From Terriglobia bacterium (GTDB taxonomy: Bacteria > Acidobacteriota > Terriglobia > JAIQFV01), in assembly GCA_020072965.1 (NCBI GenBank), contig JAIQFY010000023.1, positions 1 to 64,000 on the forward strand: a stretch of 64,000 nucleotides of DNA, in the 5' to 3' direction. The position numbers were made by a program, and so were the translations under genes. How positions within the stretch are numbered: position 1 is the stretch's first letter; each line of letters begins with the position of its first letter. Positions 1 through 64,000 of this stretch are shown here, piece by piece. A model generated the notes under the pieces. It worked only from the letters and a program-made list of their open reading frames with translations. It was not told the origin of the DNA and did not search any database.

Positions 1-2174
1 GTGTCATCACCTTGGGGGATGGCATCGCCATCGCCTTCAAGATCGAATCACACAATCATCCCAGGCTTGCGGAACCGTTTCAGGGTGCTGCAACCGGGGT
101 GGGTGGAATCCTGCGCGACATGTTTACGATGGGGGCACGTCCTATTGCCGCGATGAATAGCCTCCGTTTCGGGTCCCTCCATCCTCGAAATCGCGCCCCC
201 AGCTCCGGGCCCGGCAAGGCTCATTTCCAGCCTGCAAATTCACCGAATGACGTCGCCTCCGAAACGCCTGCCCGGAATCGCAGAATTCTGCGGGGTGTGG
301 TCGGCGGGATTGCCTTTTATGGAAACTGCTTCGGGGTCCCTACCCTTGGAGGAGAGATTTATTTTGAAGACTGTTACGCTCAAAATCCACTGGTCAACGC
401 TTTTGCCCTCGGGATCTTCAAGAAGGATCCGAAGACCCAAAAACCCAAAATCTTTCTGGGCCGTGCCAGCGGGATAGGAAATTCCGTCATTTACGTGGGA
501 GCCAAGACCGGCCGCGATGGCATTCACGGCGCCTCCCTGCTGGCCTCTTCCGAATTTGATGAGACCACAGCCTCGAAGCGCCCCAATGTTCAGGTCGGGG
601 ATCCCTTTCTTGAAAAGTGTTTGCTGGAAGCCTGTTTGGAAGCCATGGAGAGTGGTGGTGTCCTGGGGATACAGGACATGGGGGCTGCGGGACTCACTTG
701 TTCGACCTGTGAGATGGCGGCCCGGGGCGACACCGGAATTGAAATTGACCTGAAGTTTGTGCCCCAGCGCGAGACGGGCATGACGCCCTACGAAATCATG
801 CTGAGTGAATCTCAGGAGCGGATGTTGCTGGTGGCCAAACGGGGCCGGGTGGAAGAGTTGCAGGGAATATTTTCAAAGTGGGGGCTGGAGGCGGTCAAAA
901 TTGGTGTCGTGACCCGGAATGGCTTGTTGCGGGTTCGCGACCATGGCAAGTTGGTGGCGGAAATCCCCGCAAAGGCCCTGGCAAACGACGCGCCCGTGTA
1001 TCGGCGACCCAAGAAGGCGCCAGAGAAAATTTCCGGAAAAAAGCGCCGCACTCCGGCAGTCGACGAGGTGCGATTTCAAACTCTGTCGGGGTCCATGTCG
1101 TGGAGTGACCCGTCCCGGCTCGAAACGGTTCTACGCCGCTTGATGTCGAGCGAAAACCTGTGCAGCCGACGTTGGGTTTATCAACAGTATGATCACATGG
1201 TGCGGACCAATACTTGCGTCCTGCCGGGCAGCGACGCCGCGGTGATCCGAATCAAAAACACGACCCGCGGTATCGCGCTCTCGCTCGACGGCAATGGGAG
1301 ATATGCCCGCATCGATCCGCGGGAAGGTGCGAAACTGGCGGTCGCGGAGTCATGCAGGAACCTGGTGAGTGTGGGGGCTCGCCCCTTGGCCGCTACGAAT
1401 TGCTTGAACTTCGGGAACCCCGAGAAACCCGAGGTGATGTGGGCGTTCAGCGAAGTCATTGACGGAATCAAGGAGGCTTGCGAGGCATTTGGAACCCCGA
1501 TTACAGGCGGCAATGTCAGTTTCTACAATGAAACTTTTGGGAGCGGGATCTTTCCGACCCCGGTAATCGGGATGGTCGGGGTTGTCGAAGACGTGGCCCA
1601 ATTGGTCCCGATGGGTTTTCAGCAAAGCGGGGATCTCATCGCCCTGCTGGGAGACGTGACACAACAGCCCGCGCCGGATTTTCTGGAAAGCGCTTCTGAG
1701 TTTCTTAAAGTCGAGATGGGGAAGTTGGGAACGAAGGTGTCGGCTGTTGACCTGAAAGTAGAGCATCGGTTACACCGGGCGTTGTTGGATCTCCACGCGC
1801 ACAAACTCCTTCGATCTTGTCATGATCTCTCCGAGGGTGGACTGGCTATCGCGCTGGCGGAATCGTCATTTGCGAGCCGCCAGCGGATCCTGGGATGTGA
1901 GATCAAACTCCCGGTGGTTTCAGGCCGCGGGTTCTACTCTTTGTTGTTCAATGAGAAGCCCTCCCGGGTCGTGGTGTCTTTTTCCAGGGAGAATCTTCCT
2001 TCATTAAGCGAGGTCTGCGAGCAGCACAAAATTCCTTTCCAAGTTCTGGGGCGTGTGATACAAGAAGACTGGCTCATGCGAACCGAAAAACAGGTCTTGA
2101 TTCAGACCACCGTGAAGGCGTTGTTTGATCCTTGGGACCGCGAGTTGGAGCGATTGTTGTCGACGGTCAGGTGA
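1..2174 (+). CDS. purL: Phosphoribosylformylglycinamidine synthase, PurL subunit (5' truncated)
   Basis: FGAM synthase II makes formylglycinamidine ribotide from FGAR, ATP and an amide-nitrogen donor in purine biosynthesis. The frame is open from the first bases, and the protein begins inside the conserved KIESHNHP region, so the N-terminus lies outside the window. About 720 residues remain. The first half carries the [14 protein letters not shown] stretch and the ESQERM motif. The second half repeats the fold, with [10 protein letters not shown] and the catalytic-type [10 protein letters not shown] motif. This is the PurL component only: there is no glutaminase domain at the C-terminus, so separate PurQ and PurS are expected upstream. 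purF follows within 50 bp, which suggests one purine transcript. An internal insertion after MNSLRFG (residues about 55-95) looks family-typical rather than damaged. Confidence 0.93.
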
Positions 2175-2222
2175 GACATGATTGGGGCTCCCGGAAGGGA
2201 ATCGATCTGCGAGGCGACGCGA

Positions 2223-3638
2223 ATGGATGATAAGTTCCATGATGAGTGTGGCATCTTTGGCGTGTTTGGCCATCCCGATGCGGCCCGATTTACCTATCTG
2301 GGTCTGTACGCCCTGCAGCACCGGGGGCAGGAGAGTGCCGGGATTGCCTCCTGCCGGGGCGATCGAATCCTTTGTGAGAAGGGCATGGGATATGTCGCGG
2401 AAATATTTTCGCGCGACAAGCTGGATCAGTTAGCGGGCTCGCAGGCGATCGGGCATACGCGCTATTCCACCGCAGGCGACAGCGATATTTTGAATGCACA
2501 ACCCATCATGGTTGATTGCCATCGGGGGCAGATCGCCCTCTGCCACAATGGGAACCTGACCAATGCGGTGGAGCTTCGCTCCCAGCTCGAAAGAGGGGGC
2601 TCCATATTTCAAACCTCGAGCGACAGCGAGGTCATCGTTCACTTGATGGCCACGTCTGCGGCGCCTACCCTCGAAGATGCCCTGGTGGATGCCCTTCGAC
2701 AGATCGAAGGAGCTTATTCGATCCTGATCCTGACTCAGGACCGGCTCTATGCGGTCCGCGATCCACATGGTTTCCGGCCGCTGTGTGTGGGAAGGCAGGG
2801 AGAGTCGACGGTCTTTGCATCCGAGACCTGCGCCTTCGACCTGATCGAGGCTTCCTACATTCGTGATGTTGAACCCGGGGAGATCTTCGTTGTCGAGTCC
2901 GGGGGCACCCGGACTCTCCCCTGGGTCAAGGATCAGCCGCATTCCTTCTGCATCTTTGAGCATGTCTATTTTTCCCGTCCCGATAGCATTGTGTTCGGGC
3001 GGTCAGTGCAGCGCAGCCGCGAACTGCTCGGCCGGTATCTTGCCCGGGAAGCTCCCGCGGACGCGGACATCATCGTTCCCGTTCCTGACTCCGGCGTGTC
3101 GGCGGCCATCGGCTTCTCTCTTGAATCCGGCCTGCCCTTTCAGTTCGGTCTGATTCGAAACCATTATGTGGGACGCACCTTCATCGAGCCGAAGCAAACG
3201 ATTCGTCACTTTGGTGTGAAGGTGAAGCTGAACCCTGTGCGGGAGATCCTGGAGGGGAAGCGGGTGGTTCTCATCGACGATTCCATCGTCCGGGGTACAA
3301 CCAGCCAGAAGATTGTGCGCATGGTGCGCTCGGCAGGCGCCCGTGAGGTGCACGTGCGCATCAGTTGCCCGCCCACCATCTCCCCGTGTTTTTACGGCAT
3401 TGATACGCCCACCAAGAAAGAGTTGATTGCGGCCAACCGGTCCATTGAAGAGATTCGGGAATTCATTGGCGCGGATTCTCTGGCGTACTTATCCTTTGCA
3501 GGTTTGAAACACTCTGTGGAAGCAGATGCTCCACGATATTGTACGGCCTGTTTTACCGGTAACTATCCAACCCGTCTGCCCGAAAGTACTCTGCAAAAAC
3601 TGGCCTCCCCGGTCCCTGAATCAGTACACTCCCCCTAA
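2223..3638 (+). CDS. purF: Amidophosphoribosyltransferase
   Basis: Catalyses the first committed step of purine synthesis, making phosphoribosylamine from PRPP and glutamine. The chosen ATG gives MDDKFHDECGIFGV. The cysteine after an eight-residue propeptide is the expected N-terminal nucleophile of the glutaminase domain once the leader is removed. An upstream in-frame start at 2178 would only lengthen the leader. Class II amidotransferase signatures follow (LQHRGQESAGI, HNGNL). The C-terminal phosphoribosyltransferase half has the PRPP loop VVLIDDSIVRGTT near residue 365. Late cysteines (SCPP, CTACFTG) are of the kind found in the B. subtilis-type PurF, which holds an Fe-S cluster. Length of 471 aa is normal. 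It lies directly downstream of purL. Confidence 0.95.
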   Translation: MDDKFHDECGIFGVFGHPDAARFTYLGLYALQHRGQESAGIASCRGDRILCEKGMGYVAEIFSRDKLDQLAGSQAIGHTRYSTAGDSDILNAQPIMVDCHRGQIALCHNGNLTNAVELRSQLERGGSIFQTSSDSEVIVHLMATSAAPTLEDALVDALRQIEGAYSILILTQDRLYAVRDPHGFRPLCVGRQGESTVFASETCAFDLIEASYIRDVEPGEIFVVESGGTRTLPWVKDQPHSFCIFEHVYFSRPDSIVFGRSVQRSRELLGRYLAREAPADADIIVPVPDSGVSAAIGFSLESGLPFQFGLIRNHYVGRTFIEPKQTIRHFGVKVKLNPVREILEGKRVVLIDDSIVRGTTSQKIVRMVRSAGAREVHVRISCPPTISPCFYGIDTPTKKELIAANRSIEEIREFIGADSLAYLSFAGLKHSVEADAPRYCTACFTGNYPTRLPESTLQKLASPVPESVHSP

Positions 3639-3710
3639 GGCCACGTTGCCATCCCAGGAGGGGGCTCTCGCCGCGGCTGGTAATCAACGCCCACGCCCTG
3701 CCGAGGAAAG

Positions 3711-3742
3711 GACTCTCCTCGCGGCGCTGGGGGAGGGGAGTC
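3711..3742 (+). terminator. Possible hairpin terminator after purF
   Basis: GACTCTCCTC and GGAGGGGAGTC form an imperfect stem about 70 bp after the purF stop, between the convergent purF and TPR genes. There is no clear T-tract, so intrinsic termination is uncertain. Confidence 0.3.
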
Positions 3743-3799
3743 TCTGTATTTCCTGTGTTTGTATGGTGGGACTCACCCGGAGGGATGAATAGAGGGCCT

Positions 3800-4873
3800 T
3801 CAGGGTTGATTCGGGGGTTGGCCAATGATCTCTTTCAAGATCTTGAGATTCGTCATCACCTGGGAGACCTCCTGGGCACTGGGCGTCTCCTTCAGAAACA
3901 CTTCCATTTGGTGATAGGCCTCTGAAAGTTGTGACTCTTTCATATACACGTTGGCGAGCTGTAAACGGGAATAGCTGCTGAACGCGTCATCGAGTTCCAG
4001 GGCTTTCTTCAGGCTTTTCTCGGCCTCGTCGAGGCGGTTTTGCTTGTAGAAAATATACCCCCGGAAATAATAGGCCCCAGCCTTCTGGGGAGCGAGTGCG
4101 ATCACCCTCCCGAAGTGATCCAAGGCCGTGACCAGGTCGTCAAGATTGACACAATTCAGTCCAAGAAAGTATTGAACCTTGGCAGAACCGGGATTCAGCC
4201 TCGACGCGGTCTGAAGGGCGGCCATGGAATCAGAATACTTTCCCGAAGTGAAATAGAGGATCCCGAGATTTCGCTGCGCTGAATAGAAATCGGGAAAAAT
4301 CGAAACCGCCAATTTCAACTCTTCGATCGCTTCCGGATATTTCTTTTGGTGATCCAGCTCCAGGGCCTTGTGATACAGTTTTAGCGCTTTGGGAGGAACC
4401 TTGGTTGAGAGGAGCGTGACCGAAACGGTGTCTCCCAAATCGTCATCGGCATCCAGTCCCTGAGGTTGGCTCTTGTCGTCTTTCCGAACCGTCAACACGA
4501 CGTTGACATAGAAGGTTTGGGAAGAATGCCCGAAGACCTCCACCTGGAGGTTGACATCCTCAAATCGGCTGTCTTTAATGACCACGTTGTAATTGCCCGC
4601 GGGGATATGAGTAAATTCAAACCCGTGGTCGGACCGGAGGTAAGCCTGGGCAATAGGAGTAAAGTTTTTCTCAAGCCTGACCTCAAGAATTTCCGGGACG
4701 ATGTTGGTATACTCGCTGTAGACTTTACCGCGGATGTTAAAGACGGCACTTTGGCCGGAGCCTGCGTTTGATGTCCCCCGATTCGTTGTCGCTTGCGCTT
4801 CAACGATAAGGGGAGCAAGCAACACCAGCAGAGTGCCCAAAGCCAGGCGAGTGCGAAGCCGATTCACTTTCAT
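3800..4873 (-). CDS. Exported TPR-repeat protein
   Basis: About 357 aa. The start gives MKVNRLRTRLALGTLLVLL..., a classical signal peptide ending near EAQA, so the protein is probably periplasmic. An ATG with AAAAGGG eight bases upstream was preferred to the GTG three codons earlier. Residues about 45-130 look like a beta-sandwich, carboxypeptidase-regulatory-like segment (RGKVYSEYTN, HIPAGNYNVVIKD). Residues about 165-340 are tandem tetratricopeptide repeats (YHKALELDHQKKYPEA, AQRNLGILYFTSGKY, AYYFRGYIFYKQNRLDEA). TPRs mediate protein-protein contacts, but the partner cannot be read from the sequence. It is convergent with purF and divergent from tag. Exported proteins of this build are common in Acidobacteriota. 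Confidence 0.82.
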   Translation of the reverse strand: MKVNRLRTRLALGTLLVLLAPLIVEAQATTNRGTSNAGSGQSAVFNIRGKVYSEYTNIVPEILEVRLEKNFTPIAQAYLRSDHGFEFTHIPAGNYNVVIKDSRFEDVNLQVEVFGHSSQTFYVNVVLTVRKDDKSQPQGLDADDDLGDTVSVTLLSTKVPPKALKLYHKALELDHQKKYPEAIEELKLAVSIFPDFYSAQRNLGILYFTSGKYSDSMAALQTASRLNPGSAKVQYFLGLNCVNLDDLVTALDHFGRVIALAPQKAGAYYFRGYIFYKQNRLDEAEKSLKKALELDDAFSSYSRLQLANVYMKESQLSEAYHQMEVFLKETPSAQEVSQVMTNLKILKEIIGQPPNQP

Positions 4874-5018
4874 CTCAAGCACCCTTTTCCCTTTAAGGAC
4901 GCCGAAAAAAATAAAGGCAAGATCGATAGGCTAATCCTTCAAGACGTAAAAGTCCACACAAAAATGGGGGTCCGACTCGAGACCGAATCCGGATCTCTCT
5001 TTTCACAGGGAGGAAAAT

Positions 5019-5603
5019 ATGCCGCGGCCGGAGCATGAAATCAAGGCAAGATGTGCATGGGCCAATTCCGATCCCATCTATATCGAGTATCATGACCGGG
5101 AGTGGGGCGTACCGGAGCACGACGATGCCAAGCTGTTCGAGTTTCTGGTCCTGGAAGGTGCCCAGGCTGGATTGAGCTGGCTGACCATCCTTAAGAGACG
5201 TGCCAATTACAGCAGGGCCTTTGATCAGTTTAACGCCACAAGAATTGCGAAGTACGGCGGGAGGAAGGTGAACTCCCTTCTCACAGACAAGGGAATCATC
5301 CGGAACCGACTTAAAATTGTGGCGGCGATCCAGAATGCCAAGGCTTATTTGGCTGTTCAAAAGGAGTTTGAGAGCTTTGATGCTTATCTATGGCAATTTG
5401 TAGACGGAAAGCCGATCCGGAATGCCTGGAAATCCTTGAGGGAGGTTCCTGCTAAAACCGTGGAATCCGAAGCCATGAGCAAGGATCTGATCGGTCGGGG
5501 GTTCAAGTTTGTGGGTCCAACCATCTGCTACGCTCACATGCAAGCCACGGGAATGGTGAATGACCATTTGATCGGTTGCTTTCGCTATCATGAGATCGGT
5601 TAG
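5019..5603 (+). CDS. tag: DNA-3-methyladenine glycosylase I
   Basis: Base-excision repair glycosylase that removes 3-methyladenine from alkylated DNA. The 194-aa product matches Tag along its length: the N-terminal RCAWANSDPIYIEYHDREWG block with the first zinc-type Cys, LEGAQAGLSWLTILKRR as in the family's catalytic helix, and the C-terminal KFVGPTICYAHMQATGMVNDH block with further Cys and His ligands. A good ribosome-binding site (GGGAGG) precedes the ATG. It is a stand-alone gene, divergent from the TPR gene. Confidence 0.95.
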   Translation: MPRPEHEIKARCAWANSDPIYIEYHDREWGVPEHDDAKLFEFLVLEGAQAGLSWLTILKRRANYSRAFDQFNATRIAKYGGRKVNSLLTDKGIIRNRLKIVAAIQNAKAYLAVQKEFESFDAYLWQFVDGKPIRNAWKSLREVPAKTVESEAMSKDLIGRGFKFVGPTICYAHMQATGMVNDHLIGCFRYHEIG

Positions 5604-5928
5604 GTAGAAAAGAGTTTCGCCTGCCGATTGAAGGACCGCCATTTCCATGATAGTTCTTATTTCGATCCTCCTGCGGATCAGCCGGTGACCCAGGTCCTCA
5701 TTATGGGAGAGCGGGGCACGATTCTTTTCGGTCCCTGTTGAAGGCAGTGCCTCATCAGGATTAATGGGCATCTGTCACCGCGCGGCTCAGTTTTCTCTTG
5801 CCACACCGCCTCCCGGTTTGATTGAATAGCCCTGCGAGGTTCATTTCGAGAATCGAGCCGGTAACCGCCCCGCTATTCGAGAGAATGCCTTCATTGATCT
5901 TCAAAATCCTCCTCAGGGTGGGATATTC
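5604..5928 (+). other. Intergenic region, no gene recognised
   Basis: About 325 bp between tag and the GH35-type gene. No convincing reading frame, RNA or repeat was seen; it presumably holds the promoter of the downstream gene. Confidence 0.4.
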
Positions 5929-8900
5929 ATGAAGACCTGCCTGTCATTTCTTGTTTGTTGTGTCCTCGGTTTCTTCGGTTCCAGTTCACCCGTCAACGCC
6001 GACAATGCCCGCGTCCAAATCGAATTGGTGCATTCCTACCCCGAGCTGCGGGTGGACAGTAAACCGTTTTTTGTTCACAGTGCCGCGTTTTTTTATTCAC
6101 GGTTGCCGAGGGACCAGTGGGAAAAGTCGCTTCGGCGTCATGCCGAATTGGGAATCAACACCGTTGATCTTTATATTCAATGGAACTGGCACGAACCCGA
6201 GGAAGGACAGCTTGACTTTGATGGGCATTCCAATCCTCGCAGGGATCTGAAAGGGTTGCTGCAATTAATCGCCAGGCTCGGGCTTAAGGTGATCATTCGG
6301 CCGGGGCCGGTGATTCTGAATGAATGGAAAAACGGCGGCTATCCGGACTGGCTGCTCCGGCGTCCCGAGTACAAGGAGTCGCCGCAGGACGTCCTGGAGG
6401 GGCGCTACCCAAGGCTTTCGGGTCTTTCGACGACACAATCCGATGAGGCGTCTCGACAATGGCTGGAAAATGAGACACACCTCCGATACACCCGGAAGTG
6501 GTATTTCGATGTCATGAACATCCTCTCGCCGTATTTGGCCTCTCACCAGGGGAACATCCTCTTCTTTCAACTGGACGACGATCAGGCCATCAATCGGACC
6601 AATTACAGCGGGCCAAACTTCTGGCGATACATGGACACGCTTCGGCAAGACCTCGTGGATGCTGCGGTCAATGCGGGGGGGCGCTCCGATGACATCATCC
6701 CTTTCATCAATCCCACCGATATGCGTGTGAGCGCGGCTGGATTCGACCCCAGCCTCCCTCATCCCATCGCGGCTCTGGGACAATGGTATATGTATCCGGG
6801 AGCGAACCAGCTCTCATTCGAAGATTCAACGAATCTGCAATTCTTCGTCGAAGAGTTGAAAACCCAGCCACGCTTTCCCCCCATGATCATCGAGTTCCAG
6901 GCAGGCTGGTACGCCCCCGGTGACGATGATTACGCCCGACCCTCGGATCCCGAAAACACTTTGTTGGCTTCCCGCAGCCTGTTTGCAAACGGCCTGCGAG
7001 GGCTGAATTATTTTCCTCTTCAGGATACCCTCTATCCGGCAGGCTACGAGGTTCCATGGACCAACCACTACTACGCCTGGGAGGCGGCCATGGACATCAA
7101 TTCCAATGCCCAGCCGCGGGGAATTCCAGTGAGACGAAATGGGCTCCTCATTCGGGGCATGGGAGATCTTCTGGCACAGACCCACAAACATGCCGATGTC
7201 GGTATTGTGTATTCTTTGGGTGCCGTCCAACCCCAGGAGAAACTGACCAAAGAGGAGATTCTCCGCATTTCGTCAGGAACGATGGCATTGCAGCGATACT
7301 GCATGCTGAATCAAGTCAGTAATGAATATCTGGATCCCGAATACCAATCCACTGAACAACTCCGTCGCCACAAGCTGCTGCTGATGCCGGTGTTCACTTT
7401 CGAGCCGGAGCGCGGCCTGGCGCTCAGCTCGACCGCAGAGAAGAGGCTCATGGAATTCGTGGAAGGAGGCGGAACCCTGGTCTTCTTTCCAAAGGCGCCT
7501 CAAAGTGGAAAGCTTGGGGACTGGTTTGCCGGTTTAAAGCGGACCCGGGTTCAAAATGATCAGAACCAGCGCGTCTCTTTCCTGTCGAATACCGCGTCTC
7601 AGGTGGTTCCTCGAGGCGAGATCGAATTGTACCAGGGCATGAGCCCCGGAGATGACCTCGGAGGGAAGTTTCAAGTCTTTGCGCGCTTTCCCGGAAACGA
7701 AGGCTCCACTGCCGTGGGCCTGGAGCGAAAGGTCGGTTCGGGCCGGGTCGTGGTTCTGGGGATGGATTTTTACAGTTGGACAGGGGAGGAAGCGAAGAAA
7801 AAGGCTCCCGGCGAAATGACGATGGTGAGACCTCAAACCAATCCTGAGCCGTCTTCACAGAATGTTGGAGCTTCGATCGATCTCAATGCCGTCATGAATG
7901 AACTCATCGCCCGGGGTCCTGTGACCAGGGCTCTGGAGTGGTCATTCGAGTCGGCTCCCGTGCAAGACCGGGATGTAACGGTTGAGCTCGCCACAACACA
8001 CGCGTGTACTGGATCCGGGTTTATCAGCCTGGTAAACTTTTCCGCCGAATCCCCCCGTGACCTGAAGATGTCCCTTCCGGCCTCCAATCCCTGCCTCAAA
8101 CCCGTTGACGTACCGGCGGTCCATTTGTTGCCGAGAGATGCCCTGGTTCTTCCGCTCCATCTTCCGCTAAGACATTTTGTCGGGAGTGAGACACAGGATG
8201 AAATTGTCGCCTCCAACACGGAGTTGCTCTCCGTTGAAGGAGAACCGGAACATTTTCTGCTGGGTCTTTATGCTCCGTCGAATTCGGTGATCATCTTGAA
8301 GCTCTCGGATCTGCCGAAATGGAAATTTGAGATGCAGGGACAACTCCTCTCCACGAGCGTGGATGCGAGTCACGGTTGGATTCGCGTGTCAGTTCCGGCC
8401 GGCGGGGGCCCGATCCCGCTTCAGTTTGTTGATGTGGAGAAGACAGGCAGAACAGGGTCGTCAGCTGTTGCGCAACGCGACAAGGCAATTACCGGGACCA
8501 CCAGCTCTCACGTGACCCGCTCCGTTCAACACACCGTGGAGGGCGAACTTCTCGTCAACTTGCGCTCCGCTTACCATCTGCCGATCCGGGAGGGGCTCGA
8601 TCTGCCGTTGGACCCCCCCATCCTCGTTCTGCAGAGCTCCTCTCCCGCCAAATTGTTGCTGGAACTTCAGAATCTGACGGACCGCCCGGCAAACCTCTCC
8701 GTCGAGATCCATGTAAACGGGTACAAATTGAATGCGTCTCTAAAGAAGATCAGCATTGGACCACGTTCCGTTGAAGAATATGAGTTCAACCTCTATCTGT
8801 TTCTTAAGGGGGTGATCGATCCCTCCACCAAATTTGCAGAAGGAAAGTTCGTGCTCAAAGGACATCAGAAACCGATTGAGAAACCCTTTTACATGGTGAC

Positions 8901-9558
8901 GATTGATCCGGGCACCGCTGTCGCTTACGCCTTGGACCTCGATCGGGACGGATACCCGGAAGTGGTCCTGGAGAATTCTGAGCTACGACTCATTGAGACC
9001 CCAAGTGCAGGGGCGCGAGCTTTCGTTTTGTTTGATAAACGGACGCGTAAGAATATCTTCTCAAGTGTGGGGGCTCTTCGCGACAGGTTGTCATGCCGGA
9101 ATGAGCAGCCGGCGTCGAAGCCATCACGTCAGATCCGAGGCTACTTTGGACTTCACAATCGTCCGTATCGCTTTGAGATCCTGGCCTCCGGCGGAAGTAC
9201 AGCCATCGCCCGATTTTTTTATGAAGCACCGGACTTGACCCCGGCGGGAGCACTGATCCAGAAGACAATTACCCTTCACGGAAACGAAGGCTACTTCGAA
9301 GTGGAGTATCAAGTGACCCCTCATGCGTCCTCACCCAACCCGCCCCAGTGCTTTACCTCGCTAAATTCCGTGGACAAAACGAATCTGGACGGGCCGGCAG
9401 CCCTTTCTTTGGACCTCGTCGGCCCGACGGCTCAATTGATTGACCGCACTGAGCGAAATCCAAAGGAATATTCAGGGGAAATTGTCACTTATTTCAAGCC
9501 GTTTGACTCGACAGCTTCGACTTTCAGTTACAGAATGCGCTTCCGTCTGCCTCTGTAA
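5929..9558 (+). CDS. Large exported GH35-type glycosidase (beta-galactosidase-like)
   Basis: 1209 aa with an N-terminal signal peptide (MKTCLSFLVCCVLGFFGS...), so secreted or periplasmic. Residues about 35-330 form a GH35-like TIM barrel: KPFFVHSAAFFYSRLP, the NTVDLYIQWNWHEPEEG strand and VIIRPGPVILNEWKNGGYPDWLL are strongly reminiscent of beta-galactosidases. The expected nucleophile region is present (IIEFQAGWY, Glu near 322). The usual acid/base motif QxENE reads QLDDD at 214-218, which is odd. Residues about 470-620 resemble the glutamine-amidotransferase-like middle domain of large glycosidases (EGGGTLVFFPKAP). The remainder is beta-rich, with a C-terminal domain of about 230 residues. 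The substrate is probably a plant or microbial glycan with terminal galactose-like sugar, but this cannot be fixed from sequence. The gene stands alone with no transport genes beside it. Confidence 0.8.
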   Translation: MKTCLSFLVCCVLGFFGSSSPVNADNARVQIELVHSYPELRVDSKPFFVHSAAFFYSRLPRDQWEKSLRRHAELGINTVDLYIQWNWHEPEEGQLDFDGHSNPRRDLKGLLQLIARLGLKVIIRPGPVILNEWKNGGYPDWLLRRPEYKESPQDVLEGRYPRLSGLSTTQSDEASRQWLENETHLRYTRKWYFDVMNILSPYLASHQGNILFFQLDDDQAINRTNYSGPNFWRYMDTLRQDLVDAAVNAGGRSDDIIPFINPTDMRVSAAGFDPSLPHPIAALGQWYMYPGANQLSFEDSTNLQFFVEELKTQPRFPPMIIEFQAGWYAPGDDDYARPSDPENTLLASRSLFANGLRGLNYFPLQDTLYPAGYEVPWTNHYYAWEAAMDINSNAQPRGIPVRRNGLLIRGMGDLLAQTHKHADVGIVYSLGAVQPQEKLTKEEILRISSGTMALQRYCMLNQVSNEYLDPEYQSTEQLRRHKLLLMPVFTFEPERGLALSSTAEKRLMEFVEGGGTLVFFPKAPQSGKLGDWFAGLKRTRVQNDQNQRVSFLSNTASQVVPRGEIELYQGMSPGDDLGGKFQVFARFPGNEGSTAVGLERKVGSGRVVVLGMDFYSWTGEEAKKKAPGEMTMVRPQTNPEPSSQNVGASIDLNAVMNELIARGPVTRALEWSFESAPVQDRDVTVELATTHACTGSGFISLVNFSAESPRDLKMSLPASNPCLKPVDVPAVHLLPRDALVLPLHLPLRHFVGSETQDEIVASNTELLSVEGEPEHFLLGLYAPSNSVIILKLSDLPKWKFEMQGQLLSTSVDASHGWIRVSVPAGGGPIPLQFVDVEKTGRTGSSAVAQRDKAITGTTSSHVTRSVQHTVEGELLVNLRSAYHLPIREGLDLPLDPPILVLQSSSPAKLLLELQNLTDRPANLSVEIHVNGYKLNASLKKISIGPRSVEEYEFNLYLFLKGVIDPSTKFAEGKFVLKGHQKPIEKPFYMVTIDPGTAVAYALDLDRDGYPEVVLENSELRLIETPSAGARAFVLFDKRTRKNIFSSVGALRDRLSCRNEQPASKPSRQIRGYFGLHNRPYRFEILASGGSTAIARFFYEAPDLTPAGALIQKTITLHGNEGYFEVEYQVTPHASSPNPPQCFTSLNSVDKTNLDGPAALSLDLVGPTAQLIDRTERNPKEYSGEIVTYFKPFDSTASTFSYRMRFRLPL

Positions 9559-9892
9559 CCCTCAAATGAATGTGTCCTCTCAAAAATTATTTTTCCCTTA
9601 GAAGGAATTAACGTATTATACTGATTACAAGTAACTTATATGGCGATCTATTTGCAGTTATCCCGCCAAATCTGGGGATTTCTCCTCCAATTTTTTGACA
9701 AATCGAGAAATCTGTAAATAATAGTCCCGAATGTTTCGTGCTATTTGCTGTCCTTGAGGCGATTGAATTAGTTCTCCAATCCAGTCTTAGATTTGGTCTG
9801 CGGAGCCATCGATCCCAACCCGGTTTTTTGGTCGACGAGATTGAAAGTTCTCAGTACGCGATCGGGTGCGGTCTGTTTCCTGAATCACAACG
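9559..9892 (+). other. AT-rich intergenic region upstream of the amino-acid dehydrogenase
   Basis: About 334 bp, clearly richer in A and T than its neighbours. No reading frame was recognised. It contains one promoter-like pair, listed separately. Confidence 0.4.
9695..9723 (+). promoter_or_regulatory. Possible sigma-70-type promoter for the amino-acid dehydrogenase
   Basis: A perfect TTGACA lies at 9695-9700. A weak -10-like ATAATA follows at 9718-9723 after 17 bp. It sits about 170 bp before the ATG at 9893. This is pattern matching only. Confidence 0.35.
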
Positions 9893-10909
9893 ATGAGCAT
9901 TTTAGATAAATTACAGAGAGAGAACTGTGAACGGTTAATTTCCTTTCAGCACGAACCGAGCGGAATGCGCGGCTTTGTCGCCATTCATACTCTCAGGAAA
10001 GGCCGGGCGCTGGGTGGCATTCGTCTTTGGAACTATCCCAACGAAGATGCCGCTGTGGAGGACGCCCTGCGTCTGGCTGCGGCCATGACCCGGAAGGTAG
10101 TCATGGCAGATCTCCCGTGTGGAGGCGCCAAGTGCGTCGTGTGGAACCACGAGGGACTCAAACGAAAGCCGGCTTTTATTCACCTGGCCGAGATCATTGA
10201 ATCCATGCACGGCACCTTTCTGGCTGGCAGAGACCTTGGCATTACGCCGATCGATCTCGCCACCATGGCCAAGGAATCGGCGTTCGTCTTCAATGAGAAG
10301 AGGGCTGGCGACTTGAGTTATTTGACCGCGTTGGGGTTGATGCAGGCGATGCGCGCCACGCTCAAATTCACCACCGGCCGTGACTCGCTCGAAGGGCGGT
10401 CAGTCAGTATTCAGGGAGTGGGAGAAGTGGGCTCCGCCTTGGCCAGGCTGCTGGCAAAGGAAAAGGCCAAGTTGACTATTACGGATCTGGACCGGCGCCT
10501 GGCACATTCCCTTGCGAAGAAGTGTAAGGCCACGGTCGTCGAACCTGAGGAGATTTTCACGATTCGCAGTGATATCTTTGCGCCCTGCGCCCTGGGGGGA
10601 GTTCTGGACGAGGTTCATGTGAAACGACTCCGCGCGAAGGCGGTCGTCGGGGCCGCTAACAACCAGCTGGCCACACCTGAGATGGGCCAGGAACTCGTCA
10701 ATCGCGGAATTGTGTATGCCCCGGACTACATTGTCAATGCCGGGGGCATCATCCACGGGGCCCGATTTACTTTGGAAGGGAAAAAGGATAACACGAAAGA
10801 GATCCGAAAAATCTACGACCGCACGCTCACCATTTTGGCCATGGCCAAGAGAAAGAACGTCCCGTCCAACGTCATTGCGGACGAGATCGTCGCCAAGAAA
10901 TCGGGTTAA
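9893..10909 (+). CDS. Glu/Leu/Phe/Val-type dehydrogenase, probably leucine/valine dehydrogenase
   Basis: NAD-dependent oxidative deamination of a branched-chain amino acid is the usual role of the family. The 338-aa protein has the N-terminal substrate domain with GGIRLWNYPNEDAAVEDALRL and the catalytic-type DLPCGGAKCVVW, where leucine dehydrogenases have DLPxGGGK. A Rossmann domain follows, with GVGEVGSALARLL near residue 175 and ITDLD at the end of the second strand, where an acidic residue favours NAD over NADP. PDYIVNAGGII closes the substrate site. Length is slightly below the usual 350-365. No partner gene is adjacent. Confidence 0.88.
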   Translation: MSILDKLQRENCERLISFQHEPSGMRGFVAIHTLRKGRALGGIRLWNYPNEDAAVEDALRLAAAMTRKVVMADLPCGGAKCVVWNHEGLKRKPAFIHLAEIIESMHGTFLAGRDLGITPIDLATMAKESAFVFNEKRAGDLSYLTALGLMQAMRATLKFTTGRDSLEGRSVSIQGVGEVGSALARLLAKEKAKLTITDLDRRLAHSLAKKCKATVVEPEEIFTIRSDIFAPCALGGVLDEVHVKRLRAKAVVGAANNQLATPEMGQELVNRGIVYAPDYIVNAGGIIHGARFTLEGKKDNTKEIRKIYDRTLTILAMAKRKNVPSNVIADEIVAKKSG

Positions 10910-11054
10910 AGACCCGCCGGATCGATACCCCTGGTCTGAATTATTCGAGAAGGAATCTCGCCATCTTCCGCGGCGCCACGGTTAATTTCAGATTGCGGAT
11001 TTCTGAGGAGAAGTGTGAATTCAGTCGTTCCTTAGAACGGTTGGAGTCCGAGCC

Positions 11055-11222
11055 CTATTCCAGGTTTCCTGATCTCCACTTTTCCTGGATGGTCTGCTTC
11101 TCTTTCTTGCGCGAGGCCCTGGTTTTGCGGGGCAGAACCTGTGTCTGCGGCTTGCGGGACCAGCTCCGGCGAGGTTTCTTGAGATCAGTCTTGTCAATCC
11201 GGATGATCTCTTTGACGGTCAT
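11055..11222 (-). CDS. Small Lys/Arg-rich hypothetical protein
   Basis: A 55-codon frame starting MTVKEIIRIDKTDLKK and ending in a KEKQTIQEKW segment. It is very basic and reads like a genuine protein rather than an antisense shadow. Its ATG overlaps the TGA of the small upstream frame by four bases (ATGA), which suggests translational coupling. Function unknown. A short basic tail-like protein paired with another tiny protein could be part of a toxin-antitoxin-like pair, but nothing proves this. Confidence 0.45.
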   Translation of the reverse strand: MTVKEIIRIDKTDLKKPRRSWSRKPQTQVLPRKTRASRKKEKQTIQEKWRSGNLE

Positions 11223-11335
11223 ATCTTCACCAACACGACTTTGCCTGCGACTGAGCGCTCCAGCAGTTTCGTCGCGTTGCGCGAGATGCGCATCCCTGCT
11301 TCAGAGTTCGAGGTCTGGCCTCCCGTCTCTATCAC
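11219..11335 (-). CDS. Very small hypothetical protein overlapping the next gene
   Basis: A 38-aa frame from a GTG at 11335, or 24 aa from an ATG at 11293. It reads RISRNATKLLERSVAGKVV near its end and stops in the ATGA overlap with the 55-aa gene. It may be a tiny gene or the remnant of a longer one. Upstream is a run of short ACCTATT-like repeats around 11333-11371 that is probably non-coding. Confidence 0.3.
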   Translation of the reverse strand: MIETGGQTSNSEAGMRISRNATKLLERSVAGKVVLVKI

Positions 11336-11382
11336 CTATTACCTATTACTATTACCTAATACTTGGCACCCGACACCTCTTT

Positions 11383-12258
11383 CTAATGCACCGCCACCAC
11401 ATCGATACGAACGTCTTTCCGTCGAGATTTGACTTTGAATCGATTCAGATCCGCAGATGAAACCTTGGCATCATTGTTGAGGGTTGCCAGATAAGTATTG
11501 GTTTCGCGATCGTATATTTCCCGGGCGACCCGTCCGACATCTTCCAATCCATTCAGGCGGAACGCCCGCCCTCCTGTTTCCTCCGCCAGGCGAATCAGGT
11601 CTTTGTCCAGGTACTTGAAATCAAATATGGTCTTCAGTGCCTTGATATGATTGATTTCATAGAATGCAAAGCCACGGCTGACCAGAGTTTTTTGGACCTC
11701 GCCCCACAGGTTGGACGGCGAGTCGTCAGTTCCATCGGAAAAGGCGACAAGCACTTTGCGGGTGTCTTTCGACGGTCCGGACATCTTTGAATCGAACTCG
11801 GAGAGGGAGGCCAGGATATCTTGTGAGAGGGGAGCGATGCCTCCAAACTTGATTTTTTGAAGGGTACTGACCAGTTCATCGGGGGATCTCTGATAAGAGC
11901 TCAGGAATTGCTGGCTCACGTTGATGGTGGCGATGGCCATCTCGAGTTGGGGCGGCTTGATATCGATGAATGCCGCCACCAGATCCTTCATCAGGGCCCT
12001 GTTGTTCATGGCGGTGTAGCTGGTATCGACCAGAAGAACCATCCGCGGAGGCCGTTTGGTCTCCCACTTGAGGGAATCCAATGTGACCATGCGCCCATCC
12101 ACCCTCAACTCAATATCACTGGGGCTGAGGTCTTTGACAGTTTGATTTTCTTTGTTGTAGGCAACCAGTTCGATGGTCGCGGTAGTCTGCGCCGGAGTGG
12201 TGTGAAGCGAGCAAACGAGCAGCGCCGGGAAGACTCCCCATCGTACTGATCTGATCAT
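11383..12258 (-). CDS. VWFA-domain protein (acidobacterial exported type)
   Basis: 291 aa with an N-terminal signal peptide (MIRSVRWGVFPALLVCSL...). A short beta domain (LVAYNKENQTVKDLSPSD) is followed by a von Willebrand factor A domain from about residue 70. The metal-site strand reads VLLVDTSYT, close to the DxSxS consensus. The later VLVAFSDGTDD supplies the second conserved acidic loop. Exported VWFA-related proteins of this layout are expanded in Acidobacteriota, but their ligands are unknown. The start lies 42 bp from the target duplication of the neighbouring transposon-like element, so its promoter may have been displaced by that insertion. Confidence 0.8.
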   Translation of the reverse strand: MIRSVRWGVFPALLVCSLHTTPAQTTATIELVAYNKENQTVKDLSPSDIELRVDGRMVTLDSLKWETKRPPRMVLLVDTSYTAMNNRALMKDLVAAFIDIKPPQLEMAIATINVSQQFLSSYQRSPDELVSTLQKIKFGGIAPLSQDILASLSEFDSKMSGPSKDTRKVLVAFSDGTDDSPSNLWGEVQKTLVSRGFAFYEINHIKALKTIFDFKYLDKDLIRLAEETGGRAFRLNGLEDVGRVAREIYDRETNTYLATLNNDAKVSSADLNRFKVKSRRKDVRIDVVAVH

Positions 12259-12300
12259 TACTAGATCTTACACTTAAAATGCAAAAGATTGAATCCGACA

Positions 12301-12308
12301 TAATTTTA
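12301..12308 (+). repeat. Target-site duplication, left copy
   Basis: TAATTTTA directly abuts the left inverted repeat and is identical to the copy at 14559-14566. If the duplication is excised, the flanks join as one continuous intergenic sequence. Confidence 0.75.
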
Positions 12309-12330
12309 GGTAGTGGGTCAGTTTCCGAGT
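12309..12330 (+). repeat. Left terminal inverted repeat
   Basis: The 22 bp starting GGTAGTGGGTCAG are the exact reverse complement of 14537-14558. Similarity stops at the inner edge of the repeat. Confidence 0.8.
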
Positions 12331-12405
12331 TGTGCGTGATCCACCCGCAATCGGCGGCATGCGTCAATGGACCTCCAAGTTTCCACGCCGGTGGGCACCG
12401 GCTAC

Positions 12406-13638
12406 TTACTCAATCTCCCGCACCGGCTTCTGAAACGCAGCTCCGGCGGCAGCCAGCACCATGAGTCCTCCAGCGAGCAGAAACATGAGCTTCAAGTTCC
12501 ACGCAACTAAGAATCCTGCAACCGCGAGGGAGATAGGGGTTATTCCGAAGGAGGCTAGCATGAGCACGCTCGCAACTCGCCCGCGCACCGCGACATCGAT
12601 CCGCTGCATGATCCAGGCGCCGATGTGGATGTTGACCATTCCCGCCGCTACCCCCATGATCAACAGCGCGCTGGCGATGCTCCACACTTTCCCCAGCAGG
12701 CCGATGGATCCCAAGCAGGCACCCAACGCCAACGACACCAGAAGAATCATCACGCCGCGCTGGCGAATCTTCCAGGCACCGGCCAGTAGCGCGCCTAGCA
12801 AACTCCCCGCGGCAACCGCCGAGATCACAATGCCGTACACGGCAGGTGAACCGAATCTCGTCTTGGTCAAGTACGCCAGACCAATCGAAACCGGCCCGGC
12901 AATGCAGAAGTTCAGGATCGTGACCAACAGCATCAGCGAGCGCAGCGGCACATCTTTTCCTACGTAGACGATTCCCTCCACGATCGAGTGCAACATCGCT
13001 TTCCCGGCAGTCTGAGACTTAGGGGGATCCGGCAGCTTCCACAGTGCGCCAATGATAAACAAGAAACTGATCGCATCCACGAAGAAGGCCCATGCCACAC
13101 CCAGCGTTTTGATCACAAACCCGGCTGGAACTGGACCAACAATGGTGGTCATCTGCGCCGTGCTTTGCCTGACTGACGATGCCGCGACCAGTTGTTCGCG
13201 CTTCAACAGCGAGGGCATGTAGGCCGTTTGTGCAGGAACGGCAAATGCATCGGCCACGCCAAAAGCAACCGCCAGAGCGTATAGCTCCCAGGTCCGCAAG
13301 ACGCGCAGCCAGACCAGAACACCGATCACCGTGACACAGATAGTGCGCGCCATCGCCGTGGCAATCATGATCTTGCGCGCGGACATACGATCACTGACGG
13401 CGCCGCCCATAAGCATGAGCAGAGCGCGCGGAATAGCGCCTGCCATCATGATTGCGCCCATGGCCACAGCGGAGCCGGTCTGCTGCAAGACGAGCCAGGG
13501 CAAAGCGACAAAATAGAACTGGTCGCCCAGCAGCGAAATCGTGCCGCCGATCAGCCAGAGGCGATAATTCGGGTTGCGCAGCGGATGCTCGACGGCTGTG
13601 ATGGGCACATTTGCAGTGAAAACGGTTGCAGCAGCCAT
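12406..13638 (-). CDS. MFS transporter, drug/siderophore exporter type
   Basis: 410 aa with about 12 hydrophobic helices. The N-terminal half (NPNYRLWLIGGTISLLGDQFYFVALPWLVLQ, seen in two blocks) and the loop GGAVSDRMSARKIM match the MFS exporter group related to enterobactin and macrolide efflux proteins. It is an inner-membrane, proton-driven exporter. The substrate is unknown; a toxic compound sensed by the adjacent TetR repressor is the likely case. It is divergently transcribed from the TetR gene across a 145-bp region with a palindromic operator. The two genes are the only contents of the repeat-bounded element. Confidence 0.87.
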   Translation of the reverse strand: MAAATVFTANVPITAVEHPLRNPNYRLWLIGGTISLLGDQFYFVALPWLVLQQTGSAVAMGAIMMAGAIPRALLMLMGGAVSDRMSARKIMIATAMARTICVTVIGVLVWLRVLRTWELYALAVAFGVADAFAVPAQTAYMPSLLKREQLVAASSVRQSTAQMTTIVGPVPAGFVIKTLGVAWAFFVDAISFLFIIGALWKLPDPPKSQTAGKAMLHSIVEGIVYVGKDVPLRSLMLLVTILNFCIAGPVSIGLAYLTKTRFGSPAVYGIVISAVAAGSLLGALLAGAWKIRQRGVMILLVSLALGACLGSIGLLGKVWSIASALLIMGVAAGMVNIHIGAWIMQRIDVAVRGRVASVLMLASFGITPISLAVAGFLVAWNLKLMFLLAGGLMVLAAAGAAFQKPVREIE

Positions 13639-13716
13639 AAGACTCTCCTCAATGCGTTTACCGGCGTGGAAAGCCCAGAAAGCATCAGCCGGTTGTGCGG
13701 TTTCATATCATTAAAC

Positions 13717-13738
13717 GTAAATGTATATTTACATTTAC
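13717..13738. promoter_or_regulatory. Palindromic operator between MFS and tetR genes, overlapping a promoter
   Basis: GTAAATGTA (13717-13725) and TACATTTAC (13730-13738) are perfect 9-bp arms around a 4-bp centre, a typical TetR-family operator. A -35-like TTTACA at 13728-13733 and a -10-like TATTAT at 13751-13756, 17 bp apart, would drive the regulator gene, so the bound dimer would cover that promoter. Control of both divergent genes is inferred. Confidence 0.6.
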
Positions 13739-13783
13739 ATTCATGTCAAGTATTATTGTACCCGCCTGATATAATGCAAAGCC

Positions 13784-14440
13784 ATGGCCCAGAAAACACT
13801 CGCTCCCCAACAAGCCCGCAGCCGGGAATCGATGCGTAAATTGTTGAAGGCAGCGGCGGAAGTCCTGGGACAGCACGGACTGGAGGGCGCCACCATTCCG
13901 CGCATCGCCCGGCACGCGGGATTGACGCCCGGGGCCATCTATCGCCGTTTTCCTGACAAGGACGCGCTGCTCGAAACGGTGATCATCGGCATCTTGGAGC
14001 GTCAGGACGAGAGGCTGCGCATGATGCTCACGCCCGCCATGGCGCGCCAGATTCCGCTGGCCGTGTTTGCCGAGCAGCTCATCAACAACATGCTGGTCAG
14101 CTACCGCGCCAACGCCGGACTGTTCCGTGCCCTCCGCCAGTTCGCGCAGGGCCGCGATCACACGTTGTTTTACAGGAAAGTCACCAGGCTGGAGATGCGC
14201 ACCTACCAGTACGTGGTCGAGTTGTTCTTGGTACATCGGAAGGAGGTCAAGCATCCCGACCCGCAAATGGCGGTGTCTTTTGCCCTTATGATGCTGGTCA
14301 GCACTCTGATAGAGCTGATTCTGGTGGATCACGATATGAAGAACTGGCAGGCCGTGATTCCAAAGGATGACCTGTCACTTAAGCGCGAGCTCCTGCGCTC
14401 TTTTCTGAGCTATTTGGGTATTGAGCATAAGAATAACTGA
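13784..14440 (+). CDS. TetR/AcrR family transcriptional repressor
   Basis: 218 aa. The N-terminal DNA-binding domain at residues about 15-60 is clear: RESMRKLLKAAAEVLGQHG, then ATIPRIARHAGLTPGAIYRRF and PDKDALLETV. The C-terminal ligand and dimer domain is all-helical and unassigned. It probably represses itself and the divergent MFS exporter through the 22-bp palindrome between them, releasing on binding the exported compound. Both genes sit inside the element bounded by inverted repeats. Confidence 0.9.
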   Translation: MAQKTLAPQQARSRESMRKLLKAAAEVLGQHGLEGATIPRIARHAGLTPGAIYRRFPDKDALLETVIIGILERQDERLRMMLTPAMARQIPLAVFAEQLINNMLVSYRANAGLFRALRQFAQGRDHTLFYRKVTRLEMRTYQYVVELFLVHRKEVKHPDPQMAVSFALMMLVSTLIELILVDHDMKNWQAVIPKDDLSLKRELLRSFLSYLGIEHKNN

Positions 14441-14536
14441 ACGCTGCACCAATAATTACAATCCGCCCCTCGCTTGCCGTGCCCGCCCTCACATTTCGAT
14501 TTAAGCCACTACGCGGCAATTTCCGGTTAGTCGGCT

Positions 14537-14558
14537 ACTCGGAAACTGACCCACTACC
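14537..14558 (-). repeat. Right terminal inverted repeat
   Basis: Exact inverted copy of 12309-12330, ending CCCACTACC at the outer edge. Confidence 0.8.
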
Positions 14559-14566
14559 TAATTTTA
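14559..14566 (+). repeat. Target-site duplication, right copy
   Basis: TAATTTTA, identical and in the same orientation as 12301-12308, directly outside the right inverted repeat. Confidence 0.75.
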
Positions 14567-14766
14567 CCCTGAATCCGGAAATTCGAAGAAGAACGAGAAG
14601 GGGTGACTACATTAGTCTCGCGCTGAGCTTTGAATCGATCCCTTCGGAAGTGCCAACCGCCTCAAGCGGCAAAGGAGCCAGAGCCAGGCTTGCGGCGCGT
14701 CAGAGTGTAGTATTGAGCCTCGTCTGCTGGTCTTGGACCCCGGCGAAGATATAATTACTCATTACC

Positions 14767-14795
14767 GCGGGTCCGTCTGCCTCAGACGGACCCGC
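14767..14795. terminator. Perfect 13-bp hairpin downstream of the VOC gene
   Basis: GCGGGTCCGTCTG and CAGACGGACCCGC pair perfectly around a 3-base loop, 13 bp after the stop of the minus-strand VOC gene. No T-run follows on that strand, so it may be a REP-like hairpin or an mRNA 3' protector rather than a standard intrinsic terminator. Confidence 0.45.
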
Positions 14796-14808
14796 CCTTG
14801 CGCTTCTT

Positions 14809-15306
14809 TTACTTTTTCTTTTGTTCGGCAAACATGATCATGTAACCGGCGGGATCGCGAAGAAGGATCTCCCTCGCGCCGTAAAAGGTTTCGCGCGGAC
14901 CCATAAGCAGCTTCATCCCCTCGACACACTTCAACACCGCGTCCAGCGAGTCGACGTCGATGTATTGCACGACGGTGTGTTGCGTCGCGTGCTCCAGGGT
15001 CGCCGGCGAATCATCAGCAATACTCTTCCGGGTTTGCATCATCACCTGGTTGCCGTCTTTTTCAAGCAGGATAAACCCCAACTCGTCGCCGTGCGGCACT
15101 TCAGCGGTTTTCTTAAAGCCAAGTCGTTTCATCCAAAAATCGAGGCTGGGCTCAATGTGGTCGACAATCATGATGGGTGTTGAACGAACAATTTTCACGT
15201 GTGATCCCTCCTGACAGCTTAAGTTGATGGATTGGGCCGCGCCGTTCGATGTGAGCAGGGCCAGGAGAACAGCGAACAGGACAAAACGAAGTACCAGTCG
15301 ATTCAC
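14809..15306 (-). CDS. Exported VOC-fold (glyoxalase-like) protein
   Basis: 165 aa. Residues 1-24 form a signal peptide (MNRLVLRFVLFAVLLALL..., ending near GAAQS). The rest is a vicinal-oxygen-chelate domain: STPIMIVDHIEPSLDFWMKRLGF, FILLEKDGNQVMMQTR and the closing LLRDPAGYMIMFAE. VOC proteins bind metals or small ligands and include glyoxalases and bleomycin-sequestering proteins. Most are cytoplasmic, so export is unusual. The ligand is unknown. A perfect hairpin lies just downstream. Confidence 0.8.
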   Translation of the reverse strand: MNRLVLRFVLFAVLLALLTSNGAAQSINLSCQEGSHVKIVRSTPIMIVDHIEPSLDFWMKRLGFKKTAEVPHGDELGFILLEKDGNQVMMQTRKSIADDSPATLEHATQHTVVQYIDVDSLDAVLKCVEGMKLLMGPRETFYGAREILLRDPAGYMIMFAEQKKK

Positions 15307-15386
15307 TTCTGACCTCCTTTGTGTGGTCTGACGGAGGACAGTTTAATGGGTGGCGCGGCGACTGTATTGGAAAAATGGAACCTGGG

Positions 15387-16190
15387 TCAGAATTGGGGGT
15401 CGAATGCGGCGGGAGTGAAACCGGTAAATTCCCTGAAGTCGGCAATCATGTGGGCCTGATCATAATAGCCCAGCTCCAGGGCGGCCGTCGCCCACTCCAC
15501 GGGCCTTGGGCAGCTGGCGCGTTCCACCAGGCTCTTGAATCGAATCACGCGGGCAAAGAGCTTGGGGCGGATGCCCACATGCTCTTCAAACCTGCGGGCG
15601 AGGTGCTGGCGGGTGATTCCGACCGAGGTGCTGACCTCTTCAACGGGAATCGAACCCTGTGACCGAAGAATGAGGTCGACCGCCGAATTAACGCGGGCGT
15701 CTTCGACGGCACGGGGTTGCAACCGGCGGCGCAGCTCCGACTCAAGCAGGGAAATCCGTCCTTGGGTGGAAGGGAGTTCTGCCAATCTTTCTTCGAGCCG
15801 CCTGGCCTCATTTCCCCAGATATTCTCGAGCCCGGTATTCTGGTCGGTAACCTTGGCGGCGAACAGATCCAGAAAAGCACGCGCCTTGCCCGGCTGGAAG
15901 CGGACACCCAGAAACTGAGTTCGATGGACGCGCTCAACAAGCAGAGAACGCGTCATCGTCCCGACCACGTAACTGCGTCCAGGATGCAGGTGGTGGTCAC
16001 AACCACTCCCTTCAACCCAGGGCTCTCCGAAATTGAACACGATGTCGATACACCCATCCGGAAGCACACGATGGACGTTGGGCGCTGAGGATTGTATGCC
16101 GCCGGAAACGCGGGTCCAAAAACATTGGACGTAAGGCCGCAGGGCTGCGCAGGGCCGGTGCTCGCGGTAGGCGCTTATCAGCTGTGTCAT
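15387..16190 (-). CDS. AraC-family transcriptional regulator with DUF6597-like N-terminus
   Basis: 267 aa. The N-terminal part (HRPCAALRPYVQCFWTR, VLPDGCIDIVFNFGEPW) matches the sensor-like domain found on many AraC regulators. The C-terminal 100 residues hold two helix-turn-helix motifs: IPVEEVSTSVGITRQHLARRF with HVGIRPKLFARVIRF, then ALELGYYDQAHMIADFREF with the GFTPAAF ending. It is a DNA-binding activator or repressor of unknown targets. The adjacent VOC gene on the same strand is a plausible target. Confidence 0.9.
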   Translation of the reverse strand: MTQLISAYREHRPCAALRPYVQCFWTRVSGGIQSSAPNVHRVLPDGCIDIVFNFGEPWVEGSGCDHHLHPGRSYVVGTMTRSLLVERVHRTQFLGVRFQPGKARAFLDLFAAKVTDQNTGLENIWGNEARRLEERLAELPSTQGRISLLESELRRRLQPRAVEDARVNSAVDLILRSQGSIPVEEVSTSVGITRQHLARRFEEHVGIRPKLFARVIRFKSLVERASCPRPVEWATAALELGYYDQAHMIADFREFTGFTPAAFDPQF

Positions 16191-16456
16191 GGTGAAGGCT
16201 ATTATGCCCGAAAGATATGCTCTTCGCCAAGGTCAGACTGGAAAGTATTGAGCCGGGAGTTCCAGCTCCGCTTGCAGGGCACAAGACCTTTAGCCCACGG
16301 CGGCAGGCGTGGGATAGGGGTGTACATAAGGGTACGAGCCCCATCGGAGCGAAAGAATGAATGATTGGGTCATGTCAATAAAGAAGGTTGAACCTCACAC
16401 TTCCGCGAGGCATGGAGGGGCGGGGGAAGGCTCTCAACTACCAGGGGTCTTAGAGG

Positions 16457-16549
16457 GCCTGCCCCGCCTCGACGAGGGAGTTACCTTCTTCTTCTATTTC
16501 CCCGGCCTTGACTCCCTCTCCCGCTCGTCGTAAGCTTCGCCCGTTAGGC
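16457..16549 (+). other. Degenerate attC-like site
   Basis: Ends in a perfect core GTTAGGC (16543-16549). The opposite core reads GCCTGCC (16457-16463), two changes from consensus. CGACGAG and CTCGTCG inside can pair. Either an old attC or a coincidence. Confidence 0.35.
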
Positions 16550-16996
16550 ATGAGTTGTAAGTTTCGGTTCATCCTCCCCCGTGGAAACTTCCATGAACAC
16601 CCATTTGGTCGGCCAAGGCGAAATGATTTCCGGGCACAATCCAAAGTCAATCTGGCTCCGCAGCTCCTGCGCCTTAGCGGTGAACCCGATGCTCCTGAAA
16701 ATCCTACTTTTGGAAGAGGTTCCAGAAGTGCTCCAATGGGAACGACGGAAGAAAGCTGCTGCATAACAAGTCTGGGTTGGACGAAGCCGGGGGAGAGCAA
16801 CCTTGGAGCATGAATCACGAAGTCGGGAGCGGACTGTCCCGAATTTGTTCGAAGTCCTGCGGACAATCTTTGACGGACATTTTGACCCGCCCCGGATTAG
16901 GCCGCCCTAGGGGCGGGGCTTGTAGAACTTGTTTTGAAGCGGTCGTTGCTGTAAATTGATGAGGTCGAAAGGGTTGTTTGTTTGACGACCCAATCT

Positions 16997-17067
16997 ACCT
17001 AACCGTATGAGGCCGCCGTGGTCGCGGGGTTTGCTTTTGGACCCCCGGAGGCTAATGCGAGTTATCC
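16997..17067 (+). other. Degenerate attC-like site
   Basis: Begins with a good core ACCTAAC and ends with GTTATCC, which deviates from GTTRRRY. GGGGT and ACCCC pair in the middle. It lies directly before the first clear cassette gene. Confidence 0.3.
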
Positions 17068-17103
17068 TGTCGTGCGAACACATCACCCCGGCTAGAGGAT
17101 CCT

Positions 17104-17877
17104 ATGGCAACGTCTAGGAATTCAATTATAGCCCTGGCTGTGACGGTCCTTCTTGCTACGCCGGCGGACGCACAGTCTCAACGTCAACTGCATTTCCTGT
17201 CGAAGCAATGCAACGAAGACGCCATCCATATGCACCTCGAGCCGCGTCCATTTCAAGACTTCGTGGGATCCGAGTTCTCGCTGGTGCTGGAAGAAGGAAA
17301 GGCTCACGTCCTCATCGTAGTTCAGGACTGTTCGCAATACTGGATCGACGGCGCGGACGTCGGACCCGCGCAGGATATTAATGTTTGGGTGTCTATCCGT
17401 GGCTTTGAGGACGTGCGCTCCGTGGTCGGAGCGGAGCAGACACTGCCGACGAGGACGTGGTTCCATCTTTTCGCCGGATCCAGCAATCCGCGCGTCCGCG
17501 AGGCGAAAATGGCCGCAGGAACCGCGCAGGCTCCGATCGCGGGTGTTTTCCTAAACCCGCCAGGACCGCAGCGGACTGGACGCGTTTCCCTAAGTAAGGA
17601 CTTGACCTATTCGTGGGAGGTACCGTCAGCGACGCCGTTGTCCCGTCTGGTGGGCCTGAACCATGACGTCTACACTAGAGATCCCGCCGGGCACGGCGGC
17701 CTCAACCGAATACAGGTACTGATGCACGTTTCCGCGGCCCAATCTACGGGGACCCTGAAAGTCGTGGGCGGGACGGATGGGCTACCATTGATCAGCGCTG
17801 GCACTTACGCGGTTACTGTGTCCACGTTCTTTCCAATGTGGTCTCGAGCGACGCTGGGTCTCGCACGGGCACGTTGA
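17104..17877 (+). CDS. Exported hypothetical protein (cassette gene 1)
   Basis: 257 aa with a clear signal peptide (MATSRNSIIALAVTVLLATPADAQS), so periplasmic or secreted. The mature part contains four cysteines at most and a glycine/proline-rich middle. No known domain was recognised. The ATG has a purine-rich AGAGGA before it. The stop codon is followed within 6 bp by a clear attC site (17883-17967), the standard layout of an integron gene cassette with one gene in the same direction as the attC. Confidence 0.65.
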   Translation: MATSRNSIIALAVTVLLATPADAQSQRQLHFLSKQCNEDAIHMHLEPRPFQDFVGSEFSLVLEEGKAHVLIVVQDCSQYWIDGADVGPAQDINVWVSIRGFEDVRSVVGAEQTLPTRTWFHLFAGSSNPRVREAKMAAGTAQAPIAGVFLNPPGPQRTGRVSLSKDLTYSWEVPSATPLSRLVGLNHDVYTRDPAGHGGLNRIQVLMHVSAAQSTGTLKVVGGTDGLPLISAGTYAVTVSTFFPMWSRATLGLARAR

Positions 17878-17882
17878 CGGCA

Positions 17883-17967
17883 GGCTAACCCGCGCGTGCA
17901 CCCGACCGTCGCAAGAAGCAAGAGCGCGCCGTCGGGTGACGCGCTAGACGTTATCCATTCGTTAGGC
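17883..17967 (+). other. attC recombination site 1
   Basis: Left core GGCTAAC (17883-17889), right core GTTAGGC (17961-17967). The arms GCGCGTGCACCCGAC and GTCGGGTGACGCGC pair fully except for one extra G on the left arm, the extrahelical base that sets strand choice by the integron integrase. This pattern is diagnostic. Confidence 0.88.
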
Positions 17968-17981
17968 TGCAGGCACTACAC

Positions 17982-18641
17982 GTGGGCATTCTCTCCAGGA
18001 TAAGAGCCGCGCTGCATCCCTCGCCTCCAGGCGAGGAGGGATTCACCGCCGTACAGCCCATCCCCGCCGCAGACAATCGGTTCGGGGTGGACATCTGGGA
18101 CTGTCGCGCCTTCACCCACAATATGGTCTCTACAACTGCGAGCCCCGAGATCGCCAGACGTTACGTGGAGCTTCGAAGCTCCCAAGGCAACGAATACCAA
18201 GGCCAGACGCCTACGAACGCACACGTCGTCACGTGTAATCTGACCTACGCATTCTCGCAGCGCCCTTCGGACGGCCCGCTCTTCAAGTCCGAGCAGATGG
18301 AGGACAAGTGGGATATCTACCTCTTCGACGATGAGCTTTACTTCGCACGCAGCTGGACCGGGGAGCTGACATTCAAAGCCCGTGTTCGCTATGAACCCGG
18401 CGCGCTCTACATTACAGCACTAGCAGCGGAGGAAAACCACGATCCAGCCTTCGCCCTGCGCGTCGTAGATTACCTGGTCAAGACCCATGTACTGCGACAC
18501 GAAGCGCCCCATCCCTTACCCTCGACCTTGCCCCCAACCCCGCGGGATGTCGCTGTTTTCTCATTCTCGTTGTTCGGTCGGCGCTGTTCCTTCGGGACGT
18601 ACGCGGACACTATCAGTATGCAATCTTCTGCGTCCCCTTGA
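17982..18641 (+). CDS. Hypothetical protein (cassette gene 2)
   Basis: 219 aa from a GTG 15 bp after the attC core; no strong ribosome-binding site is visible. It looks soluble, with no signal peptide or membrane helix. Features include SEQMEDKWDIYLFDDELYFARS and a beta-rich middle, then a proline-rich stretch (HPLPSTLPPTPRDVAVF). No family recognised. The pattern 'threshold residues then DELYFARSWTG' recalls small cassette-borne proteins of unknown function. It is followed at 20 bp by attC site 2. Confidence 0.6.
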   Translation: MGILSRIRAALHPSPPGEEGFTAVQPIPAADNRFGVDIWDCRAFTHNMVSTTASPEIARRYVELRSSQGNEYQGQTPTNAHVVTCNLTYAFSQRPSDGPLFKSEQMEDKWDIYLFDDELYFARSWTGELTFKARVRYEPGALYITALAAEENHDPAFALRVVDYLVKTHVLRHEAPHPLPSTLPPTPRDVAVFSFSLFGRRCSFGTYADTISMQSSASP

Positions 18642-18660
18642 GCGCTCTAGCGTGCCTGCA

Positions 18661-18768
18661 GCCTAACATGCGCTTGAAGCTGGCGGGCTGGGGCGGCCAC
18701 ATCGGTCGGAGAAGGTCCATCTTGATTGTGGCCGCCCCAGCCCGCAGCTTAAGCGCAACCCGTTAGGC
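18661..18768 (+). other. attC recombination site 2
   Basis: Perfect cores GCCTAAC (18661-18667) and GTTAGGC (18762-18768). A long imperfect palindrome pairs CGCTTGAAGCTGGCGGGCTG with CAGCCCGCAGCTTAAGCG, leaving two unpaired G residues on the left arm. The stem continues through GGGGCGGCCAC / GTGGCCGCCCC. One of the clearest attC sites here. Confidence 0.92.
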
Positions 18769-18793
18769 TTACTGAAATGGAAGGGCCTTAGTC

Positions 18794-19219
18794 ATGAACC
18801 AAGGCGAAGTCGGGTTCGATTATCGACCGCCACTGTTTGGGGTATACCACCCTGTTGTCGCTTATGGCTTCGTTGTCATTTTTTGCCTCAATTTGGTTCT
18901 CTTGTACTTGGCATTCTTCGTGCACTCGAGCGTTCGCCAACGAGCCCGCATCTCAGGGAACCAGAAGGGGCTCGCACGATTTGCGTTTTGCTTCCAAAAG
19001 GGTTCGGCTGTTCTCATTGCTATCCTCGCTCTTGCCGCTGTTATCGCACGGGCCGGACGGGAAGGATTCATCGCGTCAGAATTCGTTATCACGCTCTGTG
19101 TGGATTTGCTCCTTGTGCTTCCATGCCTGATTGGCGCGAGACGGTGGTTCCGTACCCTGAGCATAGCCCGAGCGGAGTCTGACACGATGAGCATCAGCAA
19201 GGCGAAGGGAATTGATTGA
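18794..19219 (+). CDS. Small integral membrane protein (cassette gene 3)
   Basis: 141 aa. Three hydrophobic segments are visible: VVAYGFVVIFCLNLVLLYLA (about 23-42), a second near 70-85 (GSAVLIAILALAAVIA) and a third near 95-113 (ITLCVDLLLVLPCLIG). No domain name can be given. The gene lies between attC site 2 and the intron-split attC site 3, in cassette orientation. Confidence 0.6.
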   Translation: MNQGEVGFDYRPPLFGVYHPVVAYGFVVIFCLNLVLLYLAFFVHSSVRQRARISGNQKGLARFAFCFQKGSAVLIAILALAAVIARAGREGFIASEFVITLCVDLLLVLPCLIGARRWFRTLSIARAESDTMSISKAKGID

Positions 19220-19273
19220 TTGGACAATCGGCTCAATAAGGACTTATCGCACGAAGCCTAACCCGCGCGTGCA

Positions 19274-19762
19274 GTGCGCCGTGAAAAGGCGGCGATCTTC
19301 AGTGGGTGCAAATCCCATCCGGCAACTGTCGCTCCAGCCGGTAGCAACCGGAGCAGCCGTGGAAGCAATGAAACGGCTGAAGCCTCCGGTGGAACGAGGT
19401 CACCTTGGGTGACCCAGCGAGCAGGCAGGCCGTAACGTGAGTAAACGCTGAGCAGGCCTGGAAAAGGGTAATGCAGGAGCCGACCTGGCTGCACCACAGG
19501 GAAGGCCGACGGGGCGGGGGGAAGACGAGCGAAAAGCCCCTCGATCTCCTGCTGGGGTAGTGGCGACGGCATGTGGGCACACGGCATTGCATGCTAAACA
19601 CATGATTCCTTGTCCGAGAGCTGGATGCGGGAAATCCGCCCGTCCAGTTCGATGAGCGGGATGTGGAAACGGAGCATGGCCGAGCTAGTGAGGCACCGGC
19701 CGACGAAAGGGCCGGCCACAGATAGGCTCTGCCTAAACCACCGCGCCACATCTCGACTCTAC
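19274..19762 (+). mobile_element. ORF-less group II intron (probable IIC-attC type) inside an attC site
   Basis: It begins GTGCG, the group II 5' consensus, and ends CTCTAC, a usual 3' end. Domain V is at 19618-19650: GAGCTGGATGCGGG, then a GAAA-type loop region, then CGCCCGTCCAGTTC, with the AGC-type catalytic stretch and two-base bulge position. The 5' part contains CAGTGGGTGCAAATCCCA and CCGGTAGCAACCGG, typical of domain I. No reverse transcriptase/maturase frame exists; domain IV is reduced to a short stretch, so mobility and perhaps splicing need a protein in trans. It has the same orientation as the cassette genes. The family is assigned from the insertion site and domain V, not from an alignment. 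Confidence 0.82.
19618..19650 (+). ncRNA. Group II intron domain V catalytic hairpin
   Basis: 33-nt hairpin whose arms GAGCTGGATGCGG and CCGCCCGTCCAGTTC pair with the conserved asymmetric bulge. This is the most conserved part of group II ribozymes and the best single proof of the intron. Confidence 0.82.
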
Positions 19763-19841
19763 CCCGGTCCGCCAAAAAGCCGGCGGACGAGTGACGCGCT
19801 ATCTCGTTAGGCGCACTACCTTGTAATGACAGGAGCGGGGG

Positions 19842-20303
19842 ATGTCCACAGAGCAGAACAAAGCAATCGTGACCAGGTTTTATGAGGAATTGTGGAATCA
19901 GCGGAACCTCAGCGTCGCCGATGACATTTTCGCTGCCGATTGCCTGACGCACCAACTCCAGTCAGGCACGGCGTCCGTCGGCATGCCGCGCAGCCCTGAA
20001 GCGGTGAAGAAACATGTTGCGGAATGGCTCGCTGGCTTTCCCGATCTGCGTTTCGACATTGAGGAGATGGTTGCCGAAGTGGATCAAGTCGTCAGCCGCA
20101 GCGTCATGCAGGGCATACATATGGGTACATGGCTCGGCCTGGCTCCGACAGGGAAAAAGGTCAGCATCCGGATGTCCGTAACGCATAAGATTAAGGACGG
20201 GAAGATCGTTGAAGATTGGGTGCTGGTAGAAGCGTTAGGATTTTTCCAGCAGCTTGGGCTAGTGCCAGCGACGGAGAAGATTTTGTCGAGGGCAGCGAGG
20301 TGA
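19842..20303 (+). CDS. SnoaL-like / ester cyclase family protein (cassette gene 4)
   Basis: 153 aa. NTF2-like fold of the SnoaL ester-cyclase group: NKAIVTRFYEELWNQRNLSVADDIFAADCLTH at the start (two blocks), then FPDLRFDIEEMVAEVDQVV and IRMSVTHKIKDGKIVEDW. Members are small-molecule cyclases or hydrolases, or have unknown substrates; catalysis cannot be inferred. GGAG precedes the ATG. It sits between the intron-split attC and attC site 4. Confidence 0.85.
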   Translation: MSTEQNKAIVTRFYEELWNQRNLSVADDIFAADCLTHQLQSGTASVGMPRSPEAVKKHVAEWLAGFPDLRFDIEEMVAEVDQVVSRSVMQGIHMGTWLGLAPTGKKVSIRMSVTHKIKDGKIVEDWVLVEALGFFQQLGLVPATEKILSRAAR

Positions 20304-20333
20304 GGTGCAACAAAGATGCAGCCCGGCCCGTGC

Positions 20334-20420
20334 GCCTAACAAGGGGCTGAACCCGACCGCCACTCAGCAGGCTTCCTAAAGATGTGGAATACAGGCGGCG
20401 GGTTAGCCCCGGAGTTAGGC
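20334..20420 (+). other. attC recombination site 4
   Basis: Perfect cores GCCTAAC (20334-20340) and GTTAGGC (20414-20420). GGGGCTGAACCCG on the left pairs with CGGGTTAGCCCC on the right, leaving one extra G. Stem continues CCGCC / GGCGG. Confidence 0.9.
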
Positions 20421-20429
20421 CACTGAGGA

Positions 20430-20993
20430 ATGCCTACAATAAGTCAATCGATGCATACGAAGCTCCTTATTCTCGACCTTGATGAGACGCTGGTTTTTGC
20501 TAGCGAAGAGAAGTTAGCCCGCACTGAGGATTTTCAGGTAGCACCCTATTTCGTGTACAAGCGGCCTGGTGTGGAGAGGTTTATTGAATTCGCTTTCACT
20601 CATTTCGAGGTTGCGGTGTGGACCTCATCCAGCTCCAACTACGCGAAAGAGTTGATAGATCAAATCTTTCAACAGCCGGACCGGCTTCAATTTGTGTGGG
20701 CCCGAGAACGTTGCACTCGGAAATCAGATCCCGAATCAGGGACCAGCTACTGGATCAAAGACCTTAAGAAGGTCAGGCGGCTTGGCCGTTCTCTCGAGGG
20801 CGTCCTAGTCGTCGATGACAGCCCCGGGAAACTTGAGCGAAGTTATGGAAATCACATTCATATTCGTCCCTTCGAAGGAGACCCAAGAGACGACGACCTT
20901 CGAAAGTTACAAGCCTACCTGCTTTGGCTGAAGGATGTACCGAACGTACGCTTGTTGGATAAAAGAGACTGGAGAACAACTCTGGTGGCCTAA
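20430..20993 (+). CDS. NIF/FCP1-type HAD phosphatase (cassette gene 5)
   Basis: 187 aa. LLILDLDETLVFA carries the DxDxT catalytic motif of HAD phosphatases in the form used by FCP1/SCP (NLI-interacting factor-like) phosphatases. FEVAVWTSSSSNYAKELID gives motif II, and VLVVDDSPGKL gives the terminal acidic pair. The fold is best known for dephosphorylating eukaryotic RNA polymerase II tails; bacterial homologues exist but have unclear substrates. Probably cytoplasmic. The TAA stop lies inside the left core of attC site 5, as is common in compact cassettes. Confidence 0.85.
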   Translation: MPTISQSMHTKLLILDLDETLVFASEEKLARTEDFQVAPYFVYKRPGVERFIEFAFTHFEVAVWTSSSSNYAKELIDQIFQQPDRLQFVWARERCTRKSDPESGTSYWIKDLKKVRRLGRSLEGVLVVDDSPGKLERSYGNHIHIRPFEGDPRDDDLRKLQAYLLWLKDVPNVRLLDKRDWRTTLVA

Positions 20994-21061
20994 CCCGCGC
21001 GTGCACCCGACCGGTGCTAAAAGCCAAGGCACGCCGGGTGGGTGAGCCGCAGCCGTTAGGC
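20988..21061 (+). other. attC recombination site 5
   Basis: Perfect cores GCCTAAC (20988-20994, overlapping the stop of the phosphatase gene) and GTTAGGC (21055-21061). Left arm GCGCGTGCACCCGACCGG is nearly identical to site 1 and to the re-joined site 3. Confidence 0.88.
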
Positions 21062-21096
21062 GCTAATTGGAGTCTTATGATCGAGGCAGTGGTCAA

Positions 21097-21639
21097 ATGA
21101 TGATCTATATTGCGTTCTTACGAGGCATCAACGTCGGCGGGAAGAATCCTCTACCGATGAAAGAACTGGTCGCGATCCTTGAAGACCTCGGGTCCCAAAA
21201 CGTCAAGACCTACATCCAAAGCGGCAATGCGGTGTTCGAGAGCAGAGACAAAGACGCTTCGCGGCTTTCAAAGATAATAAGTGCTGAAATCAAGAAGCGC
21301 CGTGGATTCGAGCCCCATGTCCTATTGTTGAAGCTCAAAGACCTCGAACGGGCAATCGCAAAGAATCCATTCCCCGAAGCGGAGACCGATCCCCAAGCTT
21401 TACATGTGGGCTTTCTCGCCTCCTCACCCGGGAATCCCAGTCTGAAAATACTCGACAGCATCAAGAGCGAGAGCGAACGGTTTCATCTGATCGACAACGT
21501 GTTTTATCTGCATGCACCCGAGGGAGTGGGCCGATCCAAGCTCGCTACAAATGCCGAGAAATGGCTCGGCGTCCCCATGACGGATCGTAATTGGAGAACT
21601 GTGCGCACAGTCTGGGAAATGGCGAAAGGGTTAACTTGA
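21097..21639 (+). CDS. DUF1697 family protein (cassette gene 6)
   Basis: About 180 aa. The opening YIAFLRGINVGGKNPLPMKEL and KTYIQSGNAVFES are the hallmark of DUF1697, a widespread cytoplasmic family of unknown function often seen in gene cassettes. An ATG at 21097 was chosen because the family starts right at this motif; a TTG at 21067 would add ten residues overlapping the attC edge. The C-terminal ATNAEKWLGVPMTDRNWRTV is also typical. Confidence 0.88.
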   Translation: MMIYIAFLRGINVGGKNPLPMKELVAILEDLGSQNVKTYIQSGNAVFESRDKDASRLSKIISAEIKKRRGFEPHVLLLKLKDLERAIAKNPFPEAETDPQALHVGFLASSPGNPSLKILDSIKSESERFHLIDNVFYLHAPEGVGRSKLATNAEKWLGVPMTDRNWRTVRTVWEMAKGLT

Positions 21640-21646
21640 TGACGCC

Positions 21647-21713
21647 CAATAACGGGGCCCAGGCGACATGGCTCCGCCGCGCTCCGCAACGCCCCTGAAC
21701 CCAACCGTTAGGC
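21647..21713 (+). other. attC recombination site 6
   Basis: Right core GTTAGGC (21707-21713) is perfect; left core is degenerate (CAATAAC). TAACGG on the left and CCGTTA on the right pair, and a weaker stem with CAGG / CCTG follows. Confidence 0.6.
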
Positions 21714-21760
21714 GGCCTTGCCAGAGCGTTAGAAAGCCGCAGCCAGGAGGAGAAAATCTG

Positions 21761-22714
21761 ATGAGGCGTCTACTGACACTATTGGGCCTAGTCAGTTACG
21801 TGTTCGTCGTGAACGCAGCAGAGGTCGTCCAGGTCCGGCCGTGGGAGCTGCACAGTAGCTTTTGGATGAGTCTTCATCAGACTCTGATCGCGGACGCGAT
21901 GCGCTCCACGCCGCGCGCGCTACCCGATTTGTCCCCAGAAGAGCAGGCAACGTGGAACGAGGCCGTTAAGGCATACTGCACCGCCGGCGGCGGGCACAGC
22001 GACATGACCTTCGCGAATCCGATGCTCATCACCACCGATGCCCTCACCCAGGTCGCGGATGATGCGGCCGAGCCGCTAATCAACGCCCCTCTTAAGGATG
22101 CGCTGATCCTTGCCGCTCCCGTCTATCGCCGGCACTGGTGGACGGTCGACGACCAGGCGAATCGATTTTTCATCGGTTATGCGGCCGCCATGCTGCGTGA
22201 AGCGGGAGAGGGCCTCGTTCGGGCACATGAATCGGTGTATCGTACGGCGTGGCCGGAACGCATTCGCGCCTACATCACGCCCTTTGCCGGCCCTTACGGC
22301 GCCTACACGATCACCGGGCGGTCGGGCGGCGTGATTACCACGATGTCCTGCCGCGACCCCGGCTACCAGGGCCTACGGGCGCTCGAAATGCTTTTGCACG
22401 AGAGTTCACACGCCGTGGTCAATCCTAACAGGGGAACGGTCGCCGCGGCGATCACGACGGCTGTGAAGGCGCGCGGCTTGGATGCGCCGCACGAGCTATG
22501 GCACGCGATCCTCTTCGCCACGTCGAGTGAGCTCACGCGCCGGGTCCTTGCCGAGCGGGGCGTCGCGGGTTACGTGCCCACTTCGGAAGACCTCTTCACG
22601 AGGGCGTGGCCGAAGTATCGTGAGCCCATAGAAAAGTACTGGATCCCCTATCTCAATGGGCAGGGCACGCTGGAGGAAGCCATCGACAAAGTTGTCGCCT
22701 CGATCCCACGATGA
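21761..22714 (+). CDS. Exported putative zinc metallopeptidase (cassette gene 7)
   Basis: 317 aa. The ATG follows an excellent AGGAGG ribosome-binding site and opens a signal peptide (MRRLLTLLGLVSYVFVVNAAE). Near residue 215 the sequence LEMLLHESSHAVV contains HExxH, the zinc site of many metallopeptidases, in a hydrophobic helix context. The third ligand is not certain; a Glu further on (HELWHAILFATSSELTRR) could serve. No named family was recognised. No attC is clear directly after it; only a weak inverted repeat around 22914-22984. Confidence 0.6.
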   Translation: MRRLLTLLGLVSYVFVVNAAEVVQVRPWELHSSFWMSLHQTLIADAMRSTPRALPDLSPEEQATWNEAVKAYCTAGGGHSDMTFANPMLITTDALTQVADDAAEPLINAPLKDALILAAPVYRRHWWTVDDQANRFFIGYAAAMLREAGEGLVRAHESVYRTAWPERIRAYITPFAGPYGAYTITGRSGGVITTMSCRDPGYQGLRALEMLLHESSHAVVNPNRGTVAAAITTAVKARGLDAPHELWHAILFATSSELTRRVLAERGVAGYVPTSEDLFTRAWPKYREPIEKYWIPYLNGQGTLEEAIDKVVASIPR

Positions 22715-23009
22715 GGTCTCGACCGTTATCCCAGGCTGTGGCGTCCGATCGGACCGTCGGGGATTTGGCGCCCGAATCCTGGTGCTTCGTGAGGTAAGGG
22801 AGGGACTTGTACCGGCTCGCCCTCCAGCGAGGCGCTGCACCGAAGTTCAATGACGGTTCGCCAGTTGTGGGCGAAGAGTTTCCAAGCGAGCGACGTCAGC
22901 CTTTCAAGTGTTGGCAGCCGACGGCGCGCGTGGAATCCACTGAGAGCTCCAAGCAACAAGCGCGCCGCCGCTGAATCGTGACGTTCGACCATGTGAAAGG
23001 ATTACTACC
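22715..23009 (+). other. Spacer after the metallopeptidase gene; no clear attC
   Basis: 295 bp. GGCGCGCG and CGCGCGCC-like arms around 22924 and 22967 could be the relic of an attC, but both cores are unrecognisable. No gene seen. Confidence 0.35.
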
Positions 23010-23435
23010 ATGGCAGAAAACAAAACCAAACCGACAAGAGGCAGTGTGACTGCTTTCTTGAACAAAATCAAAGACCAGCAATTGCGAGACGATTGCTTTG
23101 CAATTCTCGAAATGATGCGGAAGGTCTCGAATTGTGAACCCATCATGTGGGGGAGCGCAATCATCGGTTTTGGGACATTTCATTATGCCTATGAGAGCGG
23201 ACGAGAAGGAGATACAGTAGTTATCGGCTTCTCGCCGAGAAAACAGAACATCAGCATCTATTTAATGGGTGGACTGAATAAAGTTGAAGATGAACTTTCC
23301 AAGCTGGGGAAGTACAAGAGCGGCAAAGGATGCCTGTATATTAAATCGCTTCGCGATGTGAATGCAGAGGTTCTCAAGAAAATCTTTGCCAAAGCTTTTA
23401 AGGAAGCACAACGAAAAAACGCACACCCGGGCTAA
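23010..23435 (+). CDS. DUF1801 family protein (cassette gene 8)
   Basis: 141 aa. AFLNKIKDQQLRDDCFAIL, the ELMRKVS/EPIMWGSAIIGFGTFHY block and FSPRKQNISIYLM match the DUF1801 (YdhG-like) family: small soluble proteins of unknown function with a putative ligand pocket. The TAA stop lies within the left core of attC site 7. Base use is more AT-rich than in the flanking cassettes, as expected for genes of separate origin. Confidence 0.87.
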   Translation: MAENKTKPTRGSVTAFLNKIKDQQLRDDCFAILEMMRKVSNCEPIMWGSAIIGFGTFHYAYESGREGDTVVIGFSPRKQNISIYLMGGLNKVEDELSKLGKYKSGKGCLYIKSLRDVNAEVLKKIFAKAFKEAQRKNAHPG

Positions 23436-23592
23436 CCAGTCGCTCAAGCTGCCGTGGCGACCGCGGCCGCAATGCGGTCATCGCGTGTCCAGCTTTCTAA
23501 ATACGATTTATGTCAGCGGCAGTTATCCCTAATTTAAGAACCTTGCGTCCGCGAACAAGGTCGCCACGCAGCTGAGCTCCAGTCGGTTAGGC
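23430..23592 (+). other. attC recombination site 7 (long form)
   Basis: Left core GGCTAAC (23430-23436), right core GTTAGGC (23586-23592). AGCTGCCGTGGCGACC pairs with GGTCGCCACGCAGCT with one extra base. The centre is a long loop, making this 163-bp site longer than its neighbours. Confidence 0.78.
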
Positions 23593-23660
23593 CGACGGAT
23601 CGCAGAGCTGAAGGCCTGGGGGTCAAATGGTCCGCAACGCGAATTTGGAATAGGAGATAC

Positions 23661-23939
23661 ATGCGCGAGCGAAAAACAAGGACCGAGGAGTTCCATCTGG
23701 ATGGGGAACACCTAGTGGCGAAGATAAAGGAATTGATTCGAGACGGAGACATCATTCGAATCACCCTCAAGGACAAGGAAGGGACGACCTTGATTGAGGT
23801 GCCACTAAGCCTTGGTATCGCAGGGGCCGTTATGTCGCCTGTCTGGGCGGCCATCGCAGCGACTTCTGTACTTTCTGGTGAACTGACAATGGTTGTTGAA
23901 AAGATAGAGGACGAAGGCCATTTGCTGAAATTTGTTTGA
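23661..23939 (+). CDS. DUF4342 family protein (cassette gene 9)
   Basis: 92 aa. The sequence EEFHLDGEHLVAKIKELI, then IIRITLKDKEGTTLIEVPL, a glycine-rich hydrophobic helix (GIAGAVMSPVWAAIAA) and a final charged strand match DUF4342. Homologues are small and possibly membrane-associated; function unknown. The GTTAAGC core of the next attC-like site follows within 90 bp. Confidence 0.78.
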   Translation: MRERKTRTEEFHLDGEHLVAKIKELIRDGDIIRITLKDKEGTTLIEVPLSLGIAGAVMSPVWAAIAATSVLSGELTMVVEKIEDEGHLLKFV

Positions 23940-23940
23940 A

Positions 23941-24026
23941 TCAGATGTGTGCCGGCGGCATCTGACCAGCGCGTGCATTTGGCCCTCCAGAAGACCATCG
24001 GACGGGCGACGAACCAGATGTTAAGC
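23941..24026 (+). other. attC-like site 8
   Basis: Right core GTTAAGC (24020-24026) fits GTTRRRY. The left core is degenerate (around CTGACC at 23962). CATCTG and CAGATG pair, and the AGCGCGTGCA arm resembles other sites of this array. Confidence 0.5.
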
Positions 24027-24042
24027 ATGATTGGGGGGCTTT

Positions 24043-24402
24043 GTGAAATGGGATAAATCCAGACCTTGGTTTCTTGCACTCGGATTGGCATTGTGCATCG
24101 CACTTCTCCCCCTTGCAATATTTCCAAGCCGCTTTGCTGTTTCATATTTGGGCCAGGTGGCATTTTATCTGGTCACTCCTGCATTTTTCCTATGGTCTCA
24201 ACTACTCATCCTGGGTCGACTGCGTGGGGGAAGCGGAATATATGGTTATGCTGTAAATCTTAGCGTGAGTTCCCGGCAAATGTATGTCTTCGTCTTGCTC
24301 AACTGGCTAATCTACTCGGTGGCAATATTCATTGTGATTCAGGGAATCCGAAAGCTGAGTGGATTCAGCAAGCCGAAGCTGACCTTGAGTAAGGATGCCT
24401 GA
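24043..24402 (+). CDS. Small membrane protein (cassette gene 10)
   Basis: 119 aa from a GTG with GGGGGG before it; a TTG at 24031 would give 123 aa. Hydrophobic segments near residues 10-28 (WFLALGLALCIALLPLAIF), 35-58 (YLGQVAFYLVTPAFFLWSQ) and 82-104 (MYVFVLLNWLIYSVAIFIVI) suggest three membrane helices. No family recognised. The stop overlaps the left core of attC site 9. Confidence 0.6.
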   Translation: MKWDKSRPWFLALGLALCIALLPLAIFPSRFAVSYLGQVAFYLVTPAFFLWSQLLILGRLRGGSGIYGYAVNLSVSSRQMYVFVLLNWLIYSVAIFIVIQGIRKLSGFSKPKLTLSKDA

Positions 24403-24461
24403 CCCGCGCGTGCACCTGGCGGGCGCAAAGAGCGGGCTGCCGGGTGACATGCCAGTTATTA
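24397..24461 (+). other. attC-like site 9
   Basis: Left core GCCTGAC (24397-24403), right core degraded to GTTATTA (24455-24461). GCGCGTGCACCTGG pairs with the CCGGGTGACATGC arm with the same extra G seen in sites 1, 3 and 5. Confidence 0.6.
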
Positions 24462-24482
24462 TGTGGCTCGCCGAAGAAAGAT

Positions 24483-25412
24483 ATGAACCATCAACGGACG
24501 TCTTCGCTTAGTGGCAGGCCACTGCTCGAGGCCATAGCCTCCGACTTGGATTTGTCGACACTGCAGCAAGCTAATCTGGATCGCTGCGGCTTGACCACGT
24601 TTCCACTCGAAATCCTTAAGCTATCGGGCCTTTCAGTCCTCAGCCTGTTCGACAACCAGCTGACTGACGTCCCGGGCGACATATCCCAGCTACGTCTCCT
24701 GCAGACCCTGAACCTCTCTCAGAATCAGCTTTCGACGGTCCCCGAAAGCATCGGCTCTCTTGAACATCTCGAAATGCTCGACCTCGGGCACAATCGCCTG
24801 TCCGCGTTGCCGGCCTCCCTGGGAGCGCTCAGAAATTTGGCCTTCTTGTATGTGAGCGAAAACCATTTGAGTAGCCTGCCCGGTTCCCTCGCTGCACTCT
24901 CCAAGCTCCAATATCTCAATATCACAGACAACCAATTTCAGGAACTACCCAGCTGGATTGGCGGGCTCAGCAGCCTCCTTGAGCTTCGGGTCTACAACAA
25001 TTCGCTCACGACGCTTCCCTCAGAGATTGGCGCCATATCAAATCTTGTTGAGTTGCATGCGAATAAGAATCAGATCGCCACGTTGCCCACCTCAATCGGG
25101 CAACTGTCTTCACTCGCCAAACTAAATCTCCAGTCAAACCATCTATCCGAGCTTCCGGAATCCATCGGAAATCTGACTAAACTGACAGAATTGGACTTAC
25201 GGTTCAACGACATTTCCACACTTCCATCTCGCATGAGCCATCTGCGATCTCTTGAGTACTTGGATCTGCGGGCGAATGCACTGACGGCGTTACCTGAGGA
25301 CTTGCATCAATTGCCAAATCTTCGTAAAGTCGATCTGCGCTGGAATCAAATCGCTGCCTATCCGCGTTGCTTTACGGTGTTAGTTGATCGAGGATGTATC
25401 GTTTATATGTAA
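24483..25412 (+). CDS. Leucine-rich-repeat protein (last gene of the array)
   Basis: About 309 aa. From residue about 30 onward it is built of roughly eleven 23-residue leucine-rich repeats of the form LxxLPxxIGxLxxLxxLxLxxNxL (for example LNLSQNQLSTVPESIGSL, LNLQSNHLSELPESIGNL). No signal peptide, kinase, ROC or E3 domain is visible, so it is probably a cytoplasmic binding protein. The ATG at 24483 is preferred: an earlier in-frame ATG at 24444 lies inside attC-like site 9. No attC follows, so the cassette's own site is lost or the gene arrived by another route. Confidence 0.85.
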   Translation: MNHQRTSSLSGRPLLEAIASDLDLSTLQQANLDRCGLTTFPLEILKLSGLSVLSLFDNQLTDVPGDISQLRLLQTLNLSQNQLSTVPESIGSLEHLEMLDLGHNRLSALPASLGALRNLAFLYVSENHLSSLPGSLAALSKLQYLNITDNQFQELPSWIGGLSSLLELRVYNNSLTTLPSEIGAISNLVELHANKNQIATLPTSIGQLSSLAKLNLQSNHLSELPESIGNLTKLTELDLRFNDISTLPSRMSHLRSLEYLDLRANALTALPEDLHQLPNLRKVDLRWNQIAAYPRCFTVLVDRGCIVYM

Positions 25413-25653
25413 CTGCCCCGGTCGTACATGACACTGTGTTGCATGCTACTGGGCGGGATTGACGCCGTCGGCTGGTTCGACAGGGTTCCCGACATTTTCC
25501 AATCCGGTTTTGTCTTGAACGGTGGGTCTCTTGGACAGTGACCGGAATGATACAAAGGCAGAGAGATTCAACGGTGCTTCAACTGGGAGAAGAATTTGAG
25601 TATTGCCGAGTGCATCGGGGCATGACAACTAAAGACCGGAAACAGGAGGATCT

Positions 25654-26130
25654 ATGCGCAATACGATAATTCTTTTCGTCGTGACTTTTTTGGTTCTTGC
25701 GAGTGGCCTGGCGGGTGCGCCGGCATCCAACACGTCGCCACAGGAACGTCAGGCCATCCTCAATTACCAGCTCACGCTGCCCCGCGCCAATCAACTGATC
25801 ACGGCGATGGAGGCAATGACCAAGTATGTAGTGTCGTTGCCCGACTTCCAGGAGCGGGTGCGCAAATCGATGACGATGACGGGGGAGGAGCGGCGCGCAC
25901 AACTGGAGAAGGATCCCAAGGCGATGGCCATCGTGAAACAGAATGGCCTCACTGCCCAGGATTACCTGGTCGGGGTGCCGGCCCTGCGCATGGCATTGTG
26001 GGCGGCGCAAGGCCGGGCGAACGATTCGAATCTCATTGTCTCTCCCGCCAATCTGGCGTTCGCCAAGACAAATCTGGATCAGCTCAAGCCTAAGATGGAC
26101 AAAGCCGATGGCATCGTCCGCCAGAAGTAA
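25654..26130 (+). CDS. Exported hypothetical protein
   Basis: 158 aa with a signal peptide (MRNTIILFVVTFLVLASGLAGA) and an AGGAGG ribosome-binding site. The mature protein is helical and charged (ILNYQLTLPRANQLITAMEAM, RKSMTMTGEERRAQLEKDPKAMAIV, GVPALRMALWAAQGR). No domain recognised; similar small exported helical proteins are frequent in Acidobacteriota. It lies in the accessory region, in the same direction as the cassettes. Confidence 0.65.
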   Translation: MRNTIILFVVTFLVLASGLAGAPASNTSPQERQAILNYQLTLPRANQLITAMEAMTKYVVSLPDFQERVRKSMTMTGEERRAQLEKDPKAMAIVKQNGLTAQDYLVGVPALRMALWAAQGRANDSNLIVSPANLAFAKTNLDQLKPKMDKADGIVRQK

Positions 26131-26140
26131 CCCCTCCAAA

Positions 26141-26464
26141 GTACACAATGCTGCGGTTCTTTGGGGCATTAATCTGTTGATCGCCTTGGGATTTGGTGCA
26201 ACCCATCTCGGTCAGGCACGGGCGTTGCACGGATTGACCGCTAGCTATGTTGGCTTCATTCTTCTTTTTAACGGCGTGGCGAGTCTTGTATTCGGGTGGA
26301 TTTACTGGCGGAAGGACTCTTTGCAGCTGTCGTTGCTCATTGCTGCACAGATCTAATACTTCAGGGTGTTCTTGTTCCGATTGAAACCCGCATTGGGCGG
26401 CATGGTTGAGCCAGGATACGGATCCGAGAGCGTGGTAAGCGCGTTACTCAAGGCGAACGTCTAA
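26141..26464 (+). pseudogene. Broken small membrane protein gene
   Basis: The frame reads INLLIALGFGATHLGQARAL, GLTASYVGFILLFNGVASLVF and GWIYWRKDSLQLSLLIAAQI, then a TAA at 26354-26356. It continues in the same frame for 35 sense codons (YFRVFLFRLKPALGGMVEPG...) to a second TAA at 26462-26464. No good start codon precedes the hydrophobic part. This suggests a decayed two- or three-helix membrane protein interrupted by a nonsense change. Confidence 0.4.
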
Positions 26465-26568
26465 GACGGGGATGAACCTGGGCGCTGCCGAAGCGGGCGG
26501 AGCAGTCGCGGGTCATTCCCCAGCGTTGGGTTGCCCTCTGGACGCGTCGATGCGGGAGGAGGTGTTGA

Positions 26569-27156
26569 ATGCGCAAGGTCACATTCGGGGTCGCAAACAG
26601 TCTCGACAACTTCATTGCACGGGTCGACGATGCCGTCGACTGGCTCAGATGGACGCCAGAGGTGAGTGCCATCATGTCCAAATTCTGGAAGACGATTGAC
26701 ACCGTGATCATGTGTCGCAGAACCTATGACATTGCCAGAAAGATGGGTAGTTCTGCCTACCCCGGCGTGAAGAATGTCGTTTTCTCGCTTACACTGAAGG
26801 TAAGTCCCGATCCAAACGTTGAACTGGTGTCGGGGGATGCCGTGGGATACTTGCGTAAACTCAAAGCGGGAAACGGTAAGGGCATCTGCGTCATGGGAGG
26901 CGGGGTATTGGCGAACTCGCTGCTCGAAGCCGACCTGATTGATGAGATTGGGGTCAATATCCATCCCGTGTTGCTCGGTTCGGGCATTCCGCTGTTTGGG
27001 ACGATGCGGCGAGAGGTTGAACTAGAGCTGGAGGAAAGCAAGGTGCTCAAGAACGGCTGCGTATATCTGCTCTACCGGGTCAAACGATCCCGCGAGCGCT
27101 CGAAGGGGACGTCGAGGCGACCCGCCCGGGGTCCTTCAAAGAAGGTCGGCGCCTGA
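26569..27156 (+). CDS. Dihydrofolate-reductase-like / RibD C-terminal domain protein
   Basis: 195 aa. RKVTFGVANSLDNFIAR at the start, VIMCRRTYDIARKM, ICVMGGGVLANSLLEADLIDEI and VLLGSGIPLFG are the standard motifs of the RibD_C/DHFR-like family of NADPH-dependent reductases. Members of this stand-alone type have mostly unknown substrates. GGAGGAGG precedes the ATG. The last 25 residues are basic and low-complexity (KRSRERSKGTSRRPARG), an unusual tail. Confidence 0.88.
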   Translation: MRKVTFGVANSLDNFIARVDDAVDWLRWTPEVSAIMSKFWKTIDTVIMCRRTYDIARKMGSSAYPGVKNVVFSLTLKVSPDPNVELVSGDAVGYLRKLKAGNGKGICVMGGGVLANSLLEADLIDEIGVNIHPVLLGSGIPLFGTMRREVELELEESKVLKNGCVYLLYRVKRSRERSKGTSRRPARGPSKKVGA

Positions 27157-27415
27157 TGCTCGTCGCAAAGCCACACCGAGGAAGAAAGTTCCAGCCTGAT
27201 ATGGGCAGGCACCCGACAAACGGATCGGCATGAGTTTCTTTACATGAGAACCGTCCTCGGCCCGTTCGATAGTAATGCGAGGCCGTTAGCCGAAGTGAGA
27301 CAGTCGATGGCTACGAATGGCGAAACTTCGGATCAATGCAGCGGTTGCGGCCTGACCATGGCAGGTGGAACGTCCGGCTGAAACGCTATCATGAGCCGGA
27401 AAATGTAAGTCACAT

Positions 27416-28231
27416 ATGAGAAATGACATCCAACCAAGTGACCCGGCGAAAAAAAGAGTGCTTTACCAGATACCCGGCATGGATACCGTCCCCATTCGAC
27501 GGGATGTGGAATATCGAGCCACCGAAGCGGGCGTTCTCACGATGGATATCTACTATCCAACGGAAGCGACTAGTGGATTGCGGACACCAGCCGTCGTCTT
27601 TGTGTCCGGATTTTCTGATCTGGGATTTCAGAAGATGCTCGGTTGCAAGCTCAAAGAGATGGGATCCTACATCTCCTGGGCACAACTGGCCGCTGCATCG
27701 GGGTTGGTGGCCATCACCTATACGAATAGAGAACCCATAGCAGATGCCCATTTATTGCTTCAATATGTTCGGCAGAATGCCGCATTGCTAGGAATCGACG
27801 AAACCAGGATCGGCCTGTGGGCATGCTCAGGCAATGTTCCGATGGCGCTATCGCTTCTCATGCAGAGCGCCGGTAATGCACTGAAATGCGCTGTTCTATG
27901 CTATGGGTACTTGCTCGACCTCGAAGGGTTTGCCGGGGTAGCAGAGGCGGCCAAGGCATTTGGGTTTGTCAACCCGTGTGCGGGAAAATTAGTCGATGAT
28001 CTTCCGCAGGATATTTCTCTGTTCATGGTGAGAGCAGGTCACGATGAATCTCCTCACCTGAACGAGGCGATGGACCGCTTTTTGGTTAAGGCGTTGGCTC
28101 GCAATCTGCCCATTACCGTCGTGAATCACTCCACGGCTCCGCATGCGTTTGACCTGATGCATGATAGCGACACAACACGCGAGATCATCATACAGATACT
28201 GGCGTTTATGCGGTTGCATCTCCTGACATAG
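27416..28231 (+). CDS. Alpha/beta hydrolase, dienelactone-hydrolase-like
   Basis: 271 aa. The fold is visible in VLTMDIYYPTEATSG, TPAVVFVSGF, the IDETRIGLWACSGNVPMAL elbow and the ending VNHSTAPHAFDLMHD with its final histidine. The nucleophile elbow departs from GxSxG (ACSGN), so the catalytic residue could be Ser or Cys, or activity could be altered. No signal peptide. It is followed at 25 bp by an isolated attC-like site. Confidence 0.75.
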   Translation: MRNDIQPSDPAKKRVLYQIPGMDTVPIRRDVEYRATEAGVLTMDIYYPTEATSGLRTPAVVFVSGFSDLGFQKMLGCKLKEMGSYISWAQLAAASGLVAITYTNREPIADAHLLLQYVRQNAALLGIDETRIGLWACSGNVPMALSLLMQSAGNALKCAVLCYGYLLDLEGFAGVAEAAKAFGFVNPCAGKLVDDLPQDISLFMVRAGHDESPHLNEAMDRFLVKALARNLPITVVNHSTAPHAFDLMHDSDTTREIIIQILAFMRLHLLT

Positions 28232-28255
28232 CAGGGGTGCAGGTCCTCCATGGCT

Positions 28256-28329
28256 GTGCTCAACGCGAGGTTGCAACCGGCTCGCATCCCCCTTTGTTCC
28301 ACACGAGCGGCTGAACACGGCCGTTAGGT
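28256..28329 (+). other. Isolated attC-like site downstream of the hydrolase gene
   Basis: Right core GTTAGGT (28323-28329) fits GTTRRRY; left core GCTCAAC is one change from consensus. GTTGCAACCGGCTCG on the left aligns with the complement of CGAGCGGCTGAACAC on the right with an extra base. It suggests the cassette array once reached this far. Confidence 0.5.
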
Positions 28330-28468
28330 TTTCAATCGATTGAACGTAACAATGATTTGAACAAGAGGAATAACCGGGTACCGAACGCGCTCGCCGGGAC
28401 GTCGGTGTCCTCGAGGAGTGCAGTTGGAGCTGGGATCTATACTCAAGAACAGACACGGAGCTGCGATC

Positions 28469-29011
28469 ATGGTAAATTTGAGTGCGCTTACGGACCTCTA
28501 CCAACACATGGAATGGGCGGACGCCACGGTGTGGACATCCATGCTCAAGTTTGAAGGCGGGTCCGCGGATACAAAGCTTCGAGAGTACCTCTATCATCTG
28601 CACATGGTTCAGCGTGCTTTCCTGCGCACATGGCGCGGTGAGCCCCGCCAGGCTCCGTATCCAACGTTTGATGAGGCACAACCGCTCATGCTCTGGGCGC
28701 GCAGCTATTACACCGAAGTCTTCGCCCATCTTGGAGCTCTGAGCGACCAGAAGCTCACAGAGCCGATGCCGGTCCCCTGGGCATCGATGGTTCAGCGGCT
28801 TCTGGGCCGCGCACCGGCAACGACGACGATGGGGGAGACGGTGCTGCAGGTCGCCTTGCACAGCCTTTACCATCGGGGGCAGATCAATGCTCGCCTCCGC
28901 GCGATCGGTGGCGAACCACCCCTGGTGGACTATATCGTGTGGGTATGGCTTGGCCGGCCTGCGGCGAATTGGCCCCAGGGCGTGGGCAACGTTCCAGAAG
29001 ATAGGTCCTAG
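28469..29011 (+). CDS. DinB-family protein
   Basis: About 180 aa. Four-helix-bundle DinB/YfiT-like family: LYQHMEWADATVW near the start, LHMVQRAFLRTWRGE in the middle and LHSLYHRGQINARLR at the end supply the expected metal-binding histidine positions. Such proteins are putative metal-dependent thiol or damage-related enzymes. The ATG at 28469 was chosen over a GTG at 28418 because the homology begins there. Confidence 0.85.
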   Translation: MVNLSALTDLYQHMEWADATVWTSMLKFEGGSADTKLREYLYHLHMVQRAFLRTWRGEPRQAPYPTFDEAQPLMLWARSYYTEVFAHLGALSDQKLTEPMPVPWASMVQRLLGRAPATTTMGETVLQVALHSLYHRGQINARLRAIGGEPPLVDYIVWVWLGRPAANWPQGVGNVPEDRS

Positions 29012-29089
29012 CCCGCACGCATTCCTGAGTGCTGGGGCGAATATGCTTCACTCAACCTCGAACTCCATTTCGGCAGACGGTACTGGCAC

Positions 29090-29707
29090 ATGACGCTCCA
29101 TTTCATGCTCAAAGGCATGGCTATCGGGTTCTCAATCGCGGCGCCCGTAGGGCCGATTGGCGTGCTCTGCATCCGTCGCTCTTTGGCCGAGGGGCGTTTG
29201 ATTGGGTTTGCGACGGGCCTCGGCGCGGCGACTGCCGACGCGGCCTACGGGGGAGTTGCGGGTTTTGGTCTTACCGCAGTTTCGAGCTTTCTCGTCGGCC
29301 AGAGATTGTGGCTGAGCTTCCTGGGAGGCTTGTTCCTCTGCTATCTCGGCGCTCGTACGTTCACCAGTAAGCTTGGGGGGCAGGCTGCAGAGGCTCGCAG
29401 GAGCGGCGTCCTTTCGGCTTACATGACCACGCTATTCCTCACACTCACCAACCCGATGACCATTCTTTCGTTCGTAGCCGTGTTTGCTGGTTTTGGACTG
29501 GGAGCAACCCCGGATTACTTAACTGCGGGAGCGCTGGTTACGGGTGTGTTTATCGGGTCGGCTCTTTGGTGGTTGCTGCTCAGTAACGGGGTCGCCCCGT
29601 TTCAGGCACGAATCAGTTCCGGCTGGATGCGGACCGTAAATCGGGTGTCGGGCGGTGTCATCTTCGTGTTCGGGCTTTACTCACTTTCGACCGTATTCTT
29701 CAGGTGA
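29090..29707 (+). CDS. LysE-family amino-acid exporter
   Basis: 205 aa with six predicted membrane helices. The conserved opening GFSIAAPVGPIGVLCIRRSL and the TLTNPMTILSFVAVFAGFG motif define the LysE/RhtB translocator family, which exports amino acids and related compounds. The exact substrate is unknown. It lies 78 bp after the DinB gene in the same orientation. Confidence 0.9.
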   Translation: MTLHFMLKGMAIGFSIAAPVGPIGVLCIRRSLAEGRLIGFATGLGAATADAAYGGVAGFGLTAVSSFLVGQRLWLSFLGGLFLCYLGARTFTSKLGGQAAEARRSGVLSAYMTTLFLTLTNPMTILSFVAVFAGFGLGATPDYLTAGALVTGVFIGSALWWLLLSNGVAPFQARISSGWMRTVNRVSGGVIFVFGLYSLSTVFFR

Positions 29708-29992
29708 GTCTCGAGAGGCCATGGTGTAGAGCACTGCCGACATCGACTGCGACACTCTGGAATTCGATGGATTTGTTTACAGATCTGGTCCTTGTTGTGG
29801 TCGTGAGCTGGGCGCGACCTTTGCCGGGGTGGTGCTCTTCGCTTGTGCCTCTTGACGGCCTCGCCGTAGAATCGCGGGAAGGAGACGATTTGTGTAATAA
29901 GGTTCATCAAGTCCCGAAGTTGTACTGAAAGACTATGCCGAGGGGCGCCCGATGCCCTGTCCGAGCTGAGATGGCTCGCGGAGACGTCACGA

Positions 29993-30718
29993 ATGACCCG
30001 AGAGGCTTATTACGTCCTGGTTGTGATAACGCGGATGCTGACTGACGTGCCGTTGATTTGGATGTATTTTCTCATCCATTTTGGGATGCGCGGTCCTGGG
30101 GGGGCAGGTAATGCACTGTTCAACGGCATCCTATTTGCCGCGTTCGCCGCCGTACATAGCCTTCTTGCCAGGGAGAGACCCAAGAGACTCATATCCCGTC
30201 TCGTGGGAGAGACATTCGTCCGGATCGCTTACGTCATGTTCAGTGGTATAACGCTCGCCCTGGTGCTCCTGTTTTGGCGTCCTGTGACGGGGGAAATCTG
30301 GCACGCTGGGGGTCCTGTCTCCTGGTTTCTGACAGGGGTCTACCTCGCTTCAATCCTCGGGCTGATTTACGTAGCTTCATGCTTTGATTACCTCGAATTC
30401 CTGGGGCTGCGGCAGATTGAGAGGTTACTCAGCGGAAGACCCGCGAGCCCTCCGGTATTATCAGTGAAAGGGCCCTACGGATACTGCCGACACCCCATGT
30501 ACCTTGCATTGCTCGCGGTTTTCTGGATCGGGCCCGTGATGACATCCGGACGCCTTGAATTTGCCTTTCTCGGATCCCTATACCTCCTCATTGGGCTCAG
30601 GTTCGAGGAAGGGAACCTCCGGCGGGAGCTGGGAGCGGATTACGATCTGTACTGCACCCATGTGCCCATGTTGATACCCCGCTTGACGGCTTGGCAGGGA
30701 CCCCCAGCGGTCCTTTGA
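29993..30718 (+). CDS. Membrane methyltransferase, NnrU/ICMT-like
   Basis: 241 aa with five or six membrane helices. The C-terminal part KGPYGYCRHPMYLALLAVFW and the GLRFEEGNLRRELGADYDLYC ending are the conserved SAM-binding signature of the isoprenylcysteine carboxylmethyltransferase / phospholipid methyltransferase superfamily. The N-terminal half (AAVHSLLARERPKRLISRLVG) resembles the NnrU branch. Substrate unknown. GGAGA lies before the ATG. Confidence 0.82.
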   Translation: MTREAYYVLVVITRMLTDVPLIWMYFLIHFGMRGPGGAGNALFNGILFAAFAAVHSLLARERPKRLISRLVGETFVRIAYVMFSGITLALVLLFWRPVTGEIWHAGGPVSWFLTGVYLASILGLIYVASCFDYLEFLGLRQIERLLSGRPASPPVLSVKGPYGYCRHPMYLALLAVFWIGPVMTSGRLEFAFLGSLYLLIGLRFEEGNLRRELGADYDLYCTHVPMLIPRLTAWQGPPAVL

Positions 30719-30919
30719 AGAAGGGAGGATGGCCCGCGACGTTAAGCTGAAGGCTTGCCGTAATAAGGGCTGGCAATTTCGCTTGTTCTCGCTTAACTCA
30801 CCGAAATCATCAATATTCTTGATCATCACCTGTTGTTTCATCTTCCATTGGATCTCCATCAAATCCCTTTGCGAGAATAACCAGCGCGAATAAGATGAGA
30901 GAATTCAAGGAGGCAGGAT

Positions 30920-31339
30920 ATGGCGTTGAGCGCGTTTGACGACAAATCGAAGCTGCCGGAAGAGGATCAAATCAGGGAAACGCTCGGAAAGACATTCACC
31001 CATTGGAACGAATTGAAAAGACGCATAGGAGCGAGATTTGCCCCTCTCTCAGTGGACTGGGGATTCTCGAGCAAGAAATCGGGATGGGGACTGCGACTCA
31101 GACAAGGGAAGAGAACTGTTCTCTACATGACCCCCTGCAAGGGTTACTTCCTGGCCTCTTTTGCGCTGGGCGAAAAGGCCGTGAAGGCCTCGCGTGACTG
31201 CGATTTACCTGTCTCTGTTTTGAAGATCATTGACACAGCAACGAAGTTTGCTGAGGGCAGGGGCGTACGCCTTGAAGTGAGAAGTGCGGAGGATGTTCGC
31301 AACATTGAAAAGCTTGCCGTCATCAAAATGGCGAACTAA
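30920..31339 (+). CDS. DUF3788 family protein
   Basis: 139 aa. The sequence LGKTFTHWNELKRRIGARF, VDWGFSSKKSGWGLRLRQGKRTVLYMTP and CKGYFLASFALGEKAVKAS match DUF3788, a small cytoplasmic family of unknown function common in soil bacteria and cassette-like regions. AAGGAGG precedes the ATG. Confidence 0.85.
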   Translation: MALSAFDDKSKLPEEDQIRETLGKTFTHWNELKRRIGARFAPLSVDWGFSSKKSGWGLRLRQGKRTVLYMTPCKGYFLASFALGEKAVKASRDCDLPVSVLKIIDTATKFAEGRGVRLEVRSAEDVRNIEKLAVIKMAN

Positions 31340-31498
31340 GTCTCACTGGAACTGATATCCTATCTCTGGTCTGTTTTGCGCGTGGTCCCCGCGTCGATTC
31401 GATCCCGCAAGAAGTTGCACGGCCGGGAAGGATGGTAGAGGACGTCGCCCGCGACGTTTGAAGGTTGCAAGGAGCAGAAGGAGAAAGGAGAAAAAACG

Positions 31499-32077
31499 AT
31501 GAAGGGCGTCATTCTGTCGGTAGCGGCCGTGTGTGTCTTGAGTCTGTTGGCAGCCGGTTAAACTTCGAGTCCGAATTACGAACTTCCGCGGCTTCACCAG
31601 ATCAAAGAAGTCACCCTTTCTCCTGCATACAGCTGCAGGTCATCTGATGAATTCAAGAAGGGATATGAAAACACCTCTCTTTTTCTCTCGGGCTTTGCTA
31701 AGCGACGAACTGGACCTGACCTTCTGTTCAACGGAGCTTGCGGTTCGGAGGATTATTTCCAAGCCGCGACAGCCGGAGATGACATGTCGTTGATTGCCGA
31801 CCTTGGAGCCGGCCTCTCTTTGGAAGAGATTTCAGCGCATCGCGCGTTCAATTTTCGGGGGGTCCATCTGTTTTCCGCATATTCACAATTTGCAGAAGTG
31901 GTCAAGGTGGCGACAGATCACACCTACGCTGTTCTTCTGAGCGCGCAGGACAAACGAGGTTTGTTTATCTTCACCGTTACAGACTACGTGGCCAATAAGA
32001 AGGTGAGCTTGAGATATGCGGTCAAGTCTTATCAAATCACGCCTAGCGGTCAGATTATATCGCCCGGCTTTCAATGA
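31499..32077 (+). pseudogene. Lipoprotein gene with an in-frame stop at the lipobox cysteine
   Basis: An ATG with an AAGGAG site opens a typical lipoprotein signal (MKGVILSVAAV..., SLLAAG). The next codon is TAA (31559-31561), exactly where the lipobox cysteine should be. The same frame then runs 171 sense codons (TSSPNYELPRLHQIKEV, ... YENTSLFLSGFAKRR, ... DLGAGLSLEEISAHRAF) to TGA at 32075-32077. The reading downstream is protein-like throughout. Restart at the ATG at 31784 would give only 97 residues without a signal. Either a recent pseudogene or a sequencing error at one codon; conversion of TGC/TGT to TAA needs at least one or two base changes. Function unknown. Confidence 0.65.
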
Positions 32078-32713
32078 GACCAGGGGAACGCTCGCTGAAT
32101 GACTGCCTTCCGCCAGGAAATGCGCGCGCGCAGCGAACTCGCGCGAAAGGTAGCCTCGGCCTGTGGCGCTTGCCGCAGCGCACAATCAGAGATGGATCGA
32201 TTATTGAAGCCTTGCGCGTCGGGCATAAGCCTGTATTGATCGACCTACAGTATCTGAAATTTCAAATTCGAGATCGGAGCGCGCCTCGAGACGGGGCCGG
32301 AGAGCAACGCTGGAAAAGGCCCCCAAGGGGGCTCCAAGGGCTTGAGCCTGAGCCGGGGATCGCGACTCTGGAGAAAGGGAAAGGAGATCTTGAAGTGTTT
32401 TCCCGCTCCGGCCAGTTTCCCCTTGGGGATTTCCAAGCCACCGGTCCGGGGTTTTTATAGGAAACAAGCCTTCAGCTTCGGAATCCGAGTTAGACGAGGG
32501 GACTTGTATTCCAATGATCGTAGACGGCGCGCATGTGAATGTAGAAGCCTGATCGGTGTGTGTGCGGCTGGTTTTCCACATGATCGGCGGAGCTTTCAGG
32601 GTAAGGGGACTGGGGGAACCTTGTTAGGGACCCTATCAAGGGCTATACTCTGGACGCGGCAAGCATGAAAGGCTGCGGCAATATGGAGTTGGTCAGCGGG
32701 AGTTGGGAGTAGG
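32078..32713 (+). other. Non-coding stretch with a dispersed repeat
   Basis: No gene recognised in 636 bp. Positions about 32219-32500 hold a degenerate repeat that reappears near 41780-42060. The rest shows nothing clear. Confidence 0.4.
32219..32500 (+). repeat. Dispersed degenerate repeat, copy 1
   Basis: Shares ATCTGAAATTTCAAATT and surrounding blocks with the copy at 41780-42060, as well as the far end (CAAGC..TTC..ATTCGGAATCCG-like). Order and spacing agree over about 280 bp, with moderate identity in the middle. Confidence 0.5.
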
Positions 32714-33283
32714 ATGGGTTTGAAAACAATCCTTTGGATCGTCGTTATTCTCTTTCCCCTGTCGGAGATTGGCCTTGGATACTGGAAGCGGGCCGACAGG
32801 GGCTCGACGCGGTCGGAAGACCAAGGGTCGCTGCGCCTCCTTTGGTTTATAATCGGGGCGTCGATCGGCCTGGCAATCGTTTTCCAGTCGATTGGGATCG
32901 GGAGGCTTCAGGGGTCGCTGACAATATATCGCGCACTCGCCCTGGGTCTTCTCCTCGGCGGGCTCGCCATACGCTGGTCATCGATTATGACTTTAGGCCG
33001 ACTGTTCACCGTAGATGTCGCCATACACCGTGACCATGCCCTCGTCGATCACGGTCTCTACAAGTACCTCCGGCACCCTTCATACACAGGGTTGCTCATG
33101 GCCTTCCTTGGTCTGGGATTTTCCTTTGCGAACTGGCTTAGCCTGGCTGCAATCGTTGTACCGATCACACTTGCTGTTCTGAATCGTATATCAAAGGAGG
33201 AAGCGGTCCTCCGTCAGGCACTGGGCGAGGCGTATACAGCCTATTGCACAAGGACAAAGCGCCTTCTCCCGGGTGTATTATGA
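32714..33283 (+). CDS. Isoprenylcysteine carboxylmethyltransferase-family protein
   Basis: 189 aa with four or five membrane helices. VDHGLYKYLRHPSYTGLLMAFLGLG and the ending SKEEAVLRQALGEAYTAYC are the C-terminal SAM-binding signature of ICMT/PEMT-type membrane methyltransferases. Substrate unknown; bacterial members methylate diverse lipids or small thiols. A GGGAG site precedes the ATG. It is the second methyltransferase of this superfamily within 3 kb. Confidence 0.86.
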   Translation: MGLKTILWIVVILFPLSEIGLGYWKRADRGSTRSEDQGSLRLLWFIIGASIGLAIVFQSIGIGRLQGSLTIYRALALGLLLGGLAIRWSSIMTLGRLFTVDVAIHRDHALVDHGLYKYLRHPSYTGLLMAFLGLGFSFANWLSLAAIVVPITLAVLNRISKEEAVLRQALGEAYTAYCTRTKRLLPGVL

Positions 33284-33333
33284 CGAAGACAACGGATTCT
33301 ACGTTTGGCCAGGATATCCTCCAGGACTAGTCA

Positions 33334-33498
33334 AAAGAGAGTGAACAAGGAGTTGCCGGGCGGTTGGATGTTCGAAGGAAAACAACAAAGTGGAAGTCCC
33401 GTGACCTTGTTGATCTGAAGGAAAGGTTCAATGAAATTGTATTAATTCCTTTTGCAGTGGATGGAAATGACATTCGCGCGCTCGAAACCTGCGAGTGA
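33334..33498 (+). pseudogene. Possible short gene remnant
   Basis: A 55-codon open stretch without an ATG reads VDLKERFNEIVLIPFAVDGN before a TGA at 33496-33498. It looks protein-like but begins right after a TAG and has no usable start. It may be the 3' end of a lost gene. Confidence 0.2.
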
Positions 33499-33513
33499 TT
33501 GAAAGGCGTCGTC

Positions 33514-34659
33514 ATGGTGCAAAAGCGTGTTATTGAGTCAATTGTTGAGGACAGTCCGATTCCGAGGCCGGACTCCGACCGAAATCTGAAATTCGGCAAG
33601 GACAATAGTTTTCAAGTGGAGATTCGAGATCGCGTCGAGGAATACTTCAGGCGCACGGGCCGGCGGCAACGCGATTGCCCACAGATGTACTTGAAGACGG
33701 CTATTCTGCTGGCATGTTTCGCGGGGTTTTATGTCCTACTGGTCGTTGTGGCCCGGACGTGGTGGCAGGCGTTGCCGCTGGCAGTTCTGCTTGGGTTATC
33801 CACGGCGGCCATCGGATTTAACGTTCAACACGACGGCGGCCATCAGGCCTATTCGAACTTTCCATGGGTCAACAAGGCCATGGCGATGACACTGGACCTG
33901 GTTGGGGCCAGTTCTTATCTGTGGCATTGGAAACATGGGGTGTTCCATCATACCTATGTCAACATTACAGGAGAGGACCCCGACATCGACCTCGGCATCG
34001 TCGGTCGACAGACGCCGTATCAAAGGAGTTTTGGATTTCACCGGTGGCAGCACATCTACCTTTGGCCGCTCTACGGGTTCATGGCAATCAAATGGCATCT
34101 TTATGACGATTTTCGGGAGGTCATTGCCGGTCAGATCAGGGATCATCGTTTTCCACGCCCCAGGGGAAAGGATCTGGTGATTTTCCTCCTCGGGAAAGCA
34201 GCCTTTTTTTCCTTGATATTCGTCATTCCCGTTCTGTTCCACCCGGTGTGGGTCGTCCTGTTGTTTTACGGGGCGACCTCGCTGCTTTTGGGGATGGTCC
34301 TGAGCGTCGTGTTCCAATTGGCGCATACCGTAGAACAGGCTGAGTTCCCCCGGCCCGCGGGAGGCACGGGGAGCATTGAGAATGCCTGGGCCATCCATCA
34401 GGTGGAGACCACCGTGGATTTCAGCCGGCAAAGCCGCATGGCAGCGTGGCTGCTGGGCGGCTTGAACTTTCAAATCGAACACCATTTATTTCCCCGGATC
34501 TGCCATGTCAATTATCCCGCCATCTCAAAGCTGGTCGAGGAAACGTGTCACAAATTTGGGTTGAAATACAACGAAAACAGATCTTTCTGGGCAGGCGTGG
34601 CATCGCATTTTCGGTGGCTGCGCCAGATGGGGACCGCGCAGGACGGGACGAGGGGATGA
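33514..34659 (+). CDS. Fatty acid desaturase (front-end / delta-6-like)
   Basis: About 381 aa. All three histidine boxes of membrane fatty-acid desaturases are present: QHDGGHQA near residue 110, HWKHGVFHHTYVN near 140 and QIEHHLFPRICH near 325. The glutamine in the third box is characteristic of front-end (linoleoyl-CoA type) desaturases. Two hydrophobic pairs flank the boxes (about 60-100 and 225-265). It inserts a double bond in membrane-lipid acyl chains using oxygen and an electron donor not encoded nearby. The ATG at 33514 has GAAAGG nine bases upstream; a TTG at 33499 is less likely. Confidence 0.92.
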   Translation: MVQKRVIESIVEDSPIPRPDSDRNLKFGKDNSFQVEIRDRVEEYFRRTGRRQRDCPQMYLKTAILLACFAGFYVLLVVVARTWWQALPLAVLLGLSTAAIGFNVQHDGGHQAYSNFPWVNKAMAMTLDLVGASSYLWHWKHGVFHHTYVNITGEDPDIDLGIVGRQTPYQRSFGFHRWQHIYLWPLYGFMAIKWHLYDDFREVIAGQIRDHRFPRPRGKDLVIFLLGKAAFFSLIFVIPVLFHPVWVVLLFYGATSLLLGMVLSVVFQLAHTVEQAEFPRPAGGTGSIENAWAIHQVETTVDFSRQSRMAAWLLGGLNFQIEHHLFPRICHVNYPAISKLVEETCHKFGLKYNENRSFWAGVASHFRWLRQMGTAQDGTRG

Positions 34660-34854
34660 GAGATGGGCAGGGTGGCGTTCATTTGCACTGTTCATGATGT
34701 GTCCGCGAGCTGGATTGCGGCACTCGATGTCGTAAGGATGTAACCCCGATAAGACCTTCCAATAGCTGTTTTCCTTTGTCCCCGGTATCTGAGCATCCCG
34801 CAATCGGCTTGGGTCGATGGGTGGGGATTCTCAAACATGGGAAAGGATCTGACG

Positions 34855-35049
34855 ATGACAATTCCACAAGACACCAGCAAGTATGCCGTGGGATGGTTCA
34901 CGCTCTCATTGATCAACGCGGGCCTTGCTGAGAGTAAAGGGAGAAGTCGTCTAGCATGGTGGATTGCCCCCTTGTTCTTTGGCCCGCTGGCGACTTTACT
35001 GATTGTTGTCCTGGACCCTGTTCCTCTAAGGCATCCGCCGACCGCATAA
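34855..35049 (+). CDS. Small membrane protein
   Basis: 64 aa from the ATG at 34855, or 70 aa from the ATG at 34837. A KGRSRLAWWIAPLFFGPLAT turn leads into a hydrophobic helix (LLIVVLDPV). This layout is seen in many tiny bacterial membrane proteins of unknown role. Not identified further. Confidence 0.45.
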   Translation: MTIPQDTSKYAVGWFTLSLINAGLAESKGRSRLAWWIAPLFFGPLATLLIVVLDPVPLRHPPTA

Positions 35050-35129
35050 GAATTCAGTCAGGTTGTTTCCGCGAGGTTCCGTTCACGGGGGTGGATTGAT
35101 CGATGGGAGGGCTTTCCTCGGAATCGAGG

Positions 35130-36866
35130 CTAAACGCGCACCAGGATATCGTGGGATTCGGCGAGGTCTCGGGCGGCTGGAGTGATGATTGTTTTGCCGT
35201 GAATCGCGATCTTTTCATTGGATTCGATCGCCCGCCTCACATCGGCCTCACTGACGAAATCGACGGGATGGTGGTCAACAGGTTCGATCCGATGGGGCGA
35301 ACTAAAAGTTTTTTTTTCTGGTGACGAAATCTCACCTGAGGAGTTTGGTGCGGACGAAGGAGAATGGCCTCCCGGGGATGCCACAGCCAAGGCCCCCTTG
35401 CTGGCAAGAAATCGGTCTATGACGGAAGCAATGAGTTCCCGGTCCGGATTGCCGACCACGGCTGTCACCGGGGATGACTGACTTCGGTGGGCGGCCGAGG
35501 CTTGATACTCCCGAAGTTCAAAAGCGACGCGCCGAATGTTAATCAGGTGCATCGGAGATATGTTATCGGAGGTGATATTTCCGCCGGGAGCCCCGCAGCC
35601 CAGAGTCATAGAGGGGAACAACCCTGTGGTTGCGCCGACGGCCCCAATGGAGGCGAGAGTGTTCACCACCAGCCGGAACACAGGCTTACGTAAGGCAAAT
35701 TCGCGAATGATGGATTCGTCATTACAATGCAAGGCCAGGGTATGCCCTAACCCGCCGAAGTTCAGGACCTCGACGCAGCGCTCGCATCCTTCCCGCCAGT
35801 CTTTCACAACATAGAACGACAGCACGGGAGACAGTTTTTCAATTGAAAGGGGATACTTCCTCCCCACCCCAGCGAGAGGAGCGATGAGGACGCGTGTCGT
35901 TGAGGGTACGTGGAAACCCGCCTGCTCGGCGATGTATGGCGCGGGCTTGCCGACAATCATGGGATTGGCCGTGAATTTTTCCGTCACGACCGTGCGGGAA
36001 ACCTTCGCGATTTCATCGTCATTCAAAAAATAGGCGCCATTTCTCTTGCACTCCTCGACGACCGCCTCCTTGACGGCTTCGTCACAAATCAGCGATTGTT
36101 CGGAGGAGCAAAGGGTCCCATAGTCAAAGGTCTTGCCGTTAATAACATCTCGAACTGCCTTGGCGACATTGGCGGTTTGTTCGATGTAAGCCGGAACGTT
36201 TCCGGGTCCGACCCCGAAAGCAGGCCGACCTGAGCTGTAGGCCGCCTTGACCAAACCGTGACCTCCCGTAGCCAGGATGACAGCGGTGCGTCGGTGGGAC
36301 ATCAACTCCTGGGTGGCTTCGAGGGTCGGGTTGGTGAGGCACCCTAAAATGCCGTCCGGGGCGCCCGCTCCCCGAGCTGCCTCGCCCAGGATCCGGGTGG
36401 TTTCCCGGATACAGTGCTTTGCAGAAGGATGAGGACTGATGACAACCGCATTCCGTGCCTTCACAGAGATCAGCGCTTTGAACATCGTCGTCGACGTGGG
36501 GTTGGTGGAGGGAATGACCGCGGCGACGACCCCCAGTGGGGAGGCCACCTCCCAAATCTTCTTTTCATGATCTTGACGCAGGATCCCCACCGTCTTCATG
36601 TCCTTGATTGCTTCATAGAGATTGATACAACAGAACTGGTTCTTGATGGTCTTATCGGGCACATTCCCAAATCCGGTCTCTTCGTGTGCCGCCTTGGCCA
36701 GTGACACAGCGGCGTCCTGGGCCGCGCGGGCCATCGCCGCGACAACGGCATCCACTTTCTCCTGCGAGAATTCAGCAAAGGTCTTCTGCGCCTCTACGGC
36801 GCGCGCCAGAAGGTCGCGGACCTCCTGAATCGCCAACAAGTCTGCATCGCGAAGCGAAGTGGTCAT
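35130..36866 (-). CDS. Acetylating aldehyde dehydrogenase of the EutE/PduP type with C-terminal extension
   Basis: 578 aa. CoA-acylating aldehyde dehydrogenase: converts an aldehyde and CoA to acyl-CoA with NAD. The N-terminal region GFGNVPDKTIKNQF, the cofactor stretch VIPSTNPTSTTMFKALI and the catalytic FDYGTLCSSEQSLI (Cys near 265) fit the microcompartment-associated group. Residues about 480-578 are an extra tail. It ends in VDFVSEADVRRAIESNEKIA and KTIITPAARDLAESH, a module also found on other microcompartment-linked proteins. The BMC-H shell gene lies 44 bp upstream on the same strand, so both probably form one transcript and the enzyme is likely enclosed by the shell. Confidence 0.88.
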   Translation of the reverse strand: MTTSLRDADLLAIQEVRDLLARAVEAQKTFAEFSQEKVDAVVAAMARAAQDAAVSLAKAAHEETGFGNVPDKTIKNQFCCINLYEAIKDMKTVGILRQDHEKKIWEVASPLGVVAAVIPSTNPTSTTMFKALISVKARNAVVISPHPSAKHCIRETTRILGEAARGAGAPDGILGCLTNPTLEATQELMSHRRTAVILATGGHGLVKAAYSSGRPAFGVGPGNVPAYIEQTANVAKAVRDVINGKTFDYGTLCSSEQSLICDEAVKEAVVEECKRNGAYFLNDDEIAKVSRTVVTEKFTANPMIVGKPAPYIAEQAGFHVPSTTRVLIAPLAGVGRKYPLSIEKLSPVLSFYVVKDWREGCERCVEVLNFGGLGHTLALHCNDESIIREFALRKPVFRLVVNTLASIGAVGATTGLFPSMTLGCGAPGGNITSDNISPMHLINIRRVAFELREYQASAAHRSQSSPVTAVVGNPDRELIASVIDRFLASKGALAVASPGGHSPSSAPNSSGEISSPEKKTFSSPHRIEPVDHHPVDFVSEADVRRAIESNEKIAIHGKTIITPAARDLAESHDILVRV

Positions 36867-36910
36867 GGGGTCAACTCGGGAATAACAGGGTCAGAGGAAA
36901 TGGACCTGGA

Positions 36911-37216
36911 TTACCTGGCCTTCTTCGGACTTGTTTCCTTGCCGCCGGGCGGGATCAGTTTTTCCGCCTCCTCGTGCAGCCGAGGGATCACATGCACGCA
37001 GATCAATTCGCCGATCCGCCGCGCCGCGGCTGCTCCGGCGTCCGTGGCCGCTTTCACCGCGCCCACGTCGCCCCGCACAAAAACAGTCACATATCCGGCG
37101 CCGATATATTGTTTGCCGACGAGGACGACATTGGCGCATTTGACCATGGCATCGGAGGCTTCGATCGCTCCGACCAGGCCTTTGGTTTCAATCATGCCGA
37201 GCGCATCCATGGGCAT
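36911..37216 (-). CDS. Bacterial microcompartment hexameric shell protein (BMC-H)
   Basis: 101 aa. [40 protein letters not shown] and [22 protein letters not shown] are the standard single-BMC-domain sequence (PduA/EutM type) that tiles the facets of a protein-shelled organelle. The ATG at 37216 fits the family start; upstream in-frame codons are not homologous. Only one shell gene and one aldehyde dehydrogenase are present here; pentamer (EutN-type) and other enzymes are not in the window. Confidence 0.92.
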
Positions 37217-37430
37217 GGCTCTTCTTTCTGGTGGCGCGAGTGGATTCCGGACTGGCTGCAATTCTCAATGAACCGCCGATACGTTATCACTGCAGGAAAT
37301 CGAACGTCAAGGAGAATGGAGCCCTGCAAGTCCGCCGGAACGGCAGTCCAGGAAACCGAGGCGGGTTTGCTTTATTGACAGTCTCGAACCTTTCTCCTAA
37401 GATTGGCGTGAATTCAGCGAGAGTGGACTC

Positions 37431-38441
37431 ATGGCATCCTTTGGCGAGCATCTCAAGCAAATCCGTGAACTGAAGGGACTTTCGGGCGAGGATGTGGCCC
37501 GCCTCTCCAAGATTAACCCTCATTTTATAGAGGCCTTGGAGAATGATAATTTTGATGTTCTTCCGGGCGGGGTGTTTAACCGGGGATTTATCAAGGCCTA
37601 TGCGAGGTGCTGTGGCGTTGACGAGCGGGAATTGTTGTCTGAATACGAAAACCTCCAGAAGCAGAAGCGTGGGACTGATTTGCAGCTTCTCTCCGTGGAT
37701 AAGCCTGTCCCCTCAGAGGGCCCGAGATCGATGGGAAGATATCTCCCTGCAGTGATTGCTCTCGCGGTGATCGTTTCAGTCAGCACCTATTTTTATCTCC
37801 GTTCCACCCGGACGAGTGTCCCTCAGAGGACAGGGGGTGAGAATGCCGGTGTCCAGTCCTCACCGACGGCAGCGCGGAATGTGCCGTCTTCTCAGTCGCC
37901 TCCATCGGAGAATCCGGCCGTGCCGGCAGTTCTTCCGCCCAGTCCCGGGGGTGAACAAACTCCAAATAGCGGACAATCTCCGGATGCGACCTCGACAACC
38001 GGCTCCCCAGGTTCATTGAAGTCAGAGCCGACGCCCCCAGTCATCAAGGGCGAGGCGGGGCAGCAACCCTCCCAGGGCCAGCCTCTCTCAACGGTCGAAG
38101 AAAAGAAGCTGCCATCGACATCTCCACGGGAGGCGCAAGTCAACTCACCCGGCAGTAAACAGGCGGAGGATGTCGTATTGAGCCGGGGGAAGGGTCCGAT
38201 AAGCCTTCAAATCGTGGCGAAGGAGAATACCTGGCTGTTGGTCCGCCGGGATGGAACAGAGATCTACCGCAAGATCATGCTCTCCAAAGAAACCTTGCAT
38301 TTCACGGCGAAGGAGAAACTCGAACTCGTCTGCGGAAACGCCGGGGGCGTGACGTTGACGGTTGATGGCAGGACCCTGCCACCCCTGGGACGTTCCGGCG
38401 AAGTGAAATCGGTTACTTACGCCCGGCCTGCTCAACCCTGA
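37431..38441 (+). CDS. RodZ-like helix-turn-helix membrane protein
   Basis: 336 aa. Residues 1-70 are an HTH_25 domain (FGEHLKQIRELKGLSGEDVA, NPHFIEALENDNFDVLPGG, RGFIKAYARCCGVDE). A membrane helix at about 104-123 (YLPAVIALAVIVSVSTYFYL) is followed by a long Pro/Ser-rich linker and a C-terminal DUF4115-like beta domain (ISLQIVAKENTWLLVRRDG). This is the layout of RodZ, which links MreB to the envelope and helps rod shape. The gene opens a plus-strand pair with the HEAT-like protein downstream. Confidence 0.85.
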   Translation: MASFGEHLKQIRELKGLSGEDVARLSKINPHFIEALENDNFDVLPGGVFNRGFIKAYARCCGVDERELLSEYENLQKQKRGTDLQLLSVDKPVPSEGPRSMGRYLPAVIALAVIVSVSTYFYLRSTRTSVPQRTGGENAGVQSSPTAARNVPSSQSPPSENPAVPAVLPPSPGGEQTPNSGQSPDATSTTGSPGSLKSEPTPPVIKGEAGQQPSQGQPLSTVEEKKLPSTSPREAQVNSPGSKQAEDVVLSRGKGPISLQIVAKENTWLLVRRDGTEIYRKIMLSKETLHFTAKEKLELVCGNAGGVTLTVDGRTLPPLGRSGEVKSVTYARPAQP

Positions 38442-38510
38442 TCATTGGTCCGATGATAAGTCGCAACCTCCTTTCCTCGATCGCGGAGAACAGCCATCAG
38501 CTTTGCATTT

Positions 38511-39593
38511 TTGGAACAAATCAAGTCAGGTGAGGTCGCTCCCGCCGTAAGAAAAGCGGCGGCGCGAGGAATTCTCCCGGTTTCGCGGGAGGAGCTGATC
38601 GAGATCCTGGTGTTTCTCGCCGACGATCCTGACGAGACTCTCGCTCAGGAGGCCCGAAAGTCCCTGGATGCTTTTCCCGAGGACGTCCTGAAGCATATCC
38701 TGGAAAGTTCATTCACTTCCGAAGCCATCTTCGATTATTTCGCCCGTCCGCCGTTTCGCTCTCAGCAGTTGATCGAATCAGTCATTCTGAATACCGCCGC
38801 GCCAGACCGGGTGATCGCCCGGCTCTCTAGTGAAGTGGAAACCCGTCTGATTGATGCCGTCCTGATCAACCTCATGCGGCTCCTTCGTTATCCCGAAATC
38901 CTCGACGCCCTGGAAAAGAATTCAAACAACACGCCCGACACCCGGCGACGCCTGGGGGAAATCCGGGTGGAGTTCTTTGAGAAGCGGAACACTTTTGTCC
39001 CGGTGGCTCCCTTTTCCCCCTCCGAGGAGTACGGCGAATCGACGCCCGGCGCAGAAGAGGCCTCCATTGAATTCGTCGAGCCGCATCCTCTTTCCACCGA
39101 CCAGTCTCACGAGGCGGTGGTGGAAGCCACCACCCAATTGTTGGTGCAGGACGGCGAAGAGATGAGTGGGGACCGGGTGACGCTTTTACAGAAAATCGCC
39201 CGCATGACCATCGCAGAGCGTGTACAGACAGCCATCAAAGGGGTGCGCGATGAGCGGTTGATCCTCATTCGGGATTCTAACAAAGTGGTTTCGCGGGCCG
39301 TGCTGCTGTCACCGAAGATCTCCGAAAACGAGATCGAGGCGATCTCCCAGATGAGAAATGTGAACGAGGAGATCCTCCGGCTGGTCGGTCAATCGCGCTC
39401 CTGGGCCAAGAACTACGGTATCCTTCATAACCTCGTCCGGAATTCGCGCTCCCCCATCGGGGTGACGTTGACACTTCTGAATCGTTTGATGGCGAGGGAC
39501 CTCAAATCGCTCTCGAGGAATAAGAATATCCCGGAAGTGATTCGAAAGAGCTCGCAACGCCTGGTGAATATTCGCGAGGGGGGACAAAGGTAA
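38511..39593 (+). CDS. Conserved all-helical (HEAT-like) protein
   Basis: 360 aa from a TTG, 70 bp after the RodZ-like gene. It is almost entirely helical with HEAT-like pairs (EELIEILVFLADDPDETLAQEARKSL in two blocks, SEVETRLIDAVLINLMRLL) and a mid-protein acidic linker (about 165-210). The second half (IARMTIAERVQTAIKGVRDE, RAVLLSPKISENEIEAISQM) resembles acidobacterial and deltaproteobacterial conserved proteins of unknown function. No signal peptide. The true start could lie slightly upstream at a rarer codon. Confidence 0.72.
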   Translation: MEQIKSGEVAPAVRKAAARGILPVSREELIEILVFLADDPDETLAQEARKSLDAFPEDVLKHILESSFTSEAIFDYFARPPFRSQQLIESVILNTAAPDRVIARLSSEVETRLIDAVLINLMRLLRYPEILDALEKNSNNTPDTRRRLGEIRVEFFEKRNTFVPVAPFSPSEEYGESTPGAEEASIEFVEPHPLSTDQSHEAVVEATTQLLVQDGEEMSGDRVTLLQKIARMTIAERVQTAIKGVRDERLILIRDSNKVVSRAVLLSPKISENEIEAISQMRNVNEEILRLVGQSRSWAKNYGILHNLVRNSRSPIGVTLTLLNRLMARDLKSLSRNKNIPEVIRKSSQRLVNIREGGQR

Positions 39594-39632
39594 TCGGCTT
39601 AAAGCCCTTGGAGACGACCCGTCAAGTCGTCT

Positions 39633-40406
39633 CTACGATCCAGCACGATTCACCGCACGGACCGCCCCTGCAAAGGCCATCAGGGTGAATATCAGAAAGG
39701 CGATGGACTCCCACATCACCACTCCCGCCTTCCCATAACCGATTAACGAAAAACGCAACAGATCAACCTGCCAAGTGACCGGGTTCAAATAAGCGGTGAT
39801 CTTGAACCATTGCGGCAATGGATCCAGGGGATAAAACATGCTGCTCAGGAACAGAAGCACAATGTAACAAATGCTGGTGAAGGAGTTGAACGCATCATTG
39901 CGGCGTATTCGAAGGGCAAAGATGGCAAAGAAAAAGAACCAGCTCGCCGTGCCCACGATAACATTCAGCAAGGTGATCGGCATCCACCTCAAGCGGACGT
40001 GAGTCGACATGAGCCCCGCCCCCAGCAGGATCACCAGTCCCGCCCCAACCAGGCTCAGCAGAAGGTTGAACAGGATTTTGCCCAGCACGTACTCCCGGCG
40101 GCTGATGGGATACGTGAGCCACTCATAAAAGATCCCTGAATCGCGCTCCAGGAAAAAGCTGTAGGAAGTGTTCATGGCAATCCCAAACGTCGTCATCGCC
40201 AGAACCCCCGCCAGAAAGAATGACGTGTAGTCAGTGAGTTTCCCGGCGAGGCGCAACTCTCCTCCCAGTGCCCTCTGAAATCCCAGGCCAAAGATGAGGA
40301 GGTAGGCGATGGGAACGAAGAGGTCCCAGAATAACCACGCCAGGTTGGTAAACCGGATCCGGGAATCGCGATATAAGACGGAGAGAATTCCCCTCAAGTA
40401 AAGCAC
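39633..40406 (-). CDS. ABC-2 type transporter permease
   Basis: 257 aa with six membrane helices. SFFLERDSGIFYEWLTYPISRREYVLGKILFN (two blocks) is the typical cytoplasmic loop of ABC-2 exporters, and FFLAGVLAMTTFGIAMN and YCIVLLFLSSMFYPLDPLP fit the family. It forms an inner-membrane exporter with the ATPase encoded upstream (80 bp away). The substrate could be a lipid, polysaccharide or drug. Confidence 0.88.
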   Translation of the reverse strand: MLYLRGILSVLYRDSRIRFTNLAWLFWDLFVPIAYLLIFGLGFQRALGGELRLAGKLTDYTSFFLAGVLAMTTFGIAMNTSYSFFLERDSGIFYEWLTYPISRREYVLGKILFNLLLSLVGAGLVILLGAGLMSTHVRLRWMPITLLNVIVGTASWFFFFAIFALRIRRNDAFNSFTSICYIVLLFLSSMFYPLDPLPQWFKITAYLNPVTWQVDLLRFSLIGYGKAGVVMWESIAFLIFTLMAFAGAVRAVNRAGS

Positions 40407-40486
40407 CTCCAGGTGTGCGCTTATTCTCCGGAAGTTTCGCGCGCGCGTGATGCCTCGCCCTCCGGTAGGGAGAATCGCGTAAAGAC

Positions 40487-41425
40487 TTACTTAGCCCCCA
40501 GCAGTTCCACGAAAATGTCTTCCAGGTCAGCGCCACGGATTTCAAACCGCACGATCGGGCACTGGGACGAGAGATCGGCCATCTTGGCGAGCAAATGGGA
40601 CTCTTCGCCTTTAAAGGTCATCTCGACGCTGTTGCCCTCTGAATCCAGGGAAAGGGGATTCCATGCACGGAGAGTGTTGTAGACCGCCGGGGTCGGGTGA
40701 GCGAGAGTTAACGTCACCCGGAACATCCTCGAAGCCAGGGAGCGAAGCGCTTCCATGTCTCCACTCGCAACGATTCTTCCCTGATTGATGATGATAATCC
40801 GGTGGCATAATGCCTCAGCCTCATCCAGCAGCTGCGTGGTGAGAAAGATGGTACGCCCACGACGAGCCTCCTCGCGTATCAAGGTCAGGGTCTCACGCTT
40901 GATGAGAGGATCCATGCCGGTAGTGGCTTCATCCAGAAAGACGACAGGGGAGTCCACCATAAACACCTTTGCCACTTGAAGGCGGCGTCGCATGCCCACG
41001 CTTAAGTCATTGACCTTCTCATGCTGTTTTTCGCGAAGTCCAAACCGATCAAGCACGGAATCCATGCGCTGCCGAATGAGGGCGGATGGCTGATGATGGA
41101 GGTGCCCATAAATGAGAAGATTGTCACGAACGGTCAACAGCATTTCGACGGCCGTCTCTTGAAGAACGACGGCCAGGTGTCGCCGGGCTTCCAGGGGTGA
41201 GTGCACGACGTCATGACCCATGATTCGGGCGGTCCCGGAGGTGGGGCGGGTGATGGTTGTCAGGATCCGGACCAACGTAGACTTCCCCGCGCCGTTGGGC
41301 CCCAGCAATCCAAATATCTCACCCCGCTTCACTTCAAAAGAAATTCCATCCAAAGCGCGCGTGCCAAGGCCACGCTTGGAGGGAAACAATTTCATTAGAT
41401 TCTGAACTTCAATGACGCTACTCAA
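40487..41425 (-). CDS. ABC transporter ATP-binding protein, DrrA/NatA type
   Basis: 312 aa. Walker A (GLLGPNGAGKSTLVRIL), signature motif (VNDLSVGMRRRLQVAKVFM) and Walker B (SPVVFLDEATTGMDPLIKRE) are complete. The signature reads LSVGM rather than LSGGQ, as in many DrrA-like exporters. The extra C-terminal domain of about 85 residues is also typical. Works with the ABC-2 permease downstream. Confidence 0.93.
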   Translation of the reverse strand: MSSVIEVQNLMKLFPSKRGLGTRALDGISFEVKRGEIFGLLGPNGAGKSTLVRILTTITRPTSGTARIMGHDVVHSPLEARRHLAVVLQETAVEMLLTVRDNLLIYGHLHHQPSALIRQRMDSVLDRFGLREKQHEKVNDLSVGMRRRLQVAKVFMVDSPVVFLDEATTGMDPLIKRETLTLIREEARRGRTIFLTTQLLDEAEALCHRIIIINQGRIVASGDMEALRSLASRMFRVTLTLAHPTPAVYNTLRAWNPLSLDSEGNSVEMTFKGEESHLLAKMADLSSQCPIVRFEIRGADLEDIFVELLGAK

Positions 41426-42192
41426 GGAGCATCCTTCCCTGCGGGAGGCGAATCCCTTTCATCGGGAGACCACGGACTAAACCGAATATCCTGCGGCCGA
41501 ACTGAAACCGACCGGCCCGCATTCTTCCTTCTTTCAGGCACAAAGGATATTCCAGCCCCAAGAATTCAAGAAGAAAAATCGAGGCCCCCAGCAAAGGAAA
41601 GTGCCTCGACCGCGGATGCCGATCTGTCTCCACGGCTTGGAAATCCGAACACAGTGCCCCCATACGAGGAATCCACCAGGTTCCTATCAGCCCTAAGGAT
41701 CGAACTCGGGGGTCCATAGCGCACGGAGAGTGTTTCGAACCGACCCGGGCGGGAAGATCATGACACGAGCTGACCGCAGCACGGGCACAAACCTTGACTG
41801 ATCTGCCTGCAAAATCTGAAATTTCAAATTTGAGATTAGAGACTGCCCTGCAAAAGGGCTGAAGACGCGCGTTGAGAAGGACCTCCAGGACCACTCCAAG
41901 GCCTTGAATTCGACGCTGTGATCGTGCTTTCAGGAAAGGGCCGGGGGGATATCCTTGGATTCTTTTCCGGCTGAGACCCGCCCCATCTTGGAAGTTTCCA
42001 ACTGGCGGGTCGAGGGTTGTTACCAGAAACGAGCTTTCAAATTCGGAATCCGGGTTAAGTCGATTGGGTTCGATAGGGCTCGATTGTGGATACTGGTTTG
42101 TTACCCGCTGGATTGTGAACCATCAGAGGAGGCTTCGTGGACTCGCCCCTTCTCTAGAACGAAAATGCCTGAAGAGGGATGCCGGGTGCAGG
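41426..42192 (-). other. Intergenic region with dispersed repeat; no firm gene
   Basis: 767 bp. A minus-strand frame (41418-41894) overlaps the ATPase start by eight bases. Its first half lies in a dispersed repeat; only its last 80 codons could be coding (from an ATG near 41663). Too weak to call. Confidence 0.35.
41780..42060 (+). repeat. Dispersed degenerate repeat, copy 2
   Basis: Contains ATCTGAAATTTCAAATT at 41815-41832 in the same context as copy 1 at 32219-32500, and ends with the shared ATTCGGAATCCG stretch. Same orientation as copy 1. Confidence 0.5.
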
Positions 42193-44721
42193 CTATTTAG
42201 ACTTTACAACGCAGAGCACCGATTCGGTATCGTTTAAGGTAACCTTGGAAGGCCTGGATTTTGTGGCGGCCAAGCGAATGCGAAATGACGTTTCTTCGCC
42301 GGACACGGAAACCACCCCGATCTGAACAGAACGGTTTCCATAATGAGCGAAAATGGGTACGGGCATCTCAAACGAGGGAGGAACTGCGGACTGCAGGATT
42401 TTCCCTGAAACGAAGTACCCTTTATCCGCGGAGCCTCCGATGGAGTAGGTCAACTGGTATTCCGGGATGCCGACATCTTTAACCCATTCATCAAAGAACC
42501 AGTCCATTTTTCGATTTCCATCCAGATCCATTGCCGGTGTCATGTGTTCTTCAATGGTCCTTTTGAAATCCTCGGTTGAAGCCGCCTGGTTCTTGAATTG
42601 GGTCAGGAAGGCCTTCATCGTCCTGATGAATCGCTCGTCAGATTGGGATTGTGGATCCCGCATCATCATCCGCAACATGTGCAGGACCCAGGCGCCCTTT
42701 CCGTAGACAACCTCCTGATAACCGGTGGGGCTTTTGGAAGAATACAGTCTCCAGCCCAGCCAGATGGGTCCCGCGCTCTCGACCGACTTACCCTCCTTTT
42801 CTTTCTCGAGCAAGTGAAATTTCAAGTGTCGCATGGCCTCGATAAGTCCGCTGTCCTTCGGATCCTTGCTTGCGGCGTAGATGCGGGCCGCATAATTCGC
42901 CATCCCCTCCATGAGCCAGGTATCGTGGTAGCTCTGTGTTCCGACCAAGTTGCCCCACCACTGATGGGCGATTTCATGAGCGCGCATCAACTGGGAAAAC
43001 GCGATTTGGGAATCCTGGCTTAAACCCAAGGCGAGCTGCTGCTCACGGGGCAGAAAGGTCAGAGTAGAGACATAACACAGGGAGGGCCATCCCTGGCCGA
43101 ATCGGCCGGGGATCTGTGAAATCGCCAACTTCTTGTAAGGATAAGGCCCGAACCACGATCCAAGAAACTGGAGCGCCGAGGCGGTGTCATTGATTACATT
43201 CGTCAGGATCGTCTGCGTGTTGAGCGAAGGGAAGACGACAGGGTCGGAGAACAGAGGAGGGGGTGAACCCCGGGATCGAGACTGTTGCAACGCTGCGATT
43301 CGCGCGGCGCGGAGCTGATCGGACCGGGACTGCAGATTACGCACAACGGCCTCAAGCCCCCGGTTCGCAAAGACCTCCACATCGACGTCATCAACTCTCT
43401 GGTTTTTATTCAGATAATCGCCAAGGTTGAATCCAGCCACTCCAATGATACAACCGGAATCCCATTCCGAAGTTTTTTGGCCACCCTCAGTGGTTTCGCT
43501 GATCAGATTCCCGGTGGCGACCAGCGTCATGGTCGAGGGATAATGAAACTTCAAGCGATACAAGGCAGCGTCCGAAAGCCCGTGGTTGGGATACCACGTG
43601 CCGCGCGCTCCGACGAAATAAATCCCGTCCCCCAGATTGGTGATGACATCACCCGAGTAATTGAAAACCAGGGTGAGAGGATCGTTCTTCCGGGTCGGCC
43701 GGTCCAGGAGGACGTAAATGACATCGTTTCCCCGCTGAGCGATTTCATGGCCCTCCAGCAGACTGTTTTGAAAGAAATCAAGCGCATGATGGGCCCCGTC
43801 TTCGACCGAAGCCACCTTGAGTCCCCGGGAGAGTTCAAAGGGCAGCAAACGCTCTCCCTCGATCAAAGGTTTCAAATCGAGGCGGGCGGTCGCTGTCACC
43901 CGGACGTCCTCGTTAATAGAGGTCTCCACGGACACCGCGGTTATATGGTATTCCGAAAGCTCATCCAGACTCGCCGGCGGCCGGCCGTTTTTTGAGAGCC
44001 GTGCGGGGAACGAAGACCAGATGTCGGCGTAATTGATCTCTCCTTGATGAGTGACATTTCCCAGGAGCACCTGTTCGTAGGACCGATCGTCGTAGAGTGC
44101 TTCAAACCACCCTTGGGTTCGGCCGTTCAGAGAGGCCTGGAAGAAGGGATAAGGGTTTGTAGCGAGGAGATCCTGTAAGATTCGGTAATTCAGATTTGTG
44201 GAAAGTGACCGAATCGCTTCATCCCATGCACTTTTCAAACTCAGTTCCGCGGGTTCCTGTGAAGCCGTCTCCTCAGCCCCCTTGGTGATTTCGTCAAATG
44301 TGTTGTCGGTGAACCGCAGGACGGCGGAGGAGAATCTCTCAGCCAAAACGGGAGAGTTTGTAAACTTATTGAGTTGAAACTTCTCGATCCGGTTGGGCGG
44401 GATGACCAGGATTTCCCCGTCCCCGACAAAGACCGCCCCGGTGATGCGTCCGAGGACCGGGGTGAGGAATGCGACAACGCCGCGGTGCAGTGTCAGATGA
44501 AGCGCATCGCGATCGATGTTCGCCTCCCGGATCTTAAAGGTATTTCGTGGGTCAATGGAGACTTGAGCCAGTTCATTGAGGACTGTTTTCCCCTCCGGGA
44601 TGGCCGCCGGTTGGGAGTCAGTCGCCCGAGGGGACGCTGACAGGCCTGTAATGAACATGGCCGTAGCCAGGCTCAAAGCGCACGCCAGTCCGTTTCTCTT
44701 GGTCCTGTAAGGACGGCCCAT
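42193..44721 (-). CDS. Exported M1-family aminopeptidase-like metalloprotease
   Basis: 842 aa. The N-terminus reads RNGLACALSLATAMFITGLS, a signal peptide. The zinc site is HEIAHQWWGN near residue 580 followed by WLMEGMANYAARIYA, giving the HExxH and downstream Glu of gluzincins of the M1 type. GQGWPSLCYVSTLTFLP precedes it in place of the usual GAMEN exopeptidase motif, so the specificity may differ from classic aminopeptidase N. The remainder is beta-rich N-terminal domain and a helical end. Probably a periplasmic peptidase. It lies downstream of rho on the same strand but 350 bp away. Confidence 0.86.
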   Translation of the reverse strand: MGRPYRTKRNGLACALSLATAMFITGLSASPRATDSQPAAIPEGKTVLNELAQVSIDPRNTFKIREANIDRDALHLTLHRGVVAFLTPVLGRITGAVFVGDGEILVIPPNRIEKFQLNKFTNSPVLAERFSSAVLRFTDNTFDEITKGAEETASQEPAELSLKSAWDEAIRSLSTNLNYRILQDLLATNPYPFFQASLNGRTQGWFEALYDDRSYEQVLLGNVTHQGEINYADIWSSFPARLSKNGRPPASLDELSEYHITAVSVETSINEDVRVTATARLDLKPLIEGERLLPFELSRGLKVASVEDGAHHALDFFQNSLLEGHEIAQRGNDVIYVLLDRPTRKNDPLTLVFNYSGDVITNLGDGIYFVGARGTWYPNHGLSDAALYRLKFHYPSTMTLVATGNLISETTEGGQKTSEWDSGCIIGVAGFNLGDYLNKNQRVDDVDVEVFANRGLEAVVRNLQSRSDQLRAARIAALQQSRSRGSPPPLFSDPVVFPSLNTQTILTNVINDTASALQFLGSWFGPYPYKKLAISQIPGRFGQGWPSLCYVSTLTFLPREQQLALGLSQDSQIAFSQLMRAHEIAHQWWGNLVGTQSYHDTWLMEGMANYAARIYAASKDPKDSGLIEAMRHLKFHLLEKEKEGKSVESAGPIWLGWRLYSSKSPTGYQEVVYGKGAWVLHMLRMMMRDPQSQSDERFIRTMKAFLTQFKNQAASTEDFKRTIEEHMTPAMDLDGNRKMDWFFDEWVKDVGIPEYQLTYSIGGSADKGYFVSGKILQSAVPPSFEMPVPIFAHYGNRSVQIGVVSVSGEETSFRIRLAATKSRPSKVTLNDTESVLCVVKSK

Positions 44722-45068
44722 AGAATTGTCTGGAGGCGGGGAGCGGGGCTCCAGCCCACGTCCTTCCCCGGACTGCCTTCGAAAAAGATGGTCTTCCTGA
44801 ATGACAATACGGCTGGGACGGCAGGGAAGTTTCTAAACATCCCTGCACCGCTCCTTCGGCCCTTCAAAATTCACGTCTGCCGCGATGATCGGCCGGTCGA
44901 TCCTCCTTGAGGAGGGACAGTTCTGCCCGCCGGGGACACACATCTGATTAGACGCTTCAAGCTCTCTAGAAGTGCCGCTTTTTGTCTGGGGGCAAGAAGG
45001 TGCGGGCGGAAGAAGATGGGTTGATCTCCACCTCAGGGCAAACCGGAGGAAGCTCCAGGGTGACAGAC
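44722..45068 (-). other. Intergenic region between rho and the M1 peptidase
   Basis: 347 bp. Only a short hairpin-like TCCTC-AA-GGAGGA at about 44907-44920 stands out. No gene recognised. Confidence 0.35.
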
Positions 45069-46319
<1,251 letters not shown>

Positions 46320-46517
46320 GACTTCTCCAATTTAGTTTTGATCAAGATCGGTTATTAAACGGCAAATGGGTAGCAGCAGGTCGGGCATACTTGAGATTTC
46401 TTATCCGGCCGAGATCCGGGGCAAGCCGTATCTCAAAGCAGAGGATATAGCGATCGATGACGACGAAACTTTTTTGAAATGGATGATTGTTCAACACCCG
46501 ACCACAGGAGTACGCCA

Positions 46518-47093
46518 TCAAGAGGGCAGTGCGTCCATGATCTCCCGCCACAATTCACGACGTCCAATGTGTTTGATTGCGGAATAGTCAATTAATGATG
46601 AGATTTGAGTCCACCTTTGCAGCCGCCTGTGTGCCTCACACAATTCGTTGCTGGAGAGTTTGTCAGTCTTGGTCAGCACCAGGGTGAGCGGTTTCCGGTA
46701 GGCCATGAGCCACTCGAGCATGATCTCATCGAGGGGCGTAGGAGCCACACGACTGTCGAGCAGCAACACGTTTAATTTCAAAGGCTCTCGTGATTCTAAG
46801 TATTCCTCCATGAGCCGATGCCAGCGCTGCCGGACCTCCTCGGGAACCTTCGCGAAACCGTAGCCAGGGCAATCGACAAAGTAGAACTTCTGGTTCACCA
46901 GGTAAAAGTTGATCAGCTGCGTGCGGCCGGGCGTAGAGCTGATTCTCGCCAGTCTGACTCCCAGCAGGCTGTTGATCAGGCTGGATTTGCCGACGTTGGA
47001 CCGCCCCAGAAAGGCAATCTCGGGCAGTTTGTCGCGCGGCGCTTCGCTCAGTCGTGCGACACTTTTCAAAAATCGGCCGGTGACTTTAATCAA
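46518..47093 (-). CDS. engB: Ribosome-biogenesis GTP-binding protein EngB/YsxC
   Basis: 191 aa. Small TRAFAC GTPase needed for assembly of the large ribosomal subunit. G1 is FLGRSNVGKSSLIN, G2 STPGRTQLINFY, G3 FVDCPGYGFA and G4 LVLTKTDKLS. Length normal. It lies 15 bp downstream of lon, so both are probably transcribed together, an arrangement also known elsewhere in bacteria. Confidence 0.96.
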   Translation of the reverse strand: MIKVTGRFLKSVARLSEAPRDKLPEIAFLGRSNVGKSSLINSLLGVRLARISSTPGRTQLINFYLVNQKFYFVDCPGYGFAKVPEEVRQRWHRLMEEYLESREPLKLNVLLLDSRVAPTPLDEIMLEWLMAYRKPLTLVLTKTDKLSSNELCEAHRRLQRWTQISSLIDYSAIKHIGRRELWREIMDALPS

Positions 47094-47108
47094 GGTGCAA
47101 GGATTAAC

Positions 47109-49550
47109 TCAGTGAGTCATCGAATCATGCGGAGAGCCGGGGCTCACCTCATCTTTGAGGGCCGGCTTGAACTCCTCGGTCATCTCAAGCGGTTCGTCGG
47201 CCGGACGCCCTGTGGTTAACAAGGGCTCCACCAGGGCGATTTTCAGGACCTCGTCCATGTTTTCGACGAAGTGCAACTCAAAGGCCTTCTGAATCTCAGG
47301 CGGAATTTCGGCAAGATCCTTTTCATTGTCCTTTGGCAGGATGATGGTGTTGATGCCCGCCCGGTGCGCGGCGAGCAGCTTCTCCTTCACGCCTCCGATG
47401 GGCAATACCTTGCCCCGCAGAGTGATTTCCCCGGTCATAGCCACATCCCGCCTCACCGGGATGCGCGTCAGCACGGAGACCAGGGTAGTTGCCATTGTGA
47501 TCCCCGCGGACGGTCCGTCCTTGGGGATGGATCCCTCCGGAACATGGATATGAATATCATAGTGCCGATAGAAATCCTTGGGAATTCCAAACAGTTCTGT
47601 CCGCGAGCGGACATAACTCATGGCGGCTTGGGCGGATTCCTGCATCACATCCCCCAGTTTGCCGGTTAAGGTGAGTTTCCCTTTTCCCTGCATCAGCGTG
47701 GCTTCCGTGCCCAGGATTTCGCCGCCTACCTCTGTCCAGGCCAAACCCGTAGTTAACCCGACCTCGTTCTTCTCCTCCGATTTCAGGTTTCGGAACTTCC
47801 GGACGCCCAGGAAATCGCTGAGGTTCCCGGAGGCAATCTCCAAACGCTCCTGGGCTTCCTTCTTCACGACCTTCCGGGCCAGCTTGCGGCACACCGACCC
47901 GATCTCCCGTTCCAGATTGCGGACGCCTGCTTCCCGCGTGAAGTACTGGATGATGTCGCGGATCGCCTCGTCCTTGAATTCGAGTTGGTCCGGCTTGAGT
48001 CCCGCCTGCTGCATCTGCTTCCGGACGAGGAACCGTTTTGCAATTTCCATTTTTTCATATTCCGTGTACCCGGACAGCCGGATGACCTCCATGCGGTCCT
48101 GAAGAGGTTGCGGAATCGTGTGAGTCACGTTGGCGGTGCAGATGAAAAACACCTGAGAGAGGTCATATTCCACGTCGAGGTAGTGGTCGACGAAAGAATG
48201 ATTTAGCTCGGGATCCAAGACCTCCATCAGGGCGGCCGACGGGTCGCCGCGGAAGTCCATTGACATCTTGTCGACTTCATCCAAAAGGAAAACGGGATTC
48301 TTGGTTCCCGCCTTCTTCATCATTTGGATGATCTGCCCCGGCAGCGCTCCAATGTAAGTGCGCCGGTGGCCGCGGATTTCGGCCTCATCGCGCACTCCGC
48401 CCAGGGACAGTCGTACAAACTTACGCCCAGTGGCGCGAGCGATGGACTTGCCCAGCGAGGTCTTTCCGGTCCCGGGAGGACCCACAAAGCAGAGAATCGA
48501 GCCCTTTGGATTCTTCACCAACTGCCGGACTGCAAGGAACTCCACGATCCGCTCTTTGATCTTGTCCAGACCACAATGATCTTCGGCAAGAACCTTCTCG
48601 GCCACCTCGAGGTTCCGGATCTCCTTGGTGCGCCGTTTCCACGGGACCGCCAGGAGCCAGTCAAGATAATTCCGGGAGACGGTGGATTCAGCGGACATGG
48701 CCGGCATCATCTCGAGCTTTTTCAACTCGTCGAGGGCCTTCTTCTCCACGTCCTTGGGCATTCCCGAGTTCTCGATCTGTTTCTTCAGGTCCTCCAGTTC
48801 GCTCTTCTCATCCTTGCGCCCCAGCTCTTTCTGGATGGCCTTGATCTTTTCGCTGAGATAGTATTCCTTCTGGGCCTTCTCCATCTGCTTCTTCACACGG
48901 TTCTGGATGGTTCGATCCATGTGAAGTTTCTCGATCTCGATGTCGAGGACTTCGATGATGCGGTTCAGACAGTCGATGGGATTCGGAATTTCCAGCAGCT
49001 GCTGTTTCTCTTCGATTGGAATGGAGAGATTGGCCGCTATCGTGTCCGCTAGTTTTTGCGGATCGTCCACCTTGACGGCAGCAATCATCGTCTCGTAATT
49101 CAGATTCTGGCTGAGCTTGACATACTGTTCGAACAGCGAGGTCGCCTGGTTCATCACACTTTCGTAGGCCGCAGGATTGGCAATCTTCACTGCTATGAGC
49201 TTCACCGCGGCCTGATAGTACCCTTCCTCGTTATCCAGTTGGATGATCTTGGCCCGCTCCAAGCCTTCTACCAGTACCTTCACGTTCCCATCGGGGAGCC
49301 GGAGTGATTGAACGATGTTGACGATCGTCCCCACCCGGTAGATTTCATCGGCCTTGGGTTCATCCACGGTCGGATCATGCTGGGTGGACAGAATGATGCG
49401 CTTGTCCCGGCGAAGCGCTTCCTCCAGCGCCCGGACGGATGATTCCCGGCCCACTACGAAGGGGATCAACATGTGTGGAAAGATCACCACGTCGCGGATC
49501 GGCATCATCGGGATCTTGAAGCTCTCTTCTTTTTCTTTAGTATTGAACAT
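47109..49550 (-). CDS. lon: ATP-dependent protease Lon
   Basis: 813 aa from the ATG at 49550. The open frame goes 39 codons further up, but Lon homology begins with [20 protein letters not shown]. Order: N-terminal substrate domain (1-210), coiled coil (about 215-310), AAA+ module with [16 protein letters not shown] near residue 365, and the C-terminal protease with the Ser-Lys dyad in [15 protein letters not shown] and [15 protein letters not shown]. It degrades misfolded and regulatory proteins in the cytoplasm. It sits between clpX and engB in a proteostasis cluster. Confidence 0.97.
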
Positions 49551-49620
49551 AACCACTGTTGGGATGGGTTCCTTTCTCCTTAAATCATTTTCTTCCACGG
49601 GGCAGCGAAGGCCCCCCCGG

Positions 49621-50868
49621 CTATCCGGCTTTCTCCAGGAGATTTGCTGAGATCTCCTGGGCTTCAACCATCTGCTTGGTGACTACGAATTCCCTCAGCT
49701 TGCGCTGGGACGGGATGTGGTACATCAAGTCGAGCATCAGGTCTTCGAGAATCACCCGCAAGCCTCGGGCCCCAACCTTGCGTTCAAAGGCCTGAACAGC
49801 CACCGTTTCGATGGCCTCGGGCTCAAAGAGCAACTTGACGTTTTCATATTCAAAGAGCTTCTGGTATTGGCGGATCAATGCGTTCTTTGGCTCCGTCAAA
49901 ATCTCGATCAAGGCCTTAACATCCAATCCATGGAGCGTTCCCACGACCGGGAGACGGCCCACAAATTCGGGGATAAATCCAAACTTGATCAAATCCTCGG
50001 GCTGAGCCTTTTCCAGGATTACCGTGTTCCGAAGGTCGGCAGGCGCAGGTTGTTGCGCATGAAATCCCAGGGCCTTTCGTCCGAGACGGCGCTCGATCAC
50101 CTTCTCGAGTCCCACAAACGCTCCCCCGCAGATGAACAGGATGTTCGTGGTATCTACCTGGGTGAACTCCTGGTGCGGATGCTTCCGTCCGCCCTGGGGA
50201 GGCACATTAGCGATCGTCCCCTCCAGGATCTTCAGCAGGGCCTGCTGGACCCCTTCTCCGGAAACATCCCGCGTAATGGAGGGGTTTTCATCTTTGCGGC
50301 AGATCTTGTCAATTTCGTCGATGTAAATAATTCCTTGCTGGGCCCGTGACACATCGTAGTTTGCCGCTTGAAGCAACTTCAAGATGATGTTTTCGACGTC
50401 CTCACCGACGTATCCCGCCTCGGTCAGCGTGGTTGCATCGACGATTGCGAATGGCACATCCAGCATTCGCGCCAAAGTTTGTGCCAGCAGCGTCTTGCCG
50501 GTGCCGGTCGGTCCGATCAGCAATATGTTCGACTTCGTCAGCTCCACGTCGGACCGGTATTTGGCTAACTCGATCCGCTTGAAATGGTTATATACGGCGA
50601 CGGCGAGTTTCTTCTTCGTCTTCTCCTGACCGATGACATAGAGATTGAGAAACTCATGAACCTCACTCGGCTTGGGAAGCTTTTTTTGGGCTGACTGCGC
50701 CTGCTCCGTTTTGTCATCCTCGAGGATACTATTGCAAACGGCAATACACTCGTCACATATGAAGGCACGAGGGAACTCGTTGGGAGATGAAATGAGCTTG
50801 CGCGCCTTGTCTTGGGTCTTAAAACAAAACGAGCATCTCAGAACTTCTTCATTATCGGTCCGCCTCAC
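49621..50868 (-). CDS. clpX: ATP-dependent Clp protease ATP-binding subunit ClpX
   Basis: 415 aa. The N-terminal C4 zinc finger ([28 protein letters not shown]) is followed by the AAA+ module with Walker [19 protein letters not shown], the pore loop GYVGEDVE and [21 protein letters not shown] and the FVGRLP stretch near the end belong to the ClpP-docking and sensor parts. It unfolds tagged proteins and feeds them to ClpP, encoded 27 bp upstream. Confidence 0.97.
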
Positions 50869-50895
50869 GCTTACACGCCCTTTCTTTTCAGGGGA

Positions 50896-51480
50896 CTACC
50901 TTTGGGTGATAACTTGATCAATTATACCATACTCCTTCGCCTGGGCCGCGGTCATAATAAAATCACGGTCGACATCGCGTTGGATTTTCTCCAGGGGCTG
51001 CCCCGTGTGTTTCGCGATGATGTCATTCGTGATTTCTCGCATGCGGAGTATCTCGCGTGCCTGTATGTCGATATCCGATGCCATTCCGGAAATCCCCCCA
51101 GCCGAGGGCTGGTGGATCAAAATACGGGAATTAGGAAGTGCGAAGCGCTTGCCGGGGGAGCCGGCACAAAGCAACAGGGCACCCATGGAAGCAGCCTGAC
51201 CCATACAGTAGGTGGTGATGTCCGGTTTCACAAACTGCATCGTATCGTAGATCGCCAACCCGGCGGTGATAACACCCCCCGGACTGTTGATGTAAATCGA
51301 GATATCCTTCTCCGGATCTTCGGATTCCAGGAACAGCAATTGGGCAATCACCAGATTAGCCACGTTGTCATCAATGGGGGACCCGATCATGATGATGCTG
51401 TCCCGCAAGAGGCGGGAATAGATATCGTACGCTCGCTCGCCCCGGCTCGTCTGTTCGACCACCATCGGTACTAATGTCAT
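50896..51480 (-). CDS. clpP: ATP-dependent Clp protease proteolytic subunit ClpP
   Basis: 194 aa. Serine peptidase forming a 14-mer chamber. Catalytic Ser in [14 protein letters not shown], His in [13 protein letters not shown]; the N-terminal [19 protein letters not shown] is the usual start of the processed protein. The gene lies between tig and clpX with short gaps, the classic tig-clpP-clpX order. Confidence 0.97.
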
Positions 51481-51524
51481 GTTCAGCCTTATTCCGTGAT
51501 GCTGATTTTGTCCAGTTGTTGATA

Positions 51525-52850
51525 TTAAGATGAGGCGTCCGGTTTGTCCAGTTGCGCGGGGCCACGAACTATATCGGCATTTTCGTATAGGAAGTTTAGA
51601 GTTTTTCGGTTTGTTAACTGAGAACGAAGTTTATCCAGCGTGCCATCCTTTGTCAAGTGCTGCTTGACGGAAGAAAAGGGTTCCTGGGTGCGTTCAGCTA
51701 TCTTGGTGACTTCCACATCCAGTTCATCATCACTGACGGAAATATTTTCCTTTTTGGCGATATGGTCGAGAATGAAAGTCACCTTCACGTCGCGAAGTGA
51801 TGGGTCCCGATTCTCTTCCCGGATCTTCTCCCATTCAATGGATAACTGTCTCGGGTCAATGCCTTGTTGGTACATGGACCGAATCATCCCTTGCAATCGT
51901 GAGTCGATCTGCGCCTCCACCAGGGCACTGGGAACCGGGAAGGGATTTTTTTCGATGATTTGATTCACTAGGGCTTCGAGGGTATGGCTCCTGGCGATCT
52001 GCCTTTTTCCTTCTTCAATGTCTTTTCTGATCTTGTCCTTCAGCCCAATCAGCGTGTCAAATTCTCCAAGCGTTTTTGCCAGATCGTCATCGATCTGCGG
52101 CAGTGACTTGGTCTTAATGGCCTCGATTTTGACCTGATAGGAGACGCGACGTCCGGCCAAACGGCGATCGGAAAAATCGTCCGGATATTCGACCTTAAAA
52201 TGAGCTTCCTCCCCTGTGGATTTTCCAAGGAGGTTTTCGGAGAACTCTTTTAAGGTCTGTTTCCCGTCCACTTCTACTAGGAGGTCCTTCGCTTCGAAAG
52301 CCTTTTCGGGCTTTTCATCAGTCTTACGGGTGGGATAGGCGGTGAAACTCAACACCGCAAAATCGCCAGTCCGGATGGGTCGATCGCTAATCACAATGAA
52401 TTCAGCAGCTTGTTCCTGCAGGTCTGCCAGCCTCTTCTCCACCTCTCCTTCCCCGACCGATATGGGCTCTTCCTCGGCTCTAAGTCCCTTGTAATCAGAA
52501 ATTTCAATGGTAGGTAGTACTTCGAACTCAGCCTTGAAAGTGAGGGGTTTTTCATCTTCCAAGATCAGGCCGTTTATCTGGGGTTGCGTAATCATGCTGA
52601 CTTTTTGCTCCGAGGCCGCTTGCTCAATGACCTCAGGAATGACCTTCTTTAACAATTCCGAACGGATTTCCTGTCGAAACCGCTGCTTCACAACTGCCAC
52701 AGGGACGTGGCCGGGTCTGAATCCAGGCACATGCGCCATTTTAGCAAACTCCTGCGCCACTTCATCGGCTTGCTTTTTCCAGTCCTCAGGAGGGATTTCG
52801 ATTTCCAGCTCCCGCTTGCAGCCTTCTTTTTCGATGAGTACCGATTTCAC
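51525..52850 (-). CDS. tig: Trigger factor
   Basis: 441 aa from the GTG at 52850; an ATG at 52874 would add eight residues. Ribosome-associated chaperone with peptidyl-prolyl isomerase activity. The N-terminal ribosome-binding signature is seen in [18 protein letters not shown]. The FKBP-like domain follows (about 150-235, [18 protein letters not shown]-like [15 protein letters not shown]). The C-terminal helical arms end in [12 protein letters not shown]. It precedes clpP by 44 bp. Confidence 0.94.
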
Positions 52851-53067
52851 CAGGATCCTTTCGTGCCACACCATGTGTTGAGCAAACGGTTTCTCACGAG
52901 AATCTAAAACCGGCCATGGTAAGACGCCGACTCAACGGATAGGCCATTGAAGTGTTTGGATGAATTCTCAATAGGATTTCAAGCATTCGAAGGGGGATTA
53001 GAGCCCCTCACTGCACGGCGGCCCAACCCATTGGCGATTTGCTTGGATGCGTATTCAAAAAGTTCGG

Positions 53068-53149
53068 TGGGCAAGGAGGGAGTTGAACCCTCACTCCGAA
53101 AGGAACGGGATCCTAAGTCCCGCGCGTCTGCCAATTCCGCCACTTGCCC
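53068..53149 (-). tRNA. tRNA-Leu (anticodon UAG)
   Basis: Read on the minus strand it begins GGGCAAGTGGCGGAATTGGCAG, has the anticodon loop CTTAGGA between CGGGA and TCCCG, a variable arm TTCCTTTCGGAG typical of class II tRNAs, and the T-arm GAGGGTTCAACTCCCTC. The acceptor stem GGGCAAG / CTTGCCC pairs perfectly. CCA is not encoded (CCG follows the discriminator A). Confidence 0.95.
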
Positions 53150-54547
53150 TCGCCCTGACGGTTAGTCGGCGTCCGGTAACTCCCGCCGTATCCCTCTCTG
53201 AGGTCAAGAAACTCAAATCATCGTGCAAGTGATCATTTTTTCGCAAGTTACAAGAGTTGCCTGTAGAATTCTCGAAAGACCCAGTAACCACGCCGATCGT
53301 GGCTGATTTTATTCATGAGGCAAGAAAAAAGCAGGAATCCAGTGGGATCCAGCAGACGGGGATTAAACACCAGAACGTCGGTAAATTCAAGAGGAAAAGT
53401 AACCGGAGTTTGGAGTTGGATCAAGCACGATTCATGTACGGGGACTGGCAAGGGAAAATCTCACCTTGACTAGGGGCGAGCTTTCAACTATTCCCCCCGA
53501 CCAATTATGGTTAGGCAAAACTGGCGTTCTGGATCGTCCAGGACTTCTTTATCAGCACCACTTCAGACGACGGATGACGCCGTTTCAGGGCGCTGAGTTT
53601 CTGCAATGCAGAAAGACGTTTCGAATATCGATAGATCTCAGAGAGATAGATCTCTCCTTTGGCGTTGTAACACTCCATCTGGACTTCATAGTAATGATTG
53701 ATCATATTTGATTTTAACTGTGAATTGAAAGGCATCAAAAGGTTAAGCTTCAAAGGTCCCGCGGGGGGACAAGTACTTGGTCTTTCCTTGTGGCATTTTC
53801 AATTTGCATCGAGCCGGGTCCCGAACCCTTTATCTGGATAGCCACTTCGCACTAATGGTCATGCCAGCACCGGCATGCCGTGTGGGCGAGCGGACCGGAC
53901 ATTTCGAGTTGCGTGCCCGGCGCGATCCTACACTCGGATTGGACTTGCTGGCCTAATAGACCCACCTCCCCCTTGGATGTTGAGATCTCAGACTCCTTCT
54001 GTGGTGAATCTTGCATTTCCACTTGGGGTGCCCGGGCATTAAGACCCCCCAAGGAGGCAAACACTTTGGATAGGATTGGTCCGATTTGAGGCACCTTCTC
54101 TCCCACCTATAGTCTTTCCACCTCCCAGGGTTCCGTCTTTAGGAGACCGTCATTCCTTAAAGAAAGCGCCTCTGGGCCGATCAATCGATTCCGTAATCCT
54201 CAATATCGTCCTGATCCTTTGCCACCTTACACAAGAAATTGTATATACAGCCTCTCTCTCATGGGGTGATTTGAATCACAAGGGATGAATTTCCAAATTC
54301 GAACCTGCAAAGTAAGGAAATGTAAATGTTATGCTCGAGGACAATGTTCTGTAATATCTTTGGCGCTGTTGGCCGCCTTGGAATGCCGACGACCTGGACA
54401 GACACCACGGAATCCTCGCTGGGTCAGCGAGGAGGGGTGAACCTCATCATCCGGGATTTTGGGATCGGTAACCGGCAATGGGACAGAAACTGCTCATGAG
54501 AAGGAGGCGGGAATAAAACGCTTATGGCAGGGTCAATCGAGGGTTCT
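53150..54547. other. Long intergenic region with at most one small gene
   Basis: About 1.4 kb between tRNA-Leu and gcvPB. Only the small minus-strand frame at 53511-53705 looks protein-like. Other frames on both strands (for example 53852-54106 minus) have no convincing sequence. No repeat or RNA recognised. Confidence 0.4.
53511..53705 (-). CDS. Small hypothetical protein
   Basis: 64 aa: MINHYYEVQMECYNAKGEIY at the start, then a basic helix (RYSKRLSALQKLSALKRRH). Sequence character is that of a real soluble protein. No strong ribosome-binding site and no family recognised. Confidence 0.4.
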   Translation of the reverse strand: MINHYYEVQMECYNAKGEIYLSEIYRYSKRLSALQKLSALKRRHPSSEVVLIKKSWTIQNASFA

Positions 54548-56062
54548 TTAAGTTTTCTTAGGTTTCCATCGAAGCACCGGGTTTCGAGCAGCCGCCACTT
54601 CGTCAAGCTTGTGGACACGAGTGTTATGTGGAGCTTTCTTGACGAGGTCCGGGTTGGTGGCGGATTCCTCGGCGATGGCTTTCATGGCCTCGACAAACAG
54701 GTCCAGCTCCTCGAGGGACTCAGATTCGGTCGGCTCGATCATCAAGGCGCCATGGACAATCAGGGGAAAATACACCGTGGGAGGATGAAAGCCATAGTCC
54801 ATGAGCCTTTTGGCGATCTCCATCGTGGTTACGCCATATTTGTTTTGCAGGTGGTCCGAGAAGACCACTTCATGGAGTGAGGGCTGATCGAACGGGAGGT
54901 CATAGATGCCCTTTAGCTGGGACCGGATATAGTTGGCATTGAGCACGGCATCTTCTGAGGTTTGCTTGAGCCCTCCGGGGCCATTGGTGAGAATATAAGC
55001 GAGGGCCCGAACCAGCATTCCAAAATTCCCATAGAATGATCGTACCCTTCCAACAGAAAGGGGGCGTTTGAAGTTGTACGAATATGTTCCACTCGCATCC
55101 ATCTCGACGGTTGGATGGGGAAGAAACGGTTCGAGGTGCGATTTCACCGCTACAGGTCCGGCACCCGGCCCGCCTCCGCCGTGGGGGGTGGAGAAGGTCT
55201 TGTGCAGGTTCAAATGCATGACATCAACCCCATTATCGCCGGGGCGAGCTACCCCGAGGAGCGCGTTCATATTGGCGCCATCCATGTACACAAGACCACC
55301 CTTGGAATGAAGGATGTCCACGATGGCCAATAGGTCCCTCTCATAGACGCCCAGTGTGTTGGGATTGGTCAACATCAGCGCGGCCACGTCCTCCGTAACG
55401 GCATCGCGGAGCGCCGAGACATCGACGCAACCCTGTTCCCCCGACTTTATGTTTTCGACTTGATAGCCCGCGATGGCAGCACTGGAAGGGTTGGTGCCGT
55501 GGGCGGAATCCGGAATTAGAATCTTTTTGCGCGGATTCCCACGGGACTGGAGGTAGGCCCGGATTATCAAAATCCCGGTAAGCTCCCCTTGGGCGCCTGC
55601 GGCCGGCTGCAGGCTGAGGGCATCCATCCCGGTGATCTCTTTGAGGCATTCGCCCAGCATGTGCTGGATTTTGAGATTGCCCTGACAAAGCACCTCCGGG
55701 AGATAAGGATGGGACTGCGCAAAGCCCTCGTATCGCGCGACAACCTCGTTAATCTTGGGATTGTACTTCATCGTGCAGGAACCCAAAGGGTACATGCCGA
55801 GATCAATGGCATAGTTCCAGGTGGAGAGGCGGGTGAAATGGCGCACGACATCCACTTCACTGACCTCGGGAAAGTCGTCGATGGCTGCCCGCAGAGCCTT
55901 CTGATCGAAAACCGACTCGGGAGGCACCTCGGGGACATCACACTGGGGCAATGCGACTCCGCGCTTCCCGGGCATACTCCTTTCGAAGATCAGCGCTTCA
56001 TTCTGATTAACGTGGGTTCTCGCTTTGCGAATCTTTTCGTCGCTCATGAGAGGAGGCGTCAT
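54548..56062 (-). CDS. gcvPB: Glycine dehydrogenase (decarboxylating) subunit 2
   Basis: 504 aa. C-terminal half of the P-protein, which decarboxylates glycine and passes the aminomethyl group to the lipoyl H-protein. The PLP-lysine motif is LNLHKTFSTPHGGGGPGAGP near residue 280, and DSAHGTNPSSAAIAGYQ precedes it. The N-terminal IFERSMPGKRGVALPQ is typical of GcvPB. ATGA overlap with gcvPA indicates coupled translation. Confidence 0.96.
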   Translation of the reverse strand: MTPPLMSDEKIRKARTHVNQNEALIFERSMPGKRGVALPQCDVPEVPPESVFDQKALRAAIDDFPEVSEVDVVRHFTRLSTWNYAIDLGMYPLGSCTMKYNPKINEVVARYEGFAQSHPYLPEVLCQGNLKIQHMLGECLKEITGMDALSLQPAAGAQGELTGILIIRAYLQSRGNPRKKILIPDSAHGTNPSSAAIAGYQVENIKSGEQGCVDVSALRDAVTEDVAALMLTNPNTLGVYERDLLAIVDILHSKGGLVYMDGANMNALLGVARPGDNGVDVMHLNLHKTFSTPHGGGGPGAGPVAVKSHLEPFLPHPTVEMDASGTYSYNFKRPLSVGRVRSFYGNFGMLVRALAYILTNGPGGLKQTSEDAVLNANYIRSQLKGIYDLPFDQPSLHEVVFSDHLQNKYGVTTMEIAKRLMDYGFHPPTVYFPLIVHGALMIEPTESESLEELDLFVEAMKAIAEESATNPDLVKKAPHNTRVHKLDEVAAARNPVLRWKPKKT

Positions 56063-57414
56063 CCGTTCTGATAGAGGTCCACGAGAGTATCAATCGAGAC
56101 CTTGGGGGTCAGTTCCGTCACACAAAGGAGTTCGGCGTTCTTGAGTCGCGGATAGAATCGTTTCAAGGAGACTCCGCCGACCAATTTCTGCTTCCACAGC
56201 TTCCTGTCTGAAAACTTCCGCCGCTCCTTGGATCGGATCACGAATTCATTGAAGCGAGGACCGTTGAAGAGGACTTCGATTGATTCAATGGTCTTGAACC
56301 GGCTAATGGCATATTGCGACTTCGACACATTTTGAATCGCGATCTCACGCAATCCTTCTTTACCCAGGAGAGAGAGATAAATGGTGCACATCAACGCACA
56401 CAAGGCCTGATTGGTGCAGATGTTGGAAGTCGCTTTCTCGCGCCGGATATGCTGTTCCCGCGTGGCCAAGGTCAACACGAAGCCGCGTTGCCCGCCCGTG
56501 TCCACTGTTTGGCCGACCAGGCGTCCTGGCATCTGGCGGACATGCTTGTCTCGCGTGGCGATAAACCCGAGGACGGGTCCACCGTAACTGATCGGGATGC
56601 CAAGTGATTGACCTTCGCCCGCCACAATGTCTGCAACCGGCTGGCCGTCTCCGGTCGGTTGGCCCGGAGGGCGCAGCAATCCGAGCGAGAGAGATTCTGC
56701 TACAGCGACTACCAGAAGCGCGCCTCTCTCGTGGGCGAGTCTGGCAATCTCTTCAAGCTGTTCAACGTTTCCGAAAAAGTTGGGAGACTGAATAATGACG
56801 GCGGCAATCTTATCGGAGAGGCGCTTCTTCAGATCATCCAGATCCACTTGTCCGCTCTCGGTAAATGCCACGTTGCGCACCCGGGTGTTCAGGTGCCGGG
56901 TATAAGTGAGGAGGACTTCACGGTATTCAGGATGTACGGTTTCTGCCACCAGCAGGTCGGTGCGACTGGTAATGCGTTGGGCCATAAGGGCGCTTTCGGT
57001 CATGGCGGTGGCTCCGTCGTACATGGAGGCGTTGGCCACGTCCATGCCCGTCAACTGGCACATCAAGGACTGAAACTCAAAGATGGCTTGAAGGGTCCCC
57101 TGGCTGACTTCGGGCTGATAGGGCGTATAAGCCGAGTAAAACTCCGTTCGCGAGATGAGATGATCCACCACGATCGGAATAAAATGCCGGTACATGCCCG
57201 CCCCCAGGAAGGAGACCATTCCCGTGGCGTTCTCGGCGGCGCAGGTCTTGAAGAATTCAAGCAGGGCGGGTTCGGAATAGGGAGCCGGGAGCTGGAGCGG
57301 GCGTTTCAACCGTATTGCGGCGGGAATGTGGGAAAACAGCTGGTCGGTAGACTCCAAACCCATGGTCTGGAGCATGTGTTTTCGCTCGCTGTCAGATTTG
57401 GGGAGATAGCGCAT
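56059..57414 (-). CDS. gcvPA: Glycine dehydrogenase (decarboxylating) subunit 1
   Basis: 451 aa. N-terminal half of the P-protein. MRYLPKSDSERKHMLQTMGL, FLGAGMYRHFIPIVVDHLISR, YTPYQPEVSQGTLQAIFEFQ and NASMYDGATAMTESALMA are conserved GcvPA motifs. It pairs with GcvPB to form the active alpha2beta2 enzyme. The start overlaps the gcvH stop by one base (TAATG). Confidence 0.96.
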   Translation of the reverse strand: MRYLPKSDSERKHMLQTMGLESTDQLFSHIPAAIRLKRPLQLPAPYSEPALLEFFKTCAAENATGMVSFLGAGMYRHFIPIVVDHLISRTEFYSAYTPYQPEVSQGTLQAIFEFQSLMCQLTGMDVANASMYDGATAMTESALMAQRITSRTDLLVAETVHPEYREVLLTYTRHLNTRVRNVAFTESGQVDLDDLKKRLSDKIAAVIIQSPNFFGNVEQLEEIARLAHERGALLVVAVAESLSLGLLRPPGQPTGDGQPVADIVAGEGQSLGIPISYGGPVLGFIATRDKHVRQMPGRLVGQTVDTGGQRGFVLTLATREQHIRREKATSNICTNQALCALMCTIYLSLLGKEGLREIAIQNVSKSQYAISRFKTIESIEVLFNGPRFNEFVIRSKERRKFSDRKLWKQKLVGGVSLKRFYPRLKNAELLCVTELTPKVSIDTLVDLYQNG

Positions 57415-57809
57415 TATTCGGCGGCCTCGTCGTGGATGTATTCATCGTATGCTTCCGCCGACATGAGCTCCTCCAAATCCGGGGGGTTTTGAATCTTAAT
57501 TTCAATCAACCAGGCGTCCCCATGCGGATCACTGTTCAGCAGCTCGGGAGAATTTACTACTGCCTCGTTGATCTCGGTCACGTCACCCGCGACGGGACAG
57601 TAAATTTCCGAGACTGCTTTGACGGACTCCACCGTACCGAACGACTCATTGGTGTCGAAGTGATCGCCGACCTTCGGCAGTTCAACGAACACAATGTCCC
57701 CCAGTTGTTTCTGCGCATAGTGGGTAATCCCGACGGTTCCCGTTTTCCCGTTCACACGAATCCACTCGTGCTCCTTTGTATACATACAATCTTCTGGATT
57801 CTTGGTCAT
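57414..57809 (-). CDS. gcvH: Glycine cleavage system H protein
   Basis: 131 aa. Lipoylated carrier that shuttles the aminomethyl intermediate between P, T and L proteins. The lipoylation lysine is in FGTVESVKAVSEIYCPVAGD near residue 66. The opening YTKEHEWIRVNGKTGTVGITHYAQ is standard. Tightly coupled to gcvPA, about 154 bp after gcvT. Confidence 0.96.
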   Translation of the reverse strand: MTKNPEDCMYTKEHEWIRVNGKTGTVGITHYAQKQLGDIVFVELPKVGDHFDTNESFGTVESVKAVSEIYCPVAGDVTEINEAVVNSPELLNSDPHGDAWLIEIKIQNPPDLEELMSAEAYDEYIHDEAAE

Positions 57810-57963
57810 AGATCCTCGGCCATTCTGAATGTTTTCTTGCTTTGAGATAACCCGAAGTTGCCGTTGGCGGGTGCTTGCGCCTGGCTGTCTCGAGGTTCTT
57901 CGACTTAAGTTGTGAATGAATGCGAATGAACTGATTGGAACGGAACCAACACCGGCCTGCTAT

Positions 57964-59082
57964 CTACTTGGTTCGTTTATAAAACGGCGTAGCGACGATT
58001 CGGGCCAACGCCTGGCGATTCCGGATTTGGATTTGAACTTCATTTCCGATCGCCGAATGATCGACCGGCACGTAAGCCAACCCTATGTTTTTCTTGAGGA
58101 AAGGCGCGGGCGATCCACTCGTTACCTGGCCCACGGTTTGGCCTTTGAACAACACCGGGTAATGCTCCCGGGCAATCCCCGGTTCTATCATCTCAATTCC
58201 AACCAGGATCCGCTTTACTCCCACCTGTTTTTGCTTCAGTAAGATGTCCCGGCCATTAAAGTCACCCTTCTGGAGTTTGCAGATCCATCCCAGATCTGCC
58301 TCGAGCACGGTGGTGGTGTCATCAATCTCGTGACCGTAAAGTGCCATCTTGGCTTCCAGCCGCAAGGTGTTCCGTGCGCCGAGACCCGTGGGTGTGATCC
58401 CATCACTGGCCCCCGCCTCCATAATCCGGTTCCAGAGGCGCTCAGACTCGTCCGGGGTAAAGTAGATCTCAAACCCGTCCTCGCCCGTGTACCCCGTTCG
58501 AGCAATCATGGCATCCACCCCTTCCACCTTTCCATAAGTGAACCAGTAATACTTGATGGCACTGAGATCGGTGGAGGTCAGCCGTTGTAACACGGACAGA
58601 GCGCGCGGCCCTTGAATGGCCAGTTGCGTGTACTCAGGGCTTAAGTTTCTGACTTCGGCGTCGAACCGGTTGTTCTTCACGATCCAGGCGAAGTCTTTAT
58701 CCGAGTTCGAAGCATTGACGCACAGGAAATAATGATCGGGCCCGATGCGATGGACGAGCACGTCATCGACAAAGGTCCCTTCGTAGGTGGTCAGACCGGA
58801 ATACTGGATTTGTCCATCGGCCAGCTTGGAGGCATCGTTGGAAGTGACCTGTTGTACCAGAGCCAGAGCTTCCTTTCCCCGGATGTCGATCTCCCCCATA
58901 TGCGAGACGTCAAACAATCCGACCGCAGTGCGAACCTTCAAATGCTCATTCACAATGCCGGAATACTCGACCGGCATCTCCCAGCCCCCGAAATCGACCA
59001 TCTTGGCCTTTAGAGAGTGATGAACTTTATTGAGGGCGGTTTTCTTCAGGGCTTGCGACTCAGCGGCAGTGGACACAGTCAT
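57964..59082 (-). CDS. gcvT: Glycine cleavage system T protein (aminomethyltransferase)
   Basis: 372 aa from the ATG at 59082; an in-frame ATG 54 bp upstream would add an unrelated lead. Transfers the aminomethyl carbon from H-protein to tetrahydrofolate, releasing ammonia. VDFGGWEMPVEYSGIVNEHL, LFDVSHMGEIDIRG and ARTGYTGEDGFEIYF are folate-site signatures. First gene of the gcvT-gcvH-gcvPA-gcvPB run. No glycine riboswitch was recognised in its short leader. Confidence 0.95.
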   Translation of the reverse strand: MTVSTAAESQALKKTALNKVHHSLKAKMVDFGGWEMPVEYSGIVNEHLKVRTAVGLFDVSHMGEIDIRGKEALALVQQVTSNDASKLADGQIQYSGLTTYEGTFVDDVLVHRIGPDHYFLCVNASNSDKDFAWIVKNNRFDAEVRNLSPEYTQLAIQGPRALSVLQRLTSTDLSAIKYYWFTYGKVEGVDAMIARTGYTGEDGFEIYFTPDESERLWNRIMEAGASDGITPTGLGARNTLRLEAKMALYGHEIDDTTTVLEADLGWICKLQKGDFNGRDILLKQKQVGVKRILVGIEMIEPGIAREHYPVLFKGQTVGQVTSGSPAPFLKKNIGLAYVPVDHSAIGNEVQIQIRNRQALARIVATPFYKRTK

Positions 59083-59199
59083 CTTCCTGGCGATTGTTAG
59101 CCACGAAAACCTAGCATAGCGGGAGGGGGGTGTCAAGCCGGAATCAGGCCCTGATCGAAGCCCTGTGATTCCGGTTCGAGAGACTCTGCGGCTGCTCCC

Positions 59200-60027
59200 T
59201 CAACCCTTCTCTTCAAGGGCAGCCAAAACCTTTTTTAGGATTTCGATAATCTCCGCACGTTCCACTTGCCCGCGTCTGAAACTGAGATCCAATCGATACT
59301 CCTGGGTGGGGGGGACGAAGTGAAAAGTAAAAGTCTTCGGACGCTTGGCAGATTCCGGTTTGCGTTCCTGGCGCGATGCAGCGCGCGTTAATTCGTGCCG
59401 TGTCATGCGCCGGGCGGTCGAAACCATTTTCTCGTGAGAAGGTTGACGGACGATTTCCAGCAACATGGTCTTGGCCTGGATGCCGGCCTCCCGGCACAGC
59501 TTCTTCACATCCTCAGGGAGGGAGTTGATCGAAAGCGTTTCTGTGACGGAAGACCGCGATTTCCCGATTTTCTTGGCGATGTCGTTGTGCGTGTATCCAA
59601 AACGGTCCGAGAGCGACTTGAACCCTTCGGCCTCTTCAAACGCCGTGAGATCCTTCCGCTGCAAATTTTCAATGAGTGCGATCTCGGCCACCTCGGAATC
59701 GGTTGCTTCCTTTTCGATGCACGGAATTTCTTTCAGCCCGGCCCGCACACTGGCAGCAAACCTGCGCTCTCCCGAAATGATCATGAATTTCTGAGATTGC
59801 GGGTCAAAGCGGACCAAGATGGGTTCCAGGACACCCTTTTCTTTGATCGAAGCGATCAGTTCGTCGAGCTCGCCCAAATGTTGGCGCGGCTGGTTCGGGT
59901 TCGGCTCAATGCGATCGACTCCGATCATACGGCCCAGCGGCGCACCCGTTTTGGCGGTCAAGGCATCGACATAGTGGGCATCATGGCGCATGTGAATCAC
60001 CGTGGGCAGTCCGACACGTTTAGGCAC
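59200..60027 (-). CDS. parB: Chromosome partitioning protein ParB
   Basis: 275 aa from the GTG at 60027, which overlaps the parA end by eight bases; the longer open frame upstream lies inside parA. ParB N-terminal CTPase/nuclease-like domain with FMIISGERRFAASVRAGL (the GERR CTP-binding motif). The central helix-turn-helix follows (YTHNDIAKKIGKSRSSVTETL). The C-terminal dimer segment is short. It binds parS sites and acts with ParA. No parS-like palindrome was searched for systematically. Confidence 0.9.
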   Translation of the reverse strand: MPKRVGLPTVIHMRHDAHYVDALTAKTGAPLGRMIGVDRIEPNPNQPRQHLGELDELIASIKEKGVLEPILVRFDPQSQKFMIISGERRFAASVRAGLKEIPCIEKEATDSEVAEIALIENLQRKDLTAFEEAEGFKSLSDRFGYTHNDIAKKIGKSRSSVTETLSINSLPEDVKKLCREAGIQAKTMLLEIVRQPSHEKMVSTARRMTRHELTRAASRQERKPESAKRPKTFTFHFVPPTQEYRLDLSFRRGQVERAEIIEILKKVLAALEEKG

Positions 60028-60775
60028 GGTGCAGTACCTCCTCCGAGAGTTTAAAATACTCAGCGGCCCCCGAAGAATCCGGAGCAAATGTAAAAATGGA
60101 TTCCCGATATGCCGGACTTTCTTCAAGGCGTACGCTTTTTGAAATCATGGTCTTGAAGACATTGCCGGAAAAGACTTTCCGGATTTGCGAGGTGATGTCT
60201 TTGGAGAGCCGGGTCCGCTTGTCGACCAGCGTGATCAGCACCCCCAGGATCTTCAGGTCCGGATTGGCCCGAGCCTTGACCTTCTCGAAGGTTTCCAGAA
60301 GGTCATCGGTGCCTTCGAGGGCGAAATAGGAGGCTTGGATGGGGACCAGCAAATGGGTGGAAGCCACCATCGCATTCACGGTGGCGATGCCCAGTGCCGG
60401 CGGGGTGTCGATGACGATGACGTCATAATCCGTCCGCACGGGCGCCAGCGCATCCTTGAGGCGGAACGGGGCATCCAGCTCTCCCACCAGTTGGCTTTCC
60501 AGCTTGGCCAACGAAATGCGGGCCGGGGCGAGGTCGAGATGCCGCACCGCGGTATGCTGGAGAATGTCTTTCATCTTGATCTGCGAGTCCGCGAGGACAT
60601 CGTAGGTCGAGTAAAGGAGCTGGTGAATATCGCAAAAGACAATCGATGAATTCGCTTGGGGGTCAATATCGACGAGGAGGGTACGCTTCCCCTTGCGGGC
60701 AAGGGCAGAAGCCAGGTTGATTGCAGTGGTGGTCTTTCCGACGCCCCCCTTTTGATTGGCAATGGTGATTATCAC
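60020..60775 (-). CDS. parA: Chromosome partitioning ATPase ParA (Soj-type)
   Basis: 251 aa from the GTG at 60775, preceded by CGGAG. Protein begins directly with the deviant Walker A motif IANQKGGVGKTTTAINLASAL, as in Soj-type ParA without the extra N-terminal HTH. Further motifs: LLVDIDPQANSS, YDVIVIDTPPALGIATVNAM. The open frame extends 55 codons upstream without homology. Confidence 0.93.
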   Translation of the reverse strand: MIITIANQKGGVGKTTTAINLASALARKGKRTLLVDIDPQANSSIVFCDIHQLLYSTYDVLADSQIKMKDILQHTAVRHLDLAPARISLAKLESQLVGELDAPFRLKDALAPVRTDYDVIVIDTPPALGIATVNAMVASTHLLVPIQASYFALEGTDDLLETFEKVKARANPDLKILGVLITLVDKRTRLSKDITSQIRKVFSGNVFKTMISKSVRLEESPAYRESIFTFAPDSSGAAEYFKLSEEVLHRA

Positions 60776-60939
60776 GGGAAGCTCCGAAAGAAAGCGAATG
60801 AGAATGACGGACAGAGTCCTTGGGCCAATTGAATCATGGTCGCCCCTTCGGGCTGGCAGGGTTCGACAGTCCACCCTCATTGTAATCTGGATTTTGCTGG
60901 GAGCAACACTTTTTTTAGGGGGGGGGCGGTCGACGACCA

Positions 60940-61425
60940 CTACATCTTGTATTTACCCAGGTCCTCCTCGGTCAGGTTTTCGAGCCAGCGGCGCAGGTTT
61001 TCATCTTTGAATTTGTCCGAGGTGAGCATTGCCGCTTTGGAGGTTTTCAGGACATCTTCCTCCACGAAGATCGGAGAATCCATCCGGAGGGCCAGGGCGA
61101 GGGCATCACTCGGCCGGGAATCAATCGAGACGAGGCGTCCATCAACGTTCAGCCACACGAGGGCATAAAAGGTGTCATCCTTCAATTCACTCACCACCAC
61201 CCGTTGCAGAGTGGCACGAAGACCGACGAGGATGTTCTTGATGAGGTCATGAGTCATGGGGCGAGGGGTCTGGACCTTTTCAATCTCAATCGCAATTGCG
61301 TTGGCTTCAAAATTACCGACCCAGATGGGAAGAATGGAGGCCCCCTCGGCCTCCTTCAAAACAACGATGGGCATATTGGTGACCGGATCCAGCATCAGCC
61401 CGCGAATCTTCATTTCAATTTCCAT
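60940..61425 (-). CDS. Bifunctional nuclease (BFN, DUF151) family protein
   Basis: 161 aa. MLDPVTNMPIVVLKEAEGAS, LPIWVGNFEANAIAIEIEKV, DDTFYALVWLN and SIDSRPSDALALALRMDSPIF define the BFN/DUF151 fold; some homologues have RNase and DNase activity, but the bacterial role is unclear. Its start overlaps the end of miaB by 11 bp, indicating one transcript. A 164-bp gap with a 9-G run separates it from parA. Confidence 0.9.
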   Translation of the reverse strand: MEIEMKIRGLMLDPVTNMPIVVLKEAEGASILPIWVGNFEANAIAIEIEKVQTPRPMTHDLIKNILVGLRATLQRVVVSELKDDTFYALVWLNVDGRLVSIDSRPSDALALALRMDSPIFVEEDVLKTSKAAMLTSDKFKDENLRRWLENLTEEDLGKYKM

Positions 61426-62806
61426 GGGGTCCTCCCAGTTCGACGCCCTCTGGGTGTGTTTGAATCATTGGACTCGAGAAAGTGTTGCCTTGGAAAAGAG
61501 GATCAATGCTCTCACCCACCAGGCTATTGGCACCTGATTTCATGACTCGGACCTTCACGTAACGGCCCAGCAGGACCCTGGGGCCGCTAAAATTCACGAC
61601 GTAATTGGTGCTGGTCCGGCCCGCGAGAGTGTTCGGGTCTTTCACACTGAACCCGTCCACCAGGACTTCAACCACCTTTCCGACCATGGACTTTGCCCGT
61701 TCAATCTGGAGCTCACGTTGGCGATTCTGCAGGAACGCGAGCCGGCGCGATTTCTCTTCCGCTGACACGTCATCAATCATCGCAAGGGACTCAGTGTTCG
61801 GCCGCGGAGAATAGATGAAGGAGTACAACTGCTGGTAACCCACGGTTTCGAGCAGGGAGAGGGTCTCTTCAAACTCCGTGTCCGTTTCTCCCGGGAAGCC
61901 GACAATGACATCGGCGGAGAGTGCAATCCCGCGGGGTGATTGTTTGATGTATTCCACCTTACGCTGGTACTCCTCGCGTGTGTACTCCCGCCGCATCCGC
62001 CTCAATACAGAGGTTGAGCCGGACTGCACCGGAAGATGCACGGCATTGCACAGCGCGGGATGGGAATTGATGGCGTCGACAATCTCACGAACAAAATTCT
62101 GGGGGTTCGAGGTGGCGAACCGGACCCGCCGGATGCCCTCCACCTCCGCCACCGTACCCAGCAGTTGGGCGAAGCTGTATTTGGCCAGGGGGTCTCGGTA
62201 CGAGTTGACATTCTGCCCCAGTAATTGGACCTCGGTGTATCCCTCGTCCACCAGCCGTCGGACTTCCGCAATCACCTGATCGCTGGGGCGGCTCCGCTCC
62301 GGTCCGCGGGTATGCGGGACCACGCAGAAGGAGCACACATTGTCGCAGCCTTCAATGATGGTGAGATAGGCGCGGTATGGATTAACGCGTTGAGTCACCT
62401 CGGTTTCAAAACAGTGCTCGTCGTCCTGGTGAATGTCTATGACGCGGTTCTTGCCGGATTCAAGTTCTCGAATCAGATGAGGGATGTTGTTATAGCTGGC
62501 CGATCCCACCACCAAGTGGACATTGGGAGCGCGCTGAAAGAACCGGGCGCCTTCCTGTTGCGCAACACAGCCCAGCACCCCCACTTTTTTCCCTGGAAAG
62601 GCTTTCTTCAGTGCCCCCAGTCTCGAGAAGACCTTCTCCGAAGCTTTTTCGCGGATGCTGCACGTATTGACCAACACCAGTCCGGCCTCTTCGATGGACT
62701 GGGTCGCTTCATATCCCATGCCGATCAACGCCCCCGCCACCTTTTCGGAGTCGTGAACGTTCATGGCACACCCGAAAGTCTCAATGTAAAACTTCTTCTT
62801 TTCCAT
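61415..62806 (-). CDS. miaB: tRNA-2-methylthio-N6-dimethylallyladenosine synthase MiaB
   Basis: 463 aa from the ATG giving MEKKKFYIETFGCAMNVHDS; 27 further upstream codons lack homology. Radical-SAM methylthiotransferase acting on A37 of tRNAs. N-terminal cluster cysteines are in FGCAMN, VNTCSIREKAS and GCVAQQ. The radical-SAM CxxxCxxC is CDNVCSFCVVPHTRG. The C-terminal TRAM domain is present (MVGKVVEVLVDGFS onward). Adjacent to the BFN gene. Confidence 0.95.
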   Translation of the reverse strand: MEKKKFYIETFGCAMNVHDSEKVAGALIGMGYEATQSIEEAGLVLVNTCSIREKASEKVFSRLGALKKAFPGKKVGVLGCVAQQEGARFFQRAPNVHLVVGSASYNNIPHLIRELESGKNRVIDIHQDDEHCFETEVTQRVNPYRAYLTIIEGCDNVCSFCVVPHTRGPERSRPSDQVIAEVRRLVDEGYTEVQLLGQNVNSYRDPLAKYSFAQLLGTVAEVEGIRRVRFATSNPQNFVREIVDAINSHPALCNAVHLPVQSGSTSVLRRMRREYTREEYQRKVEYIKQSPRGIALSADVIVGFPGETDTEFEETLSLLETVGYQQLYSFIYSPRPNTESLAMIDDVSAEEKSRRLAFLQNRQRELQIERAKSMVGKVVEVLVDGFSVKDPNTLAGRTSTNYVVNFSGPRVLLGRYVKVRVMKSGANSLVGESIDPLFQGNTFSSPMIQTHPEGVELGGPHGN

Positions 62807-62976
62807 ACCCGTGAAGCCCGCCCCGAATGCCTGAACTTGACCCTTTCTGTTTCCTGCTTCGACCGCGAATCGTGCCGCCTGCGCCACAGGGTTTCACACG
62901 CCCAATCAGGGCAATGGCCAGCAGCCTCTCTCCAGAAGGCCTCCGGTCCTTCGCTGAGTCCCCGACGCCTGGGCAC

Positions 62977-64000
62977 TCAGTTTCTGCTTTGCTTCAGCAA
63001 TTCTCTGGCGTGCTTTTTGACGGCGTCCGTGATTCTAGCACCGCTCAGCATTCTTGCCAATTCGTTAATGCGGTCGTCCTCGGCCAGGTGCTCGACGCGG
63101 GTGACGGTGCGGCCGCGGAGTTCCACCTTCTCGATAAAGTAATGGTGGTCAGCGAACGAAGCGATTTGCGGCAGATGGGTCACGCACAGGATCTGATTTT
63201 CCTGGGCAAGCGATTTCAGCTTTCGTCCCAGCACTTCCGCCGTTCGACCTCCGATCCCGGCATCGACCTCATCAAACACCATGGTTTTGATCCGGGAATC
63301 CGCGTGCGTGATGGTTTTAAGGGCCAGCATCAGCCGCGAGATTTCCCCGCCCGAGGCGATCCTTGCCAGGGGCTTCAATGCTTCGCCCACGTTGGGGGAC
63401 ACCATGTATTCGACGGCATCGAAGCCGGTAGGGGAGAACTCCACCGGAGAGCGGTTAAACTGAACTTTGAACCGGGTGCGCTCCATGGCCAGCTCCTTCA
63501 GCTCATGCTCGAGTGCCTTCTCCAGCTCCAGGGCCGTTCGCTGTCGCCGGTCGGACAGCGTCTTCGCCTTGCTGAGGTAGGCTTGGCTGAGCTGGTTCAT
63601 CTCCTGCTGGAGCGATTCCAGTTCTTCGTCGCGATGTTCGAGGGTTTGCAATTGTTGGACGACGTCCCGGTGGAACTCGAGGATTTCGTTGACGGTCGAA
63701 CCATACTTCCGGCGCAGCTTCTCAATCTCAGCCATCCGGGATTCCACTTGCGGCAGGCGGCCCGGACTGATATCGATTTTCCTCAGATAATCACGCATGC
63801 TGAGGGCCACATCCTCTACCTGGATTCGTGCCGAGCGCAGTTGTTCCACATTTTCTGCCAGGGTGTCGTCAATTCGCGCAATGGTCTCCAGGGAGCGTTC
63901 AGCCAGGGAAACGGTGCGCGCCGCTGCCGTCTCCGATTCATACAATGACGCATAAACCGCGTTGGCCACTTCGAACAGTTTGGTCGCATTGGCGAGCAGC
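62977..64000 (-). CDS. recN: DNA repair protein RecN (C-terminal part, cut by window end)
   Basis: The last 340 codons. SMC-like ATPase acting in double-strand-break repair. The visible part is the returning coiled coil (about 1-165) and the C-terminal ATPase lobe: signature ARIASGGEISRLMLALKTI, Walker B MVFDEVDAGIGGRTAEVLG and LCVTHLPQIASFADHHYFIE. The frame runs open to base 64000, so the N-terminal lobe lies outside. A usual RecN has about 555-570 residues. Confidence 0.95.
   Translation of the reverse strand, partial: LLANATKLFEVANAVYASLYESETAAARTVSLAERSLETIARIDDTLAENVEQLRSARIQVEDVALSMRDYLRKIDISPGRLPQVESRMAEIEKLRRKYGSTVNEILEFHRDVVQQLQTLEHRDEELESLQQEMNQLSQAYLSKAKTLSDRRQRTALELEKALEHELKELAMERTRFKVQFNRSPVEFSPTGFDAVEYMVSPNVGEALKPLARIASGGEISRLMLALKTITHADSRIKTMVFDEVDAGIGGRTAEVLGRKLKSLAQENQILCVTHLPQIASFADHHYFIEKVELRGRTVTRVEHLAEDDRINELARMLSGARITDAVKKHARELLKQSRN

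Follow-up and report, generated by a model that had tools for sequence, protein, structure and literature searches.

How do two complete genes come to lie between matched transposon-like ends that leave no space for a transposase? This question is raised by a 2,250-bp element at positions 12309–14558 of the window, by which we mean the whole stretch of 64,000 nucleotides that was analysed. The reading that we favour, with a probability of roughly 0.87, is that of a non-autonomous transposon of the mobile insertion cassette (MIC) type, which carries an efflux unit and is moved in trans, most likely by an IS1-like transposase.

The element is bounded by two perfect 22-bp terminal inverted repeats, GGTAGTGGGTCAGTTTCCGAGT at 12309–12330 (plus strand) and its inverted copy at 14537–14558 (minus strand), which are in turn flanked by exact copies of the 8-bp target duplication TAATTTTA at 12301–12308 and 14559–14566. 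An earlier note on this DNA had placed both the repeats and the duplication correctly. A search of the window for GGTAGTGGGTCAGTTTCCGAGT at up to 3 mismatches returned two matches, both at the ends of the element, with none expected by chance (100 dinucleotide shuffles of the window), and no third copy was found in the window's own 5.9-Mb genome. The ends extend past the perfect 22 bp and belong to a degenerate end family that is ~36–40 bp long. A comparison of 19 elements identified two types of subterminal box in this family, of which the window element has one each: a B-type box on the left (CCGAGTTGTGCGTGATCC..., 12325–12348, plus strand), with CCGGTTTGCCCGTCATTCG as its counterpart in a copy from the congeneric genome G001, and an A-type box on the right (CCGAGTAGCCGACTAACCGG, 14519–14542, minus strand). 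Only ~100 bp of spare DNA separate the genes from the element end on each side, and neither the open reading frames nor Pfam revealed a transposase within the element, which bears out the earlier statement that there is no room for other genes.

The insertion itself can be seen by comparison with G001, the only congeneric genome compared, where the left and right flanks of the element are contiguous on contig C8 and the element is absent. In a base-by-base alignment, the G001 site reads GGCA-AAATTTGTACCCTGAATTC, with the single octamer AAATTTGTA, and the window site reads GACA-TAATTTTA-element-TAATTTTA-CCCTGAATCC; a few bases of the octamer differ between the two species. Because the flanks are joined in G001, with the element missing and one octamer present, the window contains a genuine insertion, and this insertion at 12301–12308, with its 8-bp duplication, postdates the split of the species from its congener. 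The empty site that the earlier note had proposed to look for in related genomes therefore exists. On the left, the insertion lies 42 bp from the start of the VWFA gene (11383–12258, minus strand, start at 12258), as had been claimed, and these 42 bp are all that is left of the native upstream sequence. Upstream of VWFA there is now the exporter gene, on the same strand, and a search for terminator-like sites in the interval between them gave none. Judged from this arrangement, VWFA may have lost its promoter through the insertion, and it may also receive new read-through from the exporter side.

The two passenger genes are divergent, and Pfam supports the pair that the earlier note had named. 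An MFS exporter of 410 aa (12406–13638, minus strand) matches MFS_1 and, below the cut-off, the H+ antiporter group TIGR00900; a TetR-family regulator of 218 aa (13784–14440, plus strand) matches TetR_N with an E-value of 1.7e-16. The label “resistance-type” that had been given to the exporter is a guess at the level of the family. A presumed TetR operator, the 25-bp palindrome GTAAATGTATATTTACATTTACATT, is located at 13717–13741 and overlaps both divergent promoters. Its first 24 bp, GTAAATGTATATTTACATTTACAT, are identical in all four known copies of the module, in which substitutions and indels have altered the rest of the intergenic region, and promoter-like hexamers on both strands overlap them; conservation and overlap together make GTAAATGTATATTTACATTTACAT a likely TetR operator. 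The efflux unit is self-contained, comprising exporter, TetR repressor, shared operator and promoters. Until it binds the exporter's substrate, TetR would repress both genes via the palindromic operator.

The other copies of the module are located at a separate locus of G001 (contig C52, locus L081; 93% nucleotide identity) and in the genomes G075 and G276, which belong to a different family, f6 (91%). Across these copies, exporter identity is 90–93%, and RpoB identity there is 79–80%. When the window's genome is compared with G075, RpoB is 78.9% identical in amino acid sequence, with 45% of four-fold sites identical, versus 93.3% and 84.5% for the exporter and 92.3% and 84.5% for TetR. Since the exporter is conserved above RpoB, silent sites included, these alignments show that the gene pair has moved horizontally between bacterial families. 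The window holds the one intact copy of the MFS-TetR element that is known, as the outer tip has been lost from the others: the G001 copy has CCGGTTTGCCCGTCATTCG at its left and no outer tip, in the G075 copy, AGTTGCCCGTCATTCG follows an eroded tip, and the G276 copy has CGGTTTGTCGACAACCC at its right. From their similarity to the family ends, we infer that these bordering sequences are remnants of element ends. The earlier note had held that modules without repeats at the same flanks would speak against transposition; the copies found lie elsewhere and carry such putative remnants. The G001 copy on C52 is surrounded by many dispersed repeats of 50–270 bp that also occur in the window's own genome (contigs C8, C16, C60 and C91), and an apparent REP-associated (IS200-like) transposase fragment, judged by eye, lies beside it.

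The ends are not confined to this module. A search with the 19-bp tip GGTAGTGGGTCAGTTTCCG, in which the outer 16 bp are followed by CCG (CCG-type ends), recovered 51 loci from GTDB genomes, nearly all of them from Acidobacteriota. Tips were counted as paired when a second, inverted tip was present and the flanking octamers matched with no more than 1 mismatch. This yielded 16 pairs with 8-bp duplications in 14 of the 51 loci, and none when the flanks were read 15–40 bp further out as a control. The duplicated octamers are mutually unrelated (ATCAGTTG, TATGCTAG, CAAGGATG, GCTGATTG, CATCCAGT, GAAAGTCG, GACGCTCG and others), and the paired elements range in size from about 270 to 2,300 bp. Most of them contain one or two plausible genes, different each time, including a glyoxalase, a RibD C-terminal domain (RibD_C), a MOSC protein, an outer-membrane barrel, a SnoaL protein, small membrane proteins, and an FRG-domain protein paired with GmrSD_N (DUF262-type); the last of these pairs, at L105:2098-4009, resembles a defence module. 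Two short paired elements in L110 (270–315 bp) are non-coding. The terminal repeat is thus a transposon end, as had been proposed, that is used with 8-bp duplications across Acidobacteriota, and by the same comparison these ends are shown to carry many other single genes across the phylum. Shortened to 18 bp, the tip had exact matches in 38 of 399 genomes sampled across the class, compared with none for the reversed control, and these were concentrated in f6, to which G075 and G276 belong. A clean duplication is absent from L055/L114 and from L039. One further candidate, L052, had been taken for an element bearing a glycosyltransferase; it proved to consist of two separate miniature elements that share no duplication.

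After the sequence TTTCCG, A ends continue with ...GCCGAC... and B ends with ...GC[CG]CGT.... One A and one B end were present in 16 of the 17 elements in which both could be classified (permutation P 0.0006), where the rule was fixed after the data had been seen and P was calculated from the same data. An out-of-sample attempt with 20 more regions gave one classifiable pair of cargo size (L222), which was A+B. As the rule is drawn from its own data with a single new case, it is provisional, and the apparent A/B pairing is a lead rather than a result. Just inside the left tip, an IS30-like transposase gene is present at L206:4013-5207 and at L112:3365-4333, and L127 and L083 are possibly alike, with a comparable GGTCGATG/GGTCGACG motif ~40 bp inwards; IS30 elements may use the subterminal region as a target.

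Which enzyme would move such an element? With GAA rather than CCG after them, the outer 16 bp also delimit autonomous elements that encode an IS1-related transposase of 276–296 aa. These partner transposases match DDE_Tnp_IS1 with E-values from 3e-8 to 5e-5, and their top match in NCBIfam is transpos_IS1 (53–62 bits, below the equivalog cut-off of 100). Their alignment reveals conserved CDE, TTD and VERQN motifs, which we take to be the catalytic DDE residues. IS1-like transposases are present in 113 of 299 genomes of the class, and GGTAGTGGGTCAGTTT-type ends with an exact 8-bp duplication surround them in 13 of the 31 loci inspected. The window's own genome encodes a single one, within a 3,533-bp element on contig C80 (tips GGTAGTGGCTCAATTT, duplication GGGCCCCC) that differs from the window element by 2 mismatches in 16 at the tip and also in its subterminal sequence. 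In G001, the left tip of an IS1-like element is exactly the window's 16 bp, followed by an unlike subterminal part. Other CCG-type ends were not found in the window's own genome, where the 15-mer matches that remain when 2 mismatches are allowed look like chance, the reversed control having given as many. The common 16-bp tip and the equal duplication length make the IS1-like transposase the best candidate, and such enzymes probably move the window element in trans. In this mechanism, a DDE transposase, most likely IS1-like, would bind the ends in trans and move the whole unit. Miniature elements of ~89 bp with a GAA-type tip were observed in the genome G020 (L060:696-784, L062, L052), which has about 80 tip matches.

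The subterminal parts differ from those of IS1-like elements, so that another enzyme is possible. The A and B ends of the CCG type would then be served by a different transposase, and the 16-bp tip shared with IS1-like elements would reflect common descent or convergence only. We consider this unlikely, although it is by some way the strongest competitor. It is supported by the conservation of the CCG-type ends over ~36–40 bp and by their A/B asymmetry, which the ends of IS1-like elements lack, and it is consistent with an IS1-like gene being found in 0 of the 51 CCG-type loci and a transposase-bearing element with a CCG-type subterminal region in none of the material searched. However, the 16-bp tip and the length of the duplication are identical in both groups, and the CCG-type loci contain no consistently placed transposase: among one-sided loci, with reading frames judged by eye, only an IS30-like (L112) and an IS630-like gene (L088) were seen, in inconsistent positions, and the IS30 copies look nested.

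Far less probable is a composite, in which the genes would lie between two independently inserted miniature elements and be moved by the two jointly. Precedents are the TIME-COMPs, Tn3-derived miniature elements that carry genes and in which non-autonomous ends mobilise them (PMC13367494), and miniatures with ends of the present kind do exist, as in G020 and L110. TIME-COMPs, however, are Tn3-type composites between two whole miniature elements, whereas the window element is one unit: it has no two complete IS or miniature copies and no inner copies of the ends, one duplication brackets the whole, and the empty site is single. The earlier note had itself raised the prospect of a widespread intergenic motif, REP-like or regulatory, next to which the duplication would be a coincidence. 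Within the class, the 16-mer tip does indeed recur often (in 38 of 61 genomes when 1 mismatch is allowed), but the octamer-matched tip pairs and their empty control, the unoccupied site in G001 and the transposase genes inside many pairs tie the repeats to transposition and make this reading very improbable. Insertion of an integron-like or site-specific cassette by a recombinase, which the highly diverse single-gene cargo might bring to mind, is the least credible of all, as unrelated 8-bp duplications with inverted ends are the signature of a DDE transposase and not of site-specific recombination.

The preferred reading, a MIC-type transposon moved in trans, can be set against known systems. 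MICs are defined by inverted repeats, the lack of a transposase gene and a target duplication, with a history that goes back to MIC231A1 and IS231A (PMC3913671), and the window element has two inverted repeats, a target duplication and passenger genes without a transposase. MIC231 of Bacillus cereus, mic-qnrD and mic-qnrS2 likewise combine inverted ends, a target duplication and a cargo that replaces the transposase, and their mobilisation in trans is presumed or shown. Unlike MIC231, with its IS231 ends, and mic-qnrD, with its 2-bp CA duplication, the window element has ends of the IS1-like type and 8-bp duplications, and it belongs to a large acidobacterial family with many unrelated cargos and two subterminal boxes. 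The IS1-like elements of the class that hold a transposase share its outer 16 bp, exactly at one end in G001 and with 2 mismatches in the window's own genome, and likewise duplicate 8 bp; the window element lacks their transposase and has CCG... in place of their subterminal GAA.... ISsaga treats MITEs, MICs and transporter ISs (tIS) as known relatives of ISs (PMC3129680). The IS1595-linked tIS also combine IS-like ends with passengers that have no part in transposition (PMC3129680), but they have gained passengers and kept the transposase, whereas the window element has none; no IS1595-family model was among the matches of the partner transposases.

A description of the CCG-type family was not found in the open-access literature, and the group is apparently undescribed. 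New here are its scale and anatomy: one end family with many cargos and two end types in Acidobacteriota. A broader interpretation, to which we give slightly less than an even chance, is that of a dedicated gene-shuttling system of Acidobacteriota, in which transposase-free elements with A and B ends would repeatedly take up complete genes, singly or as small operons, and distribute them among families by means of transposases encoded elsewhere. This would be a bacterial counterpart of the Pack-TYPE transposons, non-autonomous plant elements with captured host coding DNA (PMC8903248); the likeness is one of analogy only, the genes in the window element, and most cargos of the other bacterial elements, being complete reading frames. 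Searches for transposases or integrases miss such cargo, yet the efflux unit crossed between families. With a defined end sequence, the cargo of soil Acidobacteriota, a phylum that is dominant but little understood, can be inventoried, and both the mobilising transposase and the way in which complete genes enter between the ends become testable.

Tandem elements that share one octamer were observed at L097:2435-3488 and L206:4005-7343 (GCCTGTCC three times; GCTTTCCC/GCTGTCCC), and repeated insertion at one octamer could assemble larger multi-gene units. Four further loci (L088, L117, L131 and L033) have a common flank, GCCTTTTG, adjoining the tip, which suggests either that the insertion is orthologous in all four or that a common repeat was the target.

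Follow-up and report, generated by a model that had tools for sequence, protein, structure and literature searches.

The window, which is the whole 64-kb stretch of DNA analysed here, carries an integron cassette array: several attC sites with R''/R' cores, L boxes and hairpins lie on one strand and alternate with genes. All genes of the array are read from the plus strand. No family was found for the first cassette gene (17104-17877; 257 aa) or the second (17982-18641; 219 aa), and the third (18794-19219; 141 aa) codes for a probable membrane protein. They are followed by genes for a SnoaL-like protein (19842-20303; PF07366, 1.6e-34), a NIF/dullard-like (FCP1-related) HAD phosphatase (20430-20993; PF03031, 1.2e-36; TIGR02251, 8.7e-28, below the cut-off), a DUF1697 protein (21067-21639; PF08002, 2.9e-42), a probably secreted protein with a HESSH motif (21761-22714), a DUF1801 protein (23010-23435; PF08818, 2.7e-12), a DUF4342 protein (23661-23939; PF14242, 2.6e-18) and a probable membrane protein of 123 aa (24031-24402). 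The last clear cassette contains the gene of a leucine-rich-repeat (LRR) protein (24444-25412; PF13855, 4e-37), whose reading frame overlaps the attC site at 24397-24464 and whose start codon is uncertain. The FCP1-like phosphatase, LRR and DUF1697/1801/4342 cassettes of the original prediction have family matches; of its putative metallopeptidase, the HESSH motif stands, but no family match accompanies it.

Eight plus-strand attC sites were scored within 17883-24464 using a two-arm model whose training set comprised 24 attC sites, all outside the window array. This model was used in place of a covariance model because MAFFT misplaced the right arms when full attC sites were aligned. The scores range from 30.5 to 73.9; shuffling the whole window 12 times gave at most 31.2 on one strand. 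These scores are separate from the covariance thresholds of IntegronFinder. R''/R' cores and long stems are present in the sites at 17883-17967 (score 73.9; R' placed by the model at 17956), 18661-18768 (108 bp; 60.4; fold z -10.7), 20334-20420 (54.5; fold z -5.6), 20988-21061 (66.0) and 23430-23592 (163 bp; 30.5, at the margin of what shuffling gives and also backed by the 163-bp stem and matching cores). Together with the third site of the array, which had been described as split, these are the six sites predicted as clear, all found at the positions given. The split is real: R'' and L'' up to GCGTGCA occupy 19256-19273, L' and R' occupy 19763-19812, and a group II intron lies between them. 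Since the model pairs the left half with intron sequence, the score of this site reflects mainly its left arm. The predicted common arm of sites 1, 3 and 5, GCGCGTGCACCCG, is exact in sites 1 and 5, but in site 3 it is broken by the intron after GCGCGTGCA.

Of three sites predicted as weaker, two are recognized by the arm model, though not by folding energy, which is no better than in shuffles: a weak site at 23960-24026 (33.1; originally placed from 23941) and one at 24397-24464 (48.2), whose left arm is intact and whose R' has decayed. The third, at 21647-21713, has no arm-model match and does not fold better than shuffles; position and an intact GTTAGGC (R') are all that is left of this possible degenerate attC, its R'' not being recognizable. 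Further possible degenerate sites, with scores of 20-27 near chance level, are located at 28258-28329 (23.3; after the gene at 27416-28231) and perhaps at 22899-22989 and 26459-26531. Among further plus-strand genes, three weak plus-strand attC-like sites are found at 26459-26531, 27194-27274 and 28258-28329, and an earlier form of the array may have extended to 28.3 kb. Rfam matches to mir-636 and MIR5534 at 18667-18758 were rejected as chance products of the long attC hairpin, and a match to c-di-GMP-II-GAG at 23416-23497 is under the gathering score.

Directly before the first cassette lies a relic of an integrase gene, consisting of the last eight codons and the stop (VRSPADNL*; 16847-16873, plus strand; aligned with the 3' end of intI on contig C34), and behind it an attI-side leader (16874-17065, plus strand; 88% identical to the C34 integron). 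Over its 219 bp, the whole segment (16847-17065) shares 88% identity with the corresponding intI/attI end on C34, another contig of the same genome (draft assembly, 108 contigs), which carries an intact integron; the crossover GTTRRRY of the leader is not clear in this alignment. C34 codes for a full IntI (TIGR02249, 459 bits). Its best match of solved structure is the integron integrase 2a3v (8.1e-87), with which the R, H-x-x-R, H and Y residues and the IntI-specific insert are aligned. At least eight attC sites follow, and their arms match window sites 1, 3 and 5. The C34 locus is syntenic with that of the congener G001, and the two IntI proteins share 91% identity. Judged by synteny with G001, C34 and the contig of the window (C30) would be about 75 kb from each other and inverted in order. 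Cassettes of the C34 integron (L009, 7415-7673 and 14093-14439) recur in the G001 integron at 95-96% identity in other positions, a sign of recent shuffling. Partial intI copies accompany the arrays on C70, C89 and C15 of the window genome, and C4 carries a further leader-like match (72%). The copy at C70:46485-47065 lacks about 100 middle residues and stands ahead of a further array in which an attC is likewise split by an intron.

No intact integrase gene was found within the 64-kb window. The array is a cluster of attC sites without neighbouring intact intI, with the relic present, and would probably be called a CALIN by IntegronFinder. The original prediction, which had proposed a CALIN with neither integrase nor attI, holds in that no intact integrase stands alongside, but it missed the intI 3' end and the attI-side leader; extended to the whole genome, absence of an integrase is contradicted by the full IntI on C34. 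Because relic and leader precede the first cassette, the locus is to be read as a decayed platform and not as an orphan array. As judged from sequence comparison, the array derives from a second copy of the host integron that has since decayed, and the genome holds several such decayed platforms.

In G001, the flanks of the array are syntenic at 188-197 kb of contig C8, where the array is absent and about 9.9 kb is replaced by about 2.1 kb, most of it unrelated. Four cassette genes are found elsewhere in G001 at 78-92% DNA identity: the DUF1697 gene (87%, on C26), the genes of the HESSH protein (92%) and the DUF1801 protein (83%), both on C2, and the LRR gene (78%, on C4). Cassette positions thus vary between relatives, and the vertically conserved gene order named beforehand as an argument against a cassette array was not seen. 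The array may have been gained in the window genome or lost in G001, as two genomes fit both. The segment 12345-14455 of the window, with a TetR-type gene, has its G001 counterpart on C52, although the sequences to its left and right are syntenic with C8; by this sequence comparison it is a second variable spot beside the array.

The intron in the third attC site is 489 bp long (19274-19762, plus strand), lacks an open reading frame, starts with GTGCG and ends with AC; its ends were set by comparison of copies. It matches RF02003 (109.7 bits at 19300-19440) and RF00029 (41.8 bits at 19616-19689), and has the conserved D1-D4 core, domains V and VI and the ends GUGYG...AY of group II introns. 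Its domain V, at about 19616-19650, contains an AGC triad of IIB type. As no ORF is present, the assignment to a class relies on Rfam and domain V, which suggest a IIB-like intron. Besides the window copy (contig C30), the genome contains full copies of about 721 bp on C37 and C70, and 3' fragments on C43, where the contig begins inside the copy, and C38. Copies are 92-95% alike; the one on C30 is without about 230 bp of domain IV. The AGC triad is present in the C30, C37 and C43 copies and is ACC in C70; in the domain V bulge of C30, CC replaces AC; bulge and triad are both unaltered in C37 and in the C43 fragment. Catalytic activity seems lost in the C30 and C70 copies, and the window intron is probably no longer active. 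In C37 and C70, a reverse transcriptase (RT) reading frame starts and ends after codons for (T)P[E/D]TVQKLQTAWHA; in C37, the ORF is deleted after codons for PETVQKLQTAWHA. The same break point is found in L041-L043, three introns of 73-77% identity that come from another family of the class, so the ORF-less form is probably old.

All three 5' exons of the C30, C37 and C70 copies end with CTAACCCGYGCGTGCA, the insertion being after the same attC base and in cassette orientation, and upstream of the attC arm their 5' flanks are unrelated. On the 3' side, the C30, C37, C43 and C38 copies are followed by right halves of attC sites, of which some have decayed; C70 has lost this half and has a dehydrogenase-like gene as its 3' neighbour. 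The EBS1 loop of the intron (CUGCAC; CTGCAC in DNA) pairs with the L'' box of attC (GUGCA). Among 13 non-redundant introns, cognate EBS1/IBS1 pairing averages 5.15 of 6 positions versus 3.66 +/- 0.24 after permutation, with none of 5000 permutations as good, a figure that is not a strict probability because the introns are mutually related. The attC-type loop forms five of six pairs with the attC box and at most four with other targets.

A different target is seen in the congener. Four 5' ends of the same intron family, 93-94% identical over 120-134 bp, are found in G001, all after TARCCCGGATWATTCA. In each case (L124, L125, L126 and L132) the contig ends inside the intron; these contig ends after TARCCCGGATWATTCA are probably ends of a repeated element. 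The attC arm and the TARCCCGGATWATTCA target have TARCCCG in common, with spacing off by one base. When contigs of 84,980 species were scanned for CTAAC, 5-14 bases and the intron start, 21 stretches were obtained, whose 5' exons mostly have CTAACCCRCATT-type ends and not the attC arm; since the pattern demands exact bases, other attC-borne copies were possibly missed. In 399 genomes of the class, TAAC...TGCA junctions occur three times in the window genome and once in G298, where the downstream sequence is not intron.

No RT of the family of the window intron was found in the host genome. The sole group II RT found there is on C107, in an intron behind a terminator-like hairpin, and has no DNA similarity to the window intron; neither have the RTs of G001. 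The C107 intron (L039, 1-1900, minus strand) contains a full RT and follows a strong hairpin directly, like group IIC introns. As the genome contains no helper RT of the same family, mobility of the window intron would either be past or depend on an unseen helper; lesions in domain V together with the lack of a matching RT make its present mobility doubtful.

We propose that the locus is a decayed integron whose attC site was hit by an ORF-less, attC-pairing group II intron, a reading to which we assign a probability of about 0.78. The chromosomal integron of the host, most likely an acidobacterium, would have lost intI save its last codons, and kept the attI-side leader and about ten cassettes. 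Because EBS1 pairs with the L'' box, the intron most likely entered by reverse splicing into the top strand of attC just after GCGTGCA, presumably aided by an RT encoded elsewhere. Its insertion splits attC and would probably lock the cassette. The intact integrase of C34, associated with the same attC type, could still act in trans on the window sites. A change of EBS1, combined with the TARCCCG motif shared with the R'' core of attC, would explain the switch from the TARCCCGGATWATTCA target. We also favour, with less assurance, the view that the intron represents a second, independent attC-homing lineage, IIB-like, ORF-less and helper-dependent, whose EBS1 reads the top-strand L'' and which was retargeted from the TARCCCGGATWATTCA used in the sister species.

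The strongest competing explanation of the intron copies is that a single insertion into attC was later copied by homologous or integrase-mediated recombination, without retrohoming. The 92-95% likeness of the copies also allows spread via attC-attC recombination, an IntI is present in the genome, which lacks an IIB-type RT, and the copies are confined to attC sites. We nevertheless regard it as unlikely: the flanks above the attC arm are unrelated in C30, C37 and C70, and EBS1 fits the attC box as well as the EBS1 loops of relatives fit their own targets, which is unexpected from recombination alone. Less probable still is a true orphan CALIN, built by the C34 integrase through serial insertion of cassettes at a secondary chromosomal site with no earlier platform. 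A window without intact integrase and the missing array at the syntenic place in G001 would agree with such an origin, which is largely refuted by the intI codons, stop and leader standing directly before the first cassette and resembling the intact integron. That the window intron is a known group IIC-attC intron, as its place in an attC inside a cassette array might suggest, can practically be dismissed in view of its AGC triad, which is not of IIC type, its plus-strand cassette orientation, its insertion after GCGTGCA in L'' and not within TTGT/T at R'', and an EBS1 pairing of 5-6 bp.

With its attC array, mostly one gene per cassette on the same strand, taxon-specific attC sites and an intact integrase elsewhere in the genome, the decayed integron resembles known chromosomal integrons and CALINs. 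It differs in keeping the intI/attI-side relic that shows the origin of an integrase-less array, and in that its genome carries several decayed platforms. Group IIC-attC introns are likewise placed in attC sites of cassette arrays, but they are RT-encoding IIC introns that insert into the bottom-strand TTGT/T when it is folded, in orientation opposite to cassettes (PMC7923331); the window intron is IIB-like and ORF-less, has cassette orientation on the plus strand and lies in the L'' arm. The IIB introns UHB.I2, H.ha.F1 and H.ha.F2 lie in or behind cassette arrays of halophiles (PMC7923331). UHB.I2, behind an attC, has cassette orientation, as the window intron does, and poorly conserved exons, the H. 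halochloris pair is 5'-truncated, and no recurrent insertion at one attC base has been reported for them (PMC7923331). Group II introns with ltrA from proteobacteria and acidobacteria (L044-L056), including plasmids of Paraburkholderia and Microvirga, have an approximately 70-77% identical ribozyme, the same 5' end GTGCGCC, the same 3' end AC and, upstream of many targets, a TARCC-like motif. In contrast to the window intron, an RT is present in most of them, and an attC-type EBS1 in none of those examined.

The array by itself is ordinary; what appears to be new is the recurrent, apparently base-pairing-directed insertion into attC by a non-IIC intron. As far as found in the literature surveyed, which does not establish priority, the only introns known to seek attC are IIC-attC introns, readers of the folded bottom strand. 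With its relic still present, the array is evidence that decay of an additional integron platform is one way in which arrays without integrase can come about. The change of one loop appears to have given a base-pairing intron attC as its new target, and because the presumed old and new targets are visible in two species of one genus, natural retargeting of an intron becomes testable.
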